Shown here: in pieces, positions 1 through 64,000 of the stretch
Position numbering within the stretch: position 1 is the stretch's first letter
Layout of the letters: every line of letters starts with the position of its first letter
Assembly (NCBI GenBank): GCA_016861105.1
Contig: BOKS01000005.1
Coordinates: forward strand, 62,001-126,000
Source: Betaproteobacteria bacterium
Lineage (GTDB): Bacteria > Pseudomonadota > Gammaproteobacteria > Burkholderiales > Casimicrobiaceae
DNA length: 64,000 nucleotides
Reading direction: 5' to 3'
Position numbers and translations under genes: made by a program
Notes under the pieces: model-generated
The model's database searches: none
What the model saw: only the letters and a program-made list of their open reading frames with translations
What the model was told of the DNA's origin: nothing

Positions 1-194
1 TCTCCCCGTCGAGGCGTCGAAGCAGCCATTTCGCACGGGCCGCGCCCGGCCGTCAAGCCGCGATCCGCGACCGGGCGGACGCCGGCCGGCGGCGGGGCGC
101 GCGCTCGCGTTTCGCGCGTCGCCGGGTGTAGCATCGTGCGTTCGCGCATTCCGCCATTCCGGGTCGCGCCGTCGCGCCCCCTCAGGAGACCAGC

Positions 195-1538
195 ATGGGA
201 CACGCCGAATTCAAGGTCGCGAGCGACCCCGCCGCCGCGCCGCTCTCGCTCGACGAGTACTGGATGCCGTTCACGCCGAACCGCGACTTCCATCGCGAGC
301 CCAAGATGGTCGTGCGCGGCGAGGGCGTCTGGCTGTGGGACGACCGCGGGGAGCGGCTGATCGACGCCTCGTCGGGCCTGTTCTGCGTCAACGCCGGGCA
401 CTGCCGCCGCGAGATCGCCGACGCGGTCGCGCGGCAGCTCTCCACGCTGGACTTCATCGCGCCGTTCACGCGCGGCCACCCGAAGCAGTTCCAGCTCGCC
501 ACGCGCGTCGCCGAGCTCACGCCGGGCGATCTCAACCGCATCTTCTTCGTGAACTCCGGGTCGGAGGCGGTCGACTCGGCGATGAAGATCGCGCTCGCGT
601 ACTGGCAGGCGAAGGGCCAGGGCGGGCGCACGATGTTCGTGTCGCGCGAGCGCGCCTACCACGGCGTCAACTTCGGCGGGGTCTCGCTGTCCGGGATGGT
701 GAACAACCGCCGCAAGTTCGGGCCCGCGCTGCCCGGCATCGCGCACATGCGCCACACGCACGTCGAGGAGAACCGCTTCCGACCCGGCCAGGGCGAGCAC
801 GGCGCCGACCTGGCCGAGGACCTGCTGCGCTTCGTCAACCTCTACGGCGCGGAGAACATCGCGGCGTGCTTCGTCGAGCCGATCGCCGGCTCGACCGGCT
901 GCCTCGTGCCGCCGAAGGGCTACCTCGAGCGGCTGCGCGCCATCTGCGACGCGCACGGCATCCTGCTCGTCTTCGACGAGGTGATCTGCGGCTTCGGGCG
1001 CACCGGCAAGGCCTTCGCCGCGCAGAGCTTCGGCGTCACGCCGGACATGATGACGATGGCGAAGGGGATCACCAACGGCGCGCAGCCGATGGGCGCCGTC
1101 GCGGTGTCCGAGCGCATCCACGACGCGATCTTCGCCGCGGCCGGCGACGGCGCGATCGAGCTGTTCCACGGCTACACGTACTCGGGGCATCCGGCCGCCT
1201 GCGCGGCGGGCCTCGCCACGCTCGACCTCTACCGCGACGAAGGGCTGTTCGAGCGCGGCGCCGCGCTCTCGCCGTACTTCCTCGAGGGCATCTTCTCGCT
1301 GCGGGACGTGCCGGCCGTCGCCGACCTGCGCGGCTACGGCGTGATGGCCGCCATCGACGTCCACCCCGACGGTGCGCCGGGCAGGCGCGGCCACGCGTTC
1401 CAGAAGAGGCTGTTCGACAACGGCCTGCACCTCAAGGCCACGGGCGACTGCGCGATCGTCGCCCCGCCGCTGATCGCCACGCGCGAGCACGTCGACCTGA
1501 TCGTCGACATCTTGCGGCGCACGCTGAAGGCGCTCTAG
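195..1538 (+). CDS. tpa: Class III omega-aminotransferase, probable taurine:pyruvate (or beta-alanine:pyruvate) aminotransferase
   Basis: A 447-residue PLP-dependent class III aminotransferase. The GSEA motif (residues 122-125), the DEV motif (D261) and the Schiff-base lysine in MAKGITNG (K290) are all present. The N-terminal YWMPFTPNRDF and GLFCVNAGH stretches are typical of omega-amino acid:pyruvate transaminases. The ATG is preceded by AGGAG at 184-188 with six bases between. A weak -10-like TAGCAT lies near 129-134. The next genes are a TauABC-type importer and a phosphate acetyltransferase, which favours deamination of taurine to sulfoacetaldehyde with pyruvate as acceptor. Sequence alone cannot exclude beta-alanine:pyruvate transaminase. 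Bases 1-194 show no supportable gene. Confidence 0.85.
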   Translation: MGHAEFKVASDPAAAPLSLDEYWMPFTPNRDFHREPKMVVRGEGVWLWDDRGERLIDASSGLFCVNAGHCRREIADAVARQLSTLDFIAPFTRGHPKQFQLATRVAELTPGDLNRIFFVNSGSEAVDSAMKIALAYWQAKGQGGRTMFVSRERAYHGVNFGGVSLSGMVNNRRKFGPALPGIAHMRHTHVEENRFRPGQGEHGADLAEDLLRFVNLYGAENIAACFVEPIAGSTGCLVPPKGYLERLRAICDAHGILLVFDEVICGFGRTGKAFAAQSFGVTPDMMTMAKGITNGAQPMGAVAVSERIHDAIFAAAGDGAIELFHGYTYSGHPAACAAGLATLDLYRDEGLFERGAALSPYFLEGIFSLRDVPAVADLRGYGVMAAIDVHPDGAPGRRGHAFQKRLFDNGLHLKATGDCAIVAPPLIATREHVDLIVDILRRTLKAL

Positions 1539-1616
1539 CATTCCCGCGGTCCGGCGCCGCGGAGGCGGCGCATCCGGCCCGCCGGTCGTTCCGTCCACTT
1601 CACCCACGGGGGTCCC

Positions 1617-2627
1617 ATGAAACGCCGTGCCGCACTCGTCGCCGTCGCCGCGCTCGCGCTCGCCGCCCCGCTGTCGGCCGCGCGTGCCCAGTCCAAGGAA
1701 GTGACGATCGCCTACCAGGACATGGTCGTCCCCTATCGCGTCGCGCAGGAGGCGAAGGAGCTCGAGAAGGCCACCGGCTACAAGATCAACTGGCGCCAGT
1801 TCGGCGGGGGCGGCGAGGTGCTGAAGGCGATGGCGTCCGGGGCCGTGCAGCTCGGCGAGGTGGGCTCGGCCGGCATCGCGGCGGCGGTGTCGCGCGGCGA
1901 GCCGCTCGAGCTCTTCTGGATCCTCGACGACATCGGCAGCGCCGAGGCGCTGGTGGTGAAGAAGAACTCCGGCATCAGGACGCTCGCCGATCTCAAGGGC
2001 AAGAAGATCGCGATGCCGTTCAACTCGACGACGCACTTCCACACGATCGTCGCGCTCGAGCAGGCGAAGATCAACCCCGCCGACGTGCAGATCCTGAACA
2101 TGCGGCCGCCCGAGGTGCGGGCGGCGTGGCAGCGCGGCGACATCCACGCGACGTTCATCTGGAACCCGGTGCTCGAGGAGGTGAAGAAGGACGGCACCGT
2201 CATCCTGACCTCCGGCAAGATCTCCGCAGACACCGGCAAGGCCACGTTCGACGGCTACGTCGCGAACCGCGAGTGGGCGAAGGCGAACAAGGACTTCATG
2301 GTCAAGTTCGTGCAGCTCCTCGCCAACGCGGACGAGAGCTACCGGAAGAACAAGGCGAAGTACACCAGGGACTCGGCCGAGGCCAAGGCCATCGCCAAGT
2401 GGTCGGGAGCCAAGCCCGAGGACGTGCCCGGCAGCATCGACCTCTACGCGTTCCCCACGGCGAAGGAGCAGGCCGCGAAGTGGCTCGGCGGCGGCAAGGA
2501 CTCGATCGCCGCGAAGGCGCTCGCCGCGACGGCGCAGTTCCAGCTGGCGCAAAAGCAGATCGAGAAGACACTTCCGGACTACTCGGTCGTCGTGAACCCG
2601 GCCTACGTGCAGGCGATCGCCAAGTGA
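1617..2627 (+). CDS. tauA: Taurine/sulfonate ABC transporter periplasmic binding protein
   Basis: A 336-residue exported solute-binding protein. It starts with two basic residues, an Ala/Leu-rich core and an ARAQ signal peptidase site near residue 25. The body has the TauA/SsuA/NMT1-like layout: a [13 protein letters not shown] stretch early, then [18 protein letters not shown] and a [12 protein letters not shown] segment that matches TauA-type proteins. It captures an organosulfonate in the periplasm and hands it to the downstream permease and ATPase. A strong hairpin and two REP-like repeats separate it from tauB. That arrangement would let the binding protein be made in excess over the membrane parts. 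Taurine as ligand is inferred from the neighbours. Confidence 0.85.
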
Positions 2628-2628
2628 C

Positions 2629-2681
2629 GCATCGGCTCGCTTTCCGGCCCGCGGGCGGGCCGGAAAGCGAAGTGCCGATGC
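2629..2681 (+). terminator. Long intra-operon hairpin after tauA
   Basis: Two nested stems begin two bases after the tauA stop. The outer arms are GCATCGGC (2629-2636) and GCCGATGC (2674-2681). The inner arms are 15 bp and perfect: CGCTTTCCGGCCCGC (2638-2652) against 2655-2669. There is no U-run, so it more likely stabilises or attenuates the tauA transcript than terminates it fully. Confidence 0.6.
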
Positions 2682-2792
2682 GTCATCCCCGCGCAGGCGG
2701 GGATCCAGCGTCTTTCGCCGTGCCGCGTCCCGCGCCTCCGACGACGCGTCATCCCCGCGCAGGCGGGGATCCAGCGTCTTTCGCCGTGCCGC
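2681..2792 (+). repeat. Two REP-like palindromes between tauA and tauB
   Basis: Two copies start at 2681 and 2747 (66-bp spacing). Each reads GTCATCCCCGCGCAGGCGGG followed by GATCCAGCGTCTTTC. The palindrome and its CCAGCGTCTTTC tail match the repeat units around the GIY-YIG gene at 62.8-63.7 kb. One dispersed REP family is therefore present at both loci. Confidence 0.8.
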
Positions 2793-2838
2793 ATCCCGCG
2801 CCCCCGACGGCGCGTCGTCGCTGCGCACGCTCACCGCG

Positions 2839-3645
2839 ATGAGCAAGCTCGAGATCCGCGACCTGTCCGTCCACTACGCCGGCCGGCGCGGCGGCCCCGG
2901 GACGCACGCGCTCGCGCACATCGACCTCGCGCTCGATCCCGGCGACTTCGTCGTGGCGCTGGGCGCCTCCGGCTGCGGCAAGACGACGCTGCTCTCGTGC
3001 ATCGCCGGCTTCATGCCCTACTCGTCGGGCGAGATCGTGCTGGACGGGCGTCCCGTGGTCGGGCCGGGCGCGGAGCGCGGCGTCGTGTTCCAGAAGCACG
3101 CGCTGATGCCGTGGCTGTCGGTGGCGGAGAACGTCGAGTTCGGGCTGCGCATGCGCGGCGTCGACCGCGCCACGCGGCGCCGCATCGCCCTCGACAAGCT
3201 CGCGCAGGTGGGCCTGACGAAGTTCGCGGACGCGCCGATCTACCAGATCTCGGGCGGCATGCAGCAGCGCGTCGGGCTGGCGCGCGCGCTGGCGAGCGAT
3301 CCGGAGGTCATGCTGATGGACGAGCCGCTCGGCGCGCTCGACGCCCTCACGCGTGAGCAGATCCAGGAGTTGATCCTGAAGCTGTGGTGGCAGACGAGGA
3401 AGATGTTCTTCTTCATCACGCACAGCGTCGAGGAGGCGCTGTTCCTCGCCACCGAGCTGATCGTGATGACGCCGTCGCCCGGGCGCATCGCCCATCGCTA
3501 CAGGCTCGACTTCGGCCGGCGCTTCGTCGAGTGCAGCGACGCGCGGGCGGTCAAGTCGGATCCCTCGTTCATCGCGCTGCGCGAGGAGGTGCTGCACACC
3601 ATCCACTCGGCGCCCGGCGCCGAGGCCGCGGAGGCCGCGGCGTGA
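2839..3645 (+). CDS. tauB: Taurine/sulfonate ABC transporter ATP-binding protein
   Basis: A 268-residue ABC ATPase of the nitrate/sulfonate/taurine family. Visible motifs in order are Walker [10 protein letters not shown], the signature [14 protein letters not shown], Walker [14 protein letters not shown], and a switch histidine in [14 protein letters not shown]. It energises uptake through TauC. The ATG has no obvious Shine-Dalgarno sequence and lies just after the REP repeats. The tauC frame begins about 60 bases downstream. Confidence 0.9.
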
Positions 3646-3706
3646 GGCCGCGGGGCCGCCCCGGGAGCGCGTCGGCCCCGGCGTGCGTGGCGCGAGGGGT
3701 CTTCCG

Positions 3707-4585
3707 GTGAGCGCGAACGCGAAGGCCGCGCAGGAGTCCCGTGCGCCGTCCGCGCCGTCGGGCGCACCGGCGCAGGTGCCGGCGTCGCAGCACGTCGCGG
3801 GCTACAGCGTCCCCGGCGAGGGCTCGAGCGTCGTCATCAGCATCGTCACGGTCGTCGCGATCTTCGCGCTGTGGTGGACTGCGACGCACCTCGGCTGGAT
3901 CCGCGACATCTTCCTGCCGAAGCCCGAGCGCATCCTGACGAGCTTCGTCGAGGCGTGGAACGGCGAGATCCAGGGCGGCAAGCCGCTGTGGGAGCACTTC
4001 ATGTGGAGCATGATCCGCGTGTTCGCGGCGTTCGTGCTCGCGTGCGTCACGGCGATCCCGGTGGGCATCGCCATGGGCGTGTCGCGGATCGCGCGCGGCA
4101 TCTTCGACCCGCCGGTCGAGTTCTACCGCCCGCTGCCGCCGCTCGCCTACCTGCCGCTGATCGTGATCTGGTTCGGCATCGAGGAGACGGCGAAGGTCGT
4201 GCTCATCTACCTCGCCTGCTTCGCGCCGCTCGCGATGGCCGCGCGCGCGGGCGTCAGGAGCGTGATGATCGAGCAGATCAACGCCGCGTACTCGATGGGC
4301 GCGTCGAAGTGGCAGGTGATCCGCCACGTCGTCATCCCGGCCGCGATGCCGGAGATCTTCACGGGCATGCGCATCGCGATCGGCTTCGGCTGGACCACGC
4401 TGGTCGCAGCCGAGATGGTCGCGGCGACCGCCGGTCTCGGCCAGATGGTGCTCAACGCGTCGAACTTCCTGCGCACCGACGTCGTCATCATGGGGATCGT
4501 GGTCATCGGCGCAGTCGCCTACGCCTTCGACCTGCTGATGCGCCACGTCGAGCGGCTGGTCGTGCCGTGGAAGGGCCGGGCCTAG
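3707..4585 (+). CDS. tauC: Taurine/sulfonate ABC transporter permease
   Basis: A 292-residue inner-membrane permease with about six hydrophobic segments. The permease-ATPase coupling loop reads AYSMGASKWQVIRHVVIPAA, the EAA motif of binding-protein-dependent permeases. I chose the GTG at 3707 because GAGGGG at 3694-3699 gives a good ribosome site. An in-frame GTG at 3683 would add eight residues. The first 45 residues are Ala/Pro/Ser-rich and probably cytoplasmic. The stop codon TAG forms the base of a long palindrome. Confidence 0.88.
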   Translation: MSANAKAAQESRAPSAPSGAPAQVPASQHVAGYSVPGEGSSVVISIVTVVAIFALWWTATHLGWIRDIFLPKPERILTSFVEAWNGEIQGGKPLWEHFMWSMIRVFAAFVLACVTAIPVGIAMGVSRIARGIFDPPVEFYRPLPPLAYLPLIVIWFGIEETAKVVLIYLACFAPLAMAARAGVRSVMIEQINAAYSMGASKWQVIRHVVIPAAMPEIFTGMRIAIGFGWTTLVAAEMVAATAGLGQMVLNASNFLRTDVVIMGIVVIGAVAYAFDLLMRHVERLVVPWKGRA

Positions 4586-4655
4586 GGCCTGTTCACGCCA
4601 TGGCCGCATGCGCGAAGGGTCGCGCCCGCGTGTCCATGGCGTGAACTGGCCCTAG
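4582..4655. terminator. Stop-codon-embedded palindrome after tauC
   Basis: Arms at 4582-4603 and 4634-4655 pair over 22 bp with one mismatch. The left arm runs CTAGGGCCTGTTCACGCCAT and contains the tauC stop TAG; the loop is 30 bases. A related palindrome with the same CCTGTTCACGC core lies at the uvrA stop (27561-27612). It is probably a bidirectional terminator or a dispersed 3'-end element. The rest of the gap to 4828 shows nothing. Confidence 0.6.
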
Positions 4656-4827
4656 CCGGCGTCCGGGCAGGCGCGCCGCACGTCCACGGGGCGCGCGGCG
4701 TTTCCCTCGGGCGGCCGTCCCGCCGGGCAGGCCGGCGCGAACACCGCGACGCCCGCCCCTCCGGCGCCGGTCGCCATCCATCGGGTTCGATTGACAACGG
4801 CCGCGGCGCCTTGCGAGCCTTCGCCGG

Positions 4828-5799
4828 ATGACCTCCCGGCCGCACCTGCAGAAGCTGGTCGAGCGCGTCCGCGCCAGGCCGCCGCTGGAGGCGGCCCTCG
4901 TGCACCCGGTCGACCGCGAGTCGCTGCAACTCGCGCTGTCCGGCGCCTTCGCCGGCTACCTCGCGCCCACCCTCGTGGGTCCCGAGCGGCGCATCCGCGA
5001 CGAGGCGGACCGTGCGGGACTCGACATCACGCGGCTGCCGCTGGTCGACGCCCCGGACGATCCGCGACGAGCCGCGGAGCACGCCGTCGTCCTCGTGCGT
5101 GCCGGGCGGGCACAGGCGCTGGTGAGGGGCGCGCTGCCCGTCGACGACCTGCTCGCCCCGGTGGCCGCAGCGAACAGCGGCCTGCGCACTTCGCGACGGC
5201 TCTCGCACGCGCTGTTCCTCGACCTTCCGGGGCAGGCGCGGCCGCTGATCGTGACCGACGCCCTCGTCAACGTCGCGCCGAACCTCGCCGCCAAGAAGGA
5301 CATCGTCCACAACGCGGTGGTGCTCGCGCACGCGCTGGGACTCGCCGAGCCGCGCGTCGCGCTCCTCGCCGCCAAGGGGACGGTGGCGCCCGCATTCCCG
5401 TCGACGAGCGAGGCTGCGGCGCTGCGGTCGATGGCGGCGCAGGGCGCGTTCCCCGGCGCGCTCGTCGACGGGCCGATGACGCCGGACGTCGCGATCTCCG
5501 CGGAGGCCGCGCGGCACGCCGGCCTGCGCTCGGCGGTGGCCGGCGCGGCGGACGTGCTGGTCGCGCCGACGATGGAGTCCGCGGTGATGCTCTCGCGCGC
5601 GCTGGTCGGGCTCACAGGCGGCGTGGCGCCGGGCCTCGTGCTGGGCGCGCGCGTGCCGATCGTCGTGCCGGGCGCGCAGGAGCCCATCGAGTCGCGCATC
5701 GGCTCGTGCGTGCTCGCCGCGCTGCTCCACGCCGCGACCGGGGACGCACCGGCCCTCGCCGATCCGCCGCGCCCGCGCTCGCAGCCCGCGGTCGCCTAG
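4828..5799 (+). CDS. pta: Phosphate acetyltransferase (Pta/Ptb family)
   Basis: A 323-residue phosphate acyltransferase, the compact Pta/Ptb type without the extra N-terminal domain of E. coli Pta. The core stretches VTDALVNVAPNLAAKKDIV and the terminal GVAPGLVLGARVPIVVPG are family hallmarks. It interconverts acetyl phosphate plus CoA with acetyl-CoA plus phosphate. In taurine catabolism this step follows Xsc, which releases acetyl phosphate and sulfite from sulfoacetaldehyde. Its place after the tau importer supports that role. A general overflow role or a phosphate butyryltransferase activity cannot be excluded. The gene is separated from tauC by a palindrome and may have its own promoter. 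Confidence 0.85.
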   Translation: MTSRPHLQKLVERVRARPPLEAALVHPVDRESLQLALSGAFAGYLAPTLVGPERRIRDEADRAGLDITRLPLVDAPDDPRRAAEHAVVLVRAGRAQALVRGALPVDDLLAPVAAANSGLRTSRRLSHALFLDLPGQARPLIVTDALVNVAPNLAAKKDIVHNAVVLAHALGLAEPRVALLAAKGTVAPAFPSTSEAAALRSMAAQGAFPGALVDGPMTPDVAISAEAARHAGLRSAVAGAADVLVAPTMESAVMLSRALVGLTGGVAPGLVLGARVPIVVPGAQEPIESRIGSCVLAALLHAATGDAPALADPPRPRSQPAVA

Positions 5800-5887
5800 A
5801 TCGTCGCCCCGGCGGTCCGGCCCGCGCCGATTTGCACGATCGGCCGCGTAGCCAGCATCATCGCGGTTTCACGCCGCGCGCATCGCC

Positions 5888-7672
5888 TTGTCCCCGCTCG
5901 CCCTCAGGCTGTTCCCGTTCCTCGCGTGGCGCTCCCGCGTCCGGCGGGACACGCTGAAGGCCGACGCCGTCGCCGGCATCGTCGGCGGGCTCGTCGTCCT
6001 CCCGCAGGGGGTCGCGTACGCGACGCTGGCCGGGCTGCCGCCGCAGTACGGCCTCTATTGCGCGATGGTCCCCGCGGCGGTCGCGGCGCTGTGGGGCTCG
6101 TCGTGGCACCAGATCAGCGGGCCGACGAATGCGCTGTCGCTGGTCGTGTTCGCCGCGGTCGCCCCCCTAGCGGCCCCCGGCGGCGCGGAGTATGTGACGC
6201 TCGTGCTCACGCTGTGCCTGATGGTCGGCCTGACGCAGTTCGCGATGGGGCTGGCGCGGCTCGGCGCGCTGGTGAACTTCATCTCCCACACGGTGATCGT
6301 GGGGTTCACGGCGGGCGCGGCGCTGCTCATCATCGCGGCACAGCTGCGCCACTTCTTCGGCCTCCCGCTCGCCGACGGCGGCAGCTTCTACACCACGCTG
6401 CGGCGCTTCGCGCAGTCGCTGGACGGGATCGATCCCGCCGTCACGGCGACCGGCGTGGTGACGCTGGCCGCCGCGATCGCGTCCCGCCGCCTGCTGCCGC
6501 GCATCCCGTACATGATCGTCGCGATGGTCGCCGGCAGCGTGTTCGGGTTCGCGCTGACGCGCGCGACCGGCGCTGCGATCCGCGTCGTGGGCCCGCTGCC
6601 GTCGAGCCTGCCCCCGCTGTCGCTGCCGTCGTTCGACCCGGACGTCTGGCGCTCGCTCGCGCCCGCCGCGCTCGCGCTCACGGTGCTCGGCCTCACCGAG
6701 GCGGTGTCGATCGCCCGGGCAGTCGGCCTCAAGGCCGGCCAGCGCATCGACGGCAACCAGGAGTTCATCGGCCAGGGGCTGTCGAACGTCGCCGGCGCGT
6801 TCTTCTCGGCCTACCCGTCGTCCGGCTCGTTCAACCGCAGCGGCCTCAACTACGAGGCCGGCGCGAAGACCCCGCTCGCCGCGGTGTTCTCGGCGGTCGC
6901 GCTGGTGCTCGTGCTCCTGGTCGTGGCGCCGCTCGCCGCGTGGCTTCCGCTGGCGGTGATGGCGGCGCTGCTGTTCGTCGTCGCCTGGGGGCTGATCGAC
7001 CGGCGCGAGATCGCGCGCGTGTTCCGCGCGAGCCGCGGCGACGCGACCGTGCTCGTCGTCACGTTCGTCGCCACGCTGACGATGCCCCTCGAGTTCGCGA
7101 TCTTCGTCGGCGTGCTGGCGTCGCTGCTGGTCTACCTCAACCGCACCACGCACCCGCGGCTCACGCGCATCGCCCGCAACCCCGCGATCGGCCGCTTCGT
7201 GCCCGCGAGCGCGACGGCGCCGCCGTGCCCCCAGCTCGACATCCTGCGCGTCGACGGCTCGCTGTTCTTCGGAGCGGTCGAGCACGTGCGCGACGAGCTC
7301 GAGACCGCGCGCCGCGACCGGCCGGACGTGCGGCACGTGCTGCTGCTGGGCGCGGGCGTGAACTTCGTCGACGTCGCCGGTGCCGAGCTGCTGGCGCAGG
7401 CGGCGCGCGAGTTCCGCGCCGCCGGCGGGGCGCTGTACCTGTGCGGCTTCAAGCCGCAGGTGCGCGAGGTCCTGGAGAGCAGCGGCGCGCTGGAGGCGAT
7501 CGGCCCCGAGCGCCTCTTCGACGCCAAGGGCGAGGCGCTCGTGGCGATCTACGCGCGGCTCGTCCCGTCGACCTGCGCGTCCTGCACCGTCCGCGCCTTC
7601 GCCGAGTGCCACGCGGTGCTGCCGGACGGCACGCCGCGCGAGCGCAGCCGGCCGGCGTTCGACCTGACGTAG
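5888..7672 (+). CDS. SulP-family anion transporter with STAS domain
   Basis: A 594-residue inner-membrane transporter. Roughly residues 20-430 hold many hydrophobic helices with the SulP signature around LPQGVAYATLAGLPPQYGLY. Residues about 450-560 form a STAS domain. The tail contains a CASCTVRAFAEC cluster. The start is a TTG; the next in-frame Met lies inside the membrane region, so TTG is likely real. Family members carry sulfate, bicarbonate or dicarboxylates. Beside a taurine pathway that releases sulfite and sulfate, a sulfur-oxyanion or acetate-related role is a reasonable inference, but the substrate is unknown. Confidence 0.85.
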   Translation: MSPLALRLFPFLAWRSRVRRDTLKADAVAGIVGGLVVLPQGVAYATLAGLPPQYGLYCAMVPAAVAALWGSSWHQISGPTNALSLVVFAAVAPLAAPGGAEYVTLVLTLCLMVGLTQFAMGLARLGALVNFISHTVIVGFTAGAALLIIAAQLRHFFGLPLADGGSFYTTLRRFAQSLDGIDPAVTATGVVTLAAAIASRRLLPRIPYMIVAMVAGSVFGFALTRATGAAIRVVGPLPSSLPPLSLPSFDPDVWRSLAPAALALTVLGLTEAVSIARAVGLKAGQRIDGNQEFIGQGLSNVAGAFFSAYPSSGSFNRSGLNYEAGAKTPLAAVFSAVALVLVLLVVAPLAAWLPLAVMAALLFVVAWGLIDRREIARVFRASRGDATVLVVTFVATLTMPLEFAIFVGVLASLLVYLNRTTHPRLTRIARNPAIGRFVPASATAPPCPQLDILRVDGSLFFGAVEHVRDELETARRDRPDVRHVLLLGAGVNFVDVAGAELLAQAAREFRAAGGALYLCGFKPQVREVLESSGALEAIGPERLFDAKGEALVAIYARLVPSTCASCTVRAFAECHAVLPDGTPRERSRPAFDLT

Positions 7673-7691
7673 CCGCGCTCGCCCGCGCCTG

Positions 7692-7715
7692 CCGCGCGCC
7701 GCCGCGGGCGCGCGG
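7692..7715. terminator. Hairpin between convergent SulP and decarboxylase genes
   Basis: CCGCGCGCC at 7692-7700 pairs with GGCGCGCGG at 7707-7715 across a 6-base loop. The stem ends directly at the decarboxylase stop codon. There is no T-run. It is placed to separate two convergent transcripts. Confidence 0.45.
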
Positions 7716-10022
7716 TCACTTGCCGCGCGCCGCGCGTTCCCGGGCGATGGTCGGCACCGCGCTGATCACCTTCGCACCCGCGACGCAGTCGACGAAGTAG
7801 CGGCGCCGCCCGCCGATCTCCTCCTCGACGAGCCCGTGGATGTCGGTGTCGAAGCCGGGGAAGCGCTCGTTGAAGTCGCGCGCGAACTGCAGGTACTTGA
7901 CGATCTGCCGGTTGAAGCGCTCGCCGGGGATCAGCAGCGGGATGCCCGGCGGATAGGGCGTCAGCAGCGCGCTGGTGACGCGGCCCTCGAGGTCGTCGAT
8001 CTCGACGCGCTCGATCTCGCGGTGCGCCATGCGCGCGAAGGCGTCGGCCGGGCGCATCGCCGGCTCGAGGTTGCTGACGTACATCTCGGTCGTCAGGCGC
8101 CCGATGTCGTTCGCCTTGTAGATGCCGTGGATCGCGTCGCAGAGGTCGCGCAGGCCGATCTTCTCGTAGCGGGGGTGCGACTGCACGAACTCCGGCAGCA
8201 CCCTCCACAGCGGGTTGTTCGCGTCGTAGTCGGCCTTGAACTGCTGCAGCGCGGTGACCAGCGTGTTCCAGCGGCCCTTGGTGATGCCGATGGTGAACAT
8301 GATGAAGAACGAGTAGAGCCCCGTCTTCTCCACGATCACGCCGTGCTCGGCGAGGTACTTGGTGACGATGGACGCCGGGATGCCGGGCTCGGCGAACTCC
8401 CCGGTCACGTCGAGGCCCGGCGTGAGCACAGTCGCCTTGATCGGGTCGAGCATGTTGAACCCCGGCGCCAGGTCGCCGAAGCCGTGCCACGGGTCGTTCG
8501 CCTTCAGCATCCAGTCGTCGCGGCTGCCGATGCCCTCGGCGGCCAGGTGGTCCGGGCCCCAGACCTTGAACCACCACGACGCGCCGAACTCCTCCTCCAC
8601 CTTGCGCATCGCACGGCGGAAGTCGAGCGCCTCCATGATCGACTCCTCGACCAGCGCCGGCCCGCCGGGCGACTCCATCATCGCCGCGGCCACGTCGCAC
8701 GAGGCGATGATCGCGTACTGCGGCGACGTCGAGCTGTGCATCAGGTACGCCTCGTTGAAGCGGTGCCGGTCGAGCTGCCGCGTCTCGCTGTACTGCACGA
8801 GGATCTGCGAGGCCTGCGAGAGCCCCGCGAGCAGCTTGTGCGTCGACTGCGTGGAGAACACGAGCGCGTCGCGGCTGCGCGGCCGGTCCTTGCCGATCGC
8901 GTGCATGCCGCGGTAGTAGTCGTGGAACGCCGCGTGCGGCAGCCAGGCCTCGTCGAAGTGCAGCGTGTCGATGCGGCTGCCGAGCAGCTCCTTGATCGCG
9001 TCGACGTTGTAGAGGATGCCGTCGTAGGTGCTCTGCGTGATCGTCAGGATCCGCGGCTTGCTCTTGACGTCCCTCGCGAACGGGTGCGCCCGGATCTTGC
9101 GCTCGATCGTCTCCCAGCGGAACTCGCTCTGCGGGATCGGCCCGATGATGCCGACGTGGTTGCGCGTCGGCGTCAGGAAGACCGGAATCGCCCCGGTCAT
9201 CGTGATCGCGTGCAGGATCGACTTGTGGCAGTTGCGGTCGACGACGACCACGTCGCCCGGGGCGACGGTCGCGTGCCACACCATCTTGTTCGACGAGGAC
9301 GTGCCGTTGGTGACGAAGAACAGCTCGTCGCTGTTGAAGATCCGCGCGGCGTTGCGCTCGGAGGCCGCGACCGGCCCGCTGTGGTCGAGCAGCTGGCCGA
9401 GCTCGTCGACGGAGTTGCACACGTCGGCCCGCAGCAGGTTCTCGCCGAAGAACTGGTGGAACATCTGGCCGACGGGGCTCTTCAGGAACGCGACGCCGCC
9501 GGAGTGGCCGGGGCAGTGCCACGAGTACGAGCCGTCGCTCGCGTAGTGCACGAGCGCGCGGAAGAACGGCGGCGCGAGGCCGCCGAGATAGGACCGCGCC
9601 TCGCGCGCGATGTAGCGCGCGACGAACTCGGGCGTGTCCTCGTTCATGTGGATGAAGCCGTGCAGCTGCCGCAGGATGTCGTTGGGAATGTGCCGCGACG
9701 TGCGCGTCTCGCCGTAGAGGAACACCGGGATCTCGGCGTTGCGGAACCGGATCTCCTCGCAGAACGCGCGCAGGCCGGCGATGGCGGCGGGCGTCTCGCC
9801 GGGCGCGGCCGAGGACAGCTCCTCGTCGTCGATCGACAGGATGAACGCCGAGGCGCGGCTCTGCTGCTGCGCGAAGCTCGCGAGGTCGCCGTAGCTCGTC
9901 ACCCCCAGCACCTCGAGCCCCTCGGACTCGAGCGCCCGGGCGAGCGCGCGGATGCCCAGCCCGCTCGCGTTCTCGGATCGGAAGTCCTCGTCGATGATGA
10001 CGACGGGAAAGCGGAACTTCAT
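7716..10022 (-). CDS. Basic amino acid (arginine/lysine/ornithine) decarboxylase
   Basis: A 768-residue fold-type I PLP decarboxylase of the AdiA/LdcC/SpeC family. The N-terminal 130 residues are a response-regulator-like wing domain (FRFPVVIIDEDF start). The large domain carries HCPGHSGG (about 169-176), the Asp-containing HFDEAW and the PLP lysine in STQSTHKLL (K396). The C-terminal part has the TPYPPGIPLLIPGE stretch. It decarboxylates a basic amino acid to a polyamine or to agmatine/cadaverine; which substrate cannot be read from sequence. This gene upstream of dcd, apbC and metG is a common betaproteobacterial order. Confidence 0.9.
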   Translation of the reverse strand: MKFRFPVVIIDEDFRSENASGLGIRALARALESEGLEVLGVTSYGDLASFAQQQSRASAFILSIDDEELSSAAPGETPAAIAGLRAFCEEIRFRNAEIPVFLYGETRTSRHIPNDILRQLHGFIHMNEDTPEFVARYIAREARSYLGGLAPPFFRALVHYASDGSYSWHCPGHSGGVAFLKSPVGQMFHQFFGENLLRADVCNSVDELGQLLDHSGPVAASERNAARIFNSDELFFVTNGTSSSNKMVWHATVAPGDVVVVDRNCHKSILHAITMTGAIPVFLTPTRNHVGIIGPIPQSEFRWETIERKIRAHPFARDVKSKPRILTITQSTYDGILYNVDAIKELLGSRIDTLHFDEAWLPHAAFHDYYRGMHAIGKDRPRSRDALVFSTQSTHKLLAGLSQASQILVQYSETRQLDRHRFNEAYLMHSSTSPQYAIIASCDVAAAMMESPGGPALVEESIMEALDFRRAMRKVEEEFGASWWFKVWGPDHLAAEGIGSRDDWMLKANDPWHGFGDLAPGFNMLDPIKATVLTPGLDVTGEFAEPGIPASIVTKYLAEHGVIVEKTGLYSFFIMFTIGITKGRWNTLVTALQQFKADYDANNPLWRVLPEFVQSHPRYEKIGLRDLCDAIHGIYKANDIGRLTTEMYVSNLEPAMRPADAFARMAHREIERVEIDDLEGRVTSALLTPYPPGIPLLIPGERFNRQIVKYLQFARDFNERFPGFDTDIHGLVEEEIGGRRRYFVDCVAGAKVISAVPTIARERAARGK

Positions 10023-10191
10023 CGCAGCGCTCCTGCGCAGTGGACGTGGGCTCGCACCGCCCGGGGACCCTCGCCCCGCGGACCGGCGCCATTGTGCGCC
10101 GGCCCTCCGGGCCGCGCGAGGGGTTTGACGGCCCGACGCGCCCGGAGTGCCCGGGCCGCTGCGCCGTTCGCAACAGGACGCGCCGGCACGC

Positions 10192-11406
10192 TCACCTCCG
10201 CCCGCCCGCCAGCGCCGCCGCGCGCGGATGCGCGCGCAGCCGGGCCATCGCCCACACCCCCAGCGCCGGGCCGACGGCGAGCGGCATGAAGGCGTAGCGC
10301 CAGCCCCACGCTTCCACCCACGCCGGCATCAGGTGGATGGTGAGCAGCGTGAGCGTGAAGCCCAGTGCCGTCTGCACGGTCAGCATCGTGCCGACGCGCG
10401 AGCGGTCGGCGAGCTCCGCGACCGAGGCCGAGAACTGCGCCGAATCGGCGACGATGCTGATGCCCCACACCACCGCGACCGCGGCGAGCAGCAGCGGCGG
10501 CCCGCCGAACAGGAAGCCGATGCCCGCGGCGCACGTCCCCGACACGGCCATCGCCGCGATCGTCGTCGCCGTGCGGCCGATGCGGTCCGCGTAGTAGCCG
10601 GCGGCCACGCAACCGAGCGCACCGGCGCCGATCGTCGCGAACGCGCCGAGCTTGGCCGCCGTCGCGGCCTCGGCCGCCGGCAGCGACTGCACGAAGCTCG
10701 CCTGGAGAAACACGCCGATCCACGCCCACATCGCGTACAGCTCCCACATGTGGCCGAGGTAGCCGAAGTTCGCGAGGCGCAGCGGCGGGTCGCGGAAGAC
10801 GGCGAGGATCGCGCGCGGGTCGAAAGGCGGCGACGGGGCCCGCTGCGGCCCCACGCCCGCCGCGAGCACGAGGGCCGCCGCCCCGGCCGCGGACGCCGAC
10901 GCCGCCGCGACCGGGATCCGCCAGTCCACGCCGCCGATCGCGTTGACCAGATGCGGGCTCGCCGACCCCAGCGTGAGCGCGCCCACGAGGATGCCGACCA
11001 GCAGGCCCATGTCGCCCTTCGCCCACGTCGCCACGAGCTTCATCCCGACCGGGTAGACGCCGGCCATCGCCACCCCGGTGGCGAAGCGCAGCAGCGGCGC
11101 GGCGGCCGTGCGCGGGTCCACGGCGAGCAGCAGCGCGTTCGCGACGGCGCCCGCCAGCGCGGAGAGCGCGATCAGGCGGCGTGGGTCGACGCGGTCGGGG
11201 AGGCCCAGCACGGCGCTCGCGAGGCAGCCGACGACGAAGCCCGCCTGCACGCCGCTGGTCAGCGCGGCCTGCATGAAGCCGGTCAGCGCGTACTCGTCGA
11301 CGAGGGCGGGAACGACCGCCGAGGCGGAGAACCACAGCGCCATCGCGCCGACCTGCGCGAGCGCGACGATGGCGATCGACCAGGGCTTCGACTCGCGCAG
11401 GCGCAT
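10192..11406 (-). CDS. Major facilitator superfamily transporter
   Basis: A 404-residue integral membrane protein with about twelve hydrophobic segments and an MFS layout. It has a substrate-independent loop after the second helix (LGLPDRVDPRRL) and a second half beginning near residue 215. The first helix follows the short basic MRLRESK start. It resembles nitrate/cyanate-type or drug/metabolite MFS members but has no motif that fixes the substrate. It lies upstream of the decarboxylase on the same strand, with a 169-base gap in which I see nothing. The 45-base gap to dcd suggests co-transcription. Confidence 0.8.
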   Translation of the reverse strand: MRLRESKPWSIAIVALAQVGAMALWFSASAVVPALVDEYALTGFMQAALTSGVQAGFVVGCLASAVLGLPDRVDPRRLIALSALAGAVANALLLAVDPRTAAAPLLRFATGVAMAGVYPVGMKLVATWAKGDMGLLVGILVGALTLGSASPHLVNAIGGVDWRIPVAAASASAAGAAALVLAAGVGPQRAPSPPFDPRAILAVFRDPPLRLANFGYLGHMWELYAMWAWIGVFLQASFVQSLPAAEAATAAKLGAFATIGAGALGCVAAGYYADRIGRTATTIAAMAVSGTCAAGIGFLFGGPPLLLAAVAVVWGISIVADSAQFSASVAELADRSRVGTMLTVQTALGFTLTLLTIHLMPAWVEAWGWRYAFMPLAVGPALGVWAMARLRAHPRAAALAGGRR

Positions 11407-11451
11407 CGGGGTCGCGCGCAGGGCGGCCGCAATCTCGGCGGCGCGCCGTGG

Positions 11452-13149
11452 CTAGATGCGCGGGAGCGTGACGCCCTGCTGCCCCTGGTACTTGCCGCCG
11501 CGGTCCTTGTACGACGTCTCGCAGACCTCGTCGGACTCGAAGAAGATCACCTGCGCGACGCCCTCGTTCGCGTAGATCTTCGCCGGCAGCGGCGTCGTGT
11601 TGCTGAACTCGAGCGTGACGTGGCCTTCCCACTCCGGCTCGAGGGGCGTTACGTTCACGATGATGCCGCAGTTGCTCACGAACACGCCGGACTCCAGCGC
11701 AAAGTTGCCCGCTTCGGGGACGGTGAGGCAATAGACGTCGTGATCGCCCGCGAGCTCCCGCACGGCGACCACCTTGTGGTTCCGCGCCCGGCTGCCCTGG
11801 CCGCGAAACCGCTCGATCACCTCGGGGAACCGTCGGAAGACCGAGCGATCGCAGTCCAGCTCGCGTGCCGCACCGCGGATCGAACCGGTCCTGTTCAGCG
11901 CCGACAGGATCTCGCGCTCGCCGATGTCCGCGCGCAACCGGACGTGACGCGCAACGTCGGCCTGACGCAACCGCCGCGTTCCATCGTCTCGCGACCATGC
12001 CGCCGCAATTGCCTGGCCGTGCCGGACCCGCTCGGCAGGATCGGCGAACCTGCGCAAGGTGGCCTGCCTATGCCGGGCACGCGTTTCGTCGGTGGGGTGC
12101 CGGCGTTCGTCCAGCACGCGTGCCCGAACGGCCGCATACGCCGGATCCGACCAGAACGCGGCCGCCCGCTTGGCCTGCAGCTCCGAGTAGCGCGCCACCC
12201 ACTCCGGATCGCACGACCGGCGCTCCAGGGCCGCGCGAATGGCGGCGGAATGCCCGTCGGCATCGAAGTCTGCCCCATAGCTTTCCGCGTTGTGCAGCCG
12301 GATGTGCTCGGCCGCCACCATGCGAACGAGATTCGTAGGGCGGTTGTTCCGGCGATCGAAATCGACATGGTGCCGGTGCGTCCCGGGCGCGTCGGGATAG
12401 ATGCCGCCGCGAAGGTTCCACTCGTCTGCAAGCCGATGCGTCGGTTCCAGATGCCCCGTGATGGGCTGGTAGACCATCTCGTAGCCGCGGAACAGGTCGC
12501 GGTACAAAGGCATCAGCGAAACGCCGGGCCGCAGGGCCGCTGCCGCCGCCATCCGGCCGTCACGCAGCATGAACTCGTGATCCGGCGTTGCGTGGATGAG
12601 ATCGCCGCTGTCGAGCGCCACTTCCACCAGTGCATCGCGCCCGACGTAGCGGGGAGCATCGAGCAGCGCCACGACGACGCGACCGTTCGGGCCGATGGCG
12701 TAACCCCAGAACAGTTCGCCATCCTGCGCGCGCCGCGCCATGTCTTCGAGCGATGCGCTGGTCCCGTCCACCAGCGCAACGCGCGTGTCGCCGCGAAAGC
12801 AGCGCGCATACGTGCTCTTGCCGAGGCACACGACGAGCACGTTCCGCGGGATCCGGAAGTACTCCACCGTGCGTGCCAGCGCGAAGGAGTTCGGCGGGAT
12901 GATGCACACCTCGCCGCGGAAATCGACGAACGACCCGGCGTCGAAGCGCTTCGGGTCGACGATCGTCGAGTTGATGTTGGTGAAGATCTTGAATTCGTCG
13001 CTGCAGCGGATGTCGTAGCCGTAGCTCGACGTGCCGTACGAGACGATGCGCCGTCCGTCGACCTCGCGCACCTGCCCCGGCTCGTAGGGCTCGATCATGC
13101 GCTGCTCGGAGGCCATGCGGCGGATCCAGCGGTCGGACTTGACGGTCAT
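11452..13149 (-). CDS. dcd: dCTP deaminase interrupted by an in-frame intein
   Basis: A 565-codon gene. Residues 1-116 and 494-565 together make a complete 188-residue dCTP deaminase, the usual length for the family. The flanks join as [21 protein letters not shown], and the [11 protein letters not shown] segment with the catalytic Glu is intact. The enzyme deaminates dCTP to dUTP (with ammonia release), which Dut at 54.9 kb can convert to dUMP for thymidylate synthesis. The start is the ATG at 13149, giving the family N-terminus [13 protein letters not shown]; an open frame upstream to 13317 has no support. The insertion (residues 117-493) must splice out to give active enzyme, because it splits the conserved active-site segment. 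Confidence 0.92.
11671..12801 (-). other. Intein with HNH homing endonuclease inside Dcd
   Basis: 377 residues (117-493 of the precursor). Block A starts with the nucleophile in [13 protein letters not shown]. Block B has the TPDH motif ([16 protein letters not shown]). An HNH endonuclease core follows ([20 protein letters not shown], about residues 256-275). Next come basic helical segments and a helix-turn-helix-like segment ([20 protein letters not shown]). Blocks F and G are [15 protein letters not shown] and GVFVSN, ending in Asn493, with Cys494 as the +1 extein residue. The penultimate residue is Ser instead of the usual His. The endonuclease would make the element mobile into intein-free dcd alleles. 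Confidence 0.9.
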
Positions 13150-13231
13150 GCGGGGCTCCGGCGCGTGGCCGCGACGCGGGCGCGCGCGTCGCGGCTTTCG
13201 TTCGGGAAGGAGGGCGGCGCCGGCGGGCACG

Positions 13232-13248
13232 GGCGGGAGCATCCCGCC
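13232..13248 (-). terminator. Small hairpin downstream of mrp
   Basis: GGCGGGA (13232-13238) and TCCCGCC (13242-13248) form a 7-bp stem with a 3-base loop, about 125 bases past the mrp stop. No T-run follows. The rest of the 13150-13372 gap shows no gene. Confidence 0.3.
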
Positions 13249-13372
13249 ATCGCAGCAGGCGACTGCCGCGACGGCCATCGGCCGTCCGGACGATGGCGCG
13301 CGGCCGGCCCTCGCCACGGGGGCCGTGCCGCGCCCGGCGCGCAGCGACGCGACACGCCGCCGCCGCGGCCCA

Positions 13373-14461
13373 TCAGGTGTTCTGGATCACGATCGACGGG
13401 AACTTCGCGCTGAAGTCCTCGGCCTTCTGCGCGACGGCGACCGCGGTGCGGCGGGCGATCGCGCGGTAGATCTGCGCCACCTTGCCGTCCGGGTCGGCGA
13501 CGACCGTCGGACGGCCGGTGTCGGCCTGCTCGCGGATGCGGATGTCGAGCGGCAGGCTCCCGAGGAACGGCACGTTGTAGTCCGCGCACATCTTCTCGGC
13601 GCCGCCGCTGCCGAAGATCGGCTCGGCGTGCCCGCAGTTGCTGCACACGTGGATGCTCATGTTCTCGACGATGCCCACGATCGGCACGCCCACCTTCTCG
13701 AACATCTTGAGGCCCTTGCGGGCGTCGATCAGCGCGATGTCCTGCGGCGTGGTGACGATCAGCGCGCCGGTCACCGGCACCTTCTGCGACAGCGTGAGCT
13801 GGATGTCGCCGGTGCCCGGGGGCATGTCGACGACCAGGTAGTCGAGGTCGCGCCAGCGCGTGTCCTTGAGCAGCTGCTCGAGCGCCTGCGTCACCATCGG
13901 CCCGCGCCACACCATCGGCGTGTCGATGTCGATCAGGAACCCGATCGACATGGCCTGCAGCCCGTAGGCCTCCATCGGCTCGATCGTCTTGCCGTCGGTG
14001 GACTCGGGGCGGCCGGAGATGCCGAGCATCGTCGGCTGCGACGGGCCGTAGATGTCGGCGTCGAGCACGCCGACGGCCGCGCCCTCGGCGGCGAGCGCGA
14101 GCGCGAGGTTGACGGCGGTGGTCGACTTGCCGACCCCGCCCTTGCCGCTCGCCACCGCGATGATGTTCTTGACGCCCGGCACGAGCTTCACGCCGCGCTG
14201 CACGGCGTGCGCGGTGATGCGGTGCGTGACGTTCACGGTGACGCGGCCCACGCCGGGGAGCGTCGCCAGCGCCTCGCTCGCCAGCCGCCGCAGCTCAGCG
14301 TACTGGCTCTTCGCCGGGTAGCCGAGGACGACGTCCACGGTGACGTTCCCCGCGTCGACCGCCACCTTCTTCACGGCCTTGGACGCGACCAGGTCGCGGC
14401 CGGTGTTGGGGTCGACGACGGCGGCAAGCCGCGCCTGGACGTCGGCTTCGGTGAGCGCCAT
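13373..14461 (-). CDS. apbC: Iron-sulfur carrier Mrp/ApbC P-loop ATPase
   Basis: A 362-residue Mrp/NBP35-type ATPase. The N-terminal 90 residues form a MIP18/DUF59 domain. The P-loop is the deviant Walker [18 protein letters not shown]. The C-terminal C-x2-C pair in [13 protein letters not shown] binds the transferred Fe-S cluster as a dimer. It acts as a cytoplasmic scaffold/carrier for cluster delivery to apoproteins. It is divergent from metG, a conserved arrangement in betaproteobacteria. Confidence 0.93.
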
Positions 14462-14579
14462 GGCTAGCGGAACTCCTGGGACGAGGGAGCGGACGGACGG
14501 CTTCGCGGACGACCGGCGATTCTACCCCGATTCGCCGTCGCGCCCCGGGCCGGGCGAGGGTCCCGCGAAGGCCGTTTGC

Positions 14580-14585
14580 TAGAAT
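14580..14585 (+). promoter_or_regulatory. Probable metG -10 element
   Basis: TAGAAT in the context TTTGCTAGAATCGC, 33 bases before the metG ATG. The same TTTGCTAGAATCGC string precedes purM at 37175-37187, which supports it as a vegetative promoter. No clear -35 is visible. Confidence 0.55.
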
Positions 14586-14618
14586 CGCCGCTTCTCCCCT
14601 GCGACGGCAAGGTCATCG

Positions 14619-16688
14619 ATGAGCCCCGAGCGCCGGCGCCTGTTCGTGACGACGGCGCTCCCGTACGCGAACGGACCGTTCCACATCGGCCACATCATGG
14701 AGTACATCCAGGCCGACGTCTGGGTGCGCCACCAGCGGATGCAGGGGCACGAGGTGCACTTCGTCTGCGCCGACGACACGCACGGCGCGCCGATCATGCT
14801 GAAGGCGGAAGCCGAGGGCGTGACGCCGCAGGCGCTGGTCGCGCGCGTCGCCGCCACGCGGCCGAAGCACCTCGGCGGCTTCCACATCGGGTTCGACCAC
14901 TGGCACTCGACCGATTCCCCGGAGAACGTCGAGCTGTCGCAGGACATCTACCGCAAGCTGAAGGCGGCCGGGCTGGTCGACACGCGCACGATCGAGCAGT
15001 TCTTCGACCCGGTCAAGGCGATGTTCCTGCCCGACCGCTACATCAAGGGCGAGTGCCCGAAGTGCGGCGCTGCGGACCAGTACGGCGACGCCTGCGAGAA
15101 CTGCAGCTCGGTGTACGCGCCGACGGACCTGCGCAACCCCTACTCCACGCTGTCCGGCGCCGCGCCGGTGCTGAAGGCCTCCGAGCACTACTTCTTCCGG
15201 CTGTCGGACCCGGCGTGCGTCGCATTCCTGCGCGAGTGGGCGCTGGGCGGGCGGCTGCAGCCGGAGGTCGCCAACAAGGCGCGCGAGTGGCTCGACGCCG
15301 GCGGCAAGGGCCTCGCCGACTGGGACATCTCGCGCGATGCGCCCTACTTCGGCATCCCGATCCCCGACGCCCCCGGCAAGTACTTCTACGTGTGGCTCGA
15401 CGCGCCGATCGGCTACCTCGCGAGCCTGAAGGCGCACCTCGCCTCGCAGGGCATCGACTTCGCGGCGTTCCTCGCCGACCCGCGCGTCGAGCAGGTCCAC
15501 TTCATCGGCAAGGACATCGTCTACTTCCACACGCTGTTCTGGCCGGCGATGCTGAAGTTCGCGGGCGCGCCCTACAAGGTGCCCGACGCCGTCCACGTGC
15601 ACGGCTTCATCACGTTCTCCGGCGAGAAGATGTCGAAGTCGCGCGGCACCGGCATCAGCCCCGACGTCTACCTCGACCTCGGCCTCGACCCGGAGTGGCT
15701 GCGCTACTACCTCGCGGCCAAGCTCAACGGCCGCGTCGAGGACCTCGACTTCAACCCCGACGACTTCCTCGCGCGCGTCAACAGCGACCTGATCGGCAAG
15801 TACGTCAACATCGCGAGCCGCGCCGCGCCGTTTCTCACGCGCCACTTCGGCGGCGTGCTGGCGACGCCGGCCGAGACCGACACCGAGCGCGCGAACCGCC
15901 TCACGATCGCGCAGGTCGAGGCCGAGTCCGCGCGGGCGAACTACGAGGCGCGCGAGTACGGCCGCGTGATGCGCGACGCGATGCGCATCGCCGACCGTCT
16001 GAACGAGGCGTTCGACGCGGCGCAGCCGTGGCTGCTGGCGAAGGACGCGGGCAGGCGCGACGCGCTGCAGACGATCTGCTCGCAGTCGCTGCAGGGCTTC
16101 CAGCAGCTGACGGTGATGCTCGCGCCGGTGCTGCCGAAGCTCGCCGCGCGCGTGGCGCGCGAGCTGTTCGGCCTCGAGCGCGACTTCGCCTGGGACGACG
16201 CGTACCGCGAGCCGGGCAGCGTCAGGCCGTTCCGGCACCTGATGCAGCGCATCGATCCGCGGCAGCTGGACGCCCTGCTGGAGGGCCCGAAGTCGGGCGC
16301 TGCGGCGGAGGGGGCGGCGGCCGCGACGACCGCCGCGGCGACCCCGGCCGGCGCGGCCGGCACGATCGGCATCGACGAGTTCTCGAGGATCGACCTGCGC
16401 ATCGCGCGCATCGTGGGCGCGGAGCACGTCGCGGGGGCCGACAGGCTCGTGAAGCTCACGCTCGACGTCGGCGAGGGCCGCCACCGCACCGTGTTCGCCG
16501 GCATCCGCGCCGCCTACCGCCCCGAGGACCTCGTCGGCCGGCTGACGCCAGTGGTCGCGAACCTCGCCCCGCGCAGGATGAAGTTCGGCGTCTCGGAAGG
16601 CATGGTGCTCGCCGCCTCGGGCGACGGGCCCGGCGTGTACCTGCTCGCGCCCGACGACGGCGCGCAGCCGGGCATGCGCGTGAAATGA
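14619..16688 (+). CDS. metG: Methionyl-tRNA synthetase
   Basis: A 689-residue class I synthetase of the MetG1 type. HIGH is at residues 22-25. A zinc knuckle has C146, C149, C159 and C162. The KMSKS loop is at 337-341. A C-terminal EMAP-II-like tRNA-binding domain begins near residue 585 ([20 protein letters not shown]) after an Ala-rich linker. It charges initiator and elongator tRNA-Met. It starts a rightward run that continues 46 bases later with the Ehr operon. Confidence 0.97.
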
Positions 16689-16734
16689 CGGGACCGGACG
16701 ACCGCGCCGCGGCGCGGCGCGCGCGGCGCCGCGG

Positions 16735-18750
16735 ATGAGCGCGGATCCCGCGCCGACGTTCGCGCTCTGGGCGACGCTGGCGGCGATCGGCGCGTGGCTC
16801 GTCCTCGGCGCGATCGGCCTCGCCGCGCCGCGCCGCCTGCGCTTCGTCAGCCGCGTGCTGTTCCCGCTGGGCTGCGCGGTCGGCGCCGCCCTCGCGGCGG
16901 TCGCGCTCGCGGCCCTCGACGATGCCCCCGCGACGCTCGTGCTGCCGCTGGGGCTCCCCGACCTGCCGTTCCACGTGCGGCTCGACGCGCTGTCCGCGTT
17001 CTTCCTCGTGATCCTCGGGGCCGCCGGCTGCGCGATCTCGCTGTTCTCGGTTGGCTACTTCCGCTCCAGCGACGGCACGGCGCCCGGGCTCGTCTGCTTC
17101 CTGTACCACGCGTTCCTCGCGTCGATGGCCGCGGTGCTGGTCGCCGACGACGCCTACCTCTTCATGGTCGCCTGGGAGTCGATGGCGCTGTCGTCGTACT
17201 TCCTCGTGACCACCGAGCACCGGATCCCCGAGATCCGGCGCGCCGGCTTCCTGTACCTGCTGATCGCGCACCTCGGTGCGATCGCCATCCTGCTGTGCTT
17301 CGGCGTGCTGCAGGGGGGCAGCGGCGACTACGCGTTCGACGCGATGCGCTCGGCCACGCTCGCGGGCGCGTGGCCGTCGGTGGCGTTCTTCCTCGCGCTG
17401 TTCGGCTTCGGCGCGAAGGCGGGCCTGCTGCCGCTGCACGTGTGGCTCCCGGAGGCGCACCCGGCGGCGCCCTCGCCGGTGTCCGCGCTGATGAGCGGCG
17501 TGATGCTGAAGACCGCCATCTACGGGCTGCTGCGCGTCGGCTTCGACCTGCTGCCGTTCCACGCCTGGTGGTGGGGCGTGGTCGCGCTGGCGCTGGGCCT
17601 GCTGACGGCGCTCTACGGCGTCGTCTTCGCCGCCGCGCAGACGGACATGAAGCGGCTGCTCGCCTATTCGTCGATCGAGAACATCGGCATCCTCGTCGCC
17701 GGCATCGGGCTCGCCATCCTGTTCTCGGCGTACGGGATGGCGCCGCTCGCCGCGATCGCGGCGACCGCGGTGTGCTACCACGCCCTCAACCACGCGCTGT
17801 TCAAGAGCCTGCTGTTCCTCGCCACCGGCTCGGTGCTGCACGCCACGCGCGAGCGCAGCCTCGGCCGGCTGGGCGGGCTCATCCACCGGATGCCCTGGGT
17901 CGCCGGCTGCGCCCTCGTCGGCACGCTCGCCATCGCCGGGCTGCCGCCGCTCAACGGCTTCGTCTCGGAGTGGATGCTGCTGCAGGCCTTCCTGTTCACG
18001 CCGCGGCTGCCGCAGTCGTTCGTCAACATGCTGGTGCCGGTGCTGGCCGCGGCGCTCGTGCTGGCCGCCGCGCTCGCCGCGTACGTCATGGTGAAGTTCT
18101 ACGGCGTCGTCTTCCTCGGGCAGCCGCGCGAGCCCGGCCTTGCCAACGCGCACGACGCCGGCCGCCCCGAGCGCGTCGCGCTGGTCGCGCTGGCGGCCGG
18201 CTGCGTCGCGCTGGGCGTGTTCCCGGGCCCGGTGATCGGGCTGCTCGAGCCGCTCACGGTCATGCTCGCCGGCGTGCCGGCGCTCGCGCCGGGCCAGGGC
18301 AGCTGGCTGCTGCTCGCGCCGATCAGCGAGCAGCGCGCGAGCTACGCGCCGCTCGTGGTGCTCGTGGTCATCGCCGCCGTGGTCCTGCTGGCCATCGCCG
18401 CCGTGCGCCGCCTCTGGCACGGACGCGTGCGCCGCGCGCCCCCGTGGGACTGCGGCTTCCCGCTGCTCACGCCGCGCATGCAGGACACCGCGGAGGGCTT
18501 CGGCCAGCCGATCCGGCAGGTCTTCGAGCCGTTCTTCCGCATGGAGCGCGAGCTGCCGACGCCCTTCGACGCCGCGCCGCGCTACAGCGTGACCATCGGC
18601 GACCGCCTCTGGCACGCGCTGTACCTGCCGGTCGCGCGCGCCGCCGAGGCGGCCGCGCGCGTCGTCGGCCGGCTGCAGCAGGGGCGGATCTCCGTCTACC
18701 TGGTGTACAGCTTCCTCACGCTGCTCGCCCTGCTGTTCTTCGTCCGATGA
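16735..18750 (+). CDS. Ehr complex antiporter-like subunit, HyfB type
   Basis: A 671-residue membrane protein of the NuoL/HyfB/MrpA superfamily with about 14-16 hydrophobic helices. Key visible pieces are the Glu-bearing AWESMALSSYF, the FGAKAGLLPLHVWLPEAHPA lysine helix and the AYSSIENIGIL stretch. It is a candidate ion-pumping module in a membrane arm. The C-terminal 80 residues contain a conserved RAPPWDCGFPLLTPRMQ motif also found in HyfB/HycC relatives. Its stop overlaps the next start (ATGA), the first of several translational couplings in this operon. Confidence 0.88.
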   Translation: MSADPAPTFALWATLAAIGAWLVLGAIGLAAPRRLRFVSRVLFPLGCAVGAALAAVALAALDDAPATLVLPLGLPDLPFHVRLDALSAFFLVILGAAGCAISLFSVGYFRSSDGTAPGLVCFLYHAFLASMAAVLVADDAYLFMVAWESMALSSYFLVTTEHRIPEIRRAGFLYLLIAHLGAIAILLCFGVLQGGSGDYAFDAMRSATLAGAWPSVAFFLALFGFGAKAGLLPLHVWLPEAHPAAPSPVSALMSGVMLKTAIYGLLRVGFDLLPFHAWWWGVVALALGLLTALYGVVFAAAQTDMKRLLAYSSIENIGILVAGIGLAILFSAYGMAPLAAIAATAVCYHALNHALFKSLLFLATGSVLHATRERSLGRLGGLIHRMPWVAGCALVGTLAIAGLPPLNGFVSEWMLLQAFLFTPRLPQSFVNMLVPVLAAALVLAAALAAYVMVKFYGVVFLGQPREPGLANAHDAGRPERVALVALAAGCVALGVFPGPVIGLLEPLTVMLAGVPALAPGQGSWLLLAPISEQRASYAPLVVLVVIAAVVLLAIAAVRRLWHGRVRRAPPWDCGFPLLTPRMQDTAEGFGQPIRQVFEPFFRMERELPTPFDAAPRYSVTIGDRLWHALYLPVARAAEAAARVVGRLQQGRISVYLVYSFLTLLALLFFVR

Positions 18751-19694
18751 CGGCTTCCGGCTTCCTGTCGCAGCTGCTGCAGCTCGCCGTGGCGCTCGCG
18801 CTCGCGCCGCTGCTGGTCGGCTGGGTCAACCAGTGCCGCGCGTGGCTGCAGAACCGCGGCGCGCCGCCGCTGCTGCTGCCGTACCGGACCATCCACAAGC
18901 TCTTCTCCAAGGACGCGGTCGTGGCCCACGGCGCGTCGCCGCTGTTCCGCCTGACGCCCTACGTGGTCTTCGGCGCCATGTGCTGCGCCGCGGCCATCGT
19001 GCCGTCGCTCGCGACCGACCTGCCGTTCGCGCGGGCGGCCGACGCGATCGCCCTGGTCGGCCTCTTCGCGCTGGCGCGCATGTTCATCGCGCTCGCGGCG
19101 ATGGACGTCGGCACCGCGTTCGGCTCGCTCGGGGCGCGCCGCGAGATGTTCGTCGGCTTCCTCGCCGAGCCGGCGCTGCTGATGGTGCTGTTCACGGCGT
19201 CGCTGATCTCCGGCTCGACGTCGCTGCCCACGATCGTCGAGACGCTCGCGCACCGCGAGCTCGGCATCTACCCGAGCCTCGCGTTCGCCGGCGTCGCGTT
19301 CACCATGGTGTCGCTCGCCGAGAACGCGCGGATCCCGGTCGACAACCCGGCGACGCACCTCGAGCTCACGATGATCCACGAGGCGATGGTGCTCGAGTAC
19401 TCGGCGCGCCACCTCGCGCTCCTCGAGTGGGCCGCGGCGCTCAAGCTGTTCAACTACTCGTGCATCGGGCTCGCGCTGTTCCTGCCGGCCGGCATCGCCG
19501 AGGGCAGCGACTGGCTCGGCATGGCGGCGGCGGCGCCGCTCCTCGTCGCGAAGCTCGCCGCCGGCGGCTTCGCGCTCGCGCTGATCGAGACGCTGTCGGC
19601 CAAGCTGCGCATCTTCCGCGCGCCGGAGTTCCTCGGGACCGCGTTCATGCTCGCGGTGCTCGCGATGCTGGTCCACCTGCTGCTGGAGAGCTGA
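18747..19694 (+). CDS. Ehr complex NuoH-like subunit, HyfC/HycD type
   Basis: A 315-residue membrane protein of the NuoH/HycD family with about eight helices. The hallmark loops FSKDAVVAHGAS and LAENARIPVDNPATHLELTM are present; the second is the acidic loop that in complex I faces the quinone/coupling channel. It should link the peripheral Fe-S arm to the membrane pumping subunits. The start overlaps the upstream stop by four bases. The next gene begins six bases after its stop. Confidence 0.9.
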   Translation: MTASGFLSQLLQLAVALALAPLLVGWVNQCRAWLQNRGAPPLLLPYRTIHKLFSKDAVVAHGASPLFRLTPYVVFGAMCCAAAIVPSLATDLPFARAADAIALVGLFALARMFIALAAMDVGTAFGSLGARREMFVGFLAEPALLMVLFTASLISGSTSLPTIVETLAHRELGIYPSLAFAGVAFTMVSLAENARIPVDNPATHLELTMIHEAMVLEYSARHLALLEWAAALKLFNYSCIGLALFLPAGIAEGSDWLGMAAAAPLLVAKLAAGGFALALIETLSAKLRIFRAPEFLGTAFMLAVLAMLVHLLLES

Positions 19695-19700
19695 CGCCCG

Positions 19701-20369
19701 ATGGCCGGCCTGCCGCTGTACGCGCAGCTCATCAACCTGCTCGCGGCGATCCTGCTGCTGCTCGCGTTCGCGATGCTCGCGCAGCGGCGCGTGCTCTCGC
19801 TCATCGACCTGTTCGCGGCGCAGGGCGTCGCGCTGACGGCGTCGACGGCGATCGTCGCCTGGGGCACCGGGCAGACGCACCTGTGGTTCTCGGCGGCGCT
19901 GACGCTGGTGCTCAAGGTGTTCGTCCTGCCGTGGATCCTCTACCGGCTGATCCGGCGCCTCGACGTGCGCTGGGACGTCGAGGGCATGGTCAACATCCCG
20001 ACGACGATGCTGATCGGCATCGTGCTCGTGGTGTTCTCGTTCAACCTCGCCTACCCGATCTCGCAGCTCGCCAGCACCGTGACGCGCTCGACGCTGGGCA
20101 TCGCGATCGCCTGCGTCATGCTCTCGTTCCTGATGATGATCACGCGGCGCAAGGCGATCCCGCAGGTGATCGGCTTCCTGTCGATGGAGAACGGCCTGTT
20201 CTTCGCGGCGACCAGCGCCACCTACGGCATGCCGATGGTCGTCGAGCTGGGGATCGCGCTGGACGTGCTCGTGGGCATGGTCATCCTCGGCGTGTTCTTC
20301 TTCCAGATCCGCGAGCAGTTCGACAGCCTGGACCTCAAGCACCTCGAGAAGCTGAAGGAGCCGGAGTGA
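19701..20369 (+). CDS. Ehr complex small membrane subunit, HyfE type
   Basis: A 222-residue protein with about six hydrophobic helices, matching the HyfE family (NuoK/MrpC-related plus extra helices). The segment IGFLSMENGLFFAATSATYG is the NuoK-like Glu helix. It probably completes the proton or cation path in the membrane arm. The stop TGA overlaps the GTG start of the next gene. Confidence 0.85.
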   Translation: MAGLPLYAQLINLLAAILLLLAFAMLAQRRVLSLIDLFAAQGVALTASTAIVAWGTGQTHLWFSAALTLVLKVFVLPWILYRLIRRLDVRWDVEGMVNIPTTMLIGIVLVVFSFNLAYPISQLASTVTRSTLGIAIACVMLSFLMMITRRKAIPQVIGFLSMENGLFFAATSATYGMPMVVELGIALDVLVGMVILGVFFFQIREQFDSLDLKHLEKLKEPE

Positions 20370-21817
20370 TCGAGCTCGGCGCCGTCCTCGCCTTCCCGCT
20401 CGCCGGCGGCCTCGTGCTCGCGCTCGTCGGCGAGCGCCGGTACGCGCCGGCGATCAACGTCGCGGCGTCGCTGCTCACGTTCGTCGCCGCCGCGGTGCTG
20501 GCGCTGCGCGTCTTCGAGCACGGTCCGCTGCTGGCGGTCGAGCGCCAGTTCTTCGTCGACTCGTTCAACGTCTTCCTCGTCGCCCTCACCGCGTTCGTCG
20601 GCTTCACCACCGCGGTGTTCTCGCGCCCGTACATGCGCATCGAGCAGGAGCACGGCCGGCTGTCGCCGGCGCGCCTGCGGCTCTACCACGCGATGTACCA
20701 GCTGTTCAACTTCACGATGCTGCTCGCGCTGCTGACGAACAACGTCGGCATCCTCTGGGTGGCGCTCGAGGGCGCGACGCTCACCACCGTGCTGCTCGTG
20801 TCGCTGTACCGCACGCCGGCCAGCCTCGAGGCCGCCTGGAAGTACTTCATCCTCTGCGGCGTCGGCATCGCGCAGGCGCTGTTCGGCACGATCCTGCTGT
20901 TCTTCGCCGCCGAGAAGCTGCTCGGCGCCGAGGGCGGCGCGCTGCTGTGGACCGAGCTCGACCGCGTGAAGGCGCAGCTCGAGCCCACGGTGCTGTCGAT
21001 CGCGTTCGTGTTCCTGCTCGTGGGCTACGGGACGAAGGTCGGGCTCGTGCCGCTGCACAACTGGCTGCCCGACGCGCACGCCGAGGGCCCGACGCCGGTG
21101 TCGGCCGTGCTCTCGGGCCTGCTGCTCAACGTCGCGCTCTACGCCGTCGTCCGCTGCAAGGTGCTGGTCGAGGGCGCGGTCCCGACGATGTTCGCGAAGA
21201 GCCTGCTGATGGGCTTCGGCCTCGCGTCGGTCGTGGTGGCGGCGTTCCTGCTGTCGCGGCAGAAGGACGTGAAGCGGCTGTTCGCGTACTCGTCGATCGA
21301 GCACATGGGCATCATCACGTTCGCCTTCGGGATGGGCGGCGCGATCGCGAACTTCGCCGGCCTGCTGCACATGACGGTGCACTCGCTCACGAAGTCGGCG
21401 ATCTTCTTCGCGGTCGGGCACGCGGCGCAGAAGGCGGGAACGCAGTCGATCGACCAGATCCGCGGCCTGGTCACGCAGAGCCCGATGATCGGCTGGGGGC
21501 TCGCGCTCGGCACGCTGGCGATCCTCGGCATGCCGCCGTTCGGCGTCTTCGCGAGCGAGTTCCTGATCCTCACCACCGCGATGCGCGAGCAGCCGTGGGC
21601 CACGCCGTTCCTGCTCGCCGCGCTCGGCATCGCCTTCGCGGCCGTGTTCTCCCGCGTGCAGCCGATGGTGTTCGGCGAGACGACGGTGCGGCGCCTGCCG
21701 CACCGGCCCGCGATGATGCCGGTGTTCGTGCACCTCGCGCTGGTGCTCGTGCTCGGCCTGTGGATCCCGCCGGCGCTCGCCGCCTGGTACCGCGAGGCGG
21801 CGCGCCTGATCGGATGA
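20366..21817 (+). CDS. Ehr complex antiporter-like subunit, HyfF type
   Basis: A 483-residue NuoN/HyfF-type antiporter-like subunit with about 13-14 helices. Typical pieces are WVALEGATLTTVLLVSLYRT, YGTKVGLVPLHNWLPDAHAE with its Lys and His, and FAYSSIEHMGIITF. The GTG start is fixed by overlap with the HyfE stop (GTGA); the protein begins VIELGAVLAFPL. With the HyfB-like subunit it gives this complex two antiporter-like modules. Confidence 0.88.
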   Translation: MIELGAVLAFPLAGGLVLALVGERRYAPAINVAASLLTFVAAAVLALRVFEHGPLLAVERQFFVDSFNVFLVALTAFVGFTTAVFSRPYMRIEQEHGRLSPARLRLYHAMYQLFNFTMLLALLTNNVGILWVALEGATLTTVLLVSLYRTPASLEAAWKYFILCGVGIAQALFGTILLFFAAEKLLGAEGGALLWTELDRVKAQLEPTVLSIAFVFLLVGYGTKVGLVPLHNWLPDAHAEGPTPVSAVLSGLLLNVALYAVVRCKVLVEGAVPTMFAKSLLMGFGLASVVVAAFLLSRQKDVKRLFAYSSIEHMGIITFAFGMGGAIANFAGLLHMTVHSLTKSAIFFAVGHAAQKAGTQSIDQIRGLVTQSPMIGWGLALGTLAILGMPPFGVFASEFLILTTAMREQPWATPFLLAALGIAFAAVFSRVQPMVFGETTVRRLPHRPAMMPVFVHLALVLVLGLWIPPALAAWYREAARLIG

Positions 21818-23385
21818 CCGCGATGCGCCTCGCGTCCCTCGGGCTCACGCCGGCCCGGCTCGCCTCCAACCTGCCCGGGGTGCGCGCCGAGGCTACGGCC
21901 TCGCAGCTGCTGCTCGCCGGCCGTGCCGCCGCCGACGACGGCGCCCGGCTGCTCGGCCTGTGGGCCTCCGACGGGCGCGACCGCGGCCGCGGCCTGTGCG
22001 TCCACGTGCTGCTGATCGGCACGGAAGGGCTCGTGCTCCTCGAGCACGCGCTGCCGGCGGACGGCCGCTTCCCGAGCCTCGCCGCGCTGTTTCCGGCCGC
22101 CGGCCGGATGGAGCGCGCGGCGTACGACCTCGCGGGCGCGGCCTCCGACCAGGACGACCGGCGCGGCTGGCTGCGGCACGCGGCCTGGCCGGCGTCGTGG
22201 TTTCCGCTGCGCCGCGACGCAACATCCGACGCGCCCGCGGCACCCGCCGAGCCCGCGTCCGAGGACTACGCGTTCGTCCGCGTCGAAGGCGACGGCGTGC
22301 ACGAGATCCCGGTCGGGCCGGTGCACGCCGGCATCATCGAGCCGGGGCACTTCCGCTTCCAGGTCGTCGGCGAGAAGGTCCTGCGCCTCGAGGAGCGGCT
22401 CGGCTACGTGCACAAGGGCATCGAGAAGCGGTTCGAGGCGTTCGCGGTGACCGACGGCGGCCGGCTCGCGGGCCGCGTGAGCGGCGACAGCACCGTCGCC
22501 TACGCGACCGCGTACGCCCGGGCGGCGGAGACCGCCGCCGGCACGCCGGTCCCGCCGCGCGCGCAGTGGCTGCGCGCGCTCGCGCTCGAACGCGAGCGCA
22601 TCGCCAACCACCTGGGCGACCTCGGCGCGCTCGGCAACGACGGCGGCTTCGCCTTCGGGCTCGCGCAGTTCTCGCGGCTCAGGGAGGACGTGCTGCGCGC
22701 GAACCTCGCCGCGTTCGGTCACCGGCTGGCGATGGACTTCGTCGTGCCGGGCGGCGTCGCCCGCGACCTCGACGCGCAGCAGCTCGCCGCGCTCGCGCTG
22801 CAGTCGCAGGCGCTCGCCGGGGAGGTCGCGACGCTGCGCGACATCTACGACGAGCACGCGGGGCTGCAGGACCGCTTCCGCGACTGCGGGCGCGTCGAGC
22901 CCGCGCTCGCGCGCCGGCTCGGCCTCGCGGGACTGGCCGGCCGCGCGAGCGGCCAGGCCTTCGACCTGCGCTGCGACTTTCCCGAGGCCCCGTACGACGA
23001 GCTGCAGGTGCGCAAGGCGGCGCGCGAGGAAGGCGACGTCGCGGCGCGCGCGGCGGTGCGCTTCGACGAGGTGCTGGAGGCGCTCCGGCTCGTCCGCGCG
23101 ATCGCGGACCGCCTGCCGCCGACCGACCTGACCGGAAGCGTGCGGGTGCCGCTGGCCGCGCTCCCGCCGCACCGCCCGGGCGTGGGCGTCGTGGAGGGCT
23201 GGCGCGGCGCGGTGACGGTGGCGCTGGAAGCCGGTCCCGGCGGCTCGATCCGGCGCTGCCATCCGCAGGACGTCTCGTGGGCGAACTGGCCGGTCCTCGA
23301 GCACGCGGTGATCGGCAACATCGTTCCCGACTTCCCGCTGATCAACAAGTCGTTCAACCTGACCTACAGCGGCCACGACCTCTGA
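21814..23385 (+). CDS. Ehr complex large subunit, NuoC-NuoD/HycE-like, without NiFe ligands
   Basis: A 523-residue fusion. An N-terminal NuoC-like domain covers about residues 1-135. A hydrogenase-large-subunit/NuoD-like domain covers about 150-523, with GPVHAGIIEPGHFRF and EERLGYVHKGIEKRF. In catalytic group 4 hydrogenases an RVCGIC motif binds nickel; here the matching stretch is RVSGDS (residues 221-226). The C-terminal DPCxxC motif is also gone, and the protein ends NLTYSGHDL. Four nickel-iron ligands are therefore missing and it cannot be an ordinary hydrogenase. It overlaps hyfF by four bases. The substrate reduced or oxidised is unknown. Confidence 0.88.
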   Translation: MTAMRLASLGLTPARLASNLPGVRAEATASQLLLAGRAAADDGARLLGLWASDGRDRGRGLCVHVLLIGTEGLVLLEHALPADGRFPSLAALFPAAGRMERAAYDLAGAASDQDDRRGWLRHAAWPASWFPLRRDATSDAPAAPAEPASEDYAFVRVEGDGVHEIPVGPVHAGIIEPGHFRFQVVGEKVLRLEERLGYVHKGIEKRFEAFAVTDGGRLAGRVSGDSTVAYATAYARAAETAAGTPVPPRAQWLRALALERERIANHLGDLGALGNDGGFAFGLAQFSRLREDVLRANLAAFGHRLAMDFVVPGGVARDLDAQQLAALALQSQALAGEVATLRDIYDEHAGLQDRFRDCGRVEPALARRLGLAGLAGRASGQAFDLRCDFPEAPYDELQVRKAAREEGDVAARAAVRFDEVLEALRLVRAIADRLPPTDLTGSVRVPLAALPPHRPGVGVVEGWRGAVTVALEAGPGGSIRRCHPQDVSWANWPVLEHAVIGNIVPDFPLINKSFNLTYSGHDL

Positions 23386-23389
23386 TGCG

Positions 23390-23926
23390 ATGCTGACGAT
23401 CCTGAAGAAGATCGCGCTGACCGGCATCCGCAGCGAGCCGGCGCCCTCGGTGGACGACGCCGAGGGCGTCGCGCGGCTGCACGCGTCGATCCTGCGCACG
23501 CTCGGCCGCGCGCTGGCGATCCGGCAGGTCGACGCGGGATCGTGCAACGGCTGCGAGCTCGAGATCCACGCGCTCGGCAACCCGTACTACAACATCGAGG
23601 GGCTCGGCATCCGCTTCGTCGCGAGCCCGCGGCACGCCGACCTGCTGCTGGTGACCGGGCCGGTGTCGAGGCACATGGTGACCGCGCTGCGGCGCACGTA
23701 CGACGCGACGCCGGAGCCGCGGCTCGTCGTGGCGGCGGGCGACTGCGGCTGCAACGGCGGCATCTTCGGCGAGGGCTACGCCACGGTCGGCCGCGTCGCG
23801 AACGTCGTTCCGGTGGACGTCGAGGTGCCGGGGTGCCCGCCGACGCCCGCCGCACTGCTCGCAGGAATCCTGTCCGCGGTCAAGCACGCCGCGCGCGGCG
23901 TCGCGCCCGCGGATCCGCGCGCGTAG
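23390..23926 (+). CDS. Ehr complex Fe-S small subunit, HycG/NuoB type
   Basis: A 178-residue NuoB/HycG-like subunit. Cysteines suited to a proximal 4Fe-4S (N2-like) cluster are kept: C52 and C55 in SCNGCELE, C119 and C121 in GDCGCNGG, and C149 in VPGCPPTP. The electron-transfer site is thus intact although the partner large subunit lacks nickel ligands. This is the last of six tightly packed genes. No HycB/HycF-like ferredoxin subunit or hyp maturation gene follows. Confidence 0.9.
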   Translation: MLTILKKIALTGIRSEPAPSVDDAEGVARLHASILRTLGRALAIRQVDAGSCNGCELEIHALGNPYYNIEGLGIRFVASPRHADLLLVTGPVSRHMVTALRRTYDATPEPRLVVAAGDCGCNGGIFGEGYATVGRVANVVPVDVEVPGCPPTPAALLAGILSAVKHAARGVAPADPRA

Positions 23927-23975
23927 AATCGATGCGGTGCGCGGTGCTCCGCGGACGGCGCGTCGCGCCCGGTCC

Positions 23976-26900
23976 ATGCCTGCGCCTTCCGCATCGCCGC
24001 CCCCGCCGCCCGCCCGCCGCCGCTGGCTGCGCCGGATCGCGTACGCCGCGGGCGCGGTCGCCCTGCTGGTCGTCGTCGCGTGGCTCGCGGTGCCGCCGAT
24101 CGTGCGCAGCCAGCTCGAGAGCCGGCTCACCGAGGCGCTCGGCCGGGCCACGACCGTCGAGGCAGTGGCCTTCGACCCGTTCGCGCTGCGGATCACGGTC
24201 CGCGGCCTGGCCATCGCGGATCGCGAAGGGCCCGTCCCGCTGCTCGCCGTCGACGAGCTGGCGGCCGGCGTTTCTCCGGCGTCGCTGTGGCGGTGGGCGC
24301 CGGTGCTCGACGCGGTGCGCCTCGTGCGGCCGCGCGTGCACGTCGCGCGCGACGAACGGGGGCGCTACAACGTCGCGGACCTGATCGAGCGCGCGCGCGC
24401 GGCGCCCGAGGGCCCGCCGCCGCGCTTCTCGCTCAACAACATCGAGGTCGATGCAGGCACGGTCGCGTTCGACGACCGGCAGGCGGGGCGGCGCCACGAG
24501 GTCGCTGCGCTCGACGTCGCGATCCCGTTCCTGTCGTCGCTGCCCTACCAGACCGAGATCGTCGTCGTGCCGCGGCTCGCCGGCGTGCTCGACGGCGCAC
24601 GCTTCGCGCTGGCCGGGTCGACCCTGCCCTTCGCCGAGCGCCGCGAGGCCACGCTCGACGTCGACCTAGACGCGCTGCCGCTGGCGCGGTACGTCGCCTA
24701 CCTGCCGGCGCGGCCGGCGTACGACCTCGCGGACGGCACCCTCACGACGCGCCTGTCGATCGCGTTCGTCGAGGACGCCGCGGCCGGGCGCCGGCTGGAG
24801 GTGCGCGGCAGCCTGCGGCTGGACGACGTCGCCATCCGTCGCCGCGACGGCTCGCCGCTCGTCGGCGCGGAACACGTGGCGGTGAGCCTCGATCGCGTGA
24901 GCGTCCTCGGCCGCGAGGCCCGCGTCGCCTCGGTCTTCGTCGAGGCCCCGCGCGTCGCCGTCGTGCGCCGGGCCGACGGGACGCTCGAGCTCGCCCAGCC
25001 GCTGTTCGCCGCGCCCGCACGCGAAGCGGGTAGCCCCGCGACGCCGGCCGCGGCAGCGCCGGCGTGGTTCGTGTCGCTCGCGAAGCTTGAGGTCGCGCGC
25101 GGCATCGTCGCGCTCGCCGACGAGACGTCCGGCTTCCGCTCGACGCTCGTCGACGTCGCGCTCGAGGCGTCGAACCTGACGTCGAGGCGCGGCGACAAGG
25201 CGCAGGCGAAGCTCGCGTTCGTGACGGACGACCGCATCGCCTCGTTCGCGGCCGAGGCCGAGGTCGAGCCGCTCGTGCCGGCGGCCACCGGCCGCTTCGC
25301 CCTCGGGAAGTTCTCGCTCCCGCTGCTGTTCCCGTACTACCGCGAGGCGCTCGCCGTCGACGTGCAGAAGGGCTCGCTCGACCTCGCGGCGCGCTTCGTC
25401 CTGCACCCCGACGGACGCCTCGTGCTGGACCAGGGGGACGCGGCGATCGGCGACCTGCGGCTGGCGCTGCCCGGTCAGAAGGCGCCCCTGTGGCGCATCC
25501 CGACGCTCGGCGCCCGCGGCGTGGAGGTGGACGTCGCCGCGCGGCGCGTGACGATGGAGGAAGCGCACAGTCGCGACGCGTCGCTGCGCATCGTGCGCGA
25601 GCCCGACGGCACGCTGGAGATGGCGCGCTTCCTGCGCGCCGGAGGTCCGGCAGCGGGCGCGGGCGCCGAACCCTGGACGGTGCTGGCACGCAAGCTGGTG
25701 ATCGAAGGCGCGTCGATCGACGCGCTCGACCGCGTTCCCGATCCCGACGTCAGGCTCGCGGTGCGCGGCCTCGACGCCACGATCGCCGACCTGTCGAGCG
25801 CGCCGGCCGCCACGTCGCGATGGAGCGTGCGCGCACGCGTCGGCGAGCGCGGGCGCCTCGCGTTCACCGGACCGCTGACGGCGCAGCCGTTCGCACTGTC
25901 GGGCACGCTCGACGCATCGGGGCTCGCGCTCGCGACCGTTCGGCCCTACGTCGAGCCGCACGTGAACGTCGTGGTCACCGAGGGGACGCTGGCGGCACGC
26001 GGCCGCTTCGCGGTCGCCGCGCCGGCGGGAGGGCCGCTGCGGGCCACGTGGCGCGGCAGCGTGTCGGTGGGCGACTTCGCCGCGCTCGACAAGCCCACGT
26101 CCTCCGACCTCGCACGCTGGAAGTCGCTCGCCCTCGAGGACCTGGACGTCGCGACGACGCCGTTCCGCGCCTCCGTCGCGCGCATCGCCCTCGACGAATT
26201 CTTCGCCCGCGCCATCGTCTATCCCGATGCGACCGTCAATCTCGCGCGCCTGCTGACCCCGGGGGAGAGCCCGGAGCCGGCCCCCGGCGCGAGGCCCGCG
26301 GCGCAGCCGGCCGCACCCGGCTCCGTCGAGGGCCTGCCGGTTTCGATCGGACGCATCGAGCTGCGGCGCGGTCGCGTCGACTTCACCGACCTCTTCGTCC
26401 AGCCCAACTACGCGGCGGACCTGACCGACGTCGCGGGCAGCGTCTCGACGCTGTCGCGCGAGCAGGCGGGCGACGTCGCGCTCGCCGCGCGCGTCGCGGG
26501 CAGCTCGCCGGTCGAGGTGCAGGGGCGCATCCACCCGTTCGCGCCCGCGCTGTCGCTCGACCTCGCGGGCCGCGCGCGCGACATCGACCTGCCGCCGCTT
26601 TCGCCCTACGCGGTGAAGTACGCGGGCTACGGGATCGAGAAGGGCAAGCTGACCTTCGACGTCCGCTACGTCGTCGAGAACCGCAAGCTCGAGGCGAAGA
26701 ACCGCCTCGTCCTCGACCAGCTGACCTTCGGTCCGCGCGTCGAGAGCCCCACGGCCACGAAGCTGCCGGTCCTGCTGGCGGTGGCGCTGCTCAAGGACGC
26801 GCGCGGGGTGATCGACATCGACCTGCCGATCGTGGGCTCGATCGACGACCCGCAGTTCTCCGTGGGGGGGCTGATCGTCCGCGTGATCGTCAACCTGATC

Positions 26901-27542
26901 ACCAAGGCGGTGACGGCGCCGTTCGCGCTGCTCTCCGCCGCCTTCGGCGGCGGCGAGGAACTGTCCACGCTCGACTTCGCGGCCGGAAGCGACGCGCTCG
27001 ACGCCGCGGCGGGCAAGCGCATCGACACGCTCGGCAAGGCGCTCGTCGAGCGCCCCGGCCTCAAGCTCGACATCGCGGGCGGCGCCGATGCGTCGGCCGA
27101 CGGCGACGCGCTGCGCCGCGCCGCCGTCGAGCGCGCGTTGCGCACCGAGAAGATGAAGGCGCTCGCCGCCGAGGGCAAGGCGCCGGCGTCGCTCGACGAG
27201 GTCGCCGTCGCCGCCGACGAGCGCGAGCGCTGGCTCGCGGCCGCCTATCGCGCCTCGTCGCTCGCGGAGCGGCCGCGCGACGCGGCCGGTGCCCTGCAGG
27301 AAGTCCCGCCCGCGCAGATGGAAGCGATCATGGCCGCCGGCACGGCCGTCGACGACGAGGCGCTGCGCCGGCTCGCGACGCGCCGCGCGCAGGCCGTCAA
27401 GGACGCGCTGGTGGCGCGGGGCGTCGCCGGCGAACGGCTGTTCCTGGTCGCCCCGCAGATCGCCCCGGAGCCCGGCGGCGGCGACGCGAAGGCCGCATCC
27501 GGGCCGCGCGCGCCCGCGCGCGTCGACCTCGCGCTGCGCTGA
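23976..27542 (+). CDS. DUF748 (AsmA-like) envelope protein
   Basis: A 1188-residue protein with one N-terminal transmembrane segment (about residues 20-41), then a long periplasmic region of AsmA/DUF748-type repeats. Typical phrases are VRGLAIADREGPVPLLAVDEL near the start and VENRKLEAKNRLVLDQLTFG and KDARGVIDIDLPIVGSIDDP near residue 900. The last 200 residues hold an OmpA-like or related segment starting STLDFAAGSDAL. Relatives bridge the periplasm and are linked to lipid transport or envelope integrity. I chose ATG 23976; an upstream in-frame GTG at 23937 is possible. A -10-like TAGAAT sits at 23924-23929, overlapping the previous stop codon. Confidence 0.85.
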   Translation: MPAPSASPPPPPARRRWLRRIAYAAGAVALLVVVAWLAVPPIVRSQLESRLTEALGRATTVEAVAFDPFALRITVRGLAIADREGPVPLLAVDELAAGVSPASLWRWAPVLDAVRLVRPRVHVARDERGRYNVADLIERARAAPEGPPPRFSLNNIEVDAGTVAFDDRQAGRRHEVAALDVAIPFLSSLPYQTEIVVVPRLAGVLDGARFALAGSTLPFAERREATLDVDLDALPLARYVAYLPARPAYDLADGTLTTRLSIAFVEDAAAGRRLEVRGSLRLDDVAIRRRDGSPLVGAEHVAVSLDRVSVLGREARVASVFVEAPRVAVVRRADGTLELAQPLFAAPAREAGSPATPAAAAPAWFVSLAKLEVARGIVALADETSGFRSTLVDVALEASNLTSRRGDKAQAKLAFVTDDRIASFAAEAEVEPLVPAATGRFALGKFSLPLLFPYYREALAVDVQKGSLDLAARFVLHPDGRLVLDQGDAAIGDLRLALPGQKAPLWRIPTLGARGVEVDVAARRVTMEEAHSRDASLRIVREPDGTLEMARFLRAGGPAAGAGAEPWTVLARKLVIEGASIDALDRVPDPDVRLAVRGLDATIADLSSAPAATSRWSVRARVGERGRLAFTGPLTAQPFALSGTLDASGLALATVRPYVEPHVNVVVTEGTLAARGRFAVAAPAGGPLRATWRGSVSVGDFAALDKPTSSDLARWKSLALEDLDVATTPFRASVARIALDEFFARAIVYPDATVNLARLLTPGESPEPAPGARPAAQPAAPGSVEGLPVSIGRIELRRGRVDFTDLFVQPNYAADLTDVAGSVSTLSREQAGDVALAARVAGSSPVEVQGRIHPFAPALSLDLAGRARDIDLPPLSPYAVKYAGYGIEKGKLTFDVRYVVENRKLEAKNRLVLDQLTFGPRVESPTATKLPVLLAVALLKDARGVIDIDLPIVGSIDDPQFSVGGLIVRVIVNLITKAVTAPFALLSAAFGGGEELSTLDFAAGSDALDAAAGKRIDTLGKALVERPGLKLDIAGGADASADGDALRRAAVERALRTEKMKALAAEGKAPASLDEVAVAADERERWLAAAYRASSLAERPRDAAGALQEVPPAQMEAIMAAGTAVDDEALRRLATRRAQAVKDALVARGVAGERLFLVAPQIAPEPGGGDAKAASGPRAPARVDLALR

Positions 27543-27560
27543 GCGTCGCGCCCGCGCACA

Positions 27561-27609
27561 GGGCGCCTGTTCACGCGCCGGACGCGCGCGCCGGCGGCGC
27601 GAACGGGCC

Positions 27610-27612
<3 letters not shown>
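27561..27612. terminator. Palindrome between convergent DUF748 and uvrA genes
   Basis: The left arm GGGCGCCTGTTCACGCGCCG (27561-27580) pairs imperfectly with 27592-27610. On the minus strand the element begins with the uvrA stop codon: TAGGGCCCGTTCGCGCC. It shares the CCTGTTCACGC core and the stop-codon position with the tauC palindrome. It is suited to terminate both convergent transcripts. Confidence 0.6.
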
Positions 27613-30507
<2,895 letters not shown>

Positions 30508-30597
30508 GCAGTGCGAGCGCCGCGGGGCGCCGCCCCTCGTCCGCGGGCGGCGCGCGGGGCTCGGCCATCCGGACGAGTCGTGACAGGCGAACCTGTT

Positions 30598-30605
30598 ACT
30601 ATACT
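30598..30605. promoter_or_regulatory. Overlapping divergent -10 elements for uvrA and the MFS gene
   Basis: TATACT at 30600-30605 reads rightward to the MFS ATG at 30646. TATAGT (plus-strand ACTATA, 30598-30603) reads leftward toward uvrA. The two hexamers overlap by four bases, so polymerases for the two directions should compete. The 138-base gap has no gene. Confidence 0.45.
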
Positions 30606-30645
30606 GCGTTTCGATCGCTCGTTCCCAGCACGACCTTCCTCCACG

Positions 30646-31884
30646 ATGCAAGCGAAGTCCGCACCGGGCACCGCGGCGGTGCGGATGACGCCCGGGGAAC
30701 GCCGGGCCACGGCAGGCCTGGCCGGCATCTACGGGCTGCGCATGCTGGGGATGTTCATCATCCTGCCGGTGTTCGCGCTGTACGCGGAGACGCTGCCCGG
30801 AGGCACCGACAAGACGCTCGTCGGCATCGCGCTCGGCGCCTACGGCCTCACGCAGGCGCTGCTGCAGGTGCCGTTCGGCTGGGCGTCCGACCGCTACGGG
30901 CGCAAGCGCGCGATCGTGTCCGGCTTGCTGCTGTTCGCGCTCGGCAGCTTCGTCGCCGCGTGGGCGCCGGACATCGTCTGGACGATCGTCGGGCGGGCAC
31001 TGCAGGGCGCGGGGGCGGTGTCCGCGGCCGTGCTCGCGCTCACCGCCGACCTCACGCGCGACAGCGTGCGCACCACGGCGATGGCGGTGATCGGGATGAC
31101 GATCGGCGCGACGTTCGCGCTGTCGCTGATCGCGGGGCCCGTGCTGAAGGTGTGGATCGGAGTGCCGGGCATCTTCGCGATGACCGGCGTGCTCGCCCTC
31201 GCGGCGATCGCCGCGCTGCGCTGGGCGGTCCCCGACGTCGCGACGCCGGCGAGCGCGCCCGCGGACTCGGGAGTGTCGGCCTTCCGCCGCGTCGCCGCCG
31301 ACGGCCAGCTGGCGCGCCTCAACTACGGCATCTTCGCGCTGCACGCGCTGCTGATGGCGCTGTTCGTGCAGGTCCCCTTCGAGCTGCGCGACGCGGGGCT
31401 CGCCGGCGAGGCGCACTGGAAGGTCTACCTGCCCGTCATCGTCGGCTCCGCGGTGCTGATGTGGCCGGCGCTGCGCTACGCCGACCGGCCGGTGCGGAGC
31501 AAGGCGGTGTTCGTCGTCGCGGTCGCGGTGCTGGCGCTGGGCCAGGCCGTGCTCGCGGTGGCGGGCGCGCGCCTGTGGCCGCTGATCGCGGGCCTGGTCG
31601 TGTTCTTCACGGCCTTCAACCTGCTCGAGGCGGTGCTGCCGTCGCTCGTGTCCAAGTACGCGCCGCGCGCGCTCAAGGGCACCGCCGTGGGCGTCTACTC
31701 GAGCGTGCAGTTCCTGGGCACGTTCGTCGGCGCCGCCGCGGGCGGCTGGCTCGCGCAGCACAGCGGGCCGGCCGCGGTCTTCGGCTTCGGCATCGTGCTC
31801 ACGCTCCTGTGGCTCGCCGCGAGCGCGACGATGACGCCGCCGCCCGCGCTGCGGCCCGGCAACTACTCGATGGGAGAAACCTGA
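30646..31884 (+). CDS. Major facilitator superfamily transporter (drug-resistance-like)
   Basis: A 412-residue MFS protein with about twelve helices. Motif [15 protein letters not shown] follows helix 2, and a motif-C-like region [14 protein letters not shown] lies in helix 5, pointing to a drug:proton antiporter-like member. The start ATG gives a short hydrophilic N-terminus before the first helix ([13 protein letters not shown]). Its stop overlaps the ssb start (TGATG), so ssb is translationally coupled to it. The substrate is unknown. Confidence 0.85.
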
Positions 31885-32384
31885 TGGCCTCGGTGAACAA
31901 AGTCATCCTGCTCGGCAACCTCGGGCGCGACCCCGAGACGCGCTACACCACCGGCGGCGATGCCGTCACCAACCTGTCCATCGCCACGTCCGAGCAGTGG
32001 AAGGACAAGAGCGGCGAGAAGCAGGAGCGCACCGAGTGGCACCGCGTGGTGCTGTTCGGGCGCCAGGCGGAGATCGCGGGCGAGTACCTGAAGAAGGGCC
32101 GCTCGGTCTACATCGAGGGCCGCCTGCAGACGCGCAAGTACACCGACAAGGACGGCGTCGAGAAGTACTCGACCGAGATCGTCGCCGACCGCATGCAGCT
32201 CATCGGCAGCGGACGCGATGCCGGCGGCGGCGGGGGCGGCGGCGACGCCGACTTCGAGCGCGGCGGGGGCGGCGGGGGCGGCAGTCAGCGGCGCGGCGGA
32301 GGCGGCGGGGGCAGCGGCGGCGGCGCGCCGGGCGGCGCCGGGCGCAAGACTGCAGACGACTTCGACGACGACATCCCGTTCTGA
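31884..32384 (+). CDS. ssb: Single-stranded DNA-binding protein
   Basis: A 166-residue SSB. The OB-fold covers about residues 1-110, starting [21 protein letters not shown] Gly-rich flexible linker follows. The acidic tip DDDIPF recruits repair and replication partners. It binds as a tetramer to single-stranded DNA. Coupling to the MFS gene and divergence from uvrA are noted above. A strong hairpin lies beyond the stop. Confidence 0.97.
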
Positions 32385-32464
32385 CCGCGGCGGCCGGCGA
32401 ACGCGCCGCCGCGCGCGCGATCGCGCGATCGCCGACGGCGATGCCGCCGGCGGGCGCTGCGGCC

Positions 32465-32486
32465 GGCGCCCGCTCGCGCGGGCGCC
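32465..32486. terminator. Hairpin between ssb and the convergent exported-protein gene
   Basis: GGCGCCCGC (32465-32473) pairs perfectly with GCGGGCGCC (32478-32486) over a TCGC loop, and flanking GGCC bases extend the stem. It sits between two convergent stop codons and can serve both. Confidence 0.55.
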
Positions 32487-32496
32487 GGTCCGGCCG

Positions 32497-32952
32497 TCAC
32501 TTCTTGAGGTCGATCTGCAGCCCGGAGAGGTCGAGTGCGAGCTCGAGCCCGATCTGCTTGCCCTTGACCTTGATCTGGACGCCCTTCGAGTTCTTGAGGT
32601 CGGCCACCTTGTCGCCGCCCGCGACGGCGTAGCCCGCCTGCGCCGCGGTGTACGTGCCGGCGATGTCGCCCACGTTCTTCAGGTTGAACACCTCGCCGAC
32701 GAGTTCCGCCTTCGACGCGCCGATGGTCGCGCCGAGGCTGACGCCGCCGATGGTGAGGGGGTACTTCTGCCCCTTGTAGGTGAGCGTCCCCGACCCGCCG
32801 CTCGCGCCGACGATGAAGCCGGCCTTGAAGATCTCGAGCTCGATCGTCGCGTCCGCGGCCTGCGCGGGCAGCGCGGCGAACAGCGACGTGGCACCGATCG
32901 CCAGCGCCGCGGCGCGGGCGACGAACATCCGTCGTGCATTGGCAATGCGCAT
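32497..32952 (-). CDS. Exported protein of unknown function (possibly DUF1134/EipA-like)
   Basis: A 151-residue protein with a clear signal peptide (MRIANARRMFVARAAALAIG, cleavage after PAQA at about residue 32). The mature part is a Gly/Ala-rich beta-type domain with phrases GFIVGASGGSGTLTYKGQKY and GGVSLGATIGASKAEL. The texture resembles exported DUF1134/EipA-like proteins, but I am not sure of the family. Ala-Gly repeats around AGTYTAAQAGYAVAGG suggest a regular beta structure. The start at 32952 is chosen because it gives the signal peptide; the frame is open to 33111. Confidence 0.75.
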   Translation of the reverse strand: MRIANARRMFVARAAALAIGATSLFAALPAQAADATIELEIFKAGFIVGASGGSGTLTYKGQKYPLTIGGVSLGATIGASKAELVGEVFNLKNVGDIAGTYTAAQAGYAVAGGDKVADLKNSKGVQIKVKGKQIGLELALDLSGLQIDLKK

Positions 32953-33052
32953 GCTCTTCTCCTTGTCGTCGTGAACGGCGCCGGGGTTGGATTCGGCACA
33001 GCGACCGGCGCCGCTGCTGCTATCGTCGCACGAACGCGGCGGCACGCCGATG

Positions 33053-34201
33053 CTATTCCGGTGGACAGGCGCACACCAGCGCCGGCGCGGCGGGCCCGGC
33101 GATTCCGGCAACCTGCGGCACCGCCGCGATCACGCCGCCCCCGAGGCAGACCTCGCCGTCGTACAGCACGAGGTACTGTCCCGGCGTGGGTGCCCACTGC
33201 GGCGCGTCGAATGCCGCCTCCAGGTCGTCGCCGCGACGCTGCACGACGCACGGCGCGTCGGGCATGCGGTAGCGCGTCTTCGCGCCCAGCCGCGCCGGAA
33301 GCGGGGGCGCTTCGCCGGCGATCCAGTGCGGCTCGAGCGCGTCGACCGTGCGCCGGTACAGCAGCGGGTGGTCGTGGCCCTGGACGACGACCAGCGCGTT
33401 GCGGGCGGAATCCTTGCCCGCGACGAACCACGGCGCGCCGGCGCCGCCGCGCGTGCCCCCGATGCCCAGCCCCTGCCGCTGGCCCAGCGTGTAGTACGCG
33501 AGCCCGTCGTGGCGGCCGATCTCGACGCCTTCCGGCGTCACCATCGGGCCCGGCTCGCGCGGCAGGTAGCGCGCGAGGAACTCGCGGAACGGGCGCTCGC
33601 CGATGAAGCAGATGCCGGTCGAGTCCTTCTTCGCCCACGTGGGGATGCCCTCGCGCCGCGCGATCGCACGCACGTCGCGCTTGTGCAGGCCGCCGAGCGG
33701 GAACAGCACCGGGCCGAGCTGCGCCTGCGTGAGCCGGTGCAGGAAGTAGCTCTGGTCCTTGGCCGCGTCGGCCCCCTTCAGCACCTCGACCGCGCCGTCC
33801 CGTGCGCTGCGCACGCGCGCGTAGTGGCCGGTCGCGATGCGGTCGGCGCCCAGCGCCAGCGCGTGGTCGAGGAACGCGGCGAACTTGATCTCGCTGTTGC
33901 AGAGCACGTCCGGGTTGGGCGTACGTCCTGCGCGGTACTCGCGCAGGAAGTGCGCGAACACGCGGTCCCGGTACTCGGCGGCGAAGCTGACCGCCTCCAG
34001 TTCGATGCCGACGACGTCGGCCACGCTCGCCGCGTCGACCAGGTCCGCGCGGGAGGTGCAGTGCTCGTCGGTGTCGTCGTCCTCCCAGTTCTTCATGAAC
34101 ACGCCGACGACCTCGAAGCCCTGCTGCTTCAGCAGCCAGGCGGCCACCGACGAGTCCACGCCGCCGGACATGCCGACGACGACCCTCTTGCGGCGCCTCA
34201 T
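33053..34201 (-). CDS. mnmA: tRNA-specific 2-thiouridylase MnmA
   Basis: A 382-residue PP-loop enzyme that makes 2-thiouridine at the wobble U34 of Lys, Glu and Gln tRNAs. The PP-loop is [15 protein letters not shown] near residue 10. The two catalytic cysteines are in [14 protein letters not shown] and [12 protein letters not shown]. The C-terminal beta-barrel domain ends with [11 protein letters not shown]. The start overlaps the stop of the upstream NUDIX gene (ATGA), so the two are translationally coupled. Confidence 0.96.
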
Positions 34202-34680
34202 CGTCGCGCCTCGCCGGGCGTGCCGCCGACGTCCTGCACGATGTCGACGGGCCAGCGCCGCCCGGCGCGATAGTCGTGGATGCAGCGCAGCACCAGCGGG
34301 CTGCGATGCTCGGCGCGCCGCGCCGCGATCTCCTCGTAGCCGAGCCAGAGCGAGTCGACGATGCCCTCGTCGAGCGCGCGTCCGCGAACCTCGGCGAGCG
34401 CGCGGGCGGCGAACGCGAAGCGCACGAACGTCTCCCCGTTGTCGGGCGCTTCCCAGCGATAGATGCCGACGAGCGCGAAAGGCTCGACGCGCCAGGCGGT
34501 CTCCTCGAGCGCCTCCCGCGCCGCGCCGTCCGCCAGCGACTCCCCGGGCTCCAGGTGGCCCGCGGGCTGGTTGAGCCGCAGGCCGTGATCCGTCTCCTCG
34601 CGCACGAGCAGGTAGCGGCCGTCGCGCTCGACGATGGCCGCCACCGTCACGGCCGGACGGGCGGAAGGCGACTTGTCCAT
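34198..34680 (-). CDS. NUDIX hydrolase (NudJ-like)
   Basis: A 160-residue NUDIX protein. The Nudix box is [20 protein letters not shown], with matching surrounding residues. The N-terminus has the [15 protein letters not shown] strand. Coupling to mnmA and overall form suggest the NudJ type, a phosphatase of thiamine-PP-like and nucleotide pyrophosphates. The substrate is inferred from family. The ATG at 34680 is the family start; the longer open frame to 35163 runs through intergenic sequence and another gene. Confidence 0.88.
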
Positions 34681-34823
34681 GGCGTCATTCTGACAGCGGG
34701 CGCGCGGCCCGGTGCCCGTAGCGCGACGGCGGGCCCCGGTGCGCAGGAACGCGAACGCCGCGTCCGGACGGGCCCGCGGCGTTCGTCGTGGGATGCGGGC
34801 CGCCTGCGCCGGCCCGCGTGCGA

Positions 34824-35090
34824 TCACTTCTTCGCTGCTTCCTTCTTCGGCTCTTCCTTCTTGGCCGCGGGCGCCGCGGCGGGGGCCGCCGCCGGCGTCG
34901 CCGCCGGGGCTGCGGCCGGCGTCGCTGCCGGAGCGGCGGCCGGGGCGGCCGCAGGTGCGTCCTTCTTGGCTTCCTTCTTCGCTTCCTTCTTCGGCTCTTC
35001 CTTCTTGGCGGCGGGGGCCGCGGTTTGCGCGAAGGCAGCCGACGAGACGGCGAAGACGCCGGCGACCAGGGTGGCGAGCAGCTTGTTCAT
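34824..35090 (-). CDS. Small exported Lys/Glu- and Ala/Pro-rich protein
   Basis: An 88-residue protein with a signal peptide MNKLLATLVAGVFAVSSAAF cut after AFA. The mature chain is low complexity: AAKKEEPKKEAKKEAKKDAP, a run of APAA/TPAA repeats, then KKEEPKKEAAKK again. The charged blocks are near copies of each other. Similar low-complexity exported proteins occur in betaproteobacteria, but I do not know a function. A small GGCCCGC/GCGGGCC hairpin lies downstream near 34780. The 211 bases upstream hold an AT-rich patch (TTGACAATATTACG, about 35242) that may be a promoter region. Confidence 0.65.
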   Translation of the reverse strand: MNKLLATLVAGVFAVSSAAFAQTAAPAAKKEEPKKEAKKEAKKDAPAAAPAAAPAATPAAAPAATPAAAPAAAPAAKKEEPKKEAAKK

Positions 35091-35301
35091 CGAGTTCGTT
35101 CCTCAGGTGTTGATGGGTGCGGGTGCGGTCGTGGTCCGGCCGCCGCGACCGGCGCCGTGTCAATGAATTTCCGGCATTGCCGGCGTTCGTCCAACCGGAC
35201 TGGTGGACCGCCTGCCCTCAACGCGGTACGTGGTACGCCGGTTGACAATATTACGTACACGACGGCCGCCTGCGCGCCGCCGGGCGCCCGATGCACGGAC
35301 C

Positions 35302-36009
35302 TCAGGGAGGGACGGTCCCGCCGTCCAGCGGCATCTCGCGCTGCAGCCACTCGCGGATCAGCGGCACGGTGACCGGGCGCTTGCGCGCGAGCGACAGGGC
35401 GTCCAGCGCGACCACGGCCCGTGCCAGCGAGGCCATGTCGCGGCGGCCGTGGGCCAGCAGGTAGGCGATGGCGTCGCCGGACAGTTCGAAGCCGCGGCGG
35501 CGGGCGAATGCCGCCAGGGCGGCCGGCTTCGCGTCGTCGGCCAGGGCCGCGACCTCGTAGACGAGCCCCCAGCCGAGCCGCGTGCGCAGGTCCTCGCGCA
35601 GCGGGAGCGCCGCGGGTGGCGCCGCCGCCGCGATCGCGAGCTGGCCGTCGCAGGCCGCGAGCGCGTTGTAGAGGGTGAACAGGCGTCCCTGCGCCGCGGC
35701 GTCCGCCGCCTCGACGTCGTCGACGGCGACCAGCGCCCGCGCGCCCGGCGGCGGTGCGGCGGACACCTGCGAGGGCTGCCCGCAGACCGCGACGCCGCGT
35801 CCCGCCGCCGCCGCCGCGGCCGCCATCGCGAGCAGCAGGTGCGTCTTGCCCACGCCCGGCCCGCCCCACAGGACGACCACCGTCTCGTCGAGCTGCCCGG
35901 CGGCGAACCGCTCCAGCGCCTGCGCGACCTCCGCGTTGGGACCCGCGACGAACGTCGCGAACGTCGGCGCCGGCGCCGGCGCCAGCTCGAAGGTCAGCTG
36001 CCGGGGCAC
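35302..36009 (-). CDS. hda: DnaA regulatory inactivator Hda
   Basis: A 235-residue DnaA-like AAA+ protein without the DnaA DNA-binding domain. Walker A is LWGGPGVGKTHLLLA. Walker B is in ALVAVDDVEAAD. The N-terminal QLTFELAPAPAPTF includes the clamp-binding QLxF-type motif (residues 4-7) through which Hda docks on the DNA polymerase beta clamp to stimulate DnaA-ATP hydrolysis. It starts at GTG, one base after the upstream gene's stop. Gene order with the AI-2E permease and purM is typical of betaproteobacteria. Confidence 0.92.
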   Translation of the reverse strand: MPRQLTFELAPAPAPTFATFVAGPNAEVAQALERFAAGQLDETVVVLWGGPGVGKTHLLLAMAAAAAAAGRGVAVCGQPSQVSAAPPPGARALVAVDDVEAADAAAQGRLFTLYNALAACDGQLAIAAAAPPAALPLREDLRTRLGWGLVYEVAALADDAKPAALAAFARRRGFELSGDAIAYLLAHGRRDMASLARAVVALDALSLARKRPVTVPLIREWLQREMPLDGGTVPP

Positions 36010-36010
36010 G

Positions 36011-37174
36011 TCAGTCGCCGTACAGCGGCGATGCGACGTAGGCGGCGCGGACGTGCCGCAGGCCCACGAGCAGGGCCGCCGACACCGGCAGCGCGAGCAG
36101 CACGCCCGCGAACCCGAACAGCTGCCCGAAGGCGAGCAGCGCGAAGATCACGGCCAGCGGATGCAATCCGATCCGATCGCCGACCAGCCACGGCACGAGC
36201 AGGTAGTTCTCGACGAGCTGCCCCACGGCGTACACGCCGGCCACCGCGAGGAAGAACGGCCAGCCGGTCCACTGCAGCAGCGCGGCCACGAGACCGAGCG
36301 CGAGCCCGAGGCCGAAGCCGACGTACGGAATGAACACGAGCAGTCCCGTGAGGACGCCGATCGCCACCGCGTGGTTCAGGCCGACCAGCGACAGGGCGAT
36401 CGCGTAGTAGAGCGCCAGCACGACCATCACCGACGCCTGGCCGCGCAGGAACTCGGCGAGCACCTCGTCGACCTGCTTCGCGACGACGCGCACCTTCGGC
36501 TGCCAGCGGCGCGGAAGCAGGTCGTCGATCCGCGCCACGATGGCGTCCCAGTCGCGCAGCAGGTAGAACATGACCACCGGGATCAGCGCGAGGTTGACCA
36601 GGAGCGACACGAGCAGCGCGCCGCCGCTGCGCACGCCCGACAGGACGCGCAGCCCGACGTCGCGCAGGCTGTCGAGGTTCTCGACGACGAACGCGCGGAG
36701 GGTCGCGACGTCGAGCTCGATCCGCACGTCCAAATGGCGCTCGATCCACGGCACCACCTCGGTCGCGAGCCGGTCGACGAGCTCGGGCAGGCGCTTCGCC
36801 GCGGCCGACGCCTCGGCCTGCACGAGCGGCACGAGCACGAAGAACAGCCCGGTCAGCGCGACGCCGAACAGCAGCACGGTGAGCGTGGTGCCGATCGCCC
36901 GGTGCACGCCGCGGCGCGCCAGCGCGTCGACCAGCGGCGTGCCCAGATAGGCGAGGATCGCGCCGAACAGGAACGGCGTCAGCACCGGCCCGAGCCAGCG
37001 CAGCGCGACGACGACGACGAGCAGCGCGCCGCCGATCCACAGGTAGTGACGCGGCGCGAGCGGCGCGCGCACGGCCGGCGCGGGCGCGACGACGACCGTG
37101 CCGCCCGCGACGGCGTCGACGTCGGGCACGACGGGTGCGACGCCCTCGCCGGGCGCGGGGCGCGGATCGGCCAT
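36011..37174 (-). CDS. AI-2E family transporter (PerM-like permease)
   Basis: A 387-residue membrane protein of the AI-2E/PerM family. Two hydrophobic helices come near residues 45-90, a long hydrophilic loop at about 150-220, then five to six more helices with the signature [20 protein letters not shown]. An N-terminal Pro/Ala-rich cytoplasmic tail is present. Members export small solutes or act in Na+ extrusion; the substrate here is unknown. Its stop is one base from the hda start. The start codon lies beside the purM promoter. Confidence 0.88.
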
Positions 37175-37178
37175 TTGC

Positions 37179-37184
37179 TAGAAT
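37179..37184 (+). promoter_or_regulatory. Probable purM -10 element
   Basis: TAGAAT within TTTGCTAGAATCGC, identical to the metG promoter core. It begins five bases upstream of the divergent AI-2E start codon and about 100 bases before the purM ATG. PurR-type control cannot be judged from sequence. Confidence 0.5.
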
Positions 37185-37284
37185 CGCTGCCTGCACGCGA
37201 AACGGCGAAGCATACCGCGCCGGGCCGGCGAGCTCCAACGCGACGCGTCGCGCCCGCGACACTCCCTTCCGACCCGCCGCACGC

Positions 37285-38340
<1,056 letters not shown>

Positions 38341-38377
38341 CCGCCATTCGCACGCCGCCGCGCGCCGCGCGCTGCCG

Positions 38378-39037
38378 ATGGCGCTGAAGCGCATCACCGT
38401 CCTGCTCTCGGGCCGCGGCAGCAACCTCGCCGCGCTGCTCGCCGCGGCGCGCGCACCTTCGTACCGCGGCGCGGTGACGCACGCGATCGCCAACCGGCCG
38501 CAGGCGAACGGGCTCGCGATCGCGCGCGACCACGGCATCGCGACGTCGGTCGTCGAGCACTCGGCGTTCGCCGCGCGCGAGGACTTCGACGCCGCGCTAG
38601 CCGCGGTAGTCGACGCGAGCGAGCCCGACCTCGTGGTGCTCGCCGGCTTCATGCGGGTGCTGACGCCGGCGTTCGTCGCGCGTTACGAGGGCCGGATGCT
38701 CAACGTCCACCCTTCGCTGCTGCCCGCCTATCCGGGGCTGCACACGCACCGGCGGGCCCTTGCCGACGGCGTCCGGCTGCACGGCTGCACGGTCCACTTC
38801 GTCACGCCGTCGGTCGACGTGGGCCCGATCGTCGCGCAGGCCGCGGTGCCGGTCCGCGACGGCGACGACGAGGCCACGCTCGCCGCGCGCGTGCTCGCCG
38901 AGGAGCACAAGCTGCTCCCCGCGGCCGTCGGCTGGTTCTGCGCCGGGCGGATCGCCCTTCACGGACGGCGCGTCCGCGTGCAGGATGCGCGGATGCCGGA
39001 CGGCGCGTTGCTCGCGCCCTTCCCCGCCCCCACCTGA
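38378..39037 (+). CDS. purN: Phosphoribosylglycinamide formyltransferase
   Basis: A 219-residue GAR transformylase. The N-terminal phosphate loop is LLSGRGSNLAALL. The catalytic motif LNVHPSLLPAYPGLHTH holds the conserved Asn and His, and the partner Asp lies in PSVDVGPIVAQ. It transfers a formyl group from 10-formyl-THF to GAR in purine synthesis. The next gene starts seven bases after its stop. Confidence 0.96.
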   Translation: MALKRITVLLSGRGSNLAALLAAARAPSYRGAVTHAIANRPQANGLAIARDHGIATSVVEHSAFAAREDFDAALAAVVDASEPDLVVLAGFMRVLTPAFVARYEGRMLNVHPSLLPAYPGLHTHRRALADGVRLHGCTVHFVTPSVDVGPIVAQAAVPVRDGDDEATLAARVLAEEHKLLPAAVGWFCAGRIALHGRRVRVQDARMPDGALLAPFPAPT

Positions 39038-39044
39038 CGAAGCC

Positions 39045-40184
39045 ATGTCCGTCGACGAACCGACGACCGCGCTGCGGGTGGCGCCCGCGCCGTGGTGGCG
39101 CGTCCGCCGCAGCCTCGTCGTCGCGCTCGTCCTGTCGGTCGGCGTCCATCTCGCGCTCTCGCTCGTGCCGGACGATCTGCCGGCGGACGCCGATCCCGAG
39201 CCGCTGACCGCCTCGATCCGCGAGCTGCCGCCACCGCCTGCGCCGGTGGCGAAGGCGCCCGCGCCGCCCCGTCCCAAGCCCGCGCCGCGGCGCCCGCCGG
39301 CGCCCGCGCCGGCGCCGGCGACGCCCGAGCCGCTGCCCGAGCCGGTCGCCGAACCCGCCGCGCCCGACGAGACGCAGGTCGCGGACGCGACGGTGCCGGC
39401 CGAGGCGGAGGCGCCCGCCGAGCCCGAACCGCCGGCGGAGGCTTCGGCGGAGGCGATGGGACCGCCGGCGCCGGAGGCCCTTGTCGAGGAGGTGAGCGCG
39501 CCGCCGCAGGCCGTCGTCGAGGCCAAGGTGCTGCCGCCGCGCGTGGACCTCGCCTACAAGGTGTTCTACGCCGGCGGCTTCCACGTCGGCACCGCGACCT
39601 ACCGTTTCGAGCACCGCGACAACCGCTACACGATCTCGACCGTCGGCGAGGCGCGCGGGCTCGCCGCGCTGTTCGTGCGCGGGCGCGGCCGCGTCGAGAG
39701 CCGCGGCGTCATCACCGGCGAGGGCCTGCAGCCGATGACGCTGGAGGTCGACAAGTTCAACAAGCGCGGCCACGAGCGCGCCGAGTTCGACTGGGAGACC
39801 GGCGTCGCCACGCTGCACGACGACAAGGTCGAGCCGCTGGAACTGCCGACGTTCGACCCGCTGACGCTGATGTGGCAGTTCTATTTCCAGCCGCCCGAGG
39901 GCGCGGAGCACTCGTTCGCGCTCGCCACGACGCGGCGCGTGAACCGCGTCACCATCGCGCGCGTCCGCACCGAGACCGTCGAGTGGGGGGCCGGCGCGGT
40001 CGACACCGAGGTCTGGCACCGCACCAGCAGCGACGGCAGGACGGAAGCCTACGTCTGGCTGGCTCCGAGCCTGCGCTGGATCCCGGTCAAGCTGCGCGCC
40101 GAGCACGCGACGCGCGGCACCGTCGAGGCGGTGCTCGACGCGATCCGCGTCGACGAGCCGCTCGCCCGGGCGCCCGCGCAGTGA
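39045..40184 (+). CDS. DUF3108 protein with TonB-like Pro-rich spacer
   Basis: A 379-residue protein. A single N-terminal membrane anchor (residues about 20-40, LVVALVLSVGVHLALSLV) is followed by about 110 residues rich in Pro, Ala and Glu, like the periplasm-spanning part of TonB. The C-terminal 210 residues form a DUF3108 domain beginning DLAYKVFYAGGFHVGTATYR. DUF3108 proteins are periplasmic beta-type proteins of unknown function. The domain order suggests that the DUF3108 part is held away from the inner membrane. It follows purN closely and precedes an RNA methyltransferase, an order seen in betaproteobacteria. Confidence 0.85.
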   Translation: MSVDEPTTALRVAPAPWWRVRRSLVVALVLSVGVHLALSLVPDDLPADADPEPLTASIRELPPPPAPVAKAPAPPRPKPAPRRPPAPAPAPATPEPLPEPVAEPAAPDETQVADATVPAEAEAPAEPEPPAEASAEAMGPPAPEALVEEVSAPPQAVVEAKVLPPRVDLAYKVFYAGGFHVGTATYRFEHRDNRYTISTVGEARGLAALFVRGRGRVESRGVITGEGLQPMTLEVDKFNKRGHERAEFDWETGVATLHDDKVEPLELPTFDPLTLMWQFYFQPPEGAEHSFALATTRRVNRVTIARVRTETVEWGAGAVDTEVWHRTSSDGRTEAYVWLAPSLRWIPVKLRAEHATRGTVEAVLDAIRVDEPLARAPAQ

Positions 40185-40323
40185 GTGGCGAAGGCGCGCT
40201 CGGAGTCGCCCGCACCGTCCCCGCGCGAAGCATCGTCGCCGGACCGGGGGCGAGCGCGCGGGGGACGCGCACGAGCGCGGATGCACCGCGCCGCGCGCCC
40301 TGCCGTCGCGCCACGGCGCGCCC

Positions 40324-41574
40324 ATGATCCCCGCGAACCTGATCGGCGGCCTCGCCACCGCGATCGCGCGCGTGCGCCGCTTCGCGACGCCCGCGGACGC
40401 CGCGCTGCGCGCCTTCTTCCGCGAGCATCCGGCGATGGGACAGCGCGACCGCGCCTTCGTCGCCGAAGGAACGTTTGCCTACCTGCGGCGGCTGCGCTCG
40501 ATCGAGCAGCTGGCGGGCGAGCCGTCGCCGCGCAGGCTCGCGCTGGCCGTGTGCGTTCGCGAGCTCGGACACTCCGTTCGCGAGCTGGAGGGCGCGACGC
40601 GCGCGCACGAGCGTGCGTGGCTGGCGGACTTCAAGGCACGGCTCGGCGAACCGCTGGCGCCGGCGGTCGCGGCCGACCTTCCCGACTGGCTGTGGGAGCG
40701 GCTCGGACAGGCCTACGGCGAGGCACGCCGTGCAGCGCTCGCCGCGGCGCTCGTGCAGGCGGCGCCTTTCGACCTGCGCGTCAACGCGATGAAGGCGACG
40801 CGCGACGACGCGCTTGCCGCGCTCGCGGCCGACGGCTTCGCGGTCGCGCCCACGCCCTACGCACCGCTCGGGCTGCGCGTTCGCGGCCGGGCGCAGCTCG
40901 CCACGCACGCGTGGCTGCAGGACGGCCGGCTGGAGGTGCAGGACGAAGGCAGCCAGCTCGTCGCGCACCTGGTCGCGCCGCGGCGCTCCGACATGGTCGT
41001 CGACTTCTGCGCGGGCGCCGGCGGCAAGACGCTCGCGCTCGGCAGTCTCATGCGCTCGCAGGGCCGGCTGTACGCCTTCGACGTGGCCGGGAAGCGACTG
41101 GCGAAGCTCAAGCCCCGCCTCGCCCGCTCGGGGCTGTCGAACGTCCATCCGGAGCTGATCGCCGGCGAGCGCGACGCGCGCGTCAAGCGCCTCGCGGGCA
41201 AGGTCGACCGCGTGCTCGTCGACGCGCCGTGCACCGGCTTCGGCACGCTGCGCCGCAATCCCGACCTCAAGTGGCGCCACGGTCCGGAAGCGCTCGCCGA
41301 GCTCGCCGCGAAGCAGGCGTCGATCCTCGCGGCGGCCGCGACGCTGGTGAAGCCGGGCGGCCGCCTCGTCTACGCGACGTGCAGCCTCCTGCCCGACGAG
41401 AACGAGGCCGTCGTGCAGGACTTCCTCGACCGCCACCCCGCGTTCCGCACCGCCGACGCCGCGGCGGAGCTCGCGCGGCAGAGGATCCCGCTCGACACCG
41501 GCCCCACGCTCAAGGTCGCGCCGGACACGCACGGCTGCGACGGCTTCTTCGCCGCGATCCTGCAGCGCGACTGA
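40324..41574 (+). CDS. RsmB-type rRNA (cytosine-C5) methyltransferase
   Basis: A 416-residue m5C RNA methyltransferase of the RsmB/NOP2 family. The first 170 residues are helical and RsmB-like. The SAM site is FCAGAGGKTLALG. The general Cys is in DAPCTGFGTLRRNPDLKW and the catalytic nucleophile in YATCSLLPDENEAV. RsmB modifies C967 of 16S rRNA; RsmF-like or tRNA targets cannot be ruled out without phylogeny. The ATG at 40324 is the family start; 139 bases separate it from the preceding gene. Confidence 0.88.
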   Translation: MIPANLIGGLATAIARVRRFATPADAALRAFFREHPAMGQRDRAFVAEGTFAYLRRLRSIEQLAGEPSPRRLALAVCVRELGHSVRELEGATRAHERAWLADFKARLGEPLAPAVAADLPDWLWERLGQAYGEARRAALAAALVQAAPFDLRVNAMKATRDDALAALAADGFAVAPTPYAPLGLRVRGRAQLATHAWLQDGRLEVQDEGSQLVAHLVAPRRSDMVVDFCAGAGGKTLALGSLMRSQGRLYAFDVAGKRLAKLKPRLARSGLSNVHPELIAGERDARVKRLAGKVDRVLVDAPCTGFGTLRRNPDLKWRHGPEALAELAAKQASILAAAATLVKPGGRLVYATCSLLPDENEAVVQDFLDRHPAFRTADAAAELARQRIPLDTGPTLKVAPDTHGCDGFFAAILQRD

Positions 41575-41591
41575 CGCGCGCCACGACCACC

Positions 41592-42872
41592 ATGCTCGAC
41601 CGCATCGCCCTTCCCACGCTCGAGCGGCTGCTGTCGACGACGGCCGGCTGGGTCGAGCTCGGCATCGTGCTCGCCGCGTTCGTGGCGGGATGGCTCGCCG
41701 ACCGCGCGCTGATGAAGCGGCAGGCGCCGCCGCCGGCGTTCCTGCGCCTCGCCGGCGGCGTCGTCCGGATCGCGATGCCGCTGGCCGCCCTCGCGCTCCT
41801 CTTCGTCGCGCGCGTCGCCTGGAACCGCTACCAGCCGTCGCCGATCCTCGACCTCGGCATCGTGCTCGCGCTGGCGCTGGCCGCCATCCGGATGACGGTC
41901 TACACACTGCGCCGCCTGGTCCCGAACGTCGCGTGGCTGAAGCCGTGGGAGCGCACGGTGAGCTTCGTCGTCTGGACGATCGTCGCGCTCCACGTGCTCG
42001 GCATCGCGCCCGAGATCGCCGAGGAGCTGGAAGCGTACAAGCTGCCGCTCGGCAAGGGCGACACGACGCTGCTCACGATCGTCAAGGGCGCGGCGGCCGT
42101 GGTGGTGACGATCGCCGTGGCGCTGTGGCTGTCGGGCCTGCTCGAGCAGCGGTTGATGAAGACCGAGCTCGACCTCTCGCAGCGCGCGCTCGCGTCCAAG
42201 TTCGTGCGCGCGCTGCTGCTGGTGATCGGCGTGCTGGTCGCCCTGCAGGCGATGGGGCTCGACCTCACGATCCTCTCGGTGTTCGGCGGCGCGCTCGGCG
42301 TCGGCGTGGGCCTGGGCCTGCAGCGCCTGGCGGCGAACTACATCTCGGGCTACGTGATCCTGCTCGACCGCTCGATCCGGCTCGGCGACCTGATCAGCGT
42401 CGGCGACCGCCACGGCATCGTGACCAACGTCACGTCGCGCTACAGCGTCGTCCGCAGCCTCGACGGCGTCGAGGCGATCGTGCCCAACGAGACGCTGGTG
42501 ACCACCACGGTGCTCAACCACTCGTACTCGACGAAGGACGTGCGCGTCGGGCTGCAGGTGCAGGTGGCCTACGGCACGGACCTCGAGCGCGCCCTCGCGA
42601 TCCTGCGCGATGTCGCGCGCGAGCATCCGCGCGTCGAGGACGAGGAGGGCCGCCGCCCGAACGCCTTCGTCGTGCGCTTCGCCGACAGCGGGATCGACCT
42701 CGAGCTCGGCTTCTGGATCCGCGACCCCGAGGCCGGCCAGCTCGGCGTGAAGAGCGAGCTCAACCTCGCCATCTGGAAGGCGTTCGGCGCCGAGGGCATC
42801 GCGATCCCGTTCCCGCAGCGCGAGGTTCGCCTCGTCGGCGGTGCTCCGGCGCCGGGCGCGCCCGGCGGCTGA
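41592..42872 (+). CDS. Mechanosensitive ion channel, MscS family
   Basis: A 426-residue MscS-type channel. Five or so hydrophobic helices span residues 20-230. The pore-lining helix has the Gly/Ala pattern SVFGGALGVGVGLGLQ. The beta domain follows directly (SGYVILLDRSIRLGDLISVG, then VPNETLVTTTVLNHSYS). The cytoplasmic alpha/beta domain completes the chain. It opens under membrane tension to release solutes during hypo-osmotic shock. It starts 18 bases after the methyltransferase stop. The N-terminal helices are longer than in E. coli MscS (286 residues), placing it among the larger MscS homologues. Confidence 0.9.
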   Translation: MLDRIALPTLERLLSTTAGWVELGIVLAAFVAGWLADRALMKRQAPPPAFLRLAGGVVRIAMPLAALALLFVARVAWNRYQPSPILDLGIVLALALAAIRMTVYTLRRLVPNVAWLKPWERTVSFVVWTIVALHVLGIAPEIAEELEAYKLPLGKGDTTLLTIVKGAAAVVVTIAVALWLSGLLEQRLMKTELDLSQRALASKFVRALLLVIGVLVALQAMGLDLTILSVFGGALGVGVGLGLQRLAANYISGYVILLDRSIRLGDLISVGDRHGIVTNVTSRYSVVRSLDGVEAIVPNETLVTTTVLNHSYSTKDVRVGLQVQVAYGTDLERALAILRDVAREHPRVEDEEGRRPNAFVVRFADSGIDLELGFWIRDPEAGQLGVKSELNLAIWKAFGAEGIAIPFPQREVRLVGGAPAPGAPGG

Positions 42873-42971
42873 TCCGGACGCGGAGGCGGCGGAGGGGAGC
42901 GGCCCGGCGCCGCCCGCGCGGCACCTGGCGGGCTTCTTGCACCGCGTCATGGCGGCGGCGCCCCCCTCGCG

Positions 42972-42977
42972 TACAAT
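42972..42977 (+). promoter_or_regulatory. Probable desaturase -10 element
   Basis: TACAAT in GCGTACAATGCG, 47 bases before the desaturase ATG, in an otherwise very GC-rich 152-base gap. A -35 is not evident. AAGGAAATCA upstream of the ATG is a plausible ribosome site. Confidence 0.5.
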
Positions 42978-43024
42978 GCGCCAGCCGCGCGCTGTGGGCC
43001 GCGGCGATATCGACAAGGAAATCA

Positions 43025-44236
43025 ATGGATTACGATACGTTTGCCCTGCTGTCCCGCGGCCTGTTCGACCTCCCCTGGTGGGGCTACGTCGTGGTGACGC
43101 TGGCGCTGACGCACGTGACGATCGCGGCGGTCACGATCTACCTGCACCGCTGCCAGGCGCACCGCGGGCTGGACCTGCACCCGGCGGTCGCGCACTTCTT
43201 CCGCTTCTGGCTGTGGCTGACGACCGGAATGCTGACGAAGGAGTGGGTCGCGATCCACCGCAAGCACCACGCGAAGGTCGAGACCGAGGACGACCCGCAC
43301 AGCCCGATGACGCGCGGCATCGAGACGGTGATGTGGAAGGGCGCCGAGCTCTACCGCAGCGAGGCGCGCAACGCCGAGACGCTCGCCAAGTACGGCCTGG
43401 GCACGCCCGACGACTGGCTGGAACGCAACGTCTACTCGCGCCACTCGTGGCAGGGCGTGGGTTTGATGCTGGCGGTGAACCTGGTCCTCTTCGGGCCGAT
43501 CGGCGCGACGATCTGGGCGGTCCAGATGGCGTGGATCCCGTTCTGGGCCGCCGGCGTGGTCAACGGCATCGGCCACTACTGGGGCTACCGCAACTTCGCC
43601 AGCGGCGACACGTCGACGAACATCGTGCCCTGGGGCCTGCTGATCGGGGGCGAGGAGCTGCACAACAACCACCACGCCTACGGCAGCTCGGCGAAGTTCA
43701 GCTCGCGCTGGTGGGAGATCGACCTCGGCTGGGGCTACATCCGCCTGCTGTCGATGCTGAGGCTCGCGACGGTGCGCAAGGTCGCGCCGAAGCTCCAGGT
43801 CGCCCACGCCAAGTCCGCGCCCGACCTCGCCACGCTGCACGCCGTCATCACGCATCGCTATGCGGTGGCGACGAGCTACGCCCGCTCGCTCAAGGCGACG
43901 TGCGCCGCCGAGATCAAGGCGCTGCGCGCGCGCGTGCGCAGCGGCGAGCTCGCCGGCATCGAGGTCCCGAGCGTGCGACGCCTGAAGGGCTGGCTGTCGG
44001 CCGAACCCGCGGCGCTCAAGCCTGCCGAGCGGGCGAGCCTCGCGCGGGCGCTCGCGGCGAGCAGCGCGCTCGCGACGATCTACGCGATGCGCGAGGAGCT
44101 CTCCGCCCTGTGGTCGCGGTCGACCGAGTCGTCCGAGCAGCTGCTCGCGCGCCTGCAGGCGTGGTGCCACCAGGCCGAGCGCTCCGGCATCGAGTCGCTG
44201 GCGAACTTCTCGTTCACGCTGCGGCGCTACGCCTGA
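43025..44236 (+). CDS. Acyl-CoA/fatty acid desaturase with C-terminal helical extension
   Basis: A 403-residue membrane desaturase. The three histidine boxes of the di-iron centre are HRCQAH (about residue 40), HRKHH (about 79) and HNNHH. Hydrophobic helices flank them. It introduces a double bond into fatty acyl chains, usually delta-9, adjusting membrane fluidity. The last 130 residues, after KLQVAHAKSAP, are a hydrophilic helical region (KATCAAEIKALRARVRSGEL and similar) that is not part of the minimal desaturase fold. Its role is unknown. Confidence 0.9.
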   Translation: MDYDTFALLSRGLFDLPWWGYVVVTLALTHVTIAAVTIYLHRCQAHRGLDLHPAVAHFFRFWLWLTTGMLTKEWVAIHRKHHAKVETEDDPHSPMTRGIETVMWKGAELYRSEARNAETLAKYGLGTPDDWLERNVYSRHSWQGVGLMLAVNLVLFGPIGATIWAVQMAWIPFWAAGVVNGIGHYWGYRNFASGDTSTNIVPWGLLIGGEELHNNHHAYGSSAKFSSRWWEIDLGWGYIRLLSMLRLATVRKVAPKLQVAHAKSAPDLATLHAVITHRYAVATSYARSLKATCAAEIKALRARVRSGELAGIEVPSVRRLKGWLSAEPAALKPAERASLARALAASSALATIYAMREELSALWSRSTESSEQLLARLQAWCHQAERSGIESLANFSFTLRRYA

Positions 44237-44363
44237 CCCCCCTCCGCCCGACGCCCGACGGCCGCCGCGCGGTCGACGCGCGGCCTCGCTGGCGCCGGGG
44301 GCGACCGATCCCCGCGAGACGGTCCCCGCCGTCGCCCGACCTGCACGAGGAGGTGGAACGACG

Positions 44364-44684
44364 ATGGCGATCGACTGGAACGCGTGGGAGCAGCTGCACG
44401 CGTCGCTCGACTACGCGTGGGACCGCATGCAGAGCCTGGATCCGCTCGGCAACGGCGCCGACAGGGAGGAGTACGCGTCGCTGGTCGGTGCTGCGGAGCG
44501 GCTGGCGGATCGGCTCGTCCAGATGGCGGGCGCCGACGTTCCGACGCTGGACACGCCGGCGGCTCGCGCCCGGTGGGCCGCTGCGACGCGCAAGGCGTCG
44601 GCTACCCGGGAGCTAATCGTCGCGCACGCGCAAGGGCTGCGGCGTCGCCTCGAGGACGTCGAGAGCGGCCTTGCCGACGCGTGA
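44364..44684 (+). CDS. Small helical protein of unknown function
   Basis: A 106-residue acidic, Ala-rich, mostly helical soluble protein without Cys or a signal peptide (starts MAIDWNAWEQLHASLDYAWD). GAGGAGGT ten bases before the ATG is a strong ribosome site, which supports expression. I do not recognise a family. The hydrolase frame begins with a TTG that overlaps its last 14 bases; a dispersed repeat lies 53 bases after its stop. Confidence 0.6.
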   Translation: MAIDWNAWEQLHASLDYAWDRMQSLDPLGNGADREEYASLVGAAERLADRLVQMAGADVPTLDTPAARARWAAATRKASATRELIVAHAQGLRRRLEDVESGLADA

Positions 44685-46080
44685 GGCACGGCGCACGAAG
44701 GACGACGGCTGGCTGCCCCGCGTCGGCCGGCCACCGCCGAAGCGCGAAGGGCCGCCCCGGGCGCGCCTCGCCCCGGAGCGCGCCAGCGCGGGCAGTCCCG
44801 TGATCGCGCCGGCGGGGGATTCGCAGCGCGACGCCGGGGAAGTGCGCGTGCCGTGGTCCGATCTGCGCGGCGTGAGCCTGCTGGTCCACGATGCCGTGGT
44901 CGGCATCACCGATCTGGTCGAGTCGATGCACGGGACGATCCAGCGCGTTCCCCCGATCACGGGCGTGCATCGGGGGGGCCGGACGCGCGGCATCACCGGC
45001 CTCGTCTACCGGTCCGTGCGCGGCGTGACCCGCCTCGTCGGTGCCGGCGTGGACGGACTGCTGCGCGCTGCAAGCCACGGCAGCGCTCCGCACGAGCGTC
45101 CGGACCGCTCGCTAGCGTTCGTGGCCGCGCTGAATGGGGTGCTCGGCGATCGGCTGGAGGCCTCCGGCAATCCGCTCGCGCTCGCCATGACGCTGCTGCA
45201 CCGTGGCGCCGCGCTCGATCCGACACCGGCCGGCGTGGCCGCCGCGTTTCGCGTGCCGCCGCCGAGCGTGGTCGTGCTCGTCCACGGCCTGTGCATGAGC
45301 GATCGCCAGTGGACGCGCCAGGGGCACGATCACGGGGTCGCGCTGCAGCACGATCTCGGGTGCGAGCCCCTGTACGTTCGCTACAACACCGGTCGCTCGA
45401 TCGCGGCGAACGGGCGCGATCTCGCCGCTCTCCTCGACCGCCTGTGGCGGGCGTGGCCGGGGGCAGCGCCGCGCCTCGCCATCGTGGCCCACAGCTTGGG
45501 CGGGCTCGTGGCGCGCAGCGCGTGCGCCGAGGCGGACGCGGCCGGCCAGGCGTGGCGCCCGCATTTGCGCGCGCTGGTCTTCCTCGGCACCCCGCATCAC
45601 GGTGCGCCGCTCGAACGCGCCGGCCGCCGCCTGGAGACGGTGCTCGCGCTGAGTCCCTATCTCGCGCCGTTCGGGCGCCTCGGTGCGGTGCGCAGCGCCG
45701 GCATCCACGACCTGGCGCACGGCGCAGCGCCGGTGCCTCTGCCCGCCGGCGTCCGCTGCCACGCGATCGCGGCCACCACGCAGCGCGGTCCGTCGTCGCA
45801 CGGCCTGCGCGGCGATGGACTCGTGCCGGTCGCGAGCGCGCTGGGGCGGCAGCGCGATGCGGGGCAACCCCTCGCGTTCCGCGCGCGCGACACGCGGATC
45901 AGCTACGGCACGGGGCACCTCGACCTGCTCGGCCCCCGCGTCTACCCGGCGATCCGCGCGTGGATGGAGCAAGCGTACGCGCGCCCGCGCCCCGCTCGCA
46001 GCGTCGCGGCCGCGTCATCCACAGTTTCTGTGGATGAGCCGCGGTCCACCGGGCCAGGTTGCGCGGCGGGCGCGGCCTGA
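44671..46080 (+). CDS. Alpha/beta hydrolase (PGAP1/lipase-like), start uncertain
   Basis: Up to 469 residues. An N-terminal region of about 130 residues (LLVHDAVVGITDLVES and GLVYRSVRGVTRLVGAG) precedes an alpha/beta hydrolase domain. The oxyanion strand is VVVLVHGLCMSDRQW. The nucleophile elbow is AHSLGG. The acid is probably in GDGLVPVASA and the His in YGTGHLDLLG. It is a likely esterase or lipase; the substrate is unknown. The longest frame starts at TTG 44671, but its early codons fall inside a dispersed repeat. GTG 44848 with GGGGAA upstream (410 residues) may be the real start. Confidence 0.75.
   Translation: MPTREARRTKDDGWLPRVGRPPPKREGPPRARLAPERASAGSPVIAPAGDSQRDAGEVRVPWSDLRGVSLLVHDAVVGITDLVESMHGTIQRVPPITGVHRGGRTRGITGLVYRSVRGVTRLVGAGVDGLLRAASHGSAPHERPDRSLAFVAALNGVLGDRLEASGNPLALAMTLLHRGAALDPTPAGVAAAFRVPPPSVVVLVHGLCMSDRQWTRQGHDHGVALQHDLGCEPLYVRYNTGRSIAANGRDLAALLDRLWRAWPGAAPRLAIVAHSLGGLVARSACAEADAAGQAWRPHLRALVFLGTPHHGAPLERAGRRLETVLALSPYLAPFGRLGAVRSAGIHDLAHGAAPVPLPAGVRCHAIAATTQRGPSSHGLRGDGLVPVASALGRQRDAGQPLAFRARDTRISYGTGHLDLLGPRVYPAIRAWMEQAYARPRPARSVAAASSTVSVDEPRSTGPGCAAGAA
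44738..44793 (+). repeat. Dispersed 56-bp repeat, copy 1
   Basis: Begins CGAAGCGCGAAGGGCCGCCC and ends CGGAGCGCGCCAGCGCGGGC. A nearly identical copy in the opposite orientation lies at 50899-50954. The two copies are about 6.1 kb apart and enclose the hydrolase and most of the copper cluster. Copy 1 lies within the longest hydrolase frame, where it would encode KREGPPRARLAPERASAG. Confidence 0.75.
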
Positions 46081-46235
46081 ACTGGACTGCCTCGAACGTG
46101 GGCAGCGATTGCGCCGCCCGGAGTCCGCGCACAGGAGGCCGGGGCGTCGTCGCGCCGGCAAAGGCGCGGCCGAAGTTACCACCGCAATTGCACCTGCGAG
46201 CGCCGGCGGCGCTCCGGTCCGGCCCGCGGCAGGCG

Positions 46236-46583
46236 TCAGCGCATCGGCTCGATGGCGGTGACAGTGTACTGGCCGCCGACCTTGTCGGCCTTGAAGCGGA
46301 CCTTGTCGCCGGCCTTGAGCCCGTCGAGCCACGTCGGCTCGACCACGCCGAACACCATCGTCATGTTGCCCATTCCCAGGTTCGGGATGGGCCCGTGGCG
46401 GAGCGTGACCTTCTTCGCGTCCTTGTCCACGCGACGGACCTCGGCCTCGCTGAAGTCGGCTCCCGCGCCCGGGGCGGCCGCCGGAGCGGCGTGGTGGGCG
46501 TGGCCGGAACCCGCGGTGCCCTGAGCGGCGGCCGGGCCGGCGGCGAGAAGCGCCGCGGCGGCCAGGATGGCTGCTAGCTGCAT
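46236..46583 (-). CDS. Periplasmic copper-binding protein, CusF family
   Basis: A 115-residue exported protein: signal peptide MQLAAILAAAALLAAGPAAA, a His-rich linker (GHAHHAAPAAA), then a CusF-like small barrel. Its metal-site residues are in LRHGPIPNLGMGNMTMVF (the His, Met and Met ligand pattern) and it ends in GQYTVTAIEP. CusF binds Cu(I) or Ag(I) in the periplasm and feeds an efflux pump. It is last in a leftward copper cluster. I chose ATG 46583 because it begins the signal peptide. Confidence 0.88.
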   Translation of the reverse strand: MQLAAILAAAALLAAGPAAAQGTAGSGHAHHAAPAAAPGAGADFSEAEVRRVDKDAKKVTLRHGPIPNLGMGNMTMVFGVVEPTWLDGLKAGDKVRFKADKVGGQYTVTAIEPMR

Positions 46584-46618
46584 GGTCTTCGCTCCTTTCG
46601 CTACGCGCACGCTGCGCG

Positions 46619-47107
46619 TCATTCGACGATGATCCTGCCCTTCATTCCCGCCTCGTAGTGGCCCCCGACCAGGCAGGCGAAGTGAAACTCGCCGGCGCGA
46701 TTGAACGTCCACACGAGGTCGCCGGCCTCCCCGGGCTGCACGTGCACCATGTGCGGCTCGTCGTGCTCCATGTCGGGGAACTTGCGCATCAGGTCGGCGT
46801 GCTTCCTCAGCTCGTCTTCGGTTCCAAGCACCAGTTCGTGCAGGAGCCTGCCCTCGTTGCGCACGATGAAGCGCACGGTCTCCCCCTTGCGCACCTTGAG
46901 GACGCTGGGCAGGAAGTGCATCGCGTCGCTCATCGCGACCTTCAAGGTCCGTGTCGCCTTCCGCGGGTCGCCCGCGATCCCGAACGGCTGCTGCTCGGCG
47001 CGGGCGGGGTCGAACGTCCTCGCCGGGTGCTTCTCGTCTCCGTGGGCGTGCGAGGCGCCCGCGGAGACGAGCAGCGCCCCGGCAAAGGCGGCGGTCAGTG
47101 CATGCAT
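46619..47107 (-). CDS. Exported cupredoxin (plastocyanin/azurin-like copper protein)
   Basis: A 162-residue periplasmic cupredoxin with a signal peptide ending ASHAHG. The type 1 copper ligands are visible: His in RLLHELVLG, then Cys, His and Met in HFACLVGGHYEAGM. An extra acidic Met/His segment (KFPDMEHDEPHMVHV) could hold more copper. It probably carries electrons or copper to the neighbouring multicopper oxidase. It is 13 bases downstream of that gene, so the two are co-transcribed. Confidence 0.88.
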   Translation of the reverse strand: MHALTAAFAGALLVSAGASHAHGDEKHPARTFDPARAEQQPFGIAGDPRKATRTLKVAMSDAMHFLPSVLKVRKGETVRFIVRNEGRLLHELVLGTEDELRKHADLMRKFPDMEHDEPHMVHVQPGEAGDLVWTFNRAGEFHFACLVGGHYEAGMKGRIIVE

Positions 47108-47120
47108 CGTCGGCTCTCCT

Positions 47121-48485
47121 TCAGTGGTGGTGCCCGTCGGGCTTGCGAACCTTCAAAGTCCTGCCGTCCGGCGCACCCGCCGCCGCCTGCGGCGGAGGCG
47201 GCAGGTCGCCGGTCCACTCGAACGCCTGCGTCCCCTTCGGGTGGGTGTACCAGCCGGGGACCGTGTAGTCGCCGGGCTTCTGGTCGTCGCGGATCTTGAC
47301 CACGGTGAACATGCCGCCCATCTCGAGCGCGCCGAACGGCCCGGCGCCGGTCATCATCGGCAGCGTGTTGTCGGGCAGCGGCATCTCCATCTCGCCCATG
47401 TCCGCCATGCCGCGCTCGCCCATCACCATGTAGTCGGGGATCAGCCGGCTGATGCGCTCGGCGACGCCGCGGTGGTCGACGCCGATCAGCGTGGGGACGT
47501 CGTGCCCCATCGCGTTCATCGTGTGGTGCGACTTGTGGCAGTGGAAGGCCCAGTCGCCGGCGATCGCGTCGAACTCGATCGCCCGCATCTGGCCGACGGC
47601 GACGTCGGTCGTCACCTCCGGCCATCGCGCCGATTTCGGCACCCAGCCGCCGTCGGTGCCGGTCACCTCGAACTCGTGCCCGTGCAGGTGGATCGGGTGG
47701 CTGGTCATCGTCAGGTTGCCGAAGCGGATGCGCACCCGCTCGCCCGTGCGCGCGACCATGTGGTCGATGCCGGGGAACACGCGGCTGTTCCAGCTCCACA
47801 GGTTGAAGTCGAGCATCGTGTTGATGCGCGGGGTGTAGCTGCCCGGGTCGATGTCGTAGGCGTTGATGATGAACACGTAGTCGCGGTCGACACGATACTT
47901 CCTCGGATCCTTGGGATGCACGATGAACATGCCCATCATCCCCATCGCCATCTGCACCATCTCGTCGGCGTGGGGGTGGTACATGAACGTGCCGCTCTTG
48001 GTGAGCTCGAACTCGTAGACGTAGGTCTTGCCGGGCGGGATCTGCGGCTGCGTCAGCCCACCGACGCCATCCATGCCCGACGGGAGCAGGATCCCGTGCC
48101 AGTGGATCGTCGTGTGCTCGGGCAGCTTGTTGGTGACGAAGATGCGGACGCGGTCGCCCTCGACCGCCTCGATCGTCGGCCCGGGACTCTGGCCGTTGTA
48201 ACCCCAGAGGTTCGCCTTCATGCCGGGCGCCATCTCCCGCACCACCGGCTCGGCCACGAGATGGAACTCCTTGACGCCCGCGTTCATCCGCCACGGCAGC
48301 GTCCAGCCGTTCACCGTGACCACGGGGTTGTAGGGACGCCCGGCGGACGGTACGAGCGGCGGCTGGGTGGCCGGCGACGCCTGCACCGGCGCCTCCGGCA
48401 GCGAAGCTGCGCCCGCCCGGCTCACCGCCGCTGCGCCGAGCATCGCGGCGCCGGCACCCCTGAGGAACGTTCTGCGTGGGTTCAT
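47121..48485 (-). CDS. Multicopper oxidase (copper tolerance, CopA/CumA-like)
   Basis: A 454-residue exported oxidase. The N-terminus NPRRTFLRGAGAAMLGAAA is a twin-arginine-type signal (RRTFLRG). The four copper motifs are TIHWHGILLP, MYHPHADEM, HPIHLHGHEF and HCHKSHHTMNAM, which give type 1, 2 and 3 sites. It probably oxidises Cu(I) to the less toxic Cu(II) in the periplasm. It follows the TolC-type gene with overlapping or adjacent expression signals. The domain arrangement fits the two/three-domain laccase-like family. Confidence 0.92.
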   Translation of the reverse strand: MNPRRTFLRGAGAAMLGAAAVSRAGAASLPEAPVQASPATQPPLVPSAGRPYNPVVTVNGWTLPWRMNAGVKEFHLVAEPVVREMAPGMKANLWGYNGQSPGPTIEAVEGDRVRIFVTNKLPEHTTIHWHGILLPSGMDGVGGLTQPQIPPGKTYVYEFELTKSGTFMYHPHADEMVQMAMGMMGMFIVHPKDPRKYRVDRDYVFIINAYDIDPGSYTPRINTMLDFNLWSWNSRVFPGIDHMVARTGERVRIRFGNLTMTSHPIHLHGHEFEVTGTDGGWVPKSARWPEVTTDVAVGQMRAIEFDAIAGDWAFHCHKSHHTMNAMGHDVPTLIGVDHRGVAERISRLIPDYMVMGERGMADMGEMEMPLPDNTLPMMTGAGPFGALEMGGMFTVVKIRDDQKPGDYTVPGWYTHPKGTQAFEWTGDLPPPPQAAAGAPDGRTLKVRKPDGHHH

Positions 48486-48495
48486 CGCGCTCTCC

Positions 48496-49920
48496 CTAAT
48501 GGCCGCCGCTGCCGCCCGCGGGCGCGGCGGCGGGGCGCTGCACAGCCGTCGCCGCGCCCGGGGAACCGGACGTCAGCGCGACCTGGAGGTTGGTGTCGGC
48601 AAGCCAGAAGTCGCGCACCGCTTCGACGGCCGCGGTAACGCTCGCCACCTGCTCGCGCGCGTCGGCGAGCAGCTCGAAGATGCCGATCAGCATGCCGTTG
48701 TAGCGCAGCAGGTTCTCCTCCGAGATGCGCTTGCGCAGCGGCACGATCTCGTCGCGGTAGTGCCTGGCGATGTCGTAGCTCGTGCGATAGGCCGAGTAGG
48801 CGTCGCGCACTTCCGAGCGGGCGTTGGTCGCGACCTCGGCGGTGCGCTGCAGCGCCTGGCGGTACGTCGCCTCGGCGCGAGCGGTACGCGTCGCCCCGAA
48901 GTCGAAGATCGGCAGCTCGAGCTCGAGCTCGAAGCCGTCCTTGCGCTCCTCGTCCGACTCGCTCGCGTTGACGTAGCCGCCGTGCAGGACGTTGACGAAC
49001 CCCGTGGCGCGGTTGAGCTCCAGTGCACGCGCGACCGCCTCGGCCCCGCGCTTGGCCGCCAGCACGTCGAGGCGCGTCTCGATGGCCGTGCGTTCGGCGT
49101 CGCGCGGTTCCAGCGGTGCGGCGGGCAGGTCGGGAAGCCGATCGGCCAGGGTGAACGCGAGCTGCTCGCCGTGCAGGCCGAGGGCGCGGGCCAGCCGCTC
49201 GCGCTCCGCGTGCGCCTGGTGCCGCGCGCGCGCGAGCTGCGTGGTCGCATCGGCGTAGAACGCCTGCTCGCGCATCATCGCCAGCTTGCTGAAGTTGCCC
49301 GCCTCCACCATGCGCCGCGCGAGCTCCGCCGACGCGTCCGCCGCCTCCTTCACCTGCTCGTAGTAGCGCACCAGCTCCTGCGACGCGACCGTCGCCGTCC
49401 ACGCGCGCCGCGCCTCGGCGGCGACTGCCACCGCCCGGCCTGCGATCTCGAGCTGCGTCCGGGCGAAGCGGCGCTGCTCCGCCTCGACCGCAAGCGGCAT
49501 CGTGAGAAGCGACAGGACGTCGAAGATCAGCGCGCGCTCGATCTCCAGGTGTCCCCCCCCCGCCAGGCGCGAGAAGCTGAACGTCGGATTGCGCATGCGA
49601 CCGGCGCGCACCAGGTCGGACTCGGCGATGCCCAGCTCGTGCAGATCCGCTTGCAGGCCGGCATGGTTGAGCAGCGCGATCTCGACGGCCGCGTCCGCAC
49701 GCAGCGGTTCGCGCAGCAGCTCCGCGACGCGCTGGCGCGCGGCGTCCGCATCCGCATCGGAGCGCTGCCAGCGCGGGGCGTGGCCCGCACGCTCGCGCGT
49801 CAGCTCGGCGACGCGGTCGAAGCCGCCGTCCGGGGAGAAGGTCGCGCAGCCGGCCAGCAGCAGTACGGCAGTGCCGGCGACGAAACTGCGGGCGCGGGCC
49901 CCGGATCGCGCGGCGCTCAC
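48496..49920 (-). CDS. TolC-family outer-membrane efflux lipoprotein
   Basis: A 474-residue outer-membrane factor of the CusC/CzcC type. The lipobox LLLAGC gives a lipid-anchored Cys at about residue 23. Long helical stretches with Ala/Glu/Arg heptads form two OEP repeats. A short C-terminal His/Gly tail ends the chain. The GTG start at 49920 overlaps the previous gene's TGA (GTGA), which fixes it. No RND pump (CusA) or membrane-fusion protein (CusB) lies nearby, so its inner-membrane partner must be elsewhere. Confidence 0.87.
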   Translation of the reverse strand: MSAARSGARARSFVAGTAVLLLAGCATFSPDGGFDRVAELTRERAGHAPRWQRSDADADAARQRVAELLREPLRADAAVEIALLNHAGLQADLHELGIAESDLVRAGRMRNPTFSFSRLAGGGHLEIERALIFDVLSLLTMPLAVEAEQRRFARTQLEIAGRAVAVAAEARRAWTATVASQELVRYYEQVKEAADASAELARRMVEAGNFSKLAMMREQAFYADATTQLARARHQAHAERERLARALGLHGEQLAFTLADRLPDLPAAPLEPRDAERTAIETRLDVLAAKRGAEAVARALELNRATGFVNVLHGGYVNASESDEERKDGFELELELPIFDFGATRTARAEATYRQALQRTAEVATNARSEVRDAYSAYRTSYDIARHYRDEIVPLRKRISEENLLRYNGMLIGIFELLADAREQVASVTAAVEAVRDFWLADTNLQVALTSGSPGAATAVQRPAAAPAGGSGGH

Positions 49921-50219
49921 GGTTTCGCTCCGTGATGCTCGTGGCCGCGTGGCGGCGGGGTCGTCGCGGGGGCCGGCGCGCTCGCGCCGAACGCCATCGC
50001 GGCCGCTTCGGCCGCCTCGCGCACGCGGTCGTTGGCGGCACGCCACGGGCCGGGACCCGGTTCGCCGAGCGGCCTGTAGTCGTCGAACGCAGAGACGTAC
50101 GCGAGCGGCGGTGACGCGGCGGCCGGATCGGCCGGATCGTTCGCGCGCGGCTGCGCATGGACTTGGAGAGCGGCGGCGCAGCAAGCAATGACGGCCGCCA
50201 CCCGGGCAACGGAAGGCAT
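49917..50219 (-). CDS. Small exported protein of the copper cluster
   Basis: A 100-residue protein with a signal peptide (VARVAAVIACCAAALQVHA). The mature part begins QPRANDPADPAAASPPLAYV and has the core FDDYRPLGEPGPGPWRAAND. The C-terminus is PRGHEHHGAKP, a possible metal-binding tail. Similar small proteins often precede TolC-type genes in metal clusters, but I know no function. Its stop overlaps the TolC-type start, so the two are coupled. Confidence 0.7.
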   Translation of the reverse strand: MPSVARVAAVIACCAAALQVHAQPRANDPADPAAASPPLAYVSAFDDYRPLGEPGPGPWRAANDRVREAAEAAAMAFGASAPAPATTPPPRGHEHHGAKP

Positions 50220-50324
50220 GGACGACTCCTGGTCACGGGGAAGCGCGGCGCACGCACCGCGCGACGGCTCGCCCGGCAGCGGGCGAGCGCCATGACGGGG
50301 CCATGAAGTGGGCCCCTAGCGGGA

Positions 50325-50774
50325 TCAGGAGGCTCGGGGGGGACGCTCGGGCGCGCCGAACGCCGCCAAGGCGCGCGGAGCGGGGAGTGCCGGGAAGCGC
50401 TCGGCGCCGGACGGCGTCATCGCATGCACCGACGGCCCGGTCCTGGGGAGCGGCGGTGCGCCGCAGACGGCCGAACAGAACGGGCACGTCGCCCCGCCGA
50501 AGGCGTCGTCGCCGGGCGTGCCGGCCAACGCGCCCGCCGGCGCTCGCGCGTGGCCGTCCTCCGCGCTCGCGTCGGCATCGGCATGCGATGGCAGCGCCCC
50601 GACCTCAGCGTGCCCGTGCGCCACCCCGTGCGCGTGGCCGCCGTGGTGAAGTTGGCCCGTGGCCGCTGCGGGCATGGCGGGGCCGCCGTGGCACAGCACG
50701 CCGGCGACCGCCATCGCCCCCCGGATCGGGAGCAGCAGCGCGACGAGCAGCAGGAAGCGGACACCGAAACGCAT
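50325..50774 (-). CDS. Exported His/Cys-rich protein, DUF2946/CopL-like
   Basis: A 149-residue protein with a hydrophobic N-terminus (FLLLVALLLPIRGAMAVAGV), a His-rich segment (LHHGGHAHGVAHGHAEVG) and a CPFCSAVCG motif. This fits DUF2946 or CopL-like metal-responsive proteins found in copper operons. It probably binds copper in the periplasm or at the membrane. It lies between the cueR-like gene and the TolC-type cluster on the same strand. The 105 bases below it show no gene. Confidence 0.7.
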   Translation of the reverse strand: MRFGVRFLLLVALLLPIRGAMAVAGVLCHGGPAMPAAATGQLHHGGHAHGVAHGHAEVGALPSHADADASAEDGHARAPAGALAGTPGDDAFGGATCPFCSAVCGAPPLPRTGPSVHAMTPSGAERFPALPAPRALAAFGAPERPPRAS

Positions 50775-50898
50775 GGCGGCGGAAGCCTAAGCCTTTTCCA
50801 GTGCCGGGCGCAAGCACGGCCACGTTGGAACGCCGCGCCCGCAGCGAGTTCCGGCCGAGGGTTCGGCAACGGGGCCGCTGCGCGCACTTGCTGGACGA

Positions 50899-50954
50899 CC
50901 CGCGCTGGCGCGCTCCGGGGCAATGCGCGCTCGGGGCGGCCCTTCGCGCTTCAT
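50899..50954 (-). repeat. Dispersed 56-bp repeat, copy 2
   Basis: On the minus strand it starts at the cueR-like stop codon and reads GATGAAGCGCGAAGGGCCGC onward, matching copy 1 (44738-44793) with few differences. The TGA of the regulator is part of the repeat edge. The rest of the 50775-50950 gap shows nothing else. Confidence 0.75.
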
Positions 50955-51418
50955 CGCCTCGTGCCCTGTCGGAGGACACCCCGACGGCGTACCGGCTGCG
51001 CCGTTGCGCCGCCTTCGACGGGCATCGCAAGGGCCTCCAAATTCGGGCACTGCGGCCGGTCGTCACCGTGGCAACCGTGGACGGGGTGCTCGAGCGTCGC
51101 CTTCATCGCGTGGAGCTCGGCCGCCTTGCGCTCGAGGTCGCGCAGGTGCTCGAGCGCCAGCGCCTTCACCTTGGCGCTCGGCCGGCGCCGGTCCCGCCAC
51201 AGGTCGAGCAGCGCCGCGATGTGCTGCGTGGAGAACCCGAGGTCGCGCGCCTGGCGAATGAAGCGCAGCGCGTGCACGTCGGCGTCCCCGTAGAGTCGAT
51301 ACCCCGCCGCCGTGCGCCGAGCTTTCGCGATCAGTCCCCGTTCCTCGTAGTGACGGATCATCTTCGCCGACACGCCGGAGGCCCGGACCGCCGCAACGAT
51401 GTTCATCGAACGCGTCAT
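50951..51418 (-). CDS. cueR: MerR-family Cu(I)-responsive regulator, CueR-like
   Basis: A 155-residue MerR regulator. The N-terminal winged helix-turn-helix reads ASGVSAKMIRHYEERGLI, then a long dimerisation helix. The metal loop has two cysteines separated by seven residues (HGCHGDDRPQC). Counted from the second Met (51406), these are C112 and C120 and the dimer-helix serine is S77, exactly the E. coli CueR numbers, so Cu(I)/Ag(I) sensing is likely. GGGAG upstream favours the first ATG (51418). It is divergent from a CopZ-like gene and should control both directions. Confidence 0.9.
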   Translation of the reverse strand: MTRSMNIVAAVRASGVSAKMIRHYEERGLIAKARRTAAGYRLYGDADVHALRFIRQARDLGFSTQHIAALLDLWRDRRRPSAKVKALALEHLRDLERKAAELHAMKATLEHPVHGCHGDDRPQCPNLEALAMPVEGGATAQPVRRRGVLRQGTRR

Positions 51419-51450
51419 CGTCGCTCCCTGGACAGCCGCCAGCGTCGGGG

Positions 51451-51507
51451 TTGCCACCGTGGGAAGGTCAAGCGCCTCGGCAGCCCTTGACCTTTCCACG
51501 GTGACAA
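51451..51507. promoter_or_regulatory. Two mirror-image MerR/CueR-type operator-promoters
   Basis: Plus strand: TTGACC at 51487-51492 runs into the dyad TTTCCACGGTGACAA (51493-51507). Minus strand: TTGACC (51466-51471) runs into TTCCCACGGTGGCAA (51451-51465). The two 21-bp units match at 19 positions. In both, an ACGCT-containing -10 follows after 19 bp, the long spacer typical of MerR-family targets. The plus one faces copZ and the minus one cueR. Confidence 0.75.
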
Positions 51508-51552
51508 ATGCCACGCTGCAGCCTCCTCCACGACGACGCAAGGGGAGATGCC

Positions 51553-51768
51553 ATGGTGACCTTCGAAGTCGACGACATGACGTGCGGCCGCTGCGCAGAA
51601 CGGGTTGCGCGGGCGATCCGGGACGTCGTCACGTGCGCCGAGGTGGCGGTCGACGTCCCCGCGCGGCTCGTCTGGGTGGACGGCCCGTTCGTGGCCGCTG
51701 CGGTGATCGCCGAGGCGATCCGCGACGCTGGCCATACGCCGGCCGAGTTCGGCCGGAGCGCGCGATGA
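51553..51768 (+). CDS. copZ: Heavy-metal-associated (CopZ-like) copper chaperone
   Basis: A 71-residue HMA-domain protein. The metal motif MTCGRC is at residues 9-14 (MxCxxC). The fold elements match ferredoxin-like copper chaperones. AGGGGAGA just upstream supports ATG 51553. It should bind Cu(I) in the cytoplasm and pass it to an exporter or to the regulator. No copper P-type ATPase is in the window. It is transcribed away from cueR from the operator region described above. Confidence 0.88.
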   Translation: MVTFEVDDMTCGRCAERVARAIRDVVTCAEVAVDVPARLVWVDGPFVAAAVIAEAIRDAGHTPAEFGRSAR

Positions 51769-51828
51769 GCGAGCCGCCACTCGGCTGACGCGGCCGGCCG
51801 CGCCTCGCGCCCGCGCCCGCCAAACGGC

Positions 51829-51850
51829 AGGGCCCGCTCGCGCGGGCCCT
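51829..51850 (-). terminator. Terminator hairpin after rpmG
   Basis: AGGGCCCGC (51829-51837) pairs perfectly with GCGGGCCCT (51842-51850) around a 4-base loop, 22 bases past the rpmG stop on the minus strand. A short GTTTGG follows. It can also stop the convergent copZ transcript. Confidence 0.6.
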
Positions 51851-51872
51851 GGACGCCGGAAACGACACCCGG

Positions 51873-52028
51873 CTACTTGAGCTTGGTTTCCTTGTAGTCG
51901 ACGTGCTTGCGGGCGACCGGATCGAACTTCTTGATCACGATCTTCTCCGGCGTCGTCTTCTTGTTCTTCGTCGTCGTGTAGAAGTGGCCGGTGCCGGCCG
52001 ACGATTCGAGCTTGATCTTGTCGCGCAT
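51873..52028 (-). CDS. rpmG: 50S ribosomal protein L33
   Basis: A 51-residue L33 that is too short for many gene finders. It begins [20 protein letters not shown] and ends DYKETKLK. It lacks the zinc-binding Cys pairs, so it is the C-minus type common in proteobacteria. It belongs to the large ribosomal subunit. It follows rpmB by 20 bases and shares its promoter. Confidence 0.95.
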
Positions 52029-52048
52029 GGTCGTCCTCCGTCAGTCGC

Positions 52049-52285
52049 TCAGATGTGCGTGCCCTTCGCGCGCAGGTCGGCCAGGACGGCGTCGATGCCG
52101 TTCTTGTCGATCGTGCGCAGCGCGGCGTTGGTGAGGCGCAGGCTGATCCAGCGGTTCTCGCTCTCGACCCAGAACCGGCGGTTCTGCAGGTTGGGCATGA
52201 ACCGGCGCTTGGTCTTGTTGTTCGCGTGCGAGACGCGGTGGCCCACGACGGGCTTCTTGCCGGTGATCGGGCAGACTCGAGCCAT
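52049..52285 (-). CDS. rpmB: 50S ribosomal protein L28
   Basis: A 78-residue L28 with the family N-terminus [20 protein letters not shown] and the [17 protein letters not shown] core. It is the first gene of the rpmB-rpmG pair. A GAGCGA patch precedes the ATG. The longer open frame up to 52441 has no coding support. Confidence 0.97.
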
Positions 52286-52331
52286 GGCTCGCTCCTTCGT
52301 ATTCGGGGGGTGTGGCGGCGGAAAGCTTTGG

Positions 52332-52361
52332 ATTATAACGTGTTTCGATCCGATCCGGCAA
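52332..52361 (-). promoter_or_regulatory. Vegetative promoter of rpmBG
   Basis: A perfect -10 TATAAT (minus strand, 52332-52337) has TTGCCG (52356-52361) 18 bp upstream as -35. It is about 47 bases before the rpmB ATG and is the best sigma-70 promoter in the window, fitting a ribosomal operon. Confidence 0.8.
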
Positions 52362-52437
52362 TCGTGCCGGCATGCGCTGCGCGCGACGGGGAGCGAGCGC
52401 AGGGCGCCGCGACGACCGTGCCGGGCACGCCGCCCTG

Positions 52438-52551
52438 CCACGCCCGGCGCCGGACCCCGGCCACGAGGTCGAGGTGCGGGTCGCGGCTCGCTACCGGCAG
52501 GCGGTGCTCCAGCGGGAGCGCGGCAATCCAGGCATCGTGGGCCGGGATGGG
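52438..52551 (-). pseudogene. C-terminal remnant of a VapC/PIN toxin
   Basis: About 38 codons in the rpmB-radC gap read [20 protein letters not shown] followed by [17 protein letters not shown], the end of a PIN domain (the conserved Asp followed by WIAA and the SRD segment). The upstream part of the toxin and any antitoxin are absent. I treat it as a decayed toxin-antitoxin locus. The rest of 52286-52627 has only the rpmB promoter. Confidence 0.6.
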
Positions 52552-52627
52552 CGTGCCGCGCGCTTCAGGACGAGGCGGAGTTCCGCATTGGCGACCGCCG
52601 TCGCCTCGCATTGACCGGCGCTCGCGT

Positions 52628-53332
52628 TCACACGAGCCCCCGCTCCGCGAACGACACCACCTGCCCCGCCGCGACGACGAAGTGGTCCAGCGTGCGCACG
52701 TCGACGAGCGAGAGCGCCTGCTTGAGCGCCTGCGTCAGGAGCTCGTCGGCGCGCGAGGGCTCGGCGACGCCGGACGGGTGGTTGTGCGCGAAGATGACCG
52801 CCGCCGCATTGCAGGCGAGCGCGGCCTTCACCACCTCGCGCGGGTAGACGCTGGTCTGGGCGAGCGTTCCGCGGAACAGCTCATCGGCGCGGATCAGGCG
52901 GTGCTGGCTGTCGAGGAACAGCGCGACGAACGCCTCGTGGTCGCGTGCGGCGAGCGCGAGCCGCAGGTAGTCGCGCACCGCGTCGGGCGAGGTGAGCGCG
53001 GCCTCGCGCACCAGCGCCTCGCGCGCGGCGCGGCGGGCGAGCTCGACGGCCGCGGCGAGCTGCGCGCGGCGGACCGGTCCCAGCCCCGGAGCCCGTCCCG
53101 CCGGAAGGGCCGCCAGCAGGCGCGCGAGGCCGCCGTGACGCACCAGCGCGCCGCGCGCGACGTCCAGCGCCGAGACACCACGCGCGCCCGTCCCGATGGC
53201 GACGGCGAGCAGCTCGGCATCCGTCAGCGCGCAGACGCCCAGCGCGGCCAGGCGTTCGCGCGGACGCTCGGGCGCCGCGGCCGGCGGGACCTCGCGATGC
53301 CGCAAACGGACCGGAGGCGTGAACCGCGTCAT
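52628..53332 (-). CDS. radC: RadC/JAB-domain protein
   Basis: A 234-residue RadC. An N-terminal helix-hairpin-helix-like segment ([15 protein letters not shown]) precedes the MPN/JAB domain. Its metal motif is [16 protein letters not shown] (HxHPSGxxxPSxxD). The biochemical role is unsettled; a repair function named for radC is not well supported. ATG 53332 gives the normal N-terminus [13 protein letters not shown] -10-like TACACT on the minus strand (53340-53345) lies so close that the mRNA may be leaderless. Confidence 0.9.
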
Positions 53333-53383
53333 GCCGCCGAGTGTAGACTCGGCGCCACGCCGGCCGCGTTCGGCCGAACGGCC

Positions 53384-53437
53384 GAGGGGCCGTCGACGCC
53401 ATGCACAGGTGCGCGTCCACGGCGCGAGCGGCCCCTC
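53384..53437. repeat. Imperfect palindrome upstream of coaBC
   Basis: GAGGGGCCGTCGACGCCATG (53384-53403) pairs with 53418-53437 (reverse complement GAGGGGCCGCTCGCGCCGTG), matching best at the outer nine bases. It shares the GGGGCCG...CGCC layout of the stop-codon palindromes at 4.6 and 27.6 kb, but here lies between divergent genes, just before the coaBC start. Confidence 0.45.
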
Positions 53438-53445
53438 GCAAGCGC

Positions 53446-54651
53446 ATGAGCACACTTCCCACCCCTCCCCGGCCGGCACGCGTCGTCGTCGGCGTGACCG
53501 GCGGCATCGCCGCCTACAAGACCGCCGAGCTCGTGCGCCTGCTCGTCAAGGACGGCGTGACCGTCGACGTGGTGATGACGCAGGCGGGCACGCGCTTCGT
53601 CACGCCGACGACGTTCCAGGCGCTGTCGGGCCGGGCGGTGCTGACCGATCTGTGGGCCTCCGGCACCGACAACGCCATGGGCCACATCGGGCTGTCGCGC
53701 GGCGCCGACGCGATCCTCGTCGCGCCCGCATCGGCCGATTTCCTCGCCAAGCTCGCCAACGGTCACGCGGACGACCTGCTGTCGACGCTGTGCCTCGCAC
53801 GCGAATGCGCACTGCTCGTCGCCCCGGCGATGAACGTGCAGATGTGGAACCACGCCGCGACGCAGCGCAACGTCGCGCGCCTGCGCGAGGACGGCGTGAC
53901 CATCCTCGGGCCGGGCAGCGGCGATCTCGCGTGCAACGAGGTGGGCGACGGCCGCATGCTCGAGCCGGAGGACCTGCGCGCCGCGCTGACGGCGCTGCGC
54001 AGCCCGAAGCTCCTCGCCGGTCGCCGCGTGCTCGTCACCGCGGGCCCGACGTTCGAGGCCATCGACCCGGTCCGCGGCATCACCAACACGAGCTCGGGCA
54101 AGATGGGCTTCGCCTTCGCCCAGGCCGCCGCCGAGGCGGGGGCGCGCGTGACGCTGGTCGCGGGCCCGACGCCGCTGCGTACGCCGCCCGCCGTCGCGCG
54201 CGTGGACGTGCGCAGCGCCGCCGACATGGCGCAGGCCGTGCTGGACCGAGTCGACGACGCCGACGTGTTCGTCGCGATCGCGGCCGTGGCCGACTACACG
54301 CCGGCGGCGCCGTCGGAGCGCAAGCTCAAGAAGAGCGGCGAGGCGCTGACCATCACGCTCCAGCCGACGGTGGACATCCTCGCGACCGTCGCGGCGCGTC
54401 CCTCGCCGCCGTATTGCGTGGGCTTCGCCGCCGAGAGCCACGACGTGCTCGAGAACGCCGAGACGAAGCGCAAGCGCAAGAAGCTGCCGCTGCTCGTCGC
54501 CAACCGTGCGCAGGATGCGCTGGGCAGCGACGACAACGAGGTCACGCTGCTCGACGACGCCGGCGCGCATCCGCTGCCGCGGATGGACAAGCGCTCGCTC
54601 GGGCGGCGGCTGGTGGAGGAGATCGGGATCCGCCTGCCGCGAGCGCCTTAG
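53446..54651 (+). CDS. coaBC: Bifunctional phosphopantothenoylcysteine decarboxylase/synthase
   Basis: A 401-residue CoaBC (Dfp). The N-terminal CoaC half binds FMN; it has the [18 protein letters not shown] start, the active His in [15 protein letters not shown], and [12 protein letters not shown]. The second half (CoaB) begins near ITPGxxx-like [20 protein letters not shown] with the TSSGKMG and KLKK segments. It converts 4'-phosphopantothenate plus cysteine (CTP-dependent) to 4'-phosphopantetheine for CoA. I chose ATG 53446 over an in-frame ATG at 53401 because it gives the usual N-terminus. Confidence 0.95.
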
Positions 54652-54758
54652 GTCGGCCGAAGGGATGATCGGAGGCGACCGGGACGAAGGCTGTCGTCCG
54701 GGCAGTGGAATCCACCGCCTGCTTGCGACTGGTCCGACAGCGCGCCGACCGCTCGCCG

Positions 54759-54925
54759 ATGCGTGACGAGTGGATCGAGCGTGTCGTGCGCGTGCCGGCG
54801 CGCATCGAGCGCCAGCCCGACGGTCGGATACGCTGCCGGGGCGTCGTGCCCGAGGCCGACGGCCGCGTGCTTCGCGTCGTTCGCCTCGACGATGGTCACA
54901 CGGCCCATAATGCCTTTTTGACTGA
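54759..54925 (+). pseudogene. Small DUF4258-like gene, apparently frameshifted into dut
   Basis: ATG 54759 starts [20 protein letters not shown] and continues [20 protein letters not shown], then [13 protein letters not shown]. This texture fits short DUF4258-like proteins whose chains end HNAFFDR or similar. Here a run of five T (54915-54919) follows; one more T would give AFFD and a TGA at 54923-54925. Without it the frame stays open into dut. Either a homopolymer error or a real one-base deletion explains this; a genuine fusion with Dut is less likely. Confidence 0.5.
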
Positions 54926-54935
54926 TGCGCGCATC

Positions 54936-55391
54936 ATGACCAGCCCGATCATCGACGTCCGCATCCTCGACGAACGGATGCGCCACCAGCTTCCCGCCTA
55001 CGCCACCCCCGGCGCGGCGGGGCTCGACCTGCGCGCCTGCATCGACGCGCCGCTCACGATCGCCCCGGGGGACACGCACCTCGTCCCGACGGGCATCGCG
55101 ATCCACATCGGCGATCCCGGCTACGCGGCCGTGATCCTGCCCCGCTCGGGGCTCGGCCACCGGCACGGCATCGTGCTCGGCAATCTCGTCGGGCTGATCG
55201 ACTCCGACTACCAGGGCCCGCTGATGGTGAGTTGCTGGAACCGCGGCCACGAGCCGTTCGCGCTGCAGCCGCTGGACCGCCTGGCGCAGCTCGTGGTGCT
55301 GCCAGTCGTACAGGCGGACTTCCGCGTCGTCGAGTCGTTCGAAGCGAGTGCGCGCGCGGAGGGGGGGTTCGGGAGTACGGGGCGCGCGTAG
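54936..55391 (+). CDS. dut: dUTP diphosphatase
   Basis: A 151-residue trimeric dUTPase. Motifs in order: [39 protein letters not shown] and the flexible C-terminal [12 protein letters not shown] that closes the active site. It hydrolyses dUTP to dUMP, keeping uracil out of DNA and supplying thymidylate synthesis together with Dcd. ATG 54936 gives the family N-terminus. The frame is open upstream to 54705, joining a DUF4258-like segment. Confidence 0.95.
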
Positions 55392-55457
55392 CGCGGGCCA
55401 CGCCCTCCACGACAGGCCCGCCCTCAGCGTCGGCGGGTGCCGGAGGCAGGTGCTCCG

Positions 55458-58400
55458 TCAGCGAGCGGCCAGGGCGCCCTGCCACGCGGCGTGCTGCGAC
55501 AGCAGCAGCACGGCGGGATCGCGCCGCGCGTCCAGCGGAAACGTCACCAGATGCTCGGCGAACAGATCGCGCGCCTCGGGGTGGCGGCCGAGTACGATGA
55601 GTCCGGTCGCGGCCGACACGATCGCGAACATCCGCATCCGTTCGGTAGCCGCCTTGTCGCTGGCCAGTTCGCGCCCGAGCTGCGCCATCGGCTCGGCGGC
55701 CCGGGCGCCGGTCGCCTCGAACAGCGCGAGCCAGCGCTTGTCGGACGCGTCCATGCGGTCGCTGCACTTCGCCGCGCGCAGTGCCGACCAAACGCTCCCT
55801 GACACCGACGTCGGCAGGAACGGATTCACGTAGTCGGCTACGTCCATCATCAGCGCCGACAGGCGGACGCGGGGCGGCGTCGCGGCGCAGTCCTTCAGGA
55901 TCGCGCGGAGCAGCCCGGCGTCCTTGGGAAGCACGGGCTCGCGGCCCGCCGGCAACTCGTTGTTCACAAGCCAGTTGGCGAGGTCATCGGCGATCGAGAT
56001 CGACGCGCGCCGTTGACCGAGCGCGGCGGTGGCCGCGTAGCTCACCGGATGCGCGTCGAAGGCGCGGCGCTCGAGCATCTCGACCACGGGGACGCTCGAC
56101 GCGGAGAGGCGCATCAGCACATCGGCGTTGGTCTTCAGGAACCGTGCCTCGGGTGCGCGATGGTCGACGATGGGGAAGTAGTCGGAATTCTCGCCGTCGC
56201 CGAGCCGGGGAAGCAATGCACGCACCGTTTCGCGGCCCGCAAGCCGTCGCGACGCGATTTCGGGGAGTGTTCCCAGGCGGAAGCGATCCAGCACGGGCCG
56301 CATCGTCGGCCACTGCGTGAAGCGGGGATCGGGCGCCGGCAACGCCCGCGGCGCCGCCACGATGATCATGTCGCCCTCGTTCGCGGCATAGACGACGTAG
56401 TCGCCGAACTCGGCATCCAGCGCGCGGAAGATCGTCGCCATCAGCGCGTCGTTGAACTCGTAGATCTGCAGCCACTGCACGAAGACACCGCCTTCGGCAA
56501 GCTGCTGCTTGACGCGCCGGTAGAACTCGCGCGTGAACAGGCTGGCCACGCCGCTGACCCACGGGTTCGACGGCTCCGAGACGATCAGGTCATAGCGCAA
56601 CGAGCTGCGGGCGAAATACGACTTTGCGTCGTCGATGATGATCCGGCTACGCGGATCGGTGTACGCACGCTCCACGGCGGAACCGAACAGGCGTGCGCCC
56701 TCGACGATCTGCGGTTCGATCTCGATGGTGTCGAGGCGCTCGAGCACCGGCGAGCCGAGGAGCGTTGCCGTGCTCATGCCCGAGCCGAACCCGATGACGG
56801 CGGCGAGCTTCGCGTCGGGCCGATGCACGAGCGGCAGCAGGCCGGTCAGTGTCATCGTGTACTCGTCCGTCGTCGGAACGTCGGGCGAGTGTGCCAGCGC
56901 GGCGTCGGGCTTACCATTGGTGCGGATGGACCGCGCGACTGGGCTGTCGAGCACGGTGATCGTGGCGGTCTTGCCGTCGCGGTGGAAGCGCACCCTGGTC
57001 TCCTGCGAGACTTCCGCGACGCCGTACCGGTAGACGCCCGATGCCATCCGCTCGGGGCTCACGCCGGCCAGCGAGGCGGTGAGGACGAGTGCCGCGACGC
57101 CCGCGACCGACCAGCCCGCAAGCCGCACGGCCTGCGCCGGCCCCTTGGACGCGAACAGCACGATGCCGAGCACCACGTCGATCGCGGCACCCAAGATCAG
57201 GCCACCTTTCACGCCGAGGACCGGCATCGCGAAGTGGACGGCGATGATCACACCCACGATCGCTCCGAGCGTATTCGCCGAGTAGACGAAGCCGATCGCC
57301 CGCTCGCCCTGCCGGCCGCGCATCAGCATCGCCGTGATCAGCGGCAGCGTCATCCCGGCGAGGAATGTCGCGGGCAACATGATTGCGAGCGCGATCAGGT
57401 GGCTCGCCACGGTGAAGATCAGGAAACCCCCTTCGGAGCGGTTGAGCCCGGACAGCAGCCACGCGAGGAAGTCGAACGTCGCGCCGTAGACCGGGAACGT
57501 CGCGACGGCCGCCACGCCCATCAGGATCTGTACGACGCCGAGCGTGACGACCAGGTCGCGATAGGCGTCGATCCGCTTACGCACCCAGGCGCCTCCGAGT
57601 GCGAGCCCGAGGATGAACGCCGCGAGCATCAGTTCGAACGAGTGCGTCGAAGCCCCGATAACCAGCGAAAGCATGCGGATCCAAACGATCTCGTACACGA
57701 ACGACGACAGCCCCGTGAGACCCGCAACCAGCAGCAGCAGCGCGACGAAGCGGCGGCTGTCGTGCTCGGGCGGCGCAGGTGTGCGAAACGTGATCGCAAG
57801 ACGCGGTGCGCCCTTCGCGCAGATGTACGCGGCCAGCGCGACGACAAGGTTCAGCAGTCCCGCAGTGAGCAGCGCGCCGGGCAGCCCCACCGCCGGGATC
57901 AGCACGAAGCCGGAGGCCAGGACGCCGAACACGGCACCGATACTGTTCAGGAAGTAGAACAACGCGATGCGCTCGCCTGGCCGGTCGCCGGCGATGCGCA
58001 GCACGCCGGCGGTCATCAGCGGAAACGTGGTTCCGAGCAGGATCGACTGTGGGAGGATCAGCAACGACGCGAACGCCCACTGCGCGACGCAGGGTGAGTC
58101 CGGAACGCACGTCGCCGGCAGCAGCCACTGGTAAGCCCATTCGGTCGCCGCGACGAAGGCGCCGTGAAAGACGAGCGAGATCGCGCCTATCGCGGCTTCG
58201 ACGACCGCGTATGCGATCAGCGGGTGGCGGATGCGCTCGGCCCGTCGGCCGATCAGCACCGCGCCCAGCGCCATCCCGCCGATGAAGACGATCAGGACGA
58301 CCGTCTGCGCATAGGCCGCGTGGCCGACGAAGAGCTTGAGATAGTGCGACCAGATCGATTCGTAGATCAGGCCGCAGAATCCCGACAGCACGAACACCCA

Positions 58401-58478
58401 CTGGAGGACGGCCACGCGGCCGAAGCCTGGTCGGCGAGCGTGCGTCGTGTCGGTCGTTGCGCTGGCTGTCGCGTGCAT
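55458..58478 (-). CDS. Membrane-fused spermidine synthase-like protein
   Basis: A 1006-residue protein. The first 540 or so residues contain about 14 hydrophobic helices in an MFS-like arrangement. A spermidine synthase/SAM methyltransferase-type domain follows: VIGFGSGMSTATLL, then DTIEIEPQIVEGARLFG, DDAKSYFARSSLRYDLIVSE and EPSNPWVSGVASLFTREFYR. A helical tail of about 200 residues ends the chain. Such fusions are widespread and their product is not known; polyamine synthesis is only a possibility. ATG 58478 (MHATASATTD) is chosen over the open frame to 58568. Confidence 0.85.
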   Translation of the reverse strand: MHATASATTDTTHARRPGFGRVAVLQWVFVLSGFCGLIYESIWSHYLKLFVGHAAYAQTVVLIVFIGGMALGAVLIGRRAERIRHPLIAYAVVEAAIGAISLVFHGAFVAATEWAYQWLLPATCVPDSPCVAQWAFASLLILPQSILLGTTFPLMTAGVLRIAGDRPGERIALFYFLNSIGAVFGVLASGFVLIPAVGLPGALLTAGLLNLVVALAAYICAKGAPRLAITFRTPAPPEHDSRRFVALLLLVAGLTGLSSFVYEIVWIRMLSLVIGASTHSFELMLAAFILGLALGGAWVRKRIDAYRDLVVTLGVVQILMGVAAVATFPVYGATFDFLAWLLSGLNRSEGGFLIFTVASHLIALAIMLPATFLAGMTLPLITAMLMRGRQGERAIGFVYSANTLGAIVGVIIAVHFAMPVLGVKGGLILGAAIDVVLGIVLFASKGPAQAVRLAGWSVAGVAALVLTASLAGVSPERMASGVYRYGVAEVSQETRVRFHRDGKTATITVLDSPVARSIRTNGKPDAALAHSPDVPTTDEYTMTLTGLLPLVHRPDAKLAAVIGFGSGMSTATLLGSPVLERLDTIEIEPQIVEGARLFGSAVERAYTDPRSRIIIDDAKSYFARSSLRYDLIVSEPSNPWVSGVASLFTREFYRRVKQQLAEGGVFVQWLQIYEFNDALMATIFRALDAEFGDYVVYAANEGDMIIVAAPRALPAPDPRFTQWPTMRPVLDRFRLGTLPEIASRRLAGRETVRALLPRLGDGENSDYFPIVDHRAPEARFLKTNADVLMRLSASSVPVVEMLERRAFDAHPVSYAATAALGQRRASISIADDLANWLVNNELPAGREPVLPKDAGLLRAILKDCAATPPRVRLSALMMDVADYVNPFLPTSVSGSVWSALRAAKCSDRMDASDKRWLALFEATGARAAEPMAQLGRELASDKAATERMRMFAIVSAATGLIVLGRHPEARDLFAEHLVTFPLDARRDPAVLLLSQHAAWQGALAAR

Positions 58479-58539
58479 GGCTTCGCGTCTCGTCGGAATG
58501 GGTGGCGCGGCGGCGAAGGCGGCGCGGGCGCCAGTATCA

Positions 58540-58564
58540 GCGAAAACGGGGCGCCAAGCGCCCC
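58540..58564 (-). terminator. Rho-independent terminator of the pilin gene
   Basis: On the minus strand, GGGGCGC (58558-58564) pairs with GCGCCCC (58548-58554) across a 3-base loop and is followed by GTTTTC. The stem plus T-run starts 47 bases after the pilin stop. Confidence 0.75.
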
Positions 58565-58611
58565 GCATTCAGGCTGTCGCGACCCGCATGGCGGGCCGCG
58601 GTGCCATCAGG

Positions 58612-59055
58612 TCAACGCAGGTTGGCCGGAAGGCAGCGGTCGTTCACGGTCGTCCCGGCGCCGTTGCCCGCCCACGAGATCGTGCCCTTGTTGTCGGTCG
58701 GAACCAGTTGCACGGTCGGCGTCGCCGAACCGCAGATCGTGGCGCTGAGGCCGGCGTAGAGGATGTCGATCTTGCCGCCGGCCGCTCCGATCGTGACGGA
58801 CGTGACGTTGTTGCCCTTGATGTCGGCCGCATCGGCGATTCCCGCGGCCGCATTGCTGGTCGGCCACGCACCCTGCGAGCTGTAGAACTCCGCCACCGCC
58901 GTCTTGGCGCCGGCAGCGACCTGCAGGCCTTCCGACACGCGTGCACGGTTCGTGTACTCGGCGTACTGCGGGATCGCAATGGCCGCGAGGATGCCGATGA
59001 TCGCCACGACGATCATCAGTTCGATCAGCGTAAAGCCCTGTTGCACACGCTTCAT
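58612..59055 (-). CDS. pilA: Type IV pilin major subunit (PilA-like)
   Basis: A 147-residue type IVa prepilin. The leader MKRVQQG is cut before the Phe of [20 protein letters not shown], with Glu5 of the mature protein present. Two cysteines near the end (ATICGS and DRCLPANL) form the D-region disulfide. AGGAG seven bases before the second ATG favours 59055 over the ATG at 59061. It polymerises into pili for twitching, adhesion or DNA uptake. A sigma-54 promoter upstream suggests PilSR-type control. A terminator follows. Neither pil assembly genes nor prepilin peptidase are in the window. Confidence 0.95.
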
Positions 59056-59123
59056 GGTCATGCTCCTGTTTTTGACGAGGGGGTAGGTCCGTTCCGCGCA
59101 CCCAGCGATGCTCGGCCCGGAAT

Positions 59124-59139
59124 TGCAAGGGGTATGCCA
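59124..59139 (-). promoter_or_regulatory. Sigma-54 (RpoN) promoter of pilA
   Basis: Minus strand TGGCAT-ACCCC-TTGCA matches the TGGCAC-N5-TTGCA consensus with the GG and GC 10 bases apart. It lies about 70 bases before the pilin ATG. The rest of the 317-base gap (59056-59372) holds only a small hairpin. Confidence 0.8.
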
Positions 59140-59303
59140 AGCGCCGCACCCCCCTCCGTGCCGTTCGTCAACCGACCCCAAGTGGCTGATTCCATTGTCA
59201 TACGAACCGTCACTCTGCCGGGAAGCGACACCTGCCGGCGAGGGTGGCCGCGCACCGGTGGCCCGCCTTGGCCCACGGCTGCGCCGTCCCGCGCGCGGCC
59301 GGA

Positions 59304-59320
59304 GTGACGCTGAGCGTCAC
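59304..59320. terminator. Small perfect hairpin downstream of the FHA gene
   Basis: GTGACGC (59304-59310) and GCGTCAC (59314-59320) form a 7-bp stem around TGA. It is 53 bases past the FHA stop and may end that transcript before the pilA promoter. Confidence 0.4.
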
Positions 59321-59372
59321 TTGCCCGTCCCCGCGTCGGCCCGCGGCGACGGCGGCGTCGCGCGCTCCACCC

Positions 59373-60182
59373 TCATTCCGCCGCACGGAAGCGCACGCGC
59401 GTGCCCGCGACGACGATCTCGTCGCCGGACGCGAGCAGCGCGCCGTCCGCGGGCAGCGGGGCGCCGTTGAGCGTCGGCGGCGCCGCGCCTTCGATCGCCA
59501 CGAGGCGATGACCGTCGGCCGCGCACTGCACGGCGGCCACCTGCACGCCGAGCCGGCCGAGCACGACCTCGTCGCCGTCGAGCGGCGCCACCGTCCCCGC
59601 CCGTCGCCCGTCGAGCACCTCGAGCGACGCCGCGCCGCGGCGCAACGCCTCACGGTTGCGCACCGGCGCAGCGGCAGCGTCCGGCGGATCGAACATCTGC
59701 GAAGTGTCGATGGTCGCCTGGTCGGGCGCGCGCGAAGGAGCGCCAGCGCCGGCGGAAAGGGTGGACGCGGCAGCGCCAGCGCCGCGGTCCTCCTTCGGCA
59801 GCCGCGACGACGATCGCTCGCGCACGCGCACGACCGCAGGTGGCTCGGCCACGGGGCGCGCCGCCGCCGCACCGTCGGTGTCCACGGTCTCGCCCTGGTC
59901 GCCGAGGTACACGAGGCGCTGCCCGCCGATGTCGATCTCGTCGTGATCGCGCAGGAAGTGCTTGCGGATCTCCTTCCCGTTGACGAGCGTCCCGTTGCGA
60001 CTGCCGAGGTCCTCGAGGAACGAGTCGCTCATCACGGTGACGACGGCGGCGTGCTCGCCGGACACGGTCGGCACCGGCAGGCAGACGTCGTTGTCGGGGC
60101 GCCTGCCGATCGTCGTGCGCTCGCGCACGAGCGGGAGGTCGCGCGTCGAGCCGTCGGCGAGGTGGAGGACGAGCTTGCCCAT
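59373..60182 (-). CDS. Protein with two FHA domains
   Basis: A 269-residue protein. The first FHA domain (about residues 20-95) has TTIGRRPDNDVCLPVPTVSG, then EHAAV and DLGSRNGTLVNGKEI, the phosphothreonine-binding set (RR, S-x2-H, NG). A Pro/Ala linker follows. A second FHA-like domain begins near residue 185 (LEVLDGRRAGTVAPLDGDEV) but lacks several canonical residues. FHA proteins bind phosphothreonine and often partner with Ser/Thr kinases and phosphatases. The adjacent PP2C gene (15 bases upstream) makes a reversible-phosphorylation role likely. No kinase gene is visible. Confidence 0.88.
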   Translation of the reverse strand: MGKLVLHLADGSTRDLPLVRERTTIGRRPDNDVCLPVPTVSGEHAAVVTVMSDSFLEDLGSRNGTLVNGKEIRKHFLRDHDEIDIGGQRLVYLGDQGETVDTDGAAAARPVAEPPAVVRVRERSSSRLPKEDRGAGAAASTLSAGAGAPSRAPDQATIDTSQMFDPPDAAAAPVRNREALRRGAASLEVLDGRRAGTVAPLDGDEVVLGRLGVQVAAVQCAADGHRLVAIEGAAPPTLNGAPLPADGALLASGDEIVVAGTRVRFRAAE

Positions 60183-60197
60183 GCCGCGTCCGGCGGC

Positions 60198-61034
60198 CTA
60201 TCCGGCCGCCTTCCGCTTGGCGAGGAAGCGCTGGGCCCAGCCGGACTGCGGCAGGAAGTCCGGCGGCACGCGCACGAGCACGACGGAGATGTTGTCGCGG
60301 CCTCCATTGCGGTTGGCGAGGTCGACCATCTCGGCCGCCGCTTCCGGCAGCTCGCCGCGCTTCCCCTCGAGGATCTGCTGCACGACCTCCGGCTCGACCA
60401 TGTCGGTGAGGCCGTCCGAGCAGAGCAGGTAGACGTCGTCGCCCTCGAGCCGGTACTCGGCGATGTCGGACGGCACGATCGCCTCGATGCCGAGCGCGCG
60501 CGTGACCAGGTTCTTGTTCAGCGAGTAGCGCGCCTGCTCGGGCGTCAGCTGCCCGCTGTCGATCTGCTCCTGGAGCAGCGAGTGGTCGTGCGTCAGCTGC
60601 TCGAACTTCTCGCCGCGCAGCCGGTAGCAGCGCGAGTCGCCGATGTGGCCGATGGACACGCGGTTGCCGTGGAACACCGCCGCCACGATGGTGGTGCCCA
60701 TGCCGGCGCACTCGGGTCGCGCCTGCGCGGCCTCGTAGATCCCCTTGTTCGCCGCGGCGATGTTCTGCGACAGCAGCAGCGCGGCATGCGTGAGTCCGCT
60801 CTGCACGTCGATCTTCGACAGCTCGCGCCCGGAACGCAGCTCCGGCAGCAGCCCGTTGGAGACGACGTTGACCGCGATGCCGCTGGCGACCTCGCCGGCG
60901 CTGTAGCCGCCCATGCCGTCGGCCAGCACGGCCAGGCCCGCCTCCGCGTCCACGAAGACCGTGTCCTCGTTGTGCGAGCGCACCATGCCCGGATGCGACA
61001 GGCTGGCGACGTCCAGGGTGACGCGGTCGTTCAT
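60198..61034 (-). CDS. PP2C-family serine/threonine phosphatase
   Basis: A 278-residue PPM-type phosphatase. Motifs: LADGMGGYSAGEVAS (metal Asp), GHIGDSRCYRLRG, LCSDGLTDMV and GGRDNISVVLVRV (metal Asp). It removes phosphate from Ser/Thr in the cytoplasm using two metal ions. A TACACT -10 on the minus strand (61062-61067) is 28 bases before the ATG. It is closely followed by the FHA gene, forming a small signalling operon; the matching kinase is not in the window. Confidence 0.92.
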   Translation of the reverse strand: MNDRVTLDVASLSHPGMVRSHNEDTVFVDAEAGLAVLADGMGGYSAGEVASGIAVNVVSNGLLPELRSGRELSKIDVQSGLTHAALLLSQNIAAANKGIYEAAQARPECAGMGTTIVAAVFHGNRVSIGHIGDSRCYRLRGEKFEQLTHDHSLLQEQIDSGQLTPEQARYSLNKNLVTRALGIEAIVPSDIAEYRLEGDDVYLLCSDGLTDMVEPEVVQQILEGKRGELPEAAAEMVDLANRNGGRDNISVVLVRVPPDFLPQSGWAQRFLAKRKAAG

Positions 61035-61128
61035 CGTGGCAGCGGCGTGCGGATCGGCCGAAGTGTAGCAGCGGCATCCTCCGGCAGCGGGCCGCGGCGG
61101 ACCCGCGGCGCGCCGCCCGGAACGGACG

Positions 61129-61821
61129 TCACCCCGCGGCCCCCTTCGACTGCCGGCGCGCCACCAGCGCCTTCGCGGTGCCGATCACGAAGACGGCACC
61201 GGCTGCCGCGAGCGCGTAGTGCGCCCAGCCGGGCAGCTGCTTCATGATCCCGGCCGCGGCCGGGTCGGTCGCGATCAGGTCGCCCGCGATCCAGCCGAGC
61301 AGGCCGCCGCCGAACACGATGACCAGCGGGTAGCGCTCGATCAGCTTGAGGATGAGCCTGGAGCCGAAGACCACGAGCGGGATCGACACGACCAGGCCGA
61401 AGATCAGCAGGACGAGATTGCCCTTCGCCGCGCCGGCAACGCCGATCACGTTGTCGAGGCTCATCACGAAGTCCGCGATGATCACCGTCCGCACCGCGCC
61501 CCACAGGTCCGTCTTGCCCTCGATCTCGTGATGGCCGTCCTCGTGCGGCATCAGCAGCTTCACCCCGATCCACAGCAGCGCCAGCGCGCCGACGATCTTC
61601 AGCCACGGCAACGTCAGCAGCGCCGCCGCGAAGCCGGTGAGCACGACGCGCAGGCCGATGGCGCCGGCGACGCCCCAGAAGATGCCCTTCTTCTGGAGGT
61701 CGGGCGGCAGATTGCGGCAGGCGAGCGCGATGACCATCGCATTGTCGCCGGCGAGCAGGATGTCGATGATGATGATGTTCACCACCGCCACCCAGAACTG
61801 CGGCGTCGAGAGCTGCTCCAT
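61129..61821 (-). CDS. TerC-family integral membrane protein
   Basis: A 230-residue membrane protein with about seven helices. The family's acidic motifs are in LLAGDNAMVIALA and MSLDNVIGVAGA. Relatives (TerC, Alx, YoaE) work in tellurite resistance, pH response or metal (Mn) export. A cytoplasmic loop with PHEDGHHEIEG could bind metal. The substrate is unknown. TerC next to sucCD and a pilin gene is a common betaproteobacterial order. Confidence 0.88.
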   Translation of the reverse strand: MEQLSTPQFWVAVVNIIIIDILLAGDNAMVIALACRNLPPDLQKKGIFWGVAGAIGLRVVLTGFAAALLTLPWLKIVGALALLWIGVKLLMPHEDGHHEIEGKTDLWGAVRTVIIADFVMSLDNVIGVAGAAKGNLVLLIFGLVVSIPLVVFGSRLILKLIERYPLVIVFGGGLLGWIAGDLIATDPAAAGIMKQLPGWAHYALAAAGAVFVIGTAKALVARRQSKGAAG

Positions 61822-61887
61822 GCCTGCCTTCCTCCTGATCCGGTGTGCGGCGGCGCCACCGCGGAGCGTGCGCCCGCGAACGCCGGA

Positions 61888-61910
61888 ACGCCCCGCGGCT
61901 GGCGGGGCGT
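61888..61910 (-). terminator. Hairpin after sucD
   Basis: ACGCCCCGC (61888-61896) pairs perfectly with GCGGGGCGT (61902-61910) around a 5-base loop, 11 bases past the sucD stop. A short TTCC follows on the minus strand. Confidence 0.6.
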
Positions 61911-61920
61911 ACCTCGACGG

Positions 61921-62796
<876 letters not shown>

Positions 62797-62830
62797 GGTT
62801 GTCCTTGCCGCGCCCTGCGTGTCATTGCCC

Positions 62831-63203
62831 TCGTCGTCCCCGTGCAAGCGGTGTTGCTGTCGTCGTTCCCGCGCACGCGCGTCTGTTGCGTTCGTCGTCC
62901 CCGCGCACGCGGGTCCGTCGCTTCCGTCGTCCCCGCGAAAGGGGGGACCCAACGTCTTTCCCCTGCTCCCTCTTCGTCCCCGCGCACGCGGGTCCGTCGC
63001 TTTCGTCGTCCCCGCGAAAGCGGGGACCCAGCGCCTTTCCCCTGCTCCCTCTTCGTCCCCGCGCACCCGGGTCCGTCGCTTTCGTCGTCCCCGCGAAAGC
63101 GGGGACCCAGCGTCTTTCCCCTGCTCCCTCTTCGTCCCCGCGCACCCGGGTCCGTCGCTTCCGTCGTCCCCGCGAAAGCGGGGACCCAGCGTCTTTCCCC
63201 GGC
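62831..63203 (+). repeat. Tandem REP-like array, 79-bp period, downstream side of the GIY-YIG gene
   Basis: Four units begin near 62914, 62993, 63072 and 63151 (exact 79-bp steps), with decayed partial copies back to about 62831. Each holds two palindromes: one like GTCCCCGCGCACGCGGGT and one like GTCCCCGCGAAAGCGGGGAC, the latter followed by CCAGCGTCTTTCCCC. The first full copy carries a G run in its loop side. The array ends three bases before the GIY-YIG stop. It fills most of the 62797-63203 gap. There are no variable spacers, so it is not CRISPR. Confidence 0.88.
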
Positions 63204-63500
63204 CTAGTCGACGATCGTCGAATACAGGTCGTTCCAGTACGGATTCCCCGCCTCGATCAGCTCCACCTTCCACGCTCGCTGCCACCGCTTGATCTGCTTC
63301 TCCCGGGCAATAGCCGCTTCCGCGGTCGCGTGTCCCTCGTACCACACGAGGTCATGGACATGGTAGGCCTTCGTGTAACCGTCGACGGCGTCGGACTTGT
63401 GCTCCCACACCCGCCTGACGAGGTCGGAGGTGACGCCGACGTACAGCGTGCCGTTGCGTCGGCTTGCCAGGATGTAGACCCAGTAGGTGCGGTCGCCCAT
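63204..63500 (-). CDS. GIY-YIG nuclease family protein inside sucCD
   Basis: A 98-residue single-domain protein. The GIY-YIG core reads [20 protein letters not shown], followed by [10 protein letters not shown] with the catalytic-type Arg, and the Glu-bearing [16 protein letters not shown] segment. These small proteins (COG2827-like) are presumed nucleases of unknown target. The gene lies in the same direction as sucC and sucD but splits them, and it is bracketed by inverted arrays of one REP family. That position suggests that the nuclease and repeats form a unit, though this is inference. Confidence 0.88.
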
Positions 63501-63564
63501 CGCGGCATTCGAGCAGGGGCGCCCGAGGCGGTCGATCCGACGTTCGAACGAGGCGTGCAGGTGT

Positions 63565-63731
63565 GAAAGACGCTGGGTCCCCGCTTTCGCGGGGACGACG
63601 ACTCTTGCAGCGACGCTGGGTCCCCGCCTTCGCGGGGACGACGACCCTTGCAGCGACGCTGGGTCCCCGCTTTCGCGGGGACGACGACTCTTGCAGCGAC
63701 GCTGGGTCCCCGCCTTCGCGGGGACGACGAC
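63565..63731 (-). repeat. Tandem REP-like array, 43-bp period, upstream side of the GIY-YIG gene
   Basis: Four copies begin at 63572, 63615, 63658 and 63701 (exact 43-bp steps). Each reads GCTGGGTCCCCGC, a TTTCG or CTTCG loop, then GCGGGGACGACGA. The unit is the reverse complement of the second palindrome of the left array, so the two arrays face each other across the nuclease gene. The array starts 65 bases above the gene's ATG. Confidence 0.88.
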
Positions 63732-63764
63732 AGAGTGGCCCGCGCGTCGCTCACGCCGAGGCGC

Positions 63765-64000
63765 CTACCTGCCCGCCACGGCCGCGACGATCTTCTGCGC
63801 GGCGTCCGCCATGTTGTCCGCACTGATGATCGGCAGGCCCGAGTCCTTCAGGATCTGCCGGCCCTGCTCCTCGTTGGTGCCCTTCATCCGCACGACCAGC
63901 GGCACCGCGAGGTGCGTCTCCTTCGCCGCGGCCACGATGCCGTTGGCGATGGTGTCGCAGCGCATGATCCCGCCGAAGATGTTGACGAGGATGCCCTTCA
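63765..64000 (-). CDS. sucC: Succinyl-CoA ligase beta subunit, C-terminal part
   Basis: Only the last 78 codons lie in the window; the 5' part runs off the right edge. The visible end has [20 protein letters not shown], a landmark of the SucC ligase domain, and ends [12 protein letters not shown]. It partners SucD to convert succinyl-CoA. The stop lies 34 bases from the REP array; the usual short sucC-sucD spacing has been broken. Confidence 0.93.

Follow-up and report, generated by a model that had tools for sequence, protein, structure and literature searches.

The dcd gene on the chromosome of this Burkholderiales-type bacterium is interrupted by a real class 1 intein. We hold it as close to certain that an HNH homing endonuclease is embedded in this intein and that the position it occupies in dCTP deaminase (Dcd), site b (STYAR^CG), has been colonised by a whole intein family. 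It is a genuine member of a known allele family, and the added interest lies in the breadth of this family and in a second insertion site nearby.

The interrupted dcd gene

The window, i.e., the whole stretch of 64,000 nucleotides analysed here, contains on its minus strand a frame (11452-13149) of 565 open codons plus stop that codes for the interrupted Dcd. Two stretches of it, residues 1-117 and 493-564, are homologous to Dcd and align collinearly with the B. thailandensis enzyme (4DHK, E 4.3e-102), and the dCTP deaminase model TIGR02274 also matches in two stretches around the insert (145.2 bits, cut-off 92.8). These matches define an N-extein of residues 1-116 (12802-13149, minus strand), ending in LGKSTYAR, and a C-extein of residues 494-565 followed by the stop (11452-11670, minus strand), which when joined give a complete Dcd of 188 residues. 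Between them lies, in frame, an insert of 377 residues from Cys117 to Asn493 (11671-12801, minus strand), starting with CFRGDTRV and ending with GVFVSN, directly before Cys494. It is recognised as an intein by comparison with its family, by Pfam Intein_splicing (41.5 bits, cut-off 35.8) and by the NCBIfam models of intein ends (N-terminal 31.6 vs 24.5, C-terminal 22.1 vs 15.6). The first-pass annotation, made from the letters alone, had given the coordinates, the insert length, the residue numbers and the 188-residue product exactly, as judged by the frame, the profiles and the 4DHK alignment. Its placing of the insert in the active-site segment of Dcd also fits, with the junction directly after the Arg of GKSTYAR. 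This Arg presumably corresponds to R115 of E. coli Dcd, and it is by that enzyme that we take GKSTYAR-CG to be the active-site segment. Among the empty Dcd genes of the window's family, the junction runs uninterrupted as GKSTYARCG in all 50 that were fetched, and independent assemblies carry a homologous insert, so that chance is not an explanation for it.

A family of inteins at one codon junction

Six aligned inteins served as query in a scan of species-representative genomes, which yielded 215 pattern matches and 161 relatives; the best 80 relatives were retained. All of these best 80 of 161 lie in Dcd at the site-b junction, 78 of them with both extein halves and two cut by contig ends. 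Altogether 83 inteins were extracted, including those of the window, of G243 (L053), of the cyanophage CL131 and of the viral contigs L179 and L180. Every one of them has Cys1, a terminal Asn, a +1 Cys and no stop, with the conservation of Cys1 partly enforced by one of the two scan patterns, which favours CF[RT]G[DN]T members. By their record titles the carriers fall into eight named phyla, Pseudomonadota (41), Chloroflexota (18), Cyanobacteriota (7), Deinococcota (3), Planctomycetota (3) and, with a single intein each, Acidobacteriota, Methylomirabilota and Elusimicrobiota; eight of the 83 have no phylum label (the window, L053, CL131, L179, L180, L078, L108 and L120). Cultured carriers include Thiofilum flexile DSM 14609, Macromonas bipunctata DSM 12705 and Ectothiorhodospira mobilis DSM 4180 and DSM 237. 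As to length, 71 inteins have at least 340 residues and 12 are shorter (166-326). Such full, shortened and mini forms, together with empty relatives, make the homing cycle traceable at one site. The viral loci deserve a mention of their own. A 270-kb viral contig has a Dcd with a 166-residue mini-intein at site b, devoid of endonuclease (L179:5001-5498), and a second viral contig has a CL131-like Dcd intein with HNH (L180:5001-6026), upstream of which a ThyX-like gene seems, by eye, to be interrupted by an intein-like insert.

Closer to the window, 60 of the 64 genomes of its family have a Dcd match. Six of these 60 carry the site-b intein (G000, which is the window's genome, its congener G055, and G043, G056, G057 and G027), two carry a different intein at another position, site a (G045 and G058), 50 are empty, and in the remaining two (G026 and G048) the Dcd runs into the contig edge before the junction. 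The Dcd intein is interrupted by contig ends in G027 (C295/C334) and G058 (C2/C109), possibly a result of strain variants with and without intein. Across the wider order, a strong match to the window intein was found in only three of 399 sampled genomes, namely G000 itself, G414 (59%) and G243 (mini form), and four more had weak matches. The earlier remark that chromosomal inteins are rare in betaproteobacteria is thus supported, for this intein, within the order.

Anatomy and class

Six segments can be delimited on the minus strand of the window intein. Block A (12763-12801) holds the first nucleophile, Cys117, a Cys in all 83 extracted inteins, and block B (12559-12600) holds T188-P-D-H191, with the T and the H equally universal (83/83). 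The HNH endonuclease core (12289-12384) contains H260, H261, N268 and H282, kept in 71 of the 71 inteins of at least 340 residues. A helix-turn-helix-like segment (11806-11919) is marked by predicted helices and by TGSIRGAAR, invariant in the six aligned inteins; it is probably the DNA-binding part of the endonuclease. Block F (11695-11742) has Cys474, also found in 83/83, and block G (ESGVFVSN) with the +1 Cys494 (11668-11694), delimited by sequence and family comparison, has Ser in the penultimate position. Blocks A, B, F and G and the HNH core had been called readable at the outset, a statement confirmed by the presence of the family-invariant residues. Pfam HNH_3 alone gives 17.2 bits on this intein, under its cut-off of 24.8, though the H-N-H core itself is there in the four residues named.

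The assignment to class 1 follows from the Cys117 nucleophile, the TxxH of block B, the terminal Asn493 and the +1 Cys494. The penultimate His, a usual but non-defining feature of the class, is replaced by Ser492. This Ser-Asn ending is common in the family, where the penultimate residue is His in 30 of the 83 inteins, Ser in 26, Lys in 10, Arg in 10, Gly in three, and Leu, Ala, Gln and Asn in one each, a variability that makes this position useful for comparative work on splicing chemistry. Penultimate Gly, Lys or Ser is also on record for class 1 mycobacteriophage inteins, in the extracts of PMC5050341 available to us. Class 3 was considered and rejected, as Cys117 is present and the W-C-T positions hold F193, C474 and V491. 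It may be added that the block F Cys is invariant (83/83) although Cys1 is also present.

An AlphaFold2 model of the precursor (mean pLDDT 82.5, pTM 0.54) was built from 60 aligned precursors, the window plus 59 of 61 chosen loci (L099 and L122 were left out). Foldseek matched this predicted structure to Dcd structures (4DHK) and, separately, to the intein folds of NpuDnaE (4KL5, E 4.8e-6), Mtu RecA and Ssp DnaB. The predicted order of domains is the N-part of the splicing domain, the HNH core, a helical linker, the helix-turn-helix-like segment and the C-part of the splicing domain.

Mobility and descent

The cycle that we propose would start with a 565-residue precursor that is inactive or poorly active. 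Cys117 would attack the carbonyl of Arg116, the N-extein would move to Cys494, and cyclisation of Asn493 would release the 188-residue Dcd. As for cleavage and homing, which we infer, the intein would cut intein-free dcd at the site-b junction and would be copied in by recombination.

Intein and extein histories are partly decoupled. The intein nearest to that of the window in our set is 69% identical, while their exteins are 91% identical. The 71 full-length inteins form 2485 pairs, across which the correlation between extein and intein identity is 0.46, a flat relation to which near-saturation of intein identity may add. Inteins are closer than exteins in all 119 Cyanobacteriota-Chloroflexota pairs (means 61.0 vs 48.3%) and in all 238 Cyanobacteriota-Pseudomonadota pairs (means 60.7 vs 50.5%); for Chloroflexota-Pseudomonadota pairs the inteins are closer in 19 of 578 and the exteins in 559. 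Within Pseudomonadota, mean identities are 83.7% for exteins and 63.3% for inteins. A tree of 67 inteins (the near-copies L076, L113, L119 and L131 were dropped) needs 11 phylum changes on its 63 labelled rows, and a tree built from the exteins of these rows needs seven, six being the least possible. Three Chloroflexota inteins group with nine Pseudomonadota ones in the intein tree (SH-aLRT 99), and clustering by phylum is nevertheless far above shuffles. The seven changes of the exteins, this clustering and the 559 pairs with closer exteins all count against transfer as a straightforward account. Because of these changes and cross-phylum groupings, we consider that the inteins have crossed phyla at times, yet still cluster by phylum.

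The endonuclease appears to be maintained. Among 22 close pairs of relatives (the window's own copy is in none of them) the dN/dS of the HNH region was 0.00-0.21 in the 14 pairs with finite values, and eight were saturated. The helix-turn-helix segment also gave low values, except for one pair (0.83 at dS 0.02), and the linker reached 0.50. The low HNH values and the complete conservation of the HNH residues in full-length members therefore put the endonuclease under selection in the family. Composition was also looked at as a sign of foreign origin and discarded. GC3 is 81.7 in the intein and 96.3 in the extein of the window dcd, but inteins of the 83 loci average 11 points below their own exteins, and the window does not stand out in its residual (+0.9, sd 7.5, rank 44 of 83).

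How recently the window copy moved is a different matter. In the intein tree it falls among others from its genus (SH-aLRT 89), a position as compatible with repeated gain as with long residence and losses, and with 69% as best identity its last transfer may be old. For the host side we used the upstream neighbour of dcd (13373-14461, minus strand, 362 aa), presumably of the mrp/apbC family, as marker. Its tree covers 37 of the 61 loci (G056, G057, G045 and L135 are not among them); the four site-b carriers present need four changes, and the window's genome pairs with the empty G061 (SH-aLRT 98). On the tree of Dcd exteins, which has 57 rows and is weakly resolved, these two do not pair, and site-b occupancy including L135 requires five changes. 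The first-pass annotation had proposed that the element is or recently was mobile. For the family this is supported by patchy presence, intein-extein decoupling and a conserved, constrained HNH region; a recent move of the window copy is not supported in the same way.

The alternative to be taken most seriously is a window intein that can splice and no longer moves, its endonuclease dead and the insert kept by vertical descent with slow loss. The distance to the nearest intein would suit it, as would the 12 of 83 relatives below 340 residues, most of them through loss of parts of the endonuclease region, and the shortened intein of G056 (same genus; L127 is the same contig), which has Pro in place of H282. 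All HNH and helix-turn-helix residues invariant in the family are, however, intact in the window copy, the four HNH residues are present in every one of the 71 full-length members, and the window's sister on the neighbour-gene tree is empty. We consider loss of mobility a possible but rather unlikely reading, and the window intein is probably active.

Splicing and dUTP supply

The break lies in the GKSTYAR-CG segment, and splicing should therefore be needed for Dcd activity. For the window copy splicing, like homing, is inferred, and it is the CL131 homologue alone for which splicing has been reported in print. The genome of the window (4.49 Mb, 28 contigs, 85% complete) has one Dcd match. Of five hits to the deaminase family PF00383, three were examined; NCBIfam assigns them to TadA or RibD (one only weakly TadA-like), and no dCMP deaminase is among these three. 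The initial claim that dUTP supply depends on splicing is plausible. There is also a known route to dUTP through ribonucleotide reductase, and Dcd is probably a main source of dUTP but not provably the sole one. Two side observations belong here. A weak DCD-fold match elsewhere in the window (55050-55298, plus strand, 30.5 bits) is probably a dUTPase. The same genome has a second intein, at about 283572-284387 of contig C1 (L005, L231, L273), by eye in a ribonucleotide reductase; it is LAGLIDADG-like and its apparent last residue is Gln, not Asn (...GLVTGQ^CGEQPL).

It could be asked whether the intein is retained as a conditional switch on Dcd, hence on the supply of dUTP and dTTP. Its location in the active-site segment, by which the precursor should be inactive, and the free variation of the penultimate residue in the family would suit a regulatory role, and an extract of PMC5050341 has this residue influencing splicing in a phage intein. 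On the other side, the intein is absent from 50 of the family's 60 Dcd genes and a trigger is seen nowhere in our data, and we regard regulation as improbable. An assembly chimera or a pseudogene can be dismissed for the window, since in spite of the contig breaks inside the inteins of its relatives G027 and G058 the frame is open, the boundaries are correct and independent genomes, cultured strains among them, have homologous inserts at the same codon. The insert is best explained, then, as the homing intein described above.

A second insertion site five codons upstream

The other intein of the family, in G045 and G058 (in the latter split over two contigs), is unrelated to that of site b and lies five codons upstream of it, at LGK^STYAR, ending in HVHN before Ser. 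Its endonuclease is by eye of the LAGLIDADG type, and among curated models the intein is matched best by PRK07773, a DnaB model (219.1 bits). A search for site-a Dcd in the 399 genomes of the order gave one more case, G223, with an intein of 279 residues; 398 genomes of the phylum yielded nothing better than a weak match (48 bits). Other matches of the site-a search that were opened were, by eye, DnaB (L220) and ribonucleotide reductase (L231). A viral scan with one site-a intein sequence matched five stretches, none of them confirmed, and one for the double-intein junction matched nothing.

The only case of double occupancy that we have seen is L135, a contig of 3930 bases from a metagenome-assembled proteobacterium, apparently congeneric with the window, that has both inteins in one dcd. 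Its frame of 870 residues consists of an N-extein of 111, a site-a intein of 411, STYAR, a site-b intein of 271 and a C-extein of 72. The site-b intein is short, yet it keeps the HNH and helix-turn-helix residues. Leaving STYAR aside, the exteins share 182 of 183 residues with the empty Dcd of G050, from the window's genus, and at the DNA level 304 of 333 bases agree in the N-extein, 206 of 219 in the C-extein and 700 of 954 upstream, where a small antitoxin-like and a PIN-domain-like gene (names by eye) lie in the part aligned with the G050 locus (L026). L135 might be an assembly chimera of a-only and b-only alleles. Against it, the join would need an overlap of 15 bases, which is shorter than usual assembly words, and the upstream side is co-linear with G050; the 331 bases downstream align poorly (157/331).

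We lean towards the view that two intein targets lie in the active-site loop of Dcd, one for an HNH lineage at site b and one for an unrelated DnaB-like LAGLIDADG lineage at site a, five codons apart, and that each insertion should destroy the DNA target of the other, yet both can co-occur. If the double insertion of L135 is true, splicing twice would yield a mature Dcd that retains STYAR as an internal extein of five residues. Neighbouring inteins with working endonucleases have been argued to be a partial dead end for homing (an excerpt of PMC10643990), and spacings of 48 and 85 residues between inteins are mentioned in an excerpt of PMC8966425. Among the matches listed in a literature search for tandem, adjacent or closely spaced inteins, a spacing as close as five residues was not found. 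A natural test of mutual hindrance of homing would be offered by site a and by L135 with its two inteins, whose spacing is much smaller than 48 and 85 residues.

Comparison with known systems

The site-b insertion is already known from the Dcd of the cyanophage vB_AphaS-CL131, which answers the question left by the first-pass annotation of whether the site was catalogued. According to the available extracts of PMC6293099, ORF069 of this phage encodes a Dcd that contains an HNH intein, and the product purified from E. coli had about the size of the spliced Dcd. The junctions in the phage gene, GKSTYAR^CFTGDT and GVFVKN^CGIIANLTP, are the same as in the window, i.e., both inteins are inserted between the Arg and the Cys of STYAR-CG. 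They also share the host protein, the exact junction (STYAR^C...N^CG), the order of blocks, the HNH, the TGSIRGAAR segment and a penultimate residue other than His (Lys in CL131, Ser in the window). Unlike that of the window, the CL131 intein is in a phage gene and has 352 rather than 377 residues; identity is 32.6% by tblastn and 34-37% over the intein.

Two bacterial Dcds (Proteobacteria and Chloroflexi) with inserts are credited in the same extracts to MacGregor et al. (2013), with the wording "intron-containing"; as cited there, the insert is in dCTP deaminase, as in the window. The best curated intein match of the window intein is RtcB_rel_intein2 (NCBIfam NF052663, 142.7 bits, residues 116-504), which like the HNH inteins of phage proteins belongs to host proteins other than Dcd. 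Of the 80 viral loci, six were profiled; their hosts include NrdD, RtcB and a T4-like portal protein, with inteins 28-42% identical to that of the window. The LAGLIDADG inteins of DnaB (PRK07773) are related to the window intein, with its HNH core, only through the intein splicing fold, and it is the second Dcd intein, at site a, that they resemble. In the literature consulted, seen in extracts, the Dcd inteins previously described come from one phage and, by citation, two bacteria. The scale and the context found here go beyond those descriptions, with the best 80 of 161 loci all at one codon junction of one enzyme.
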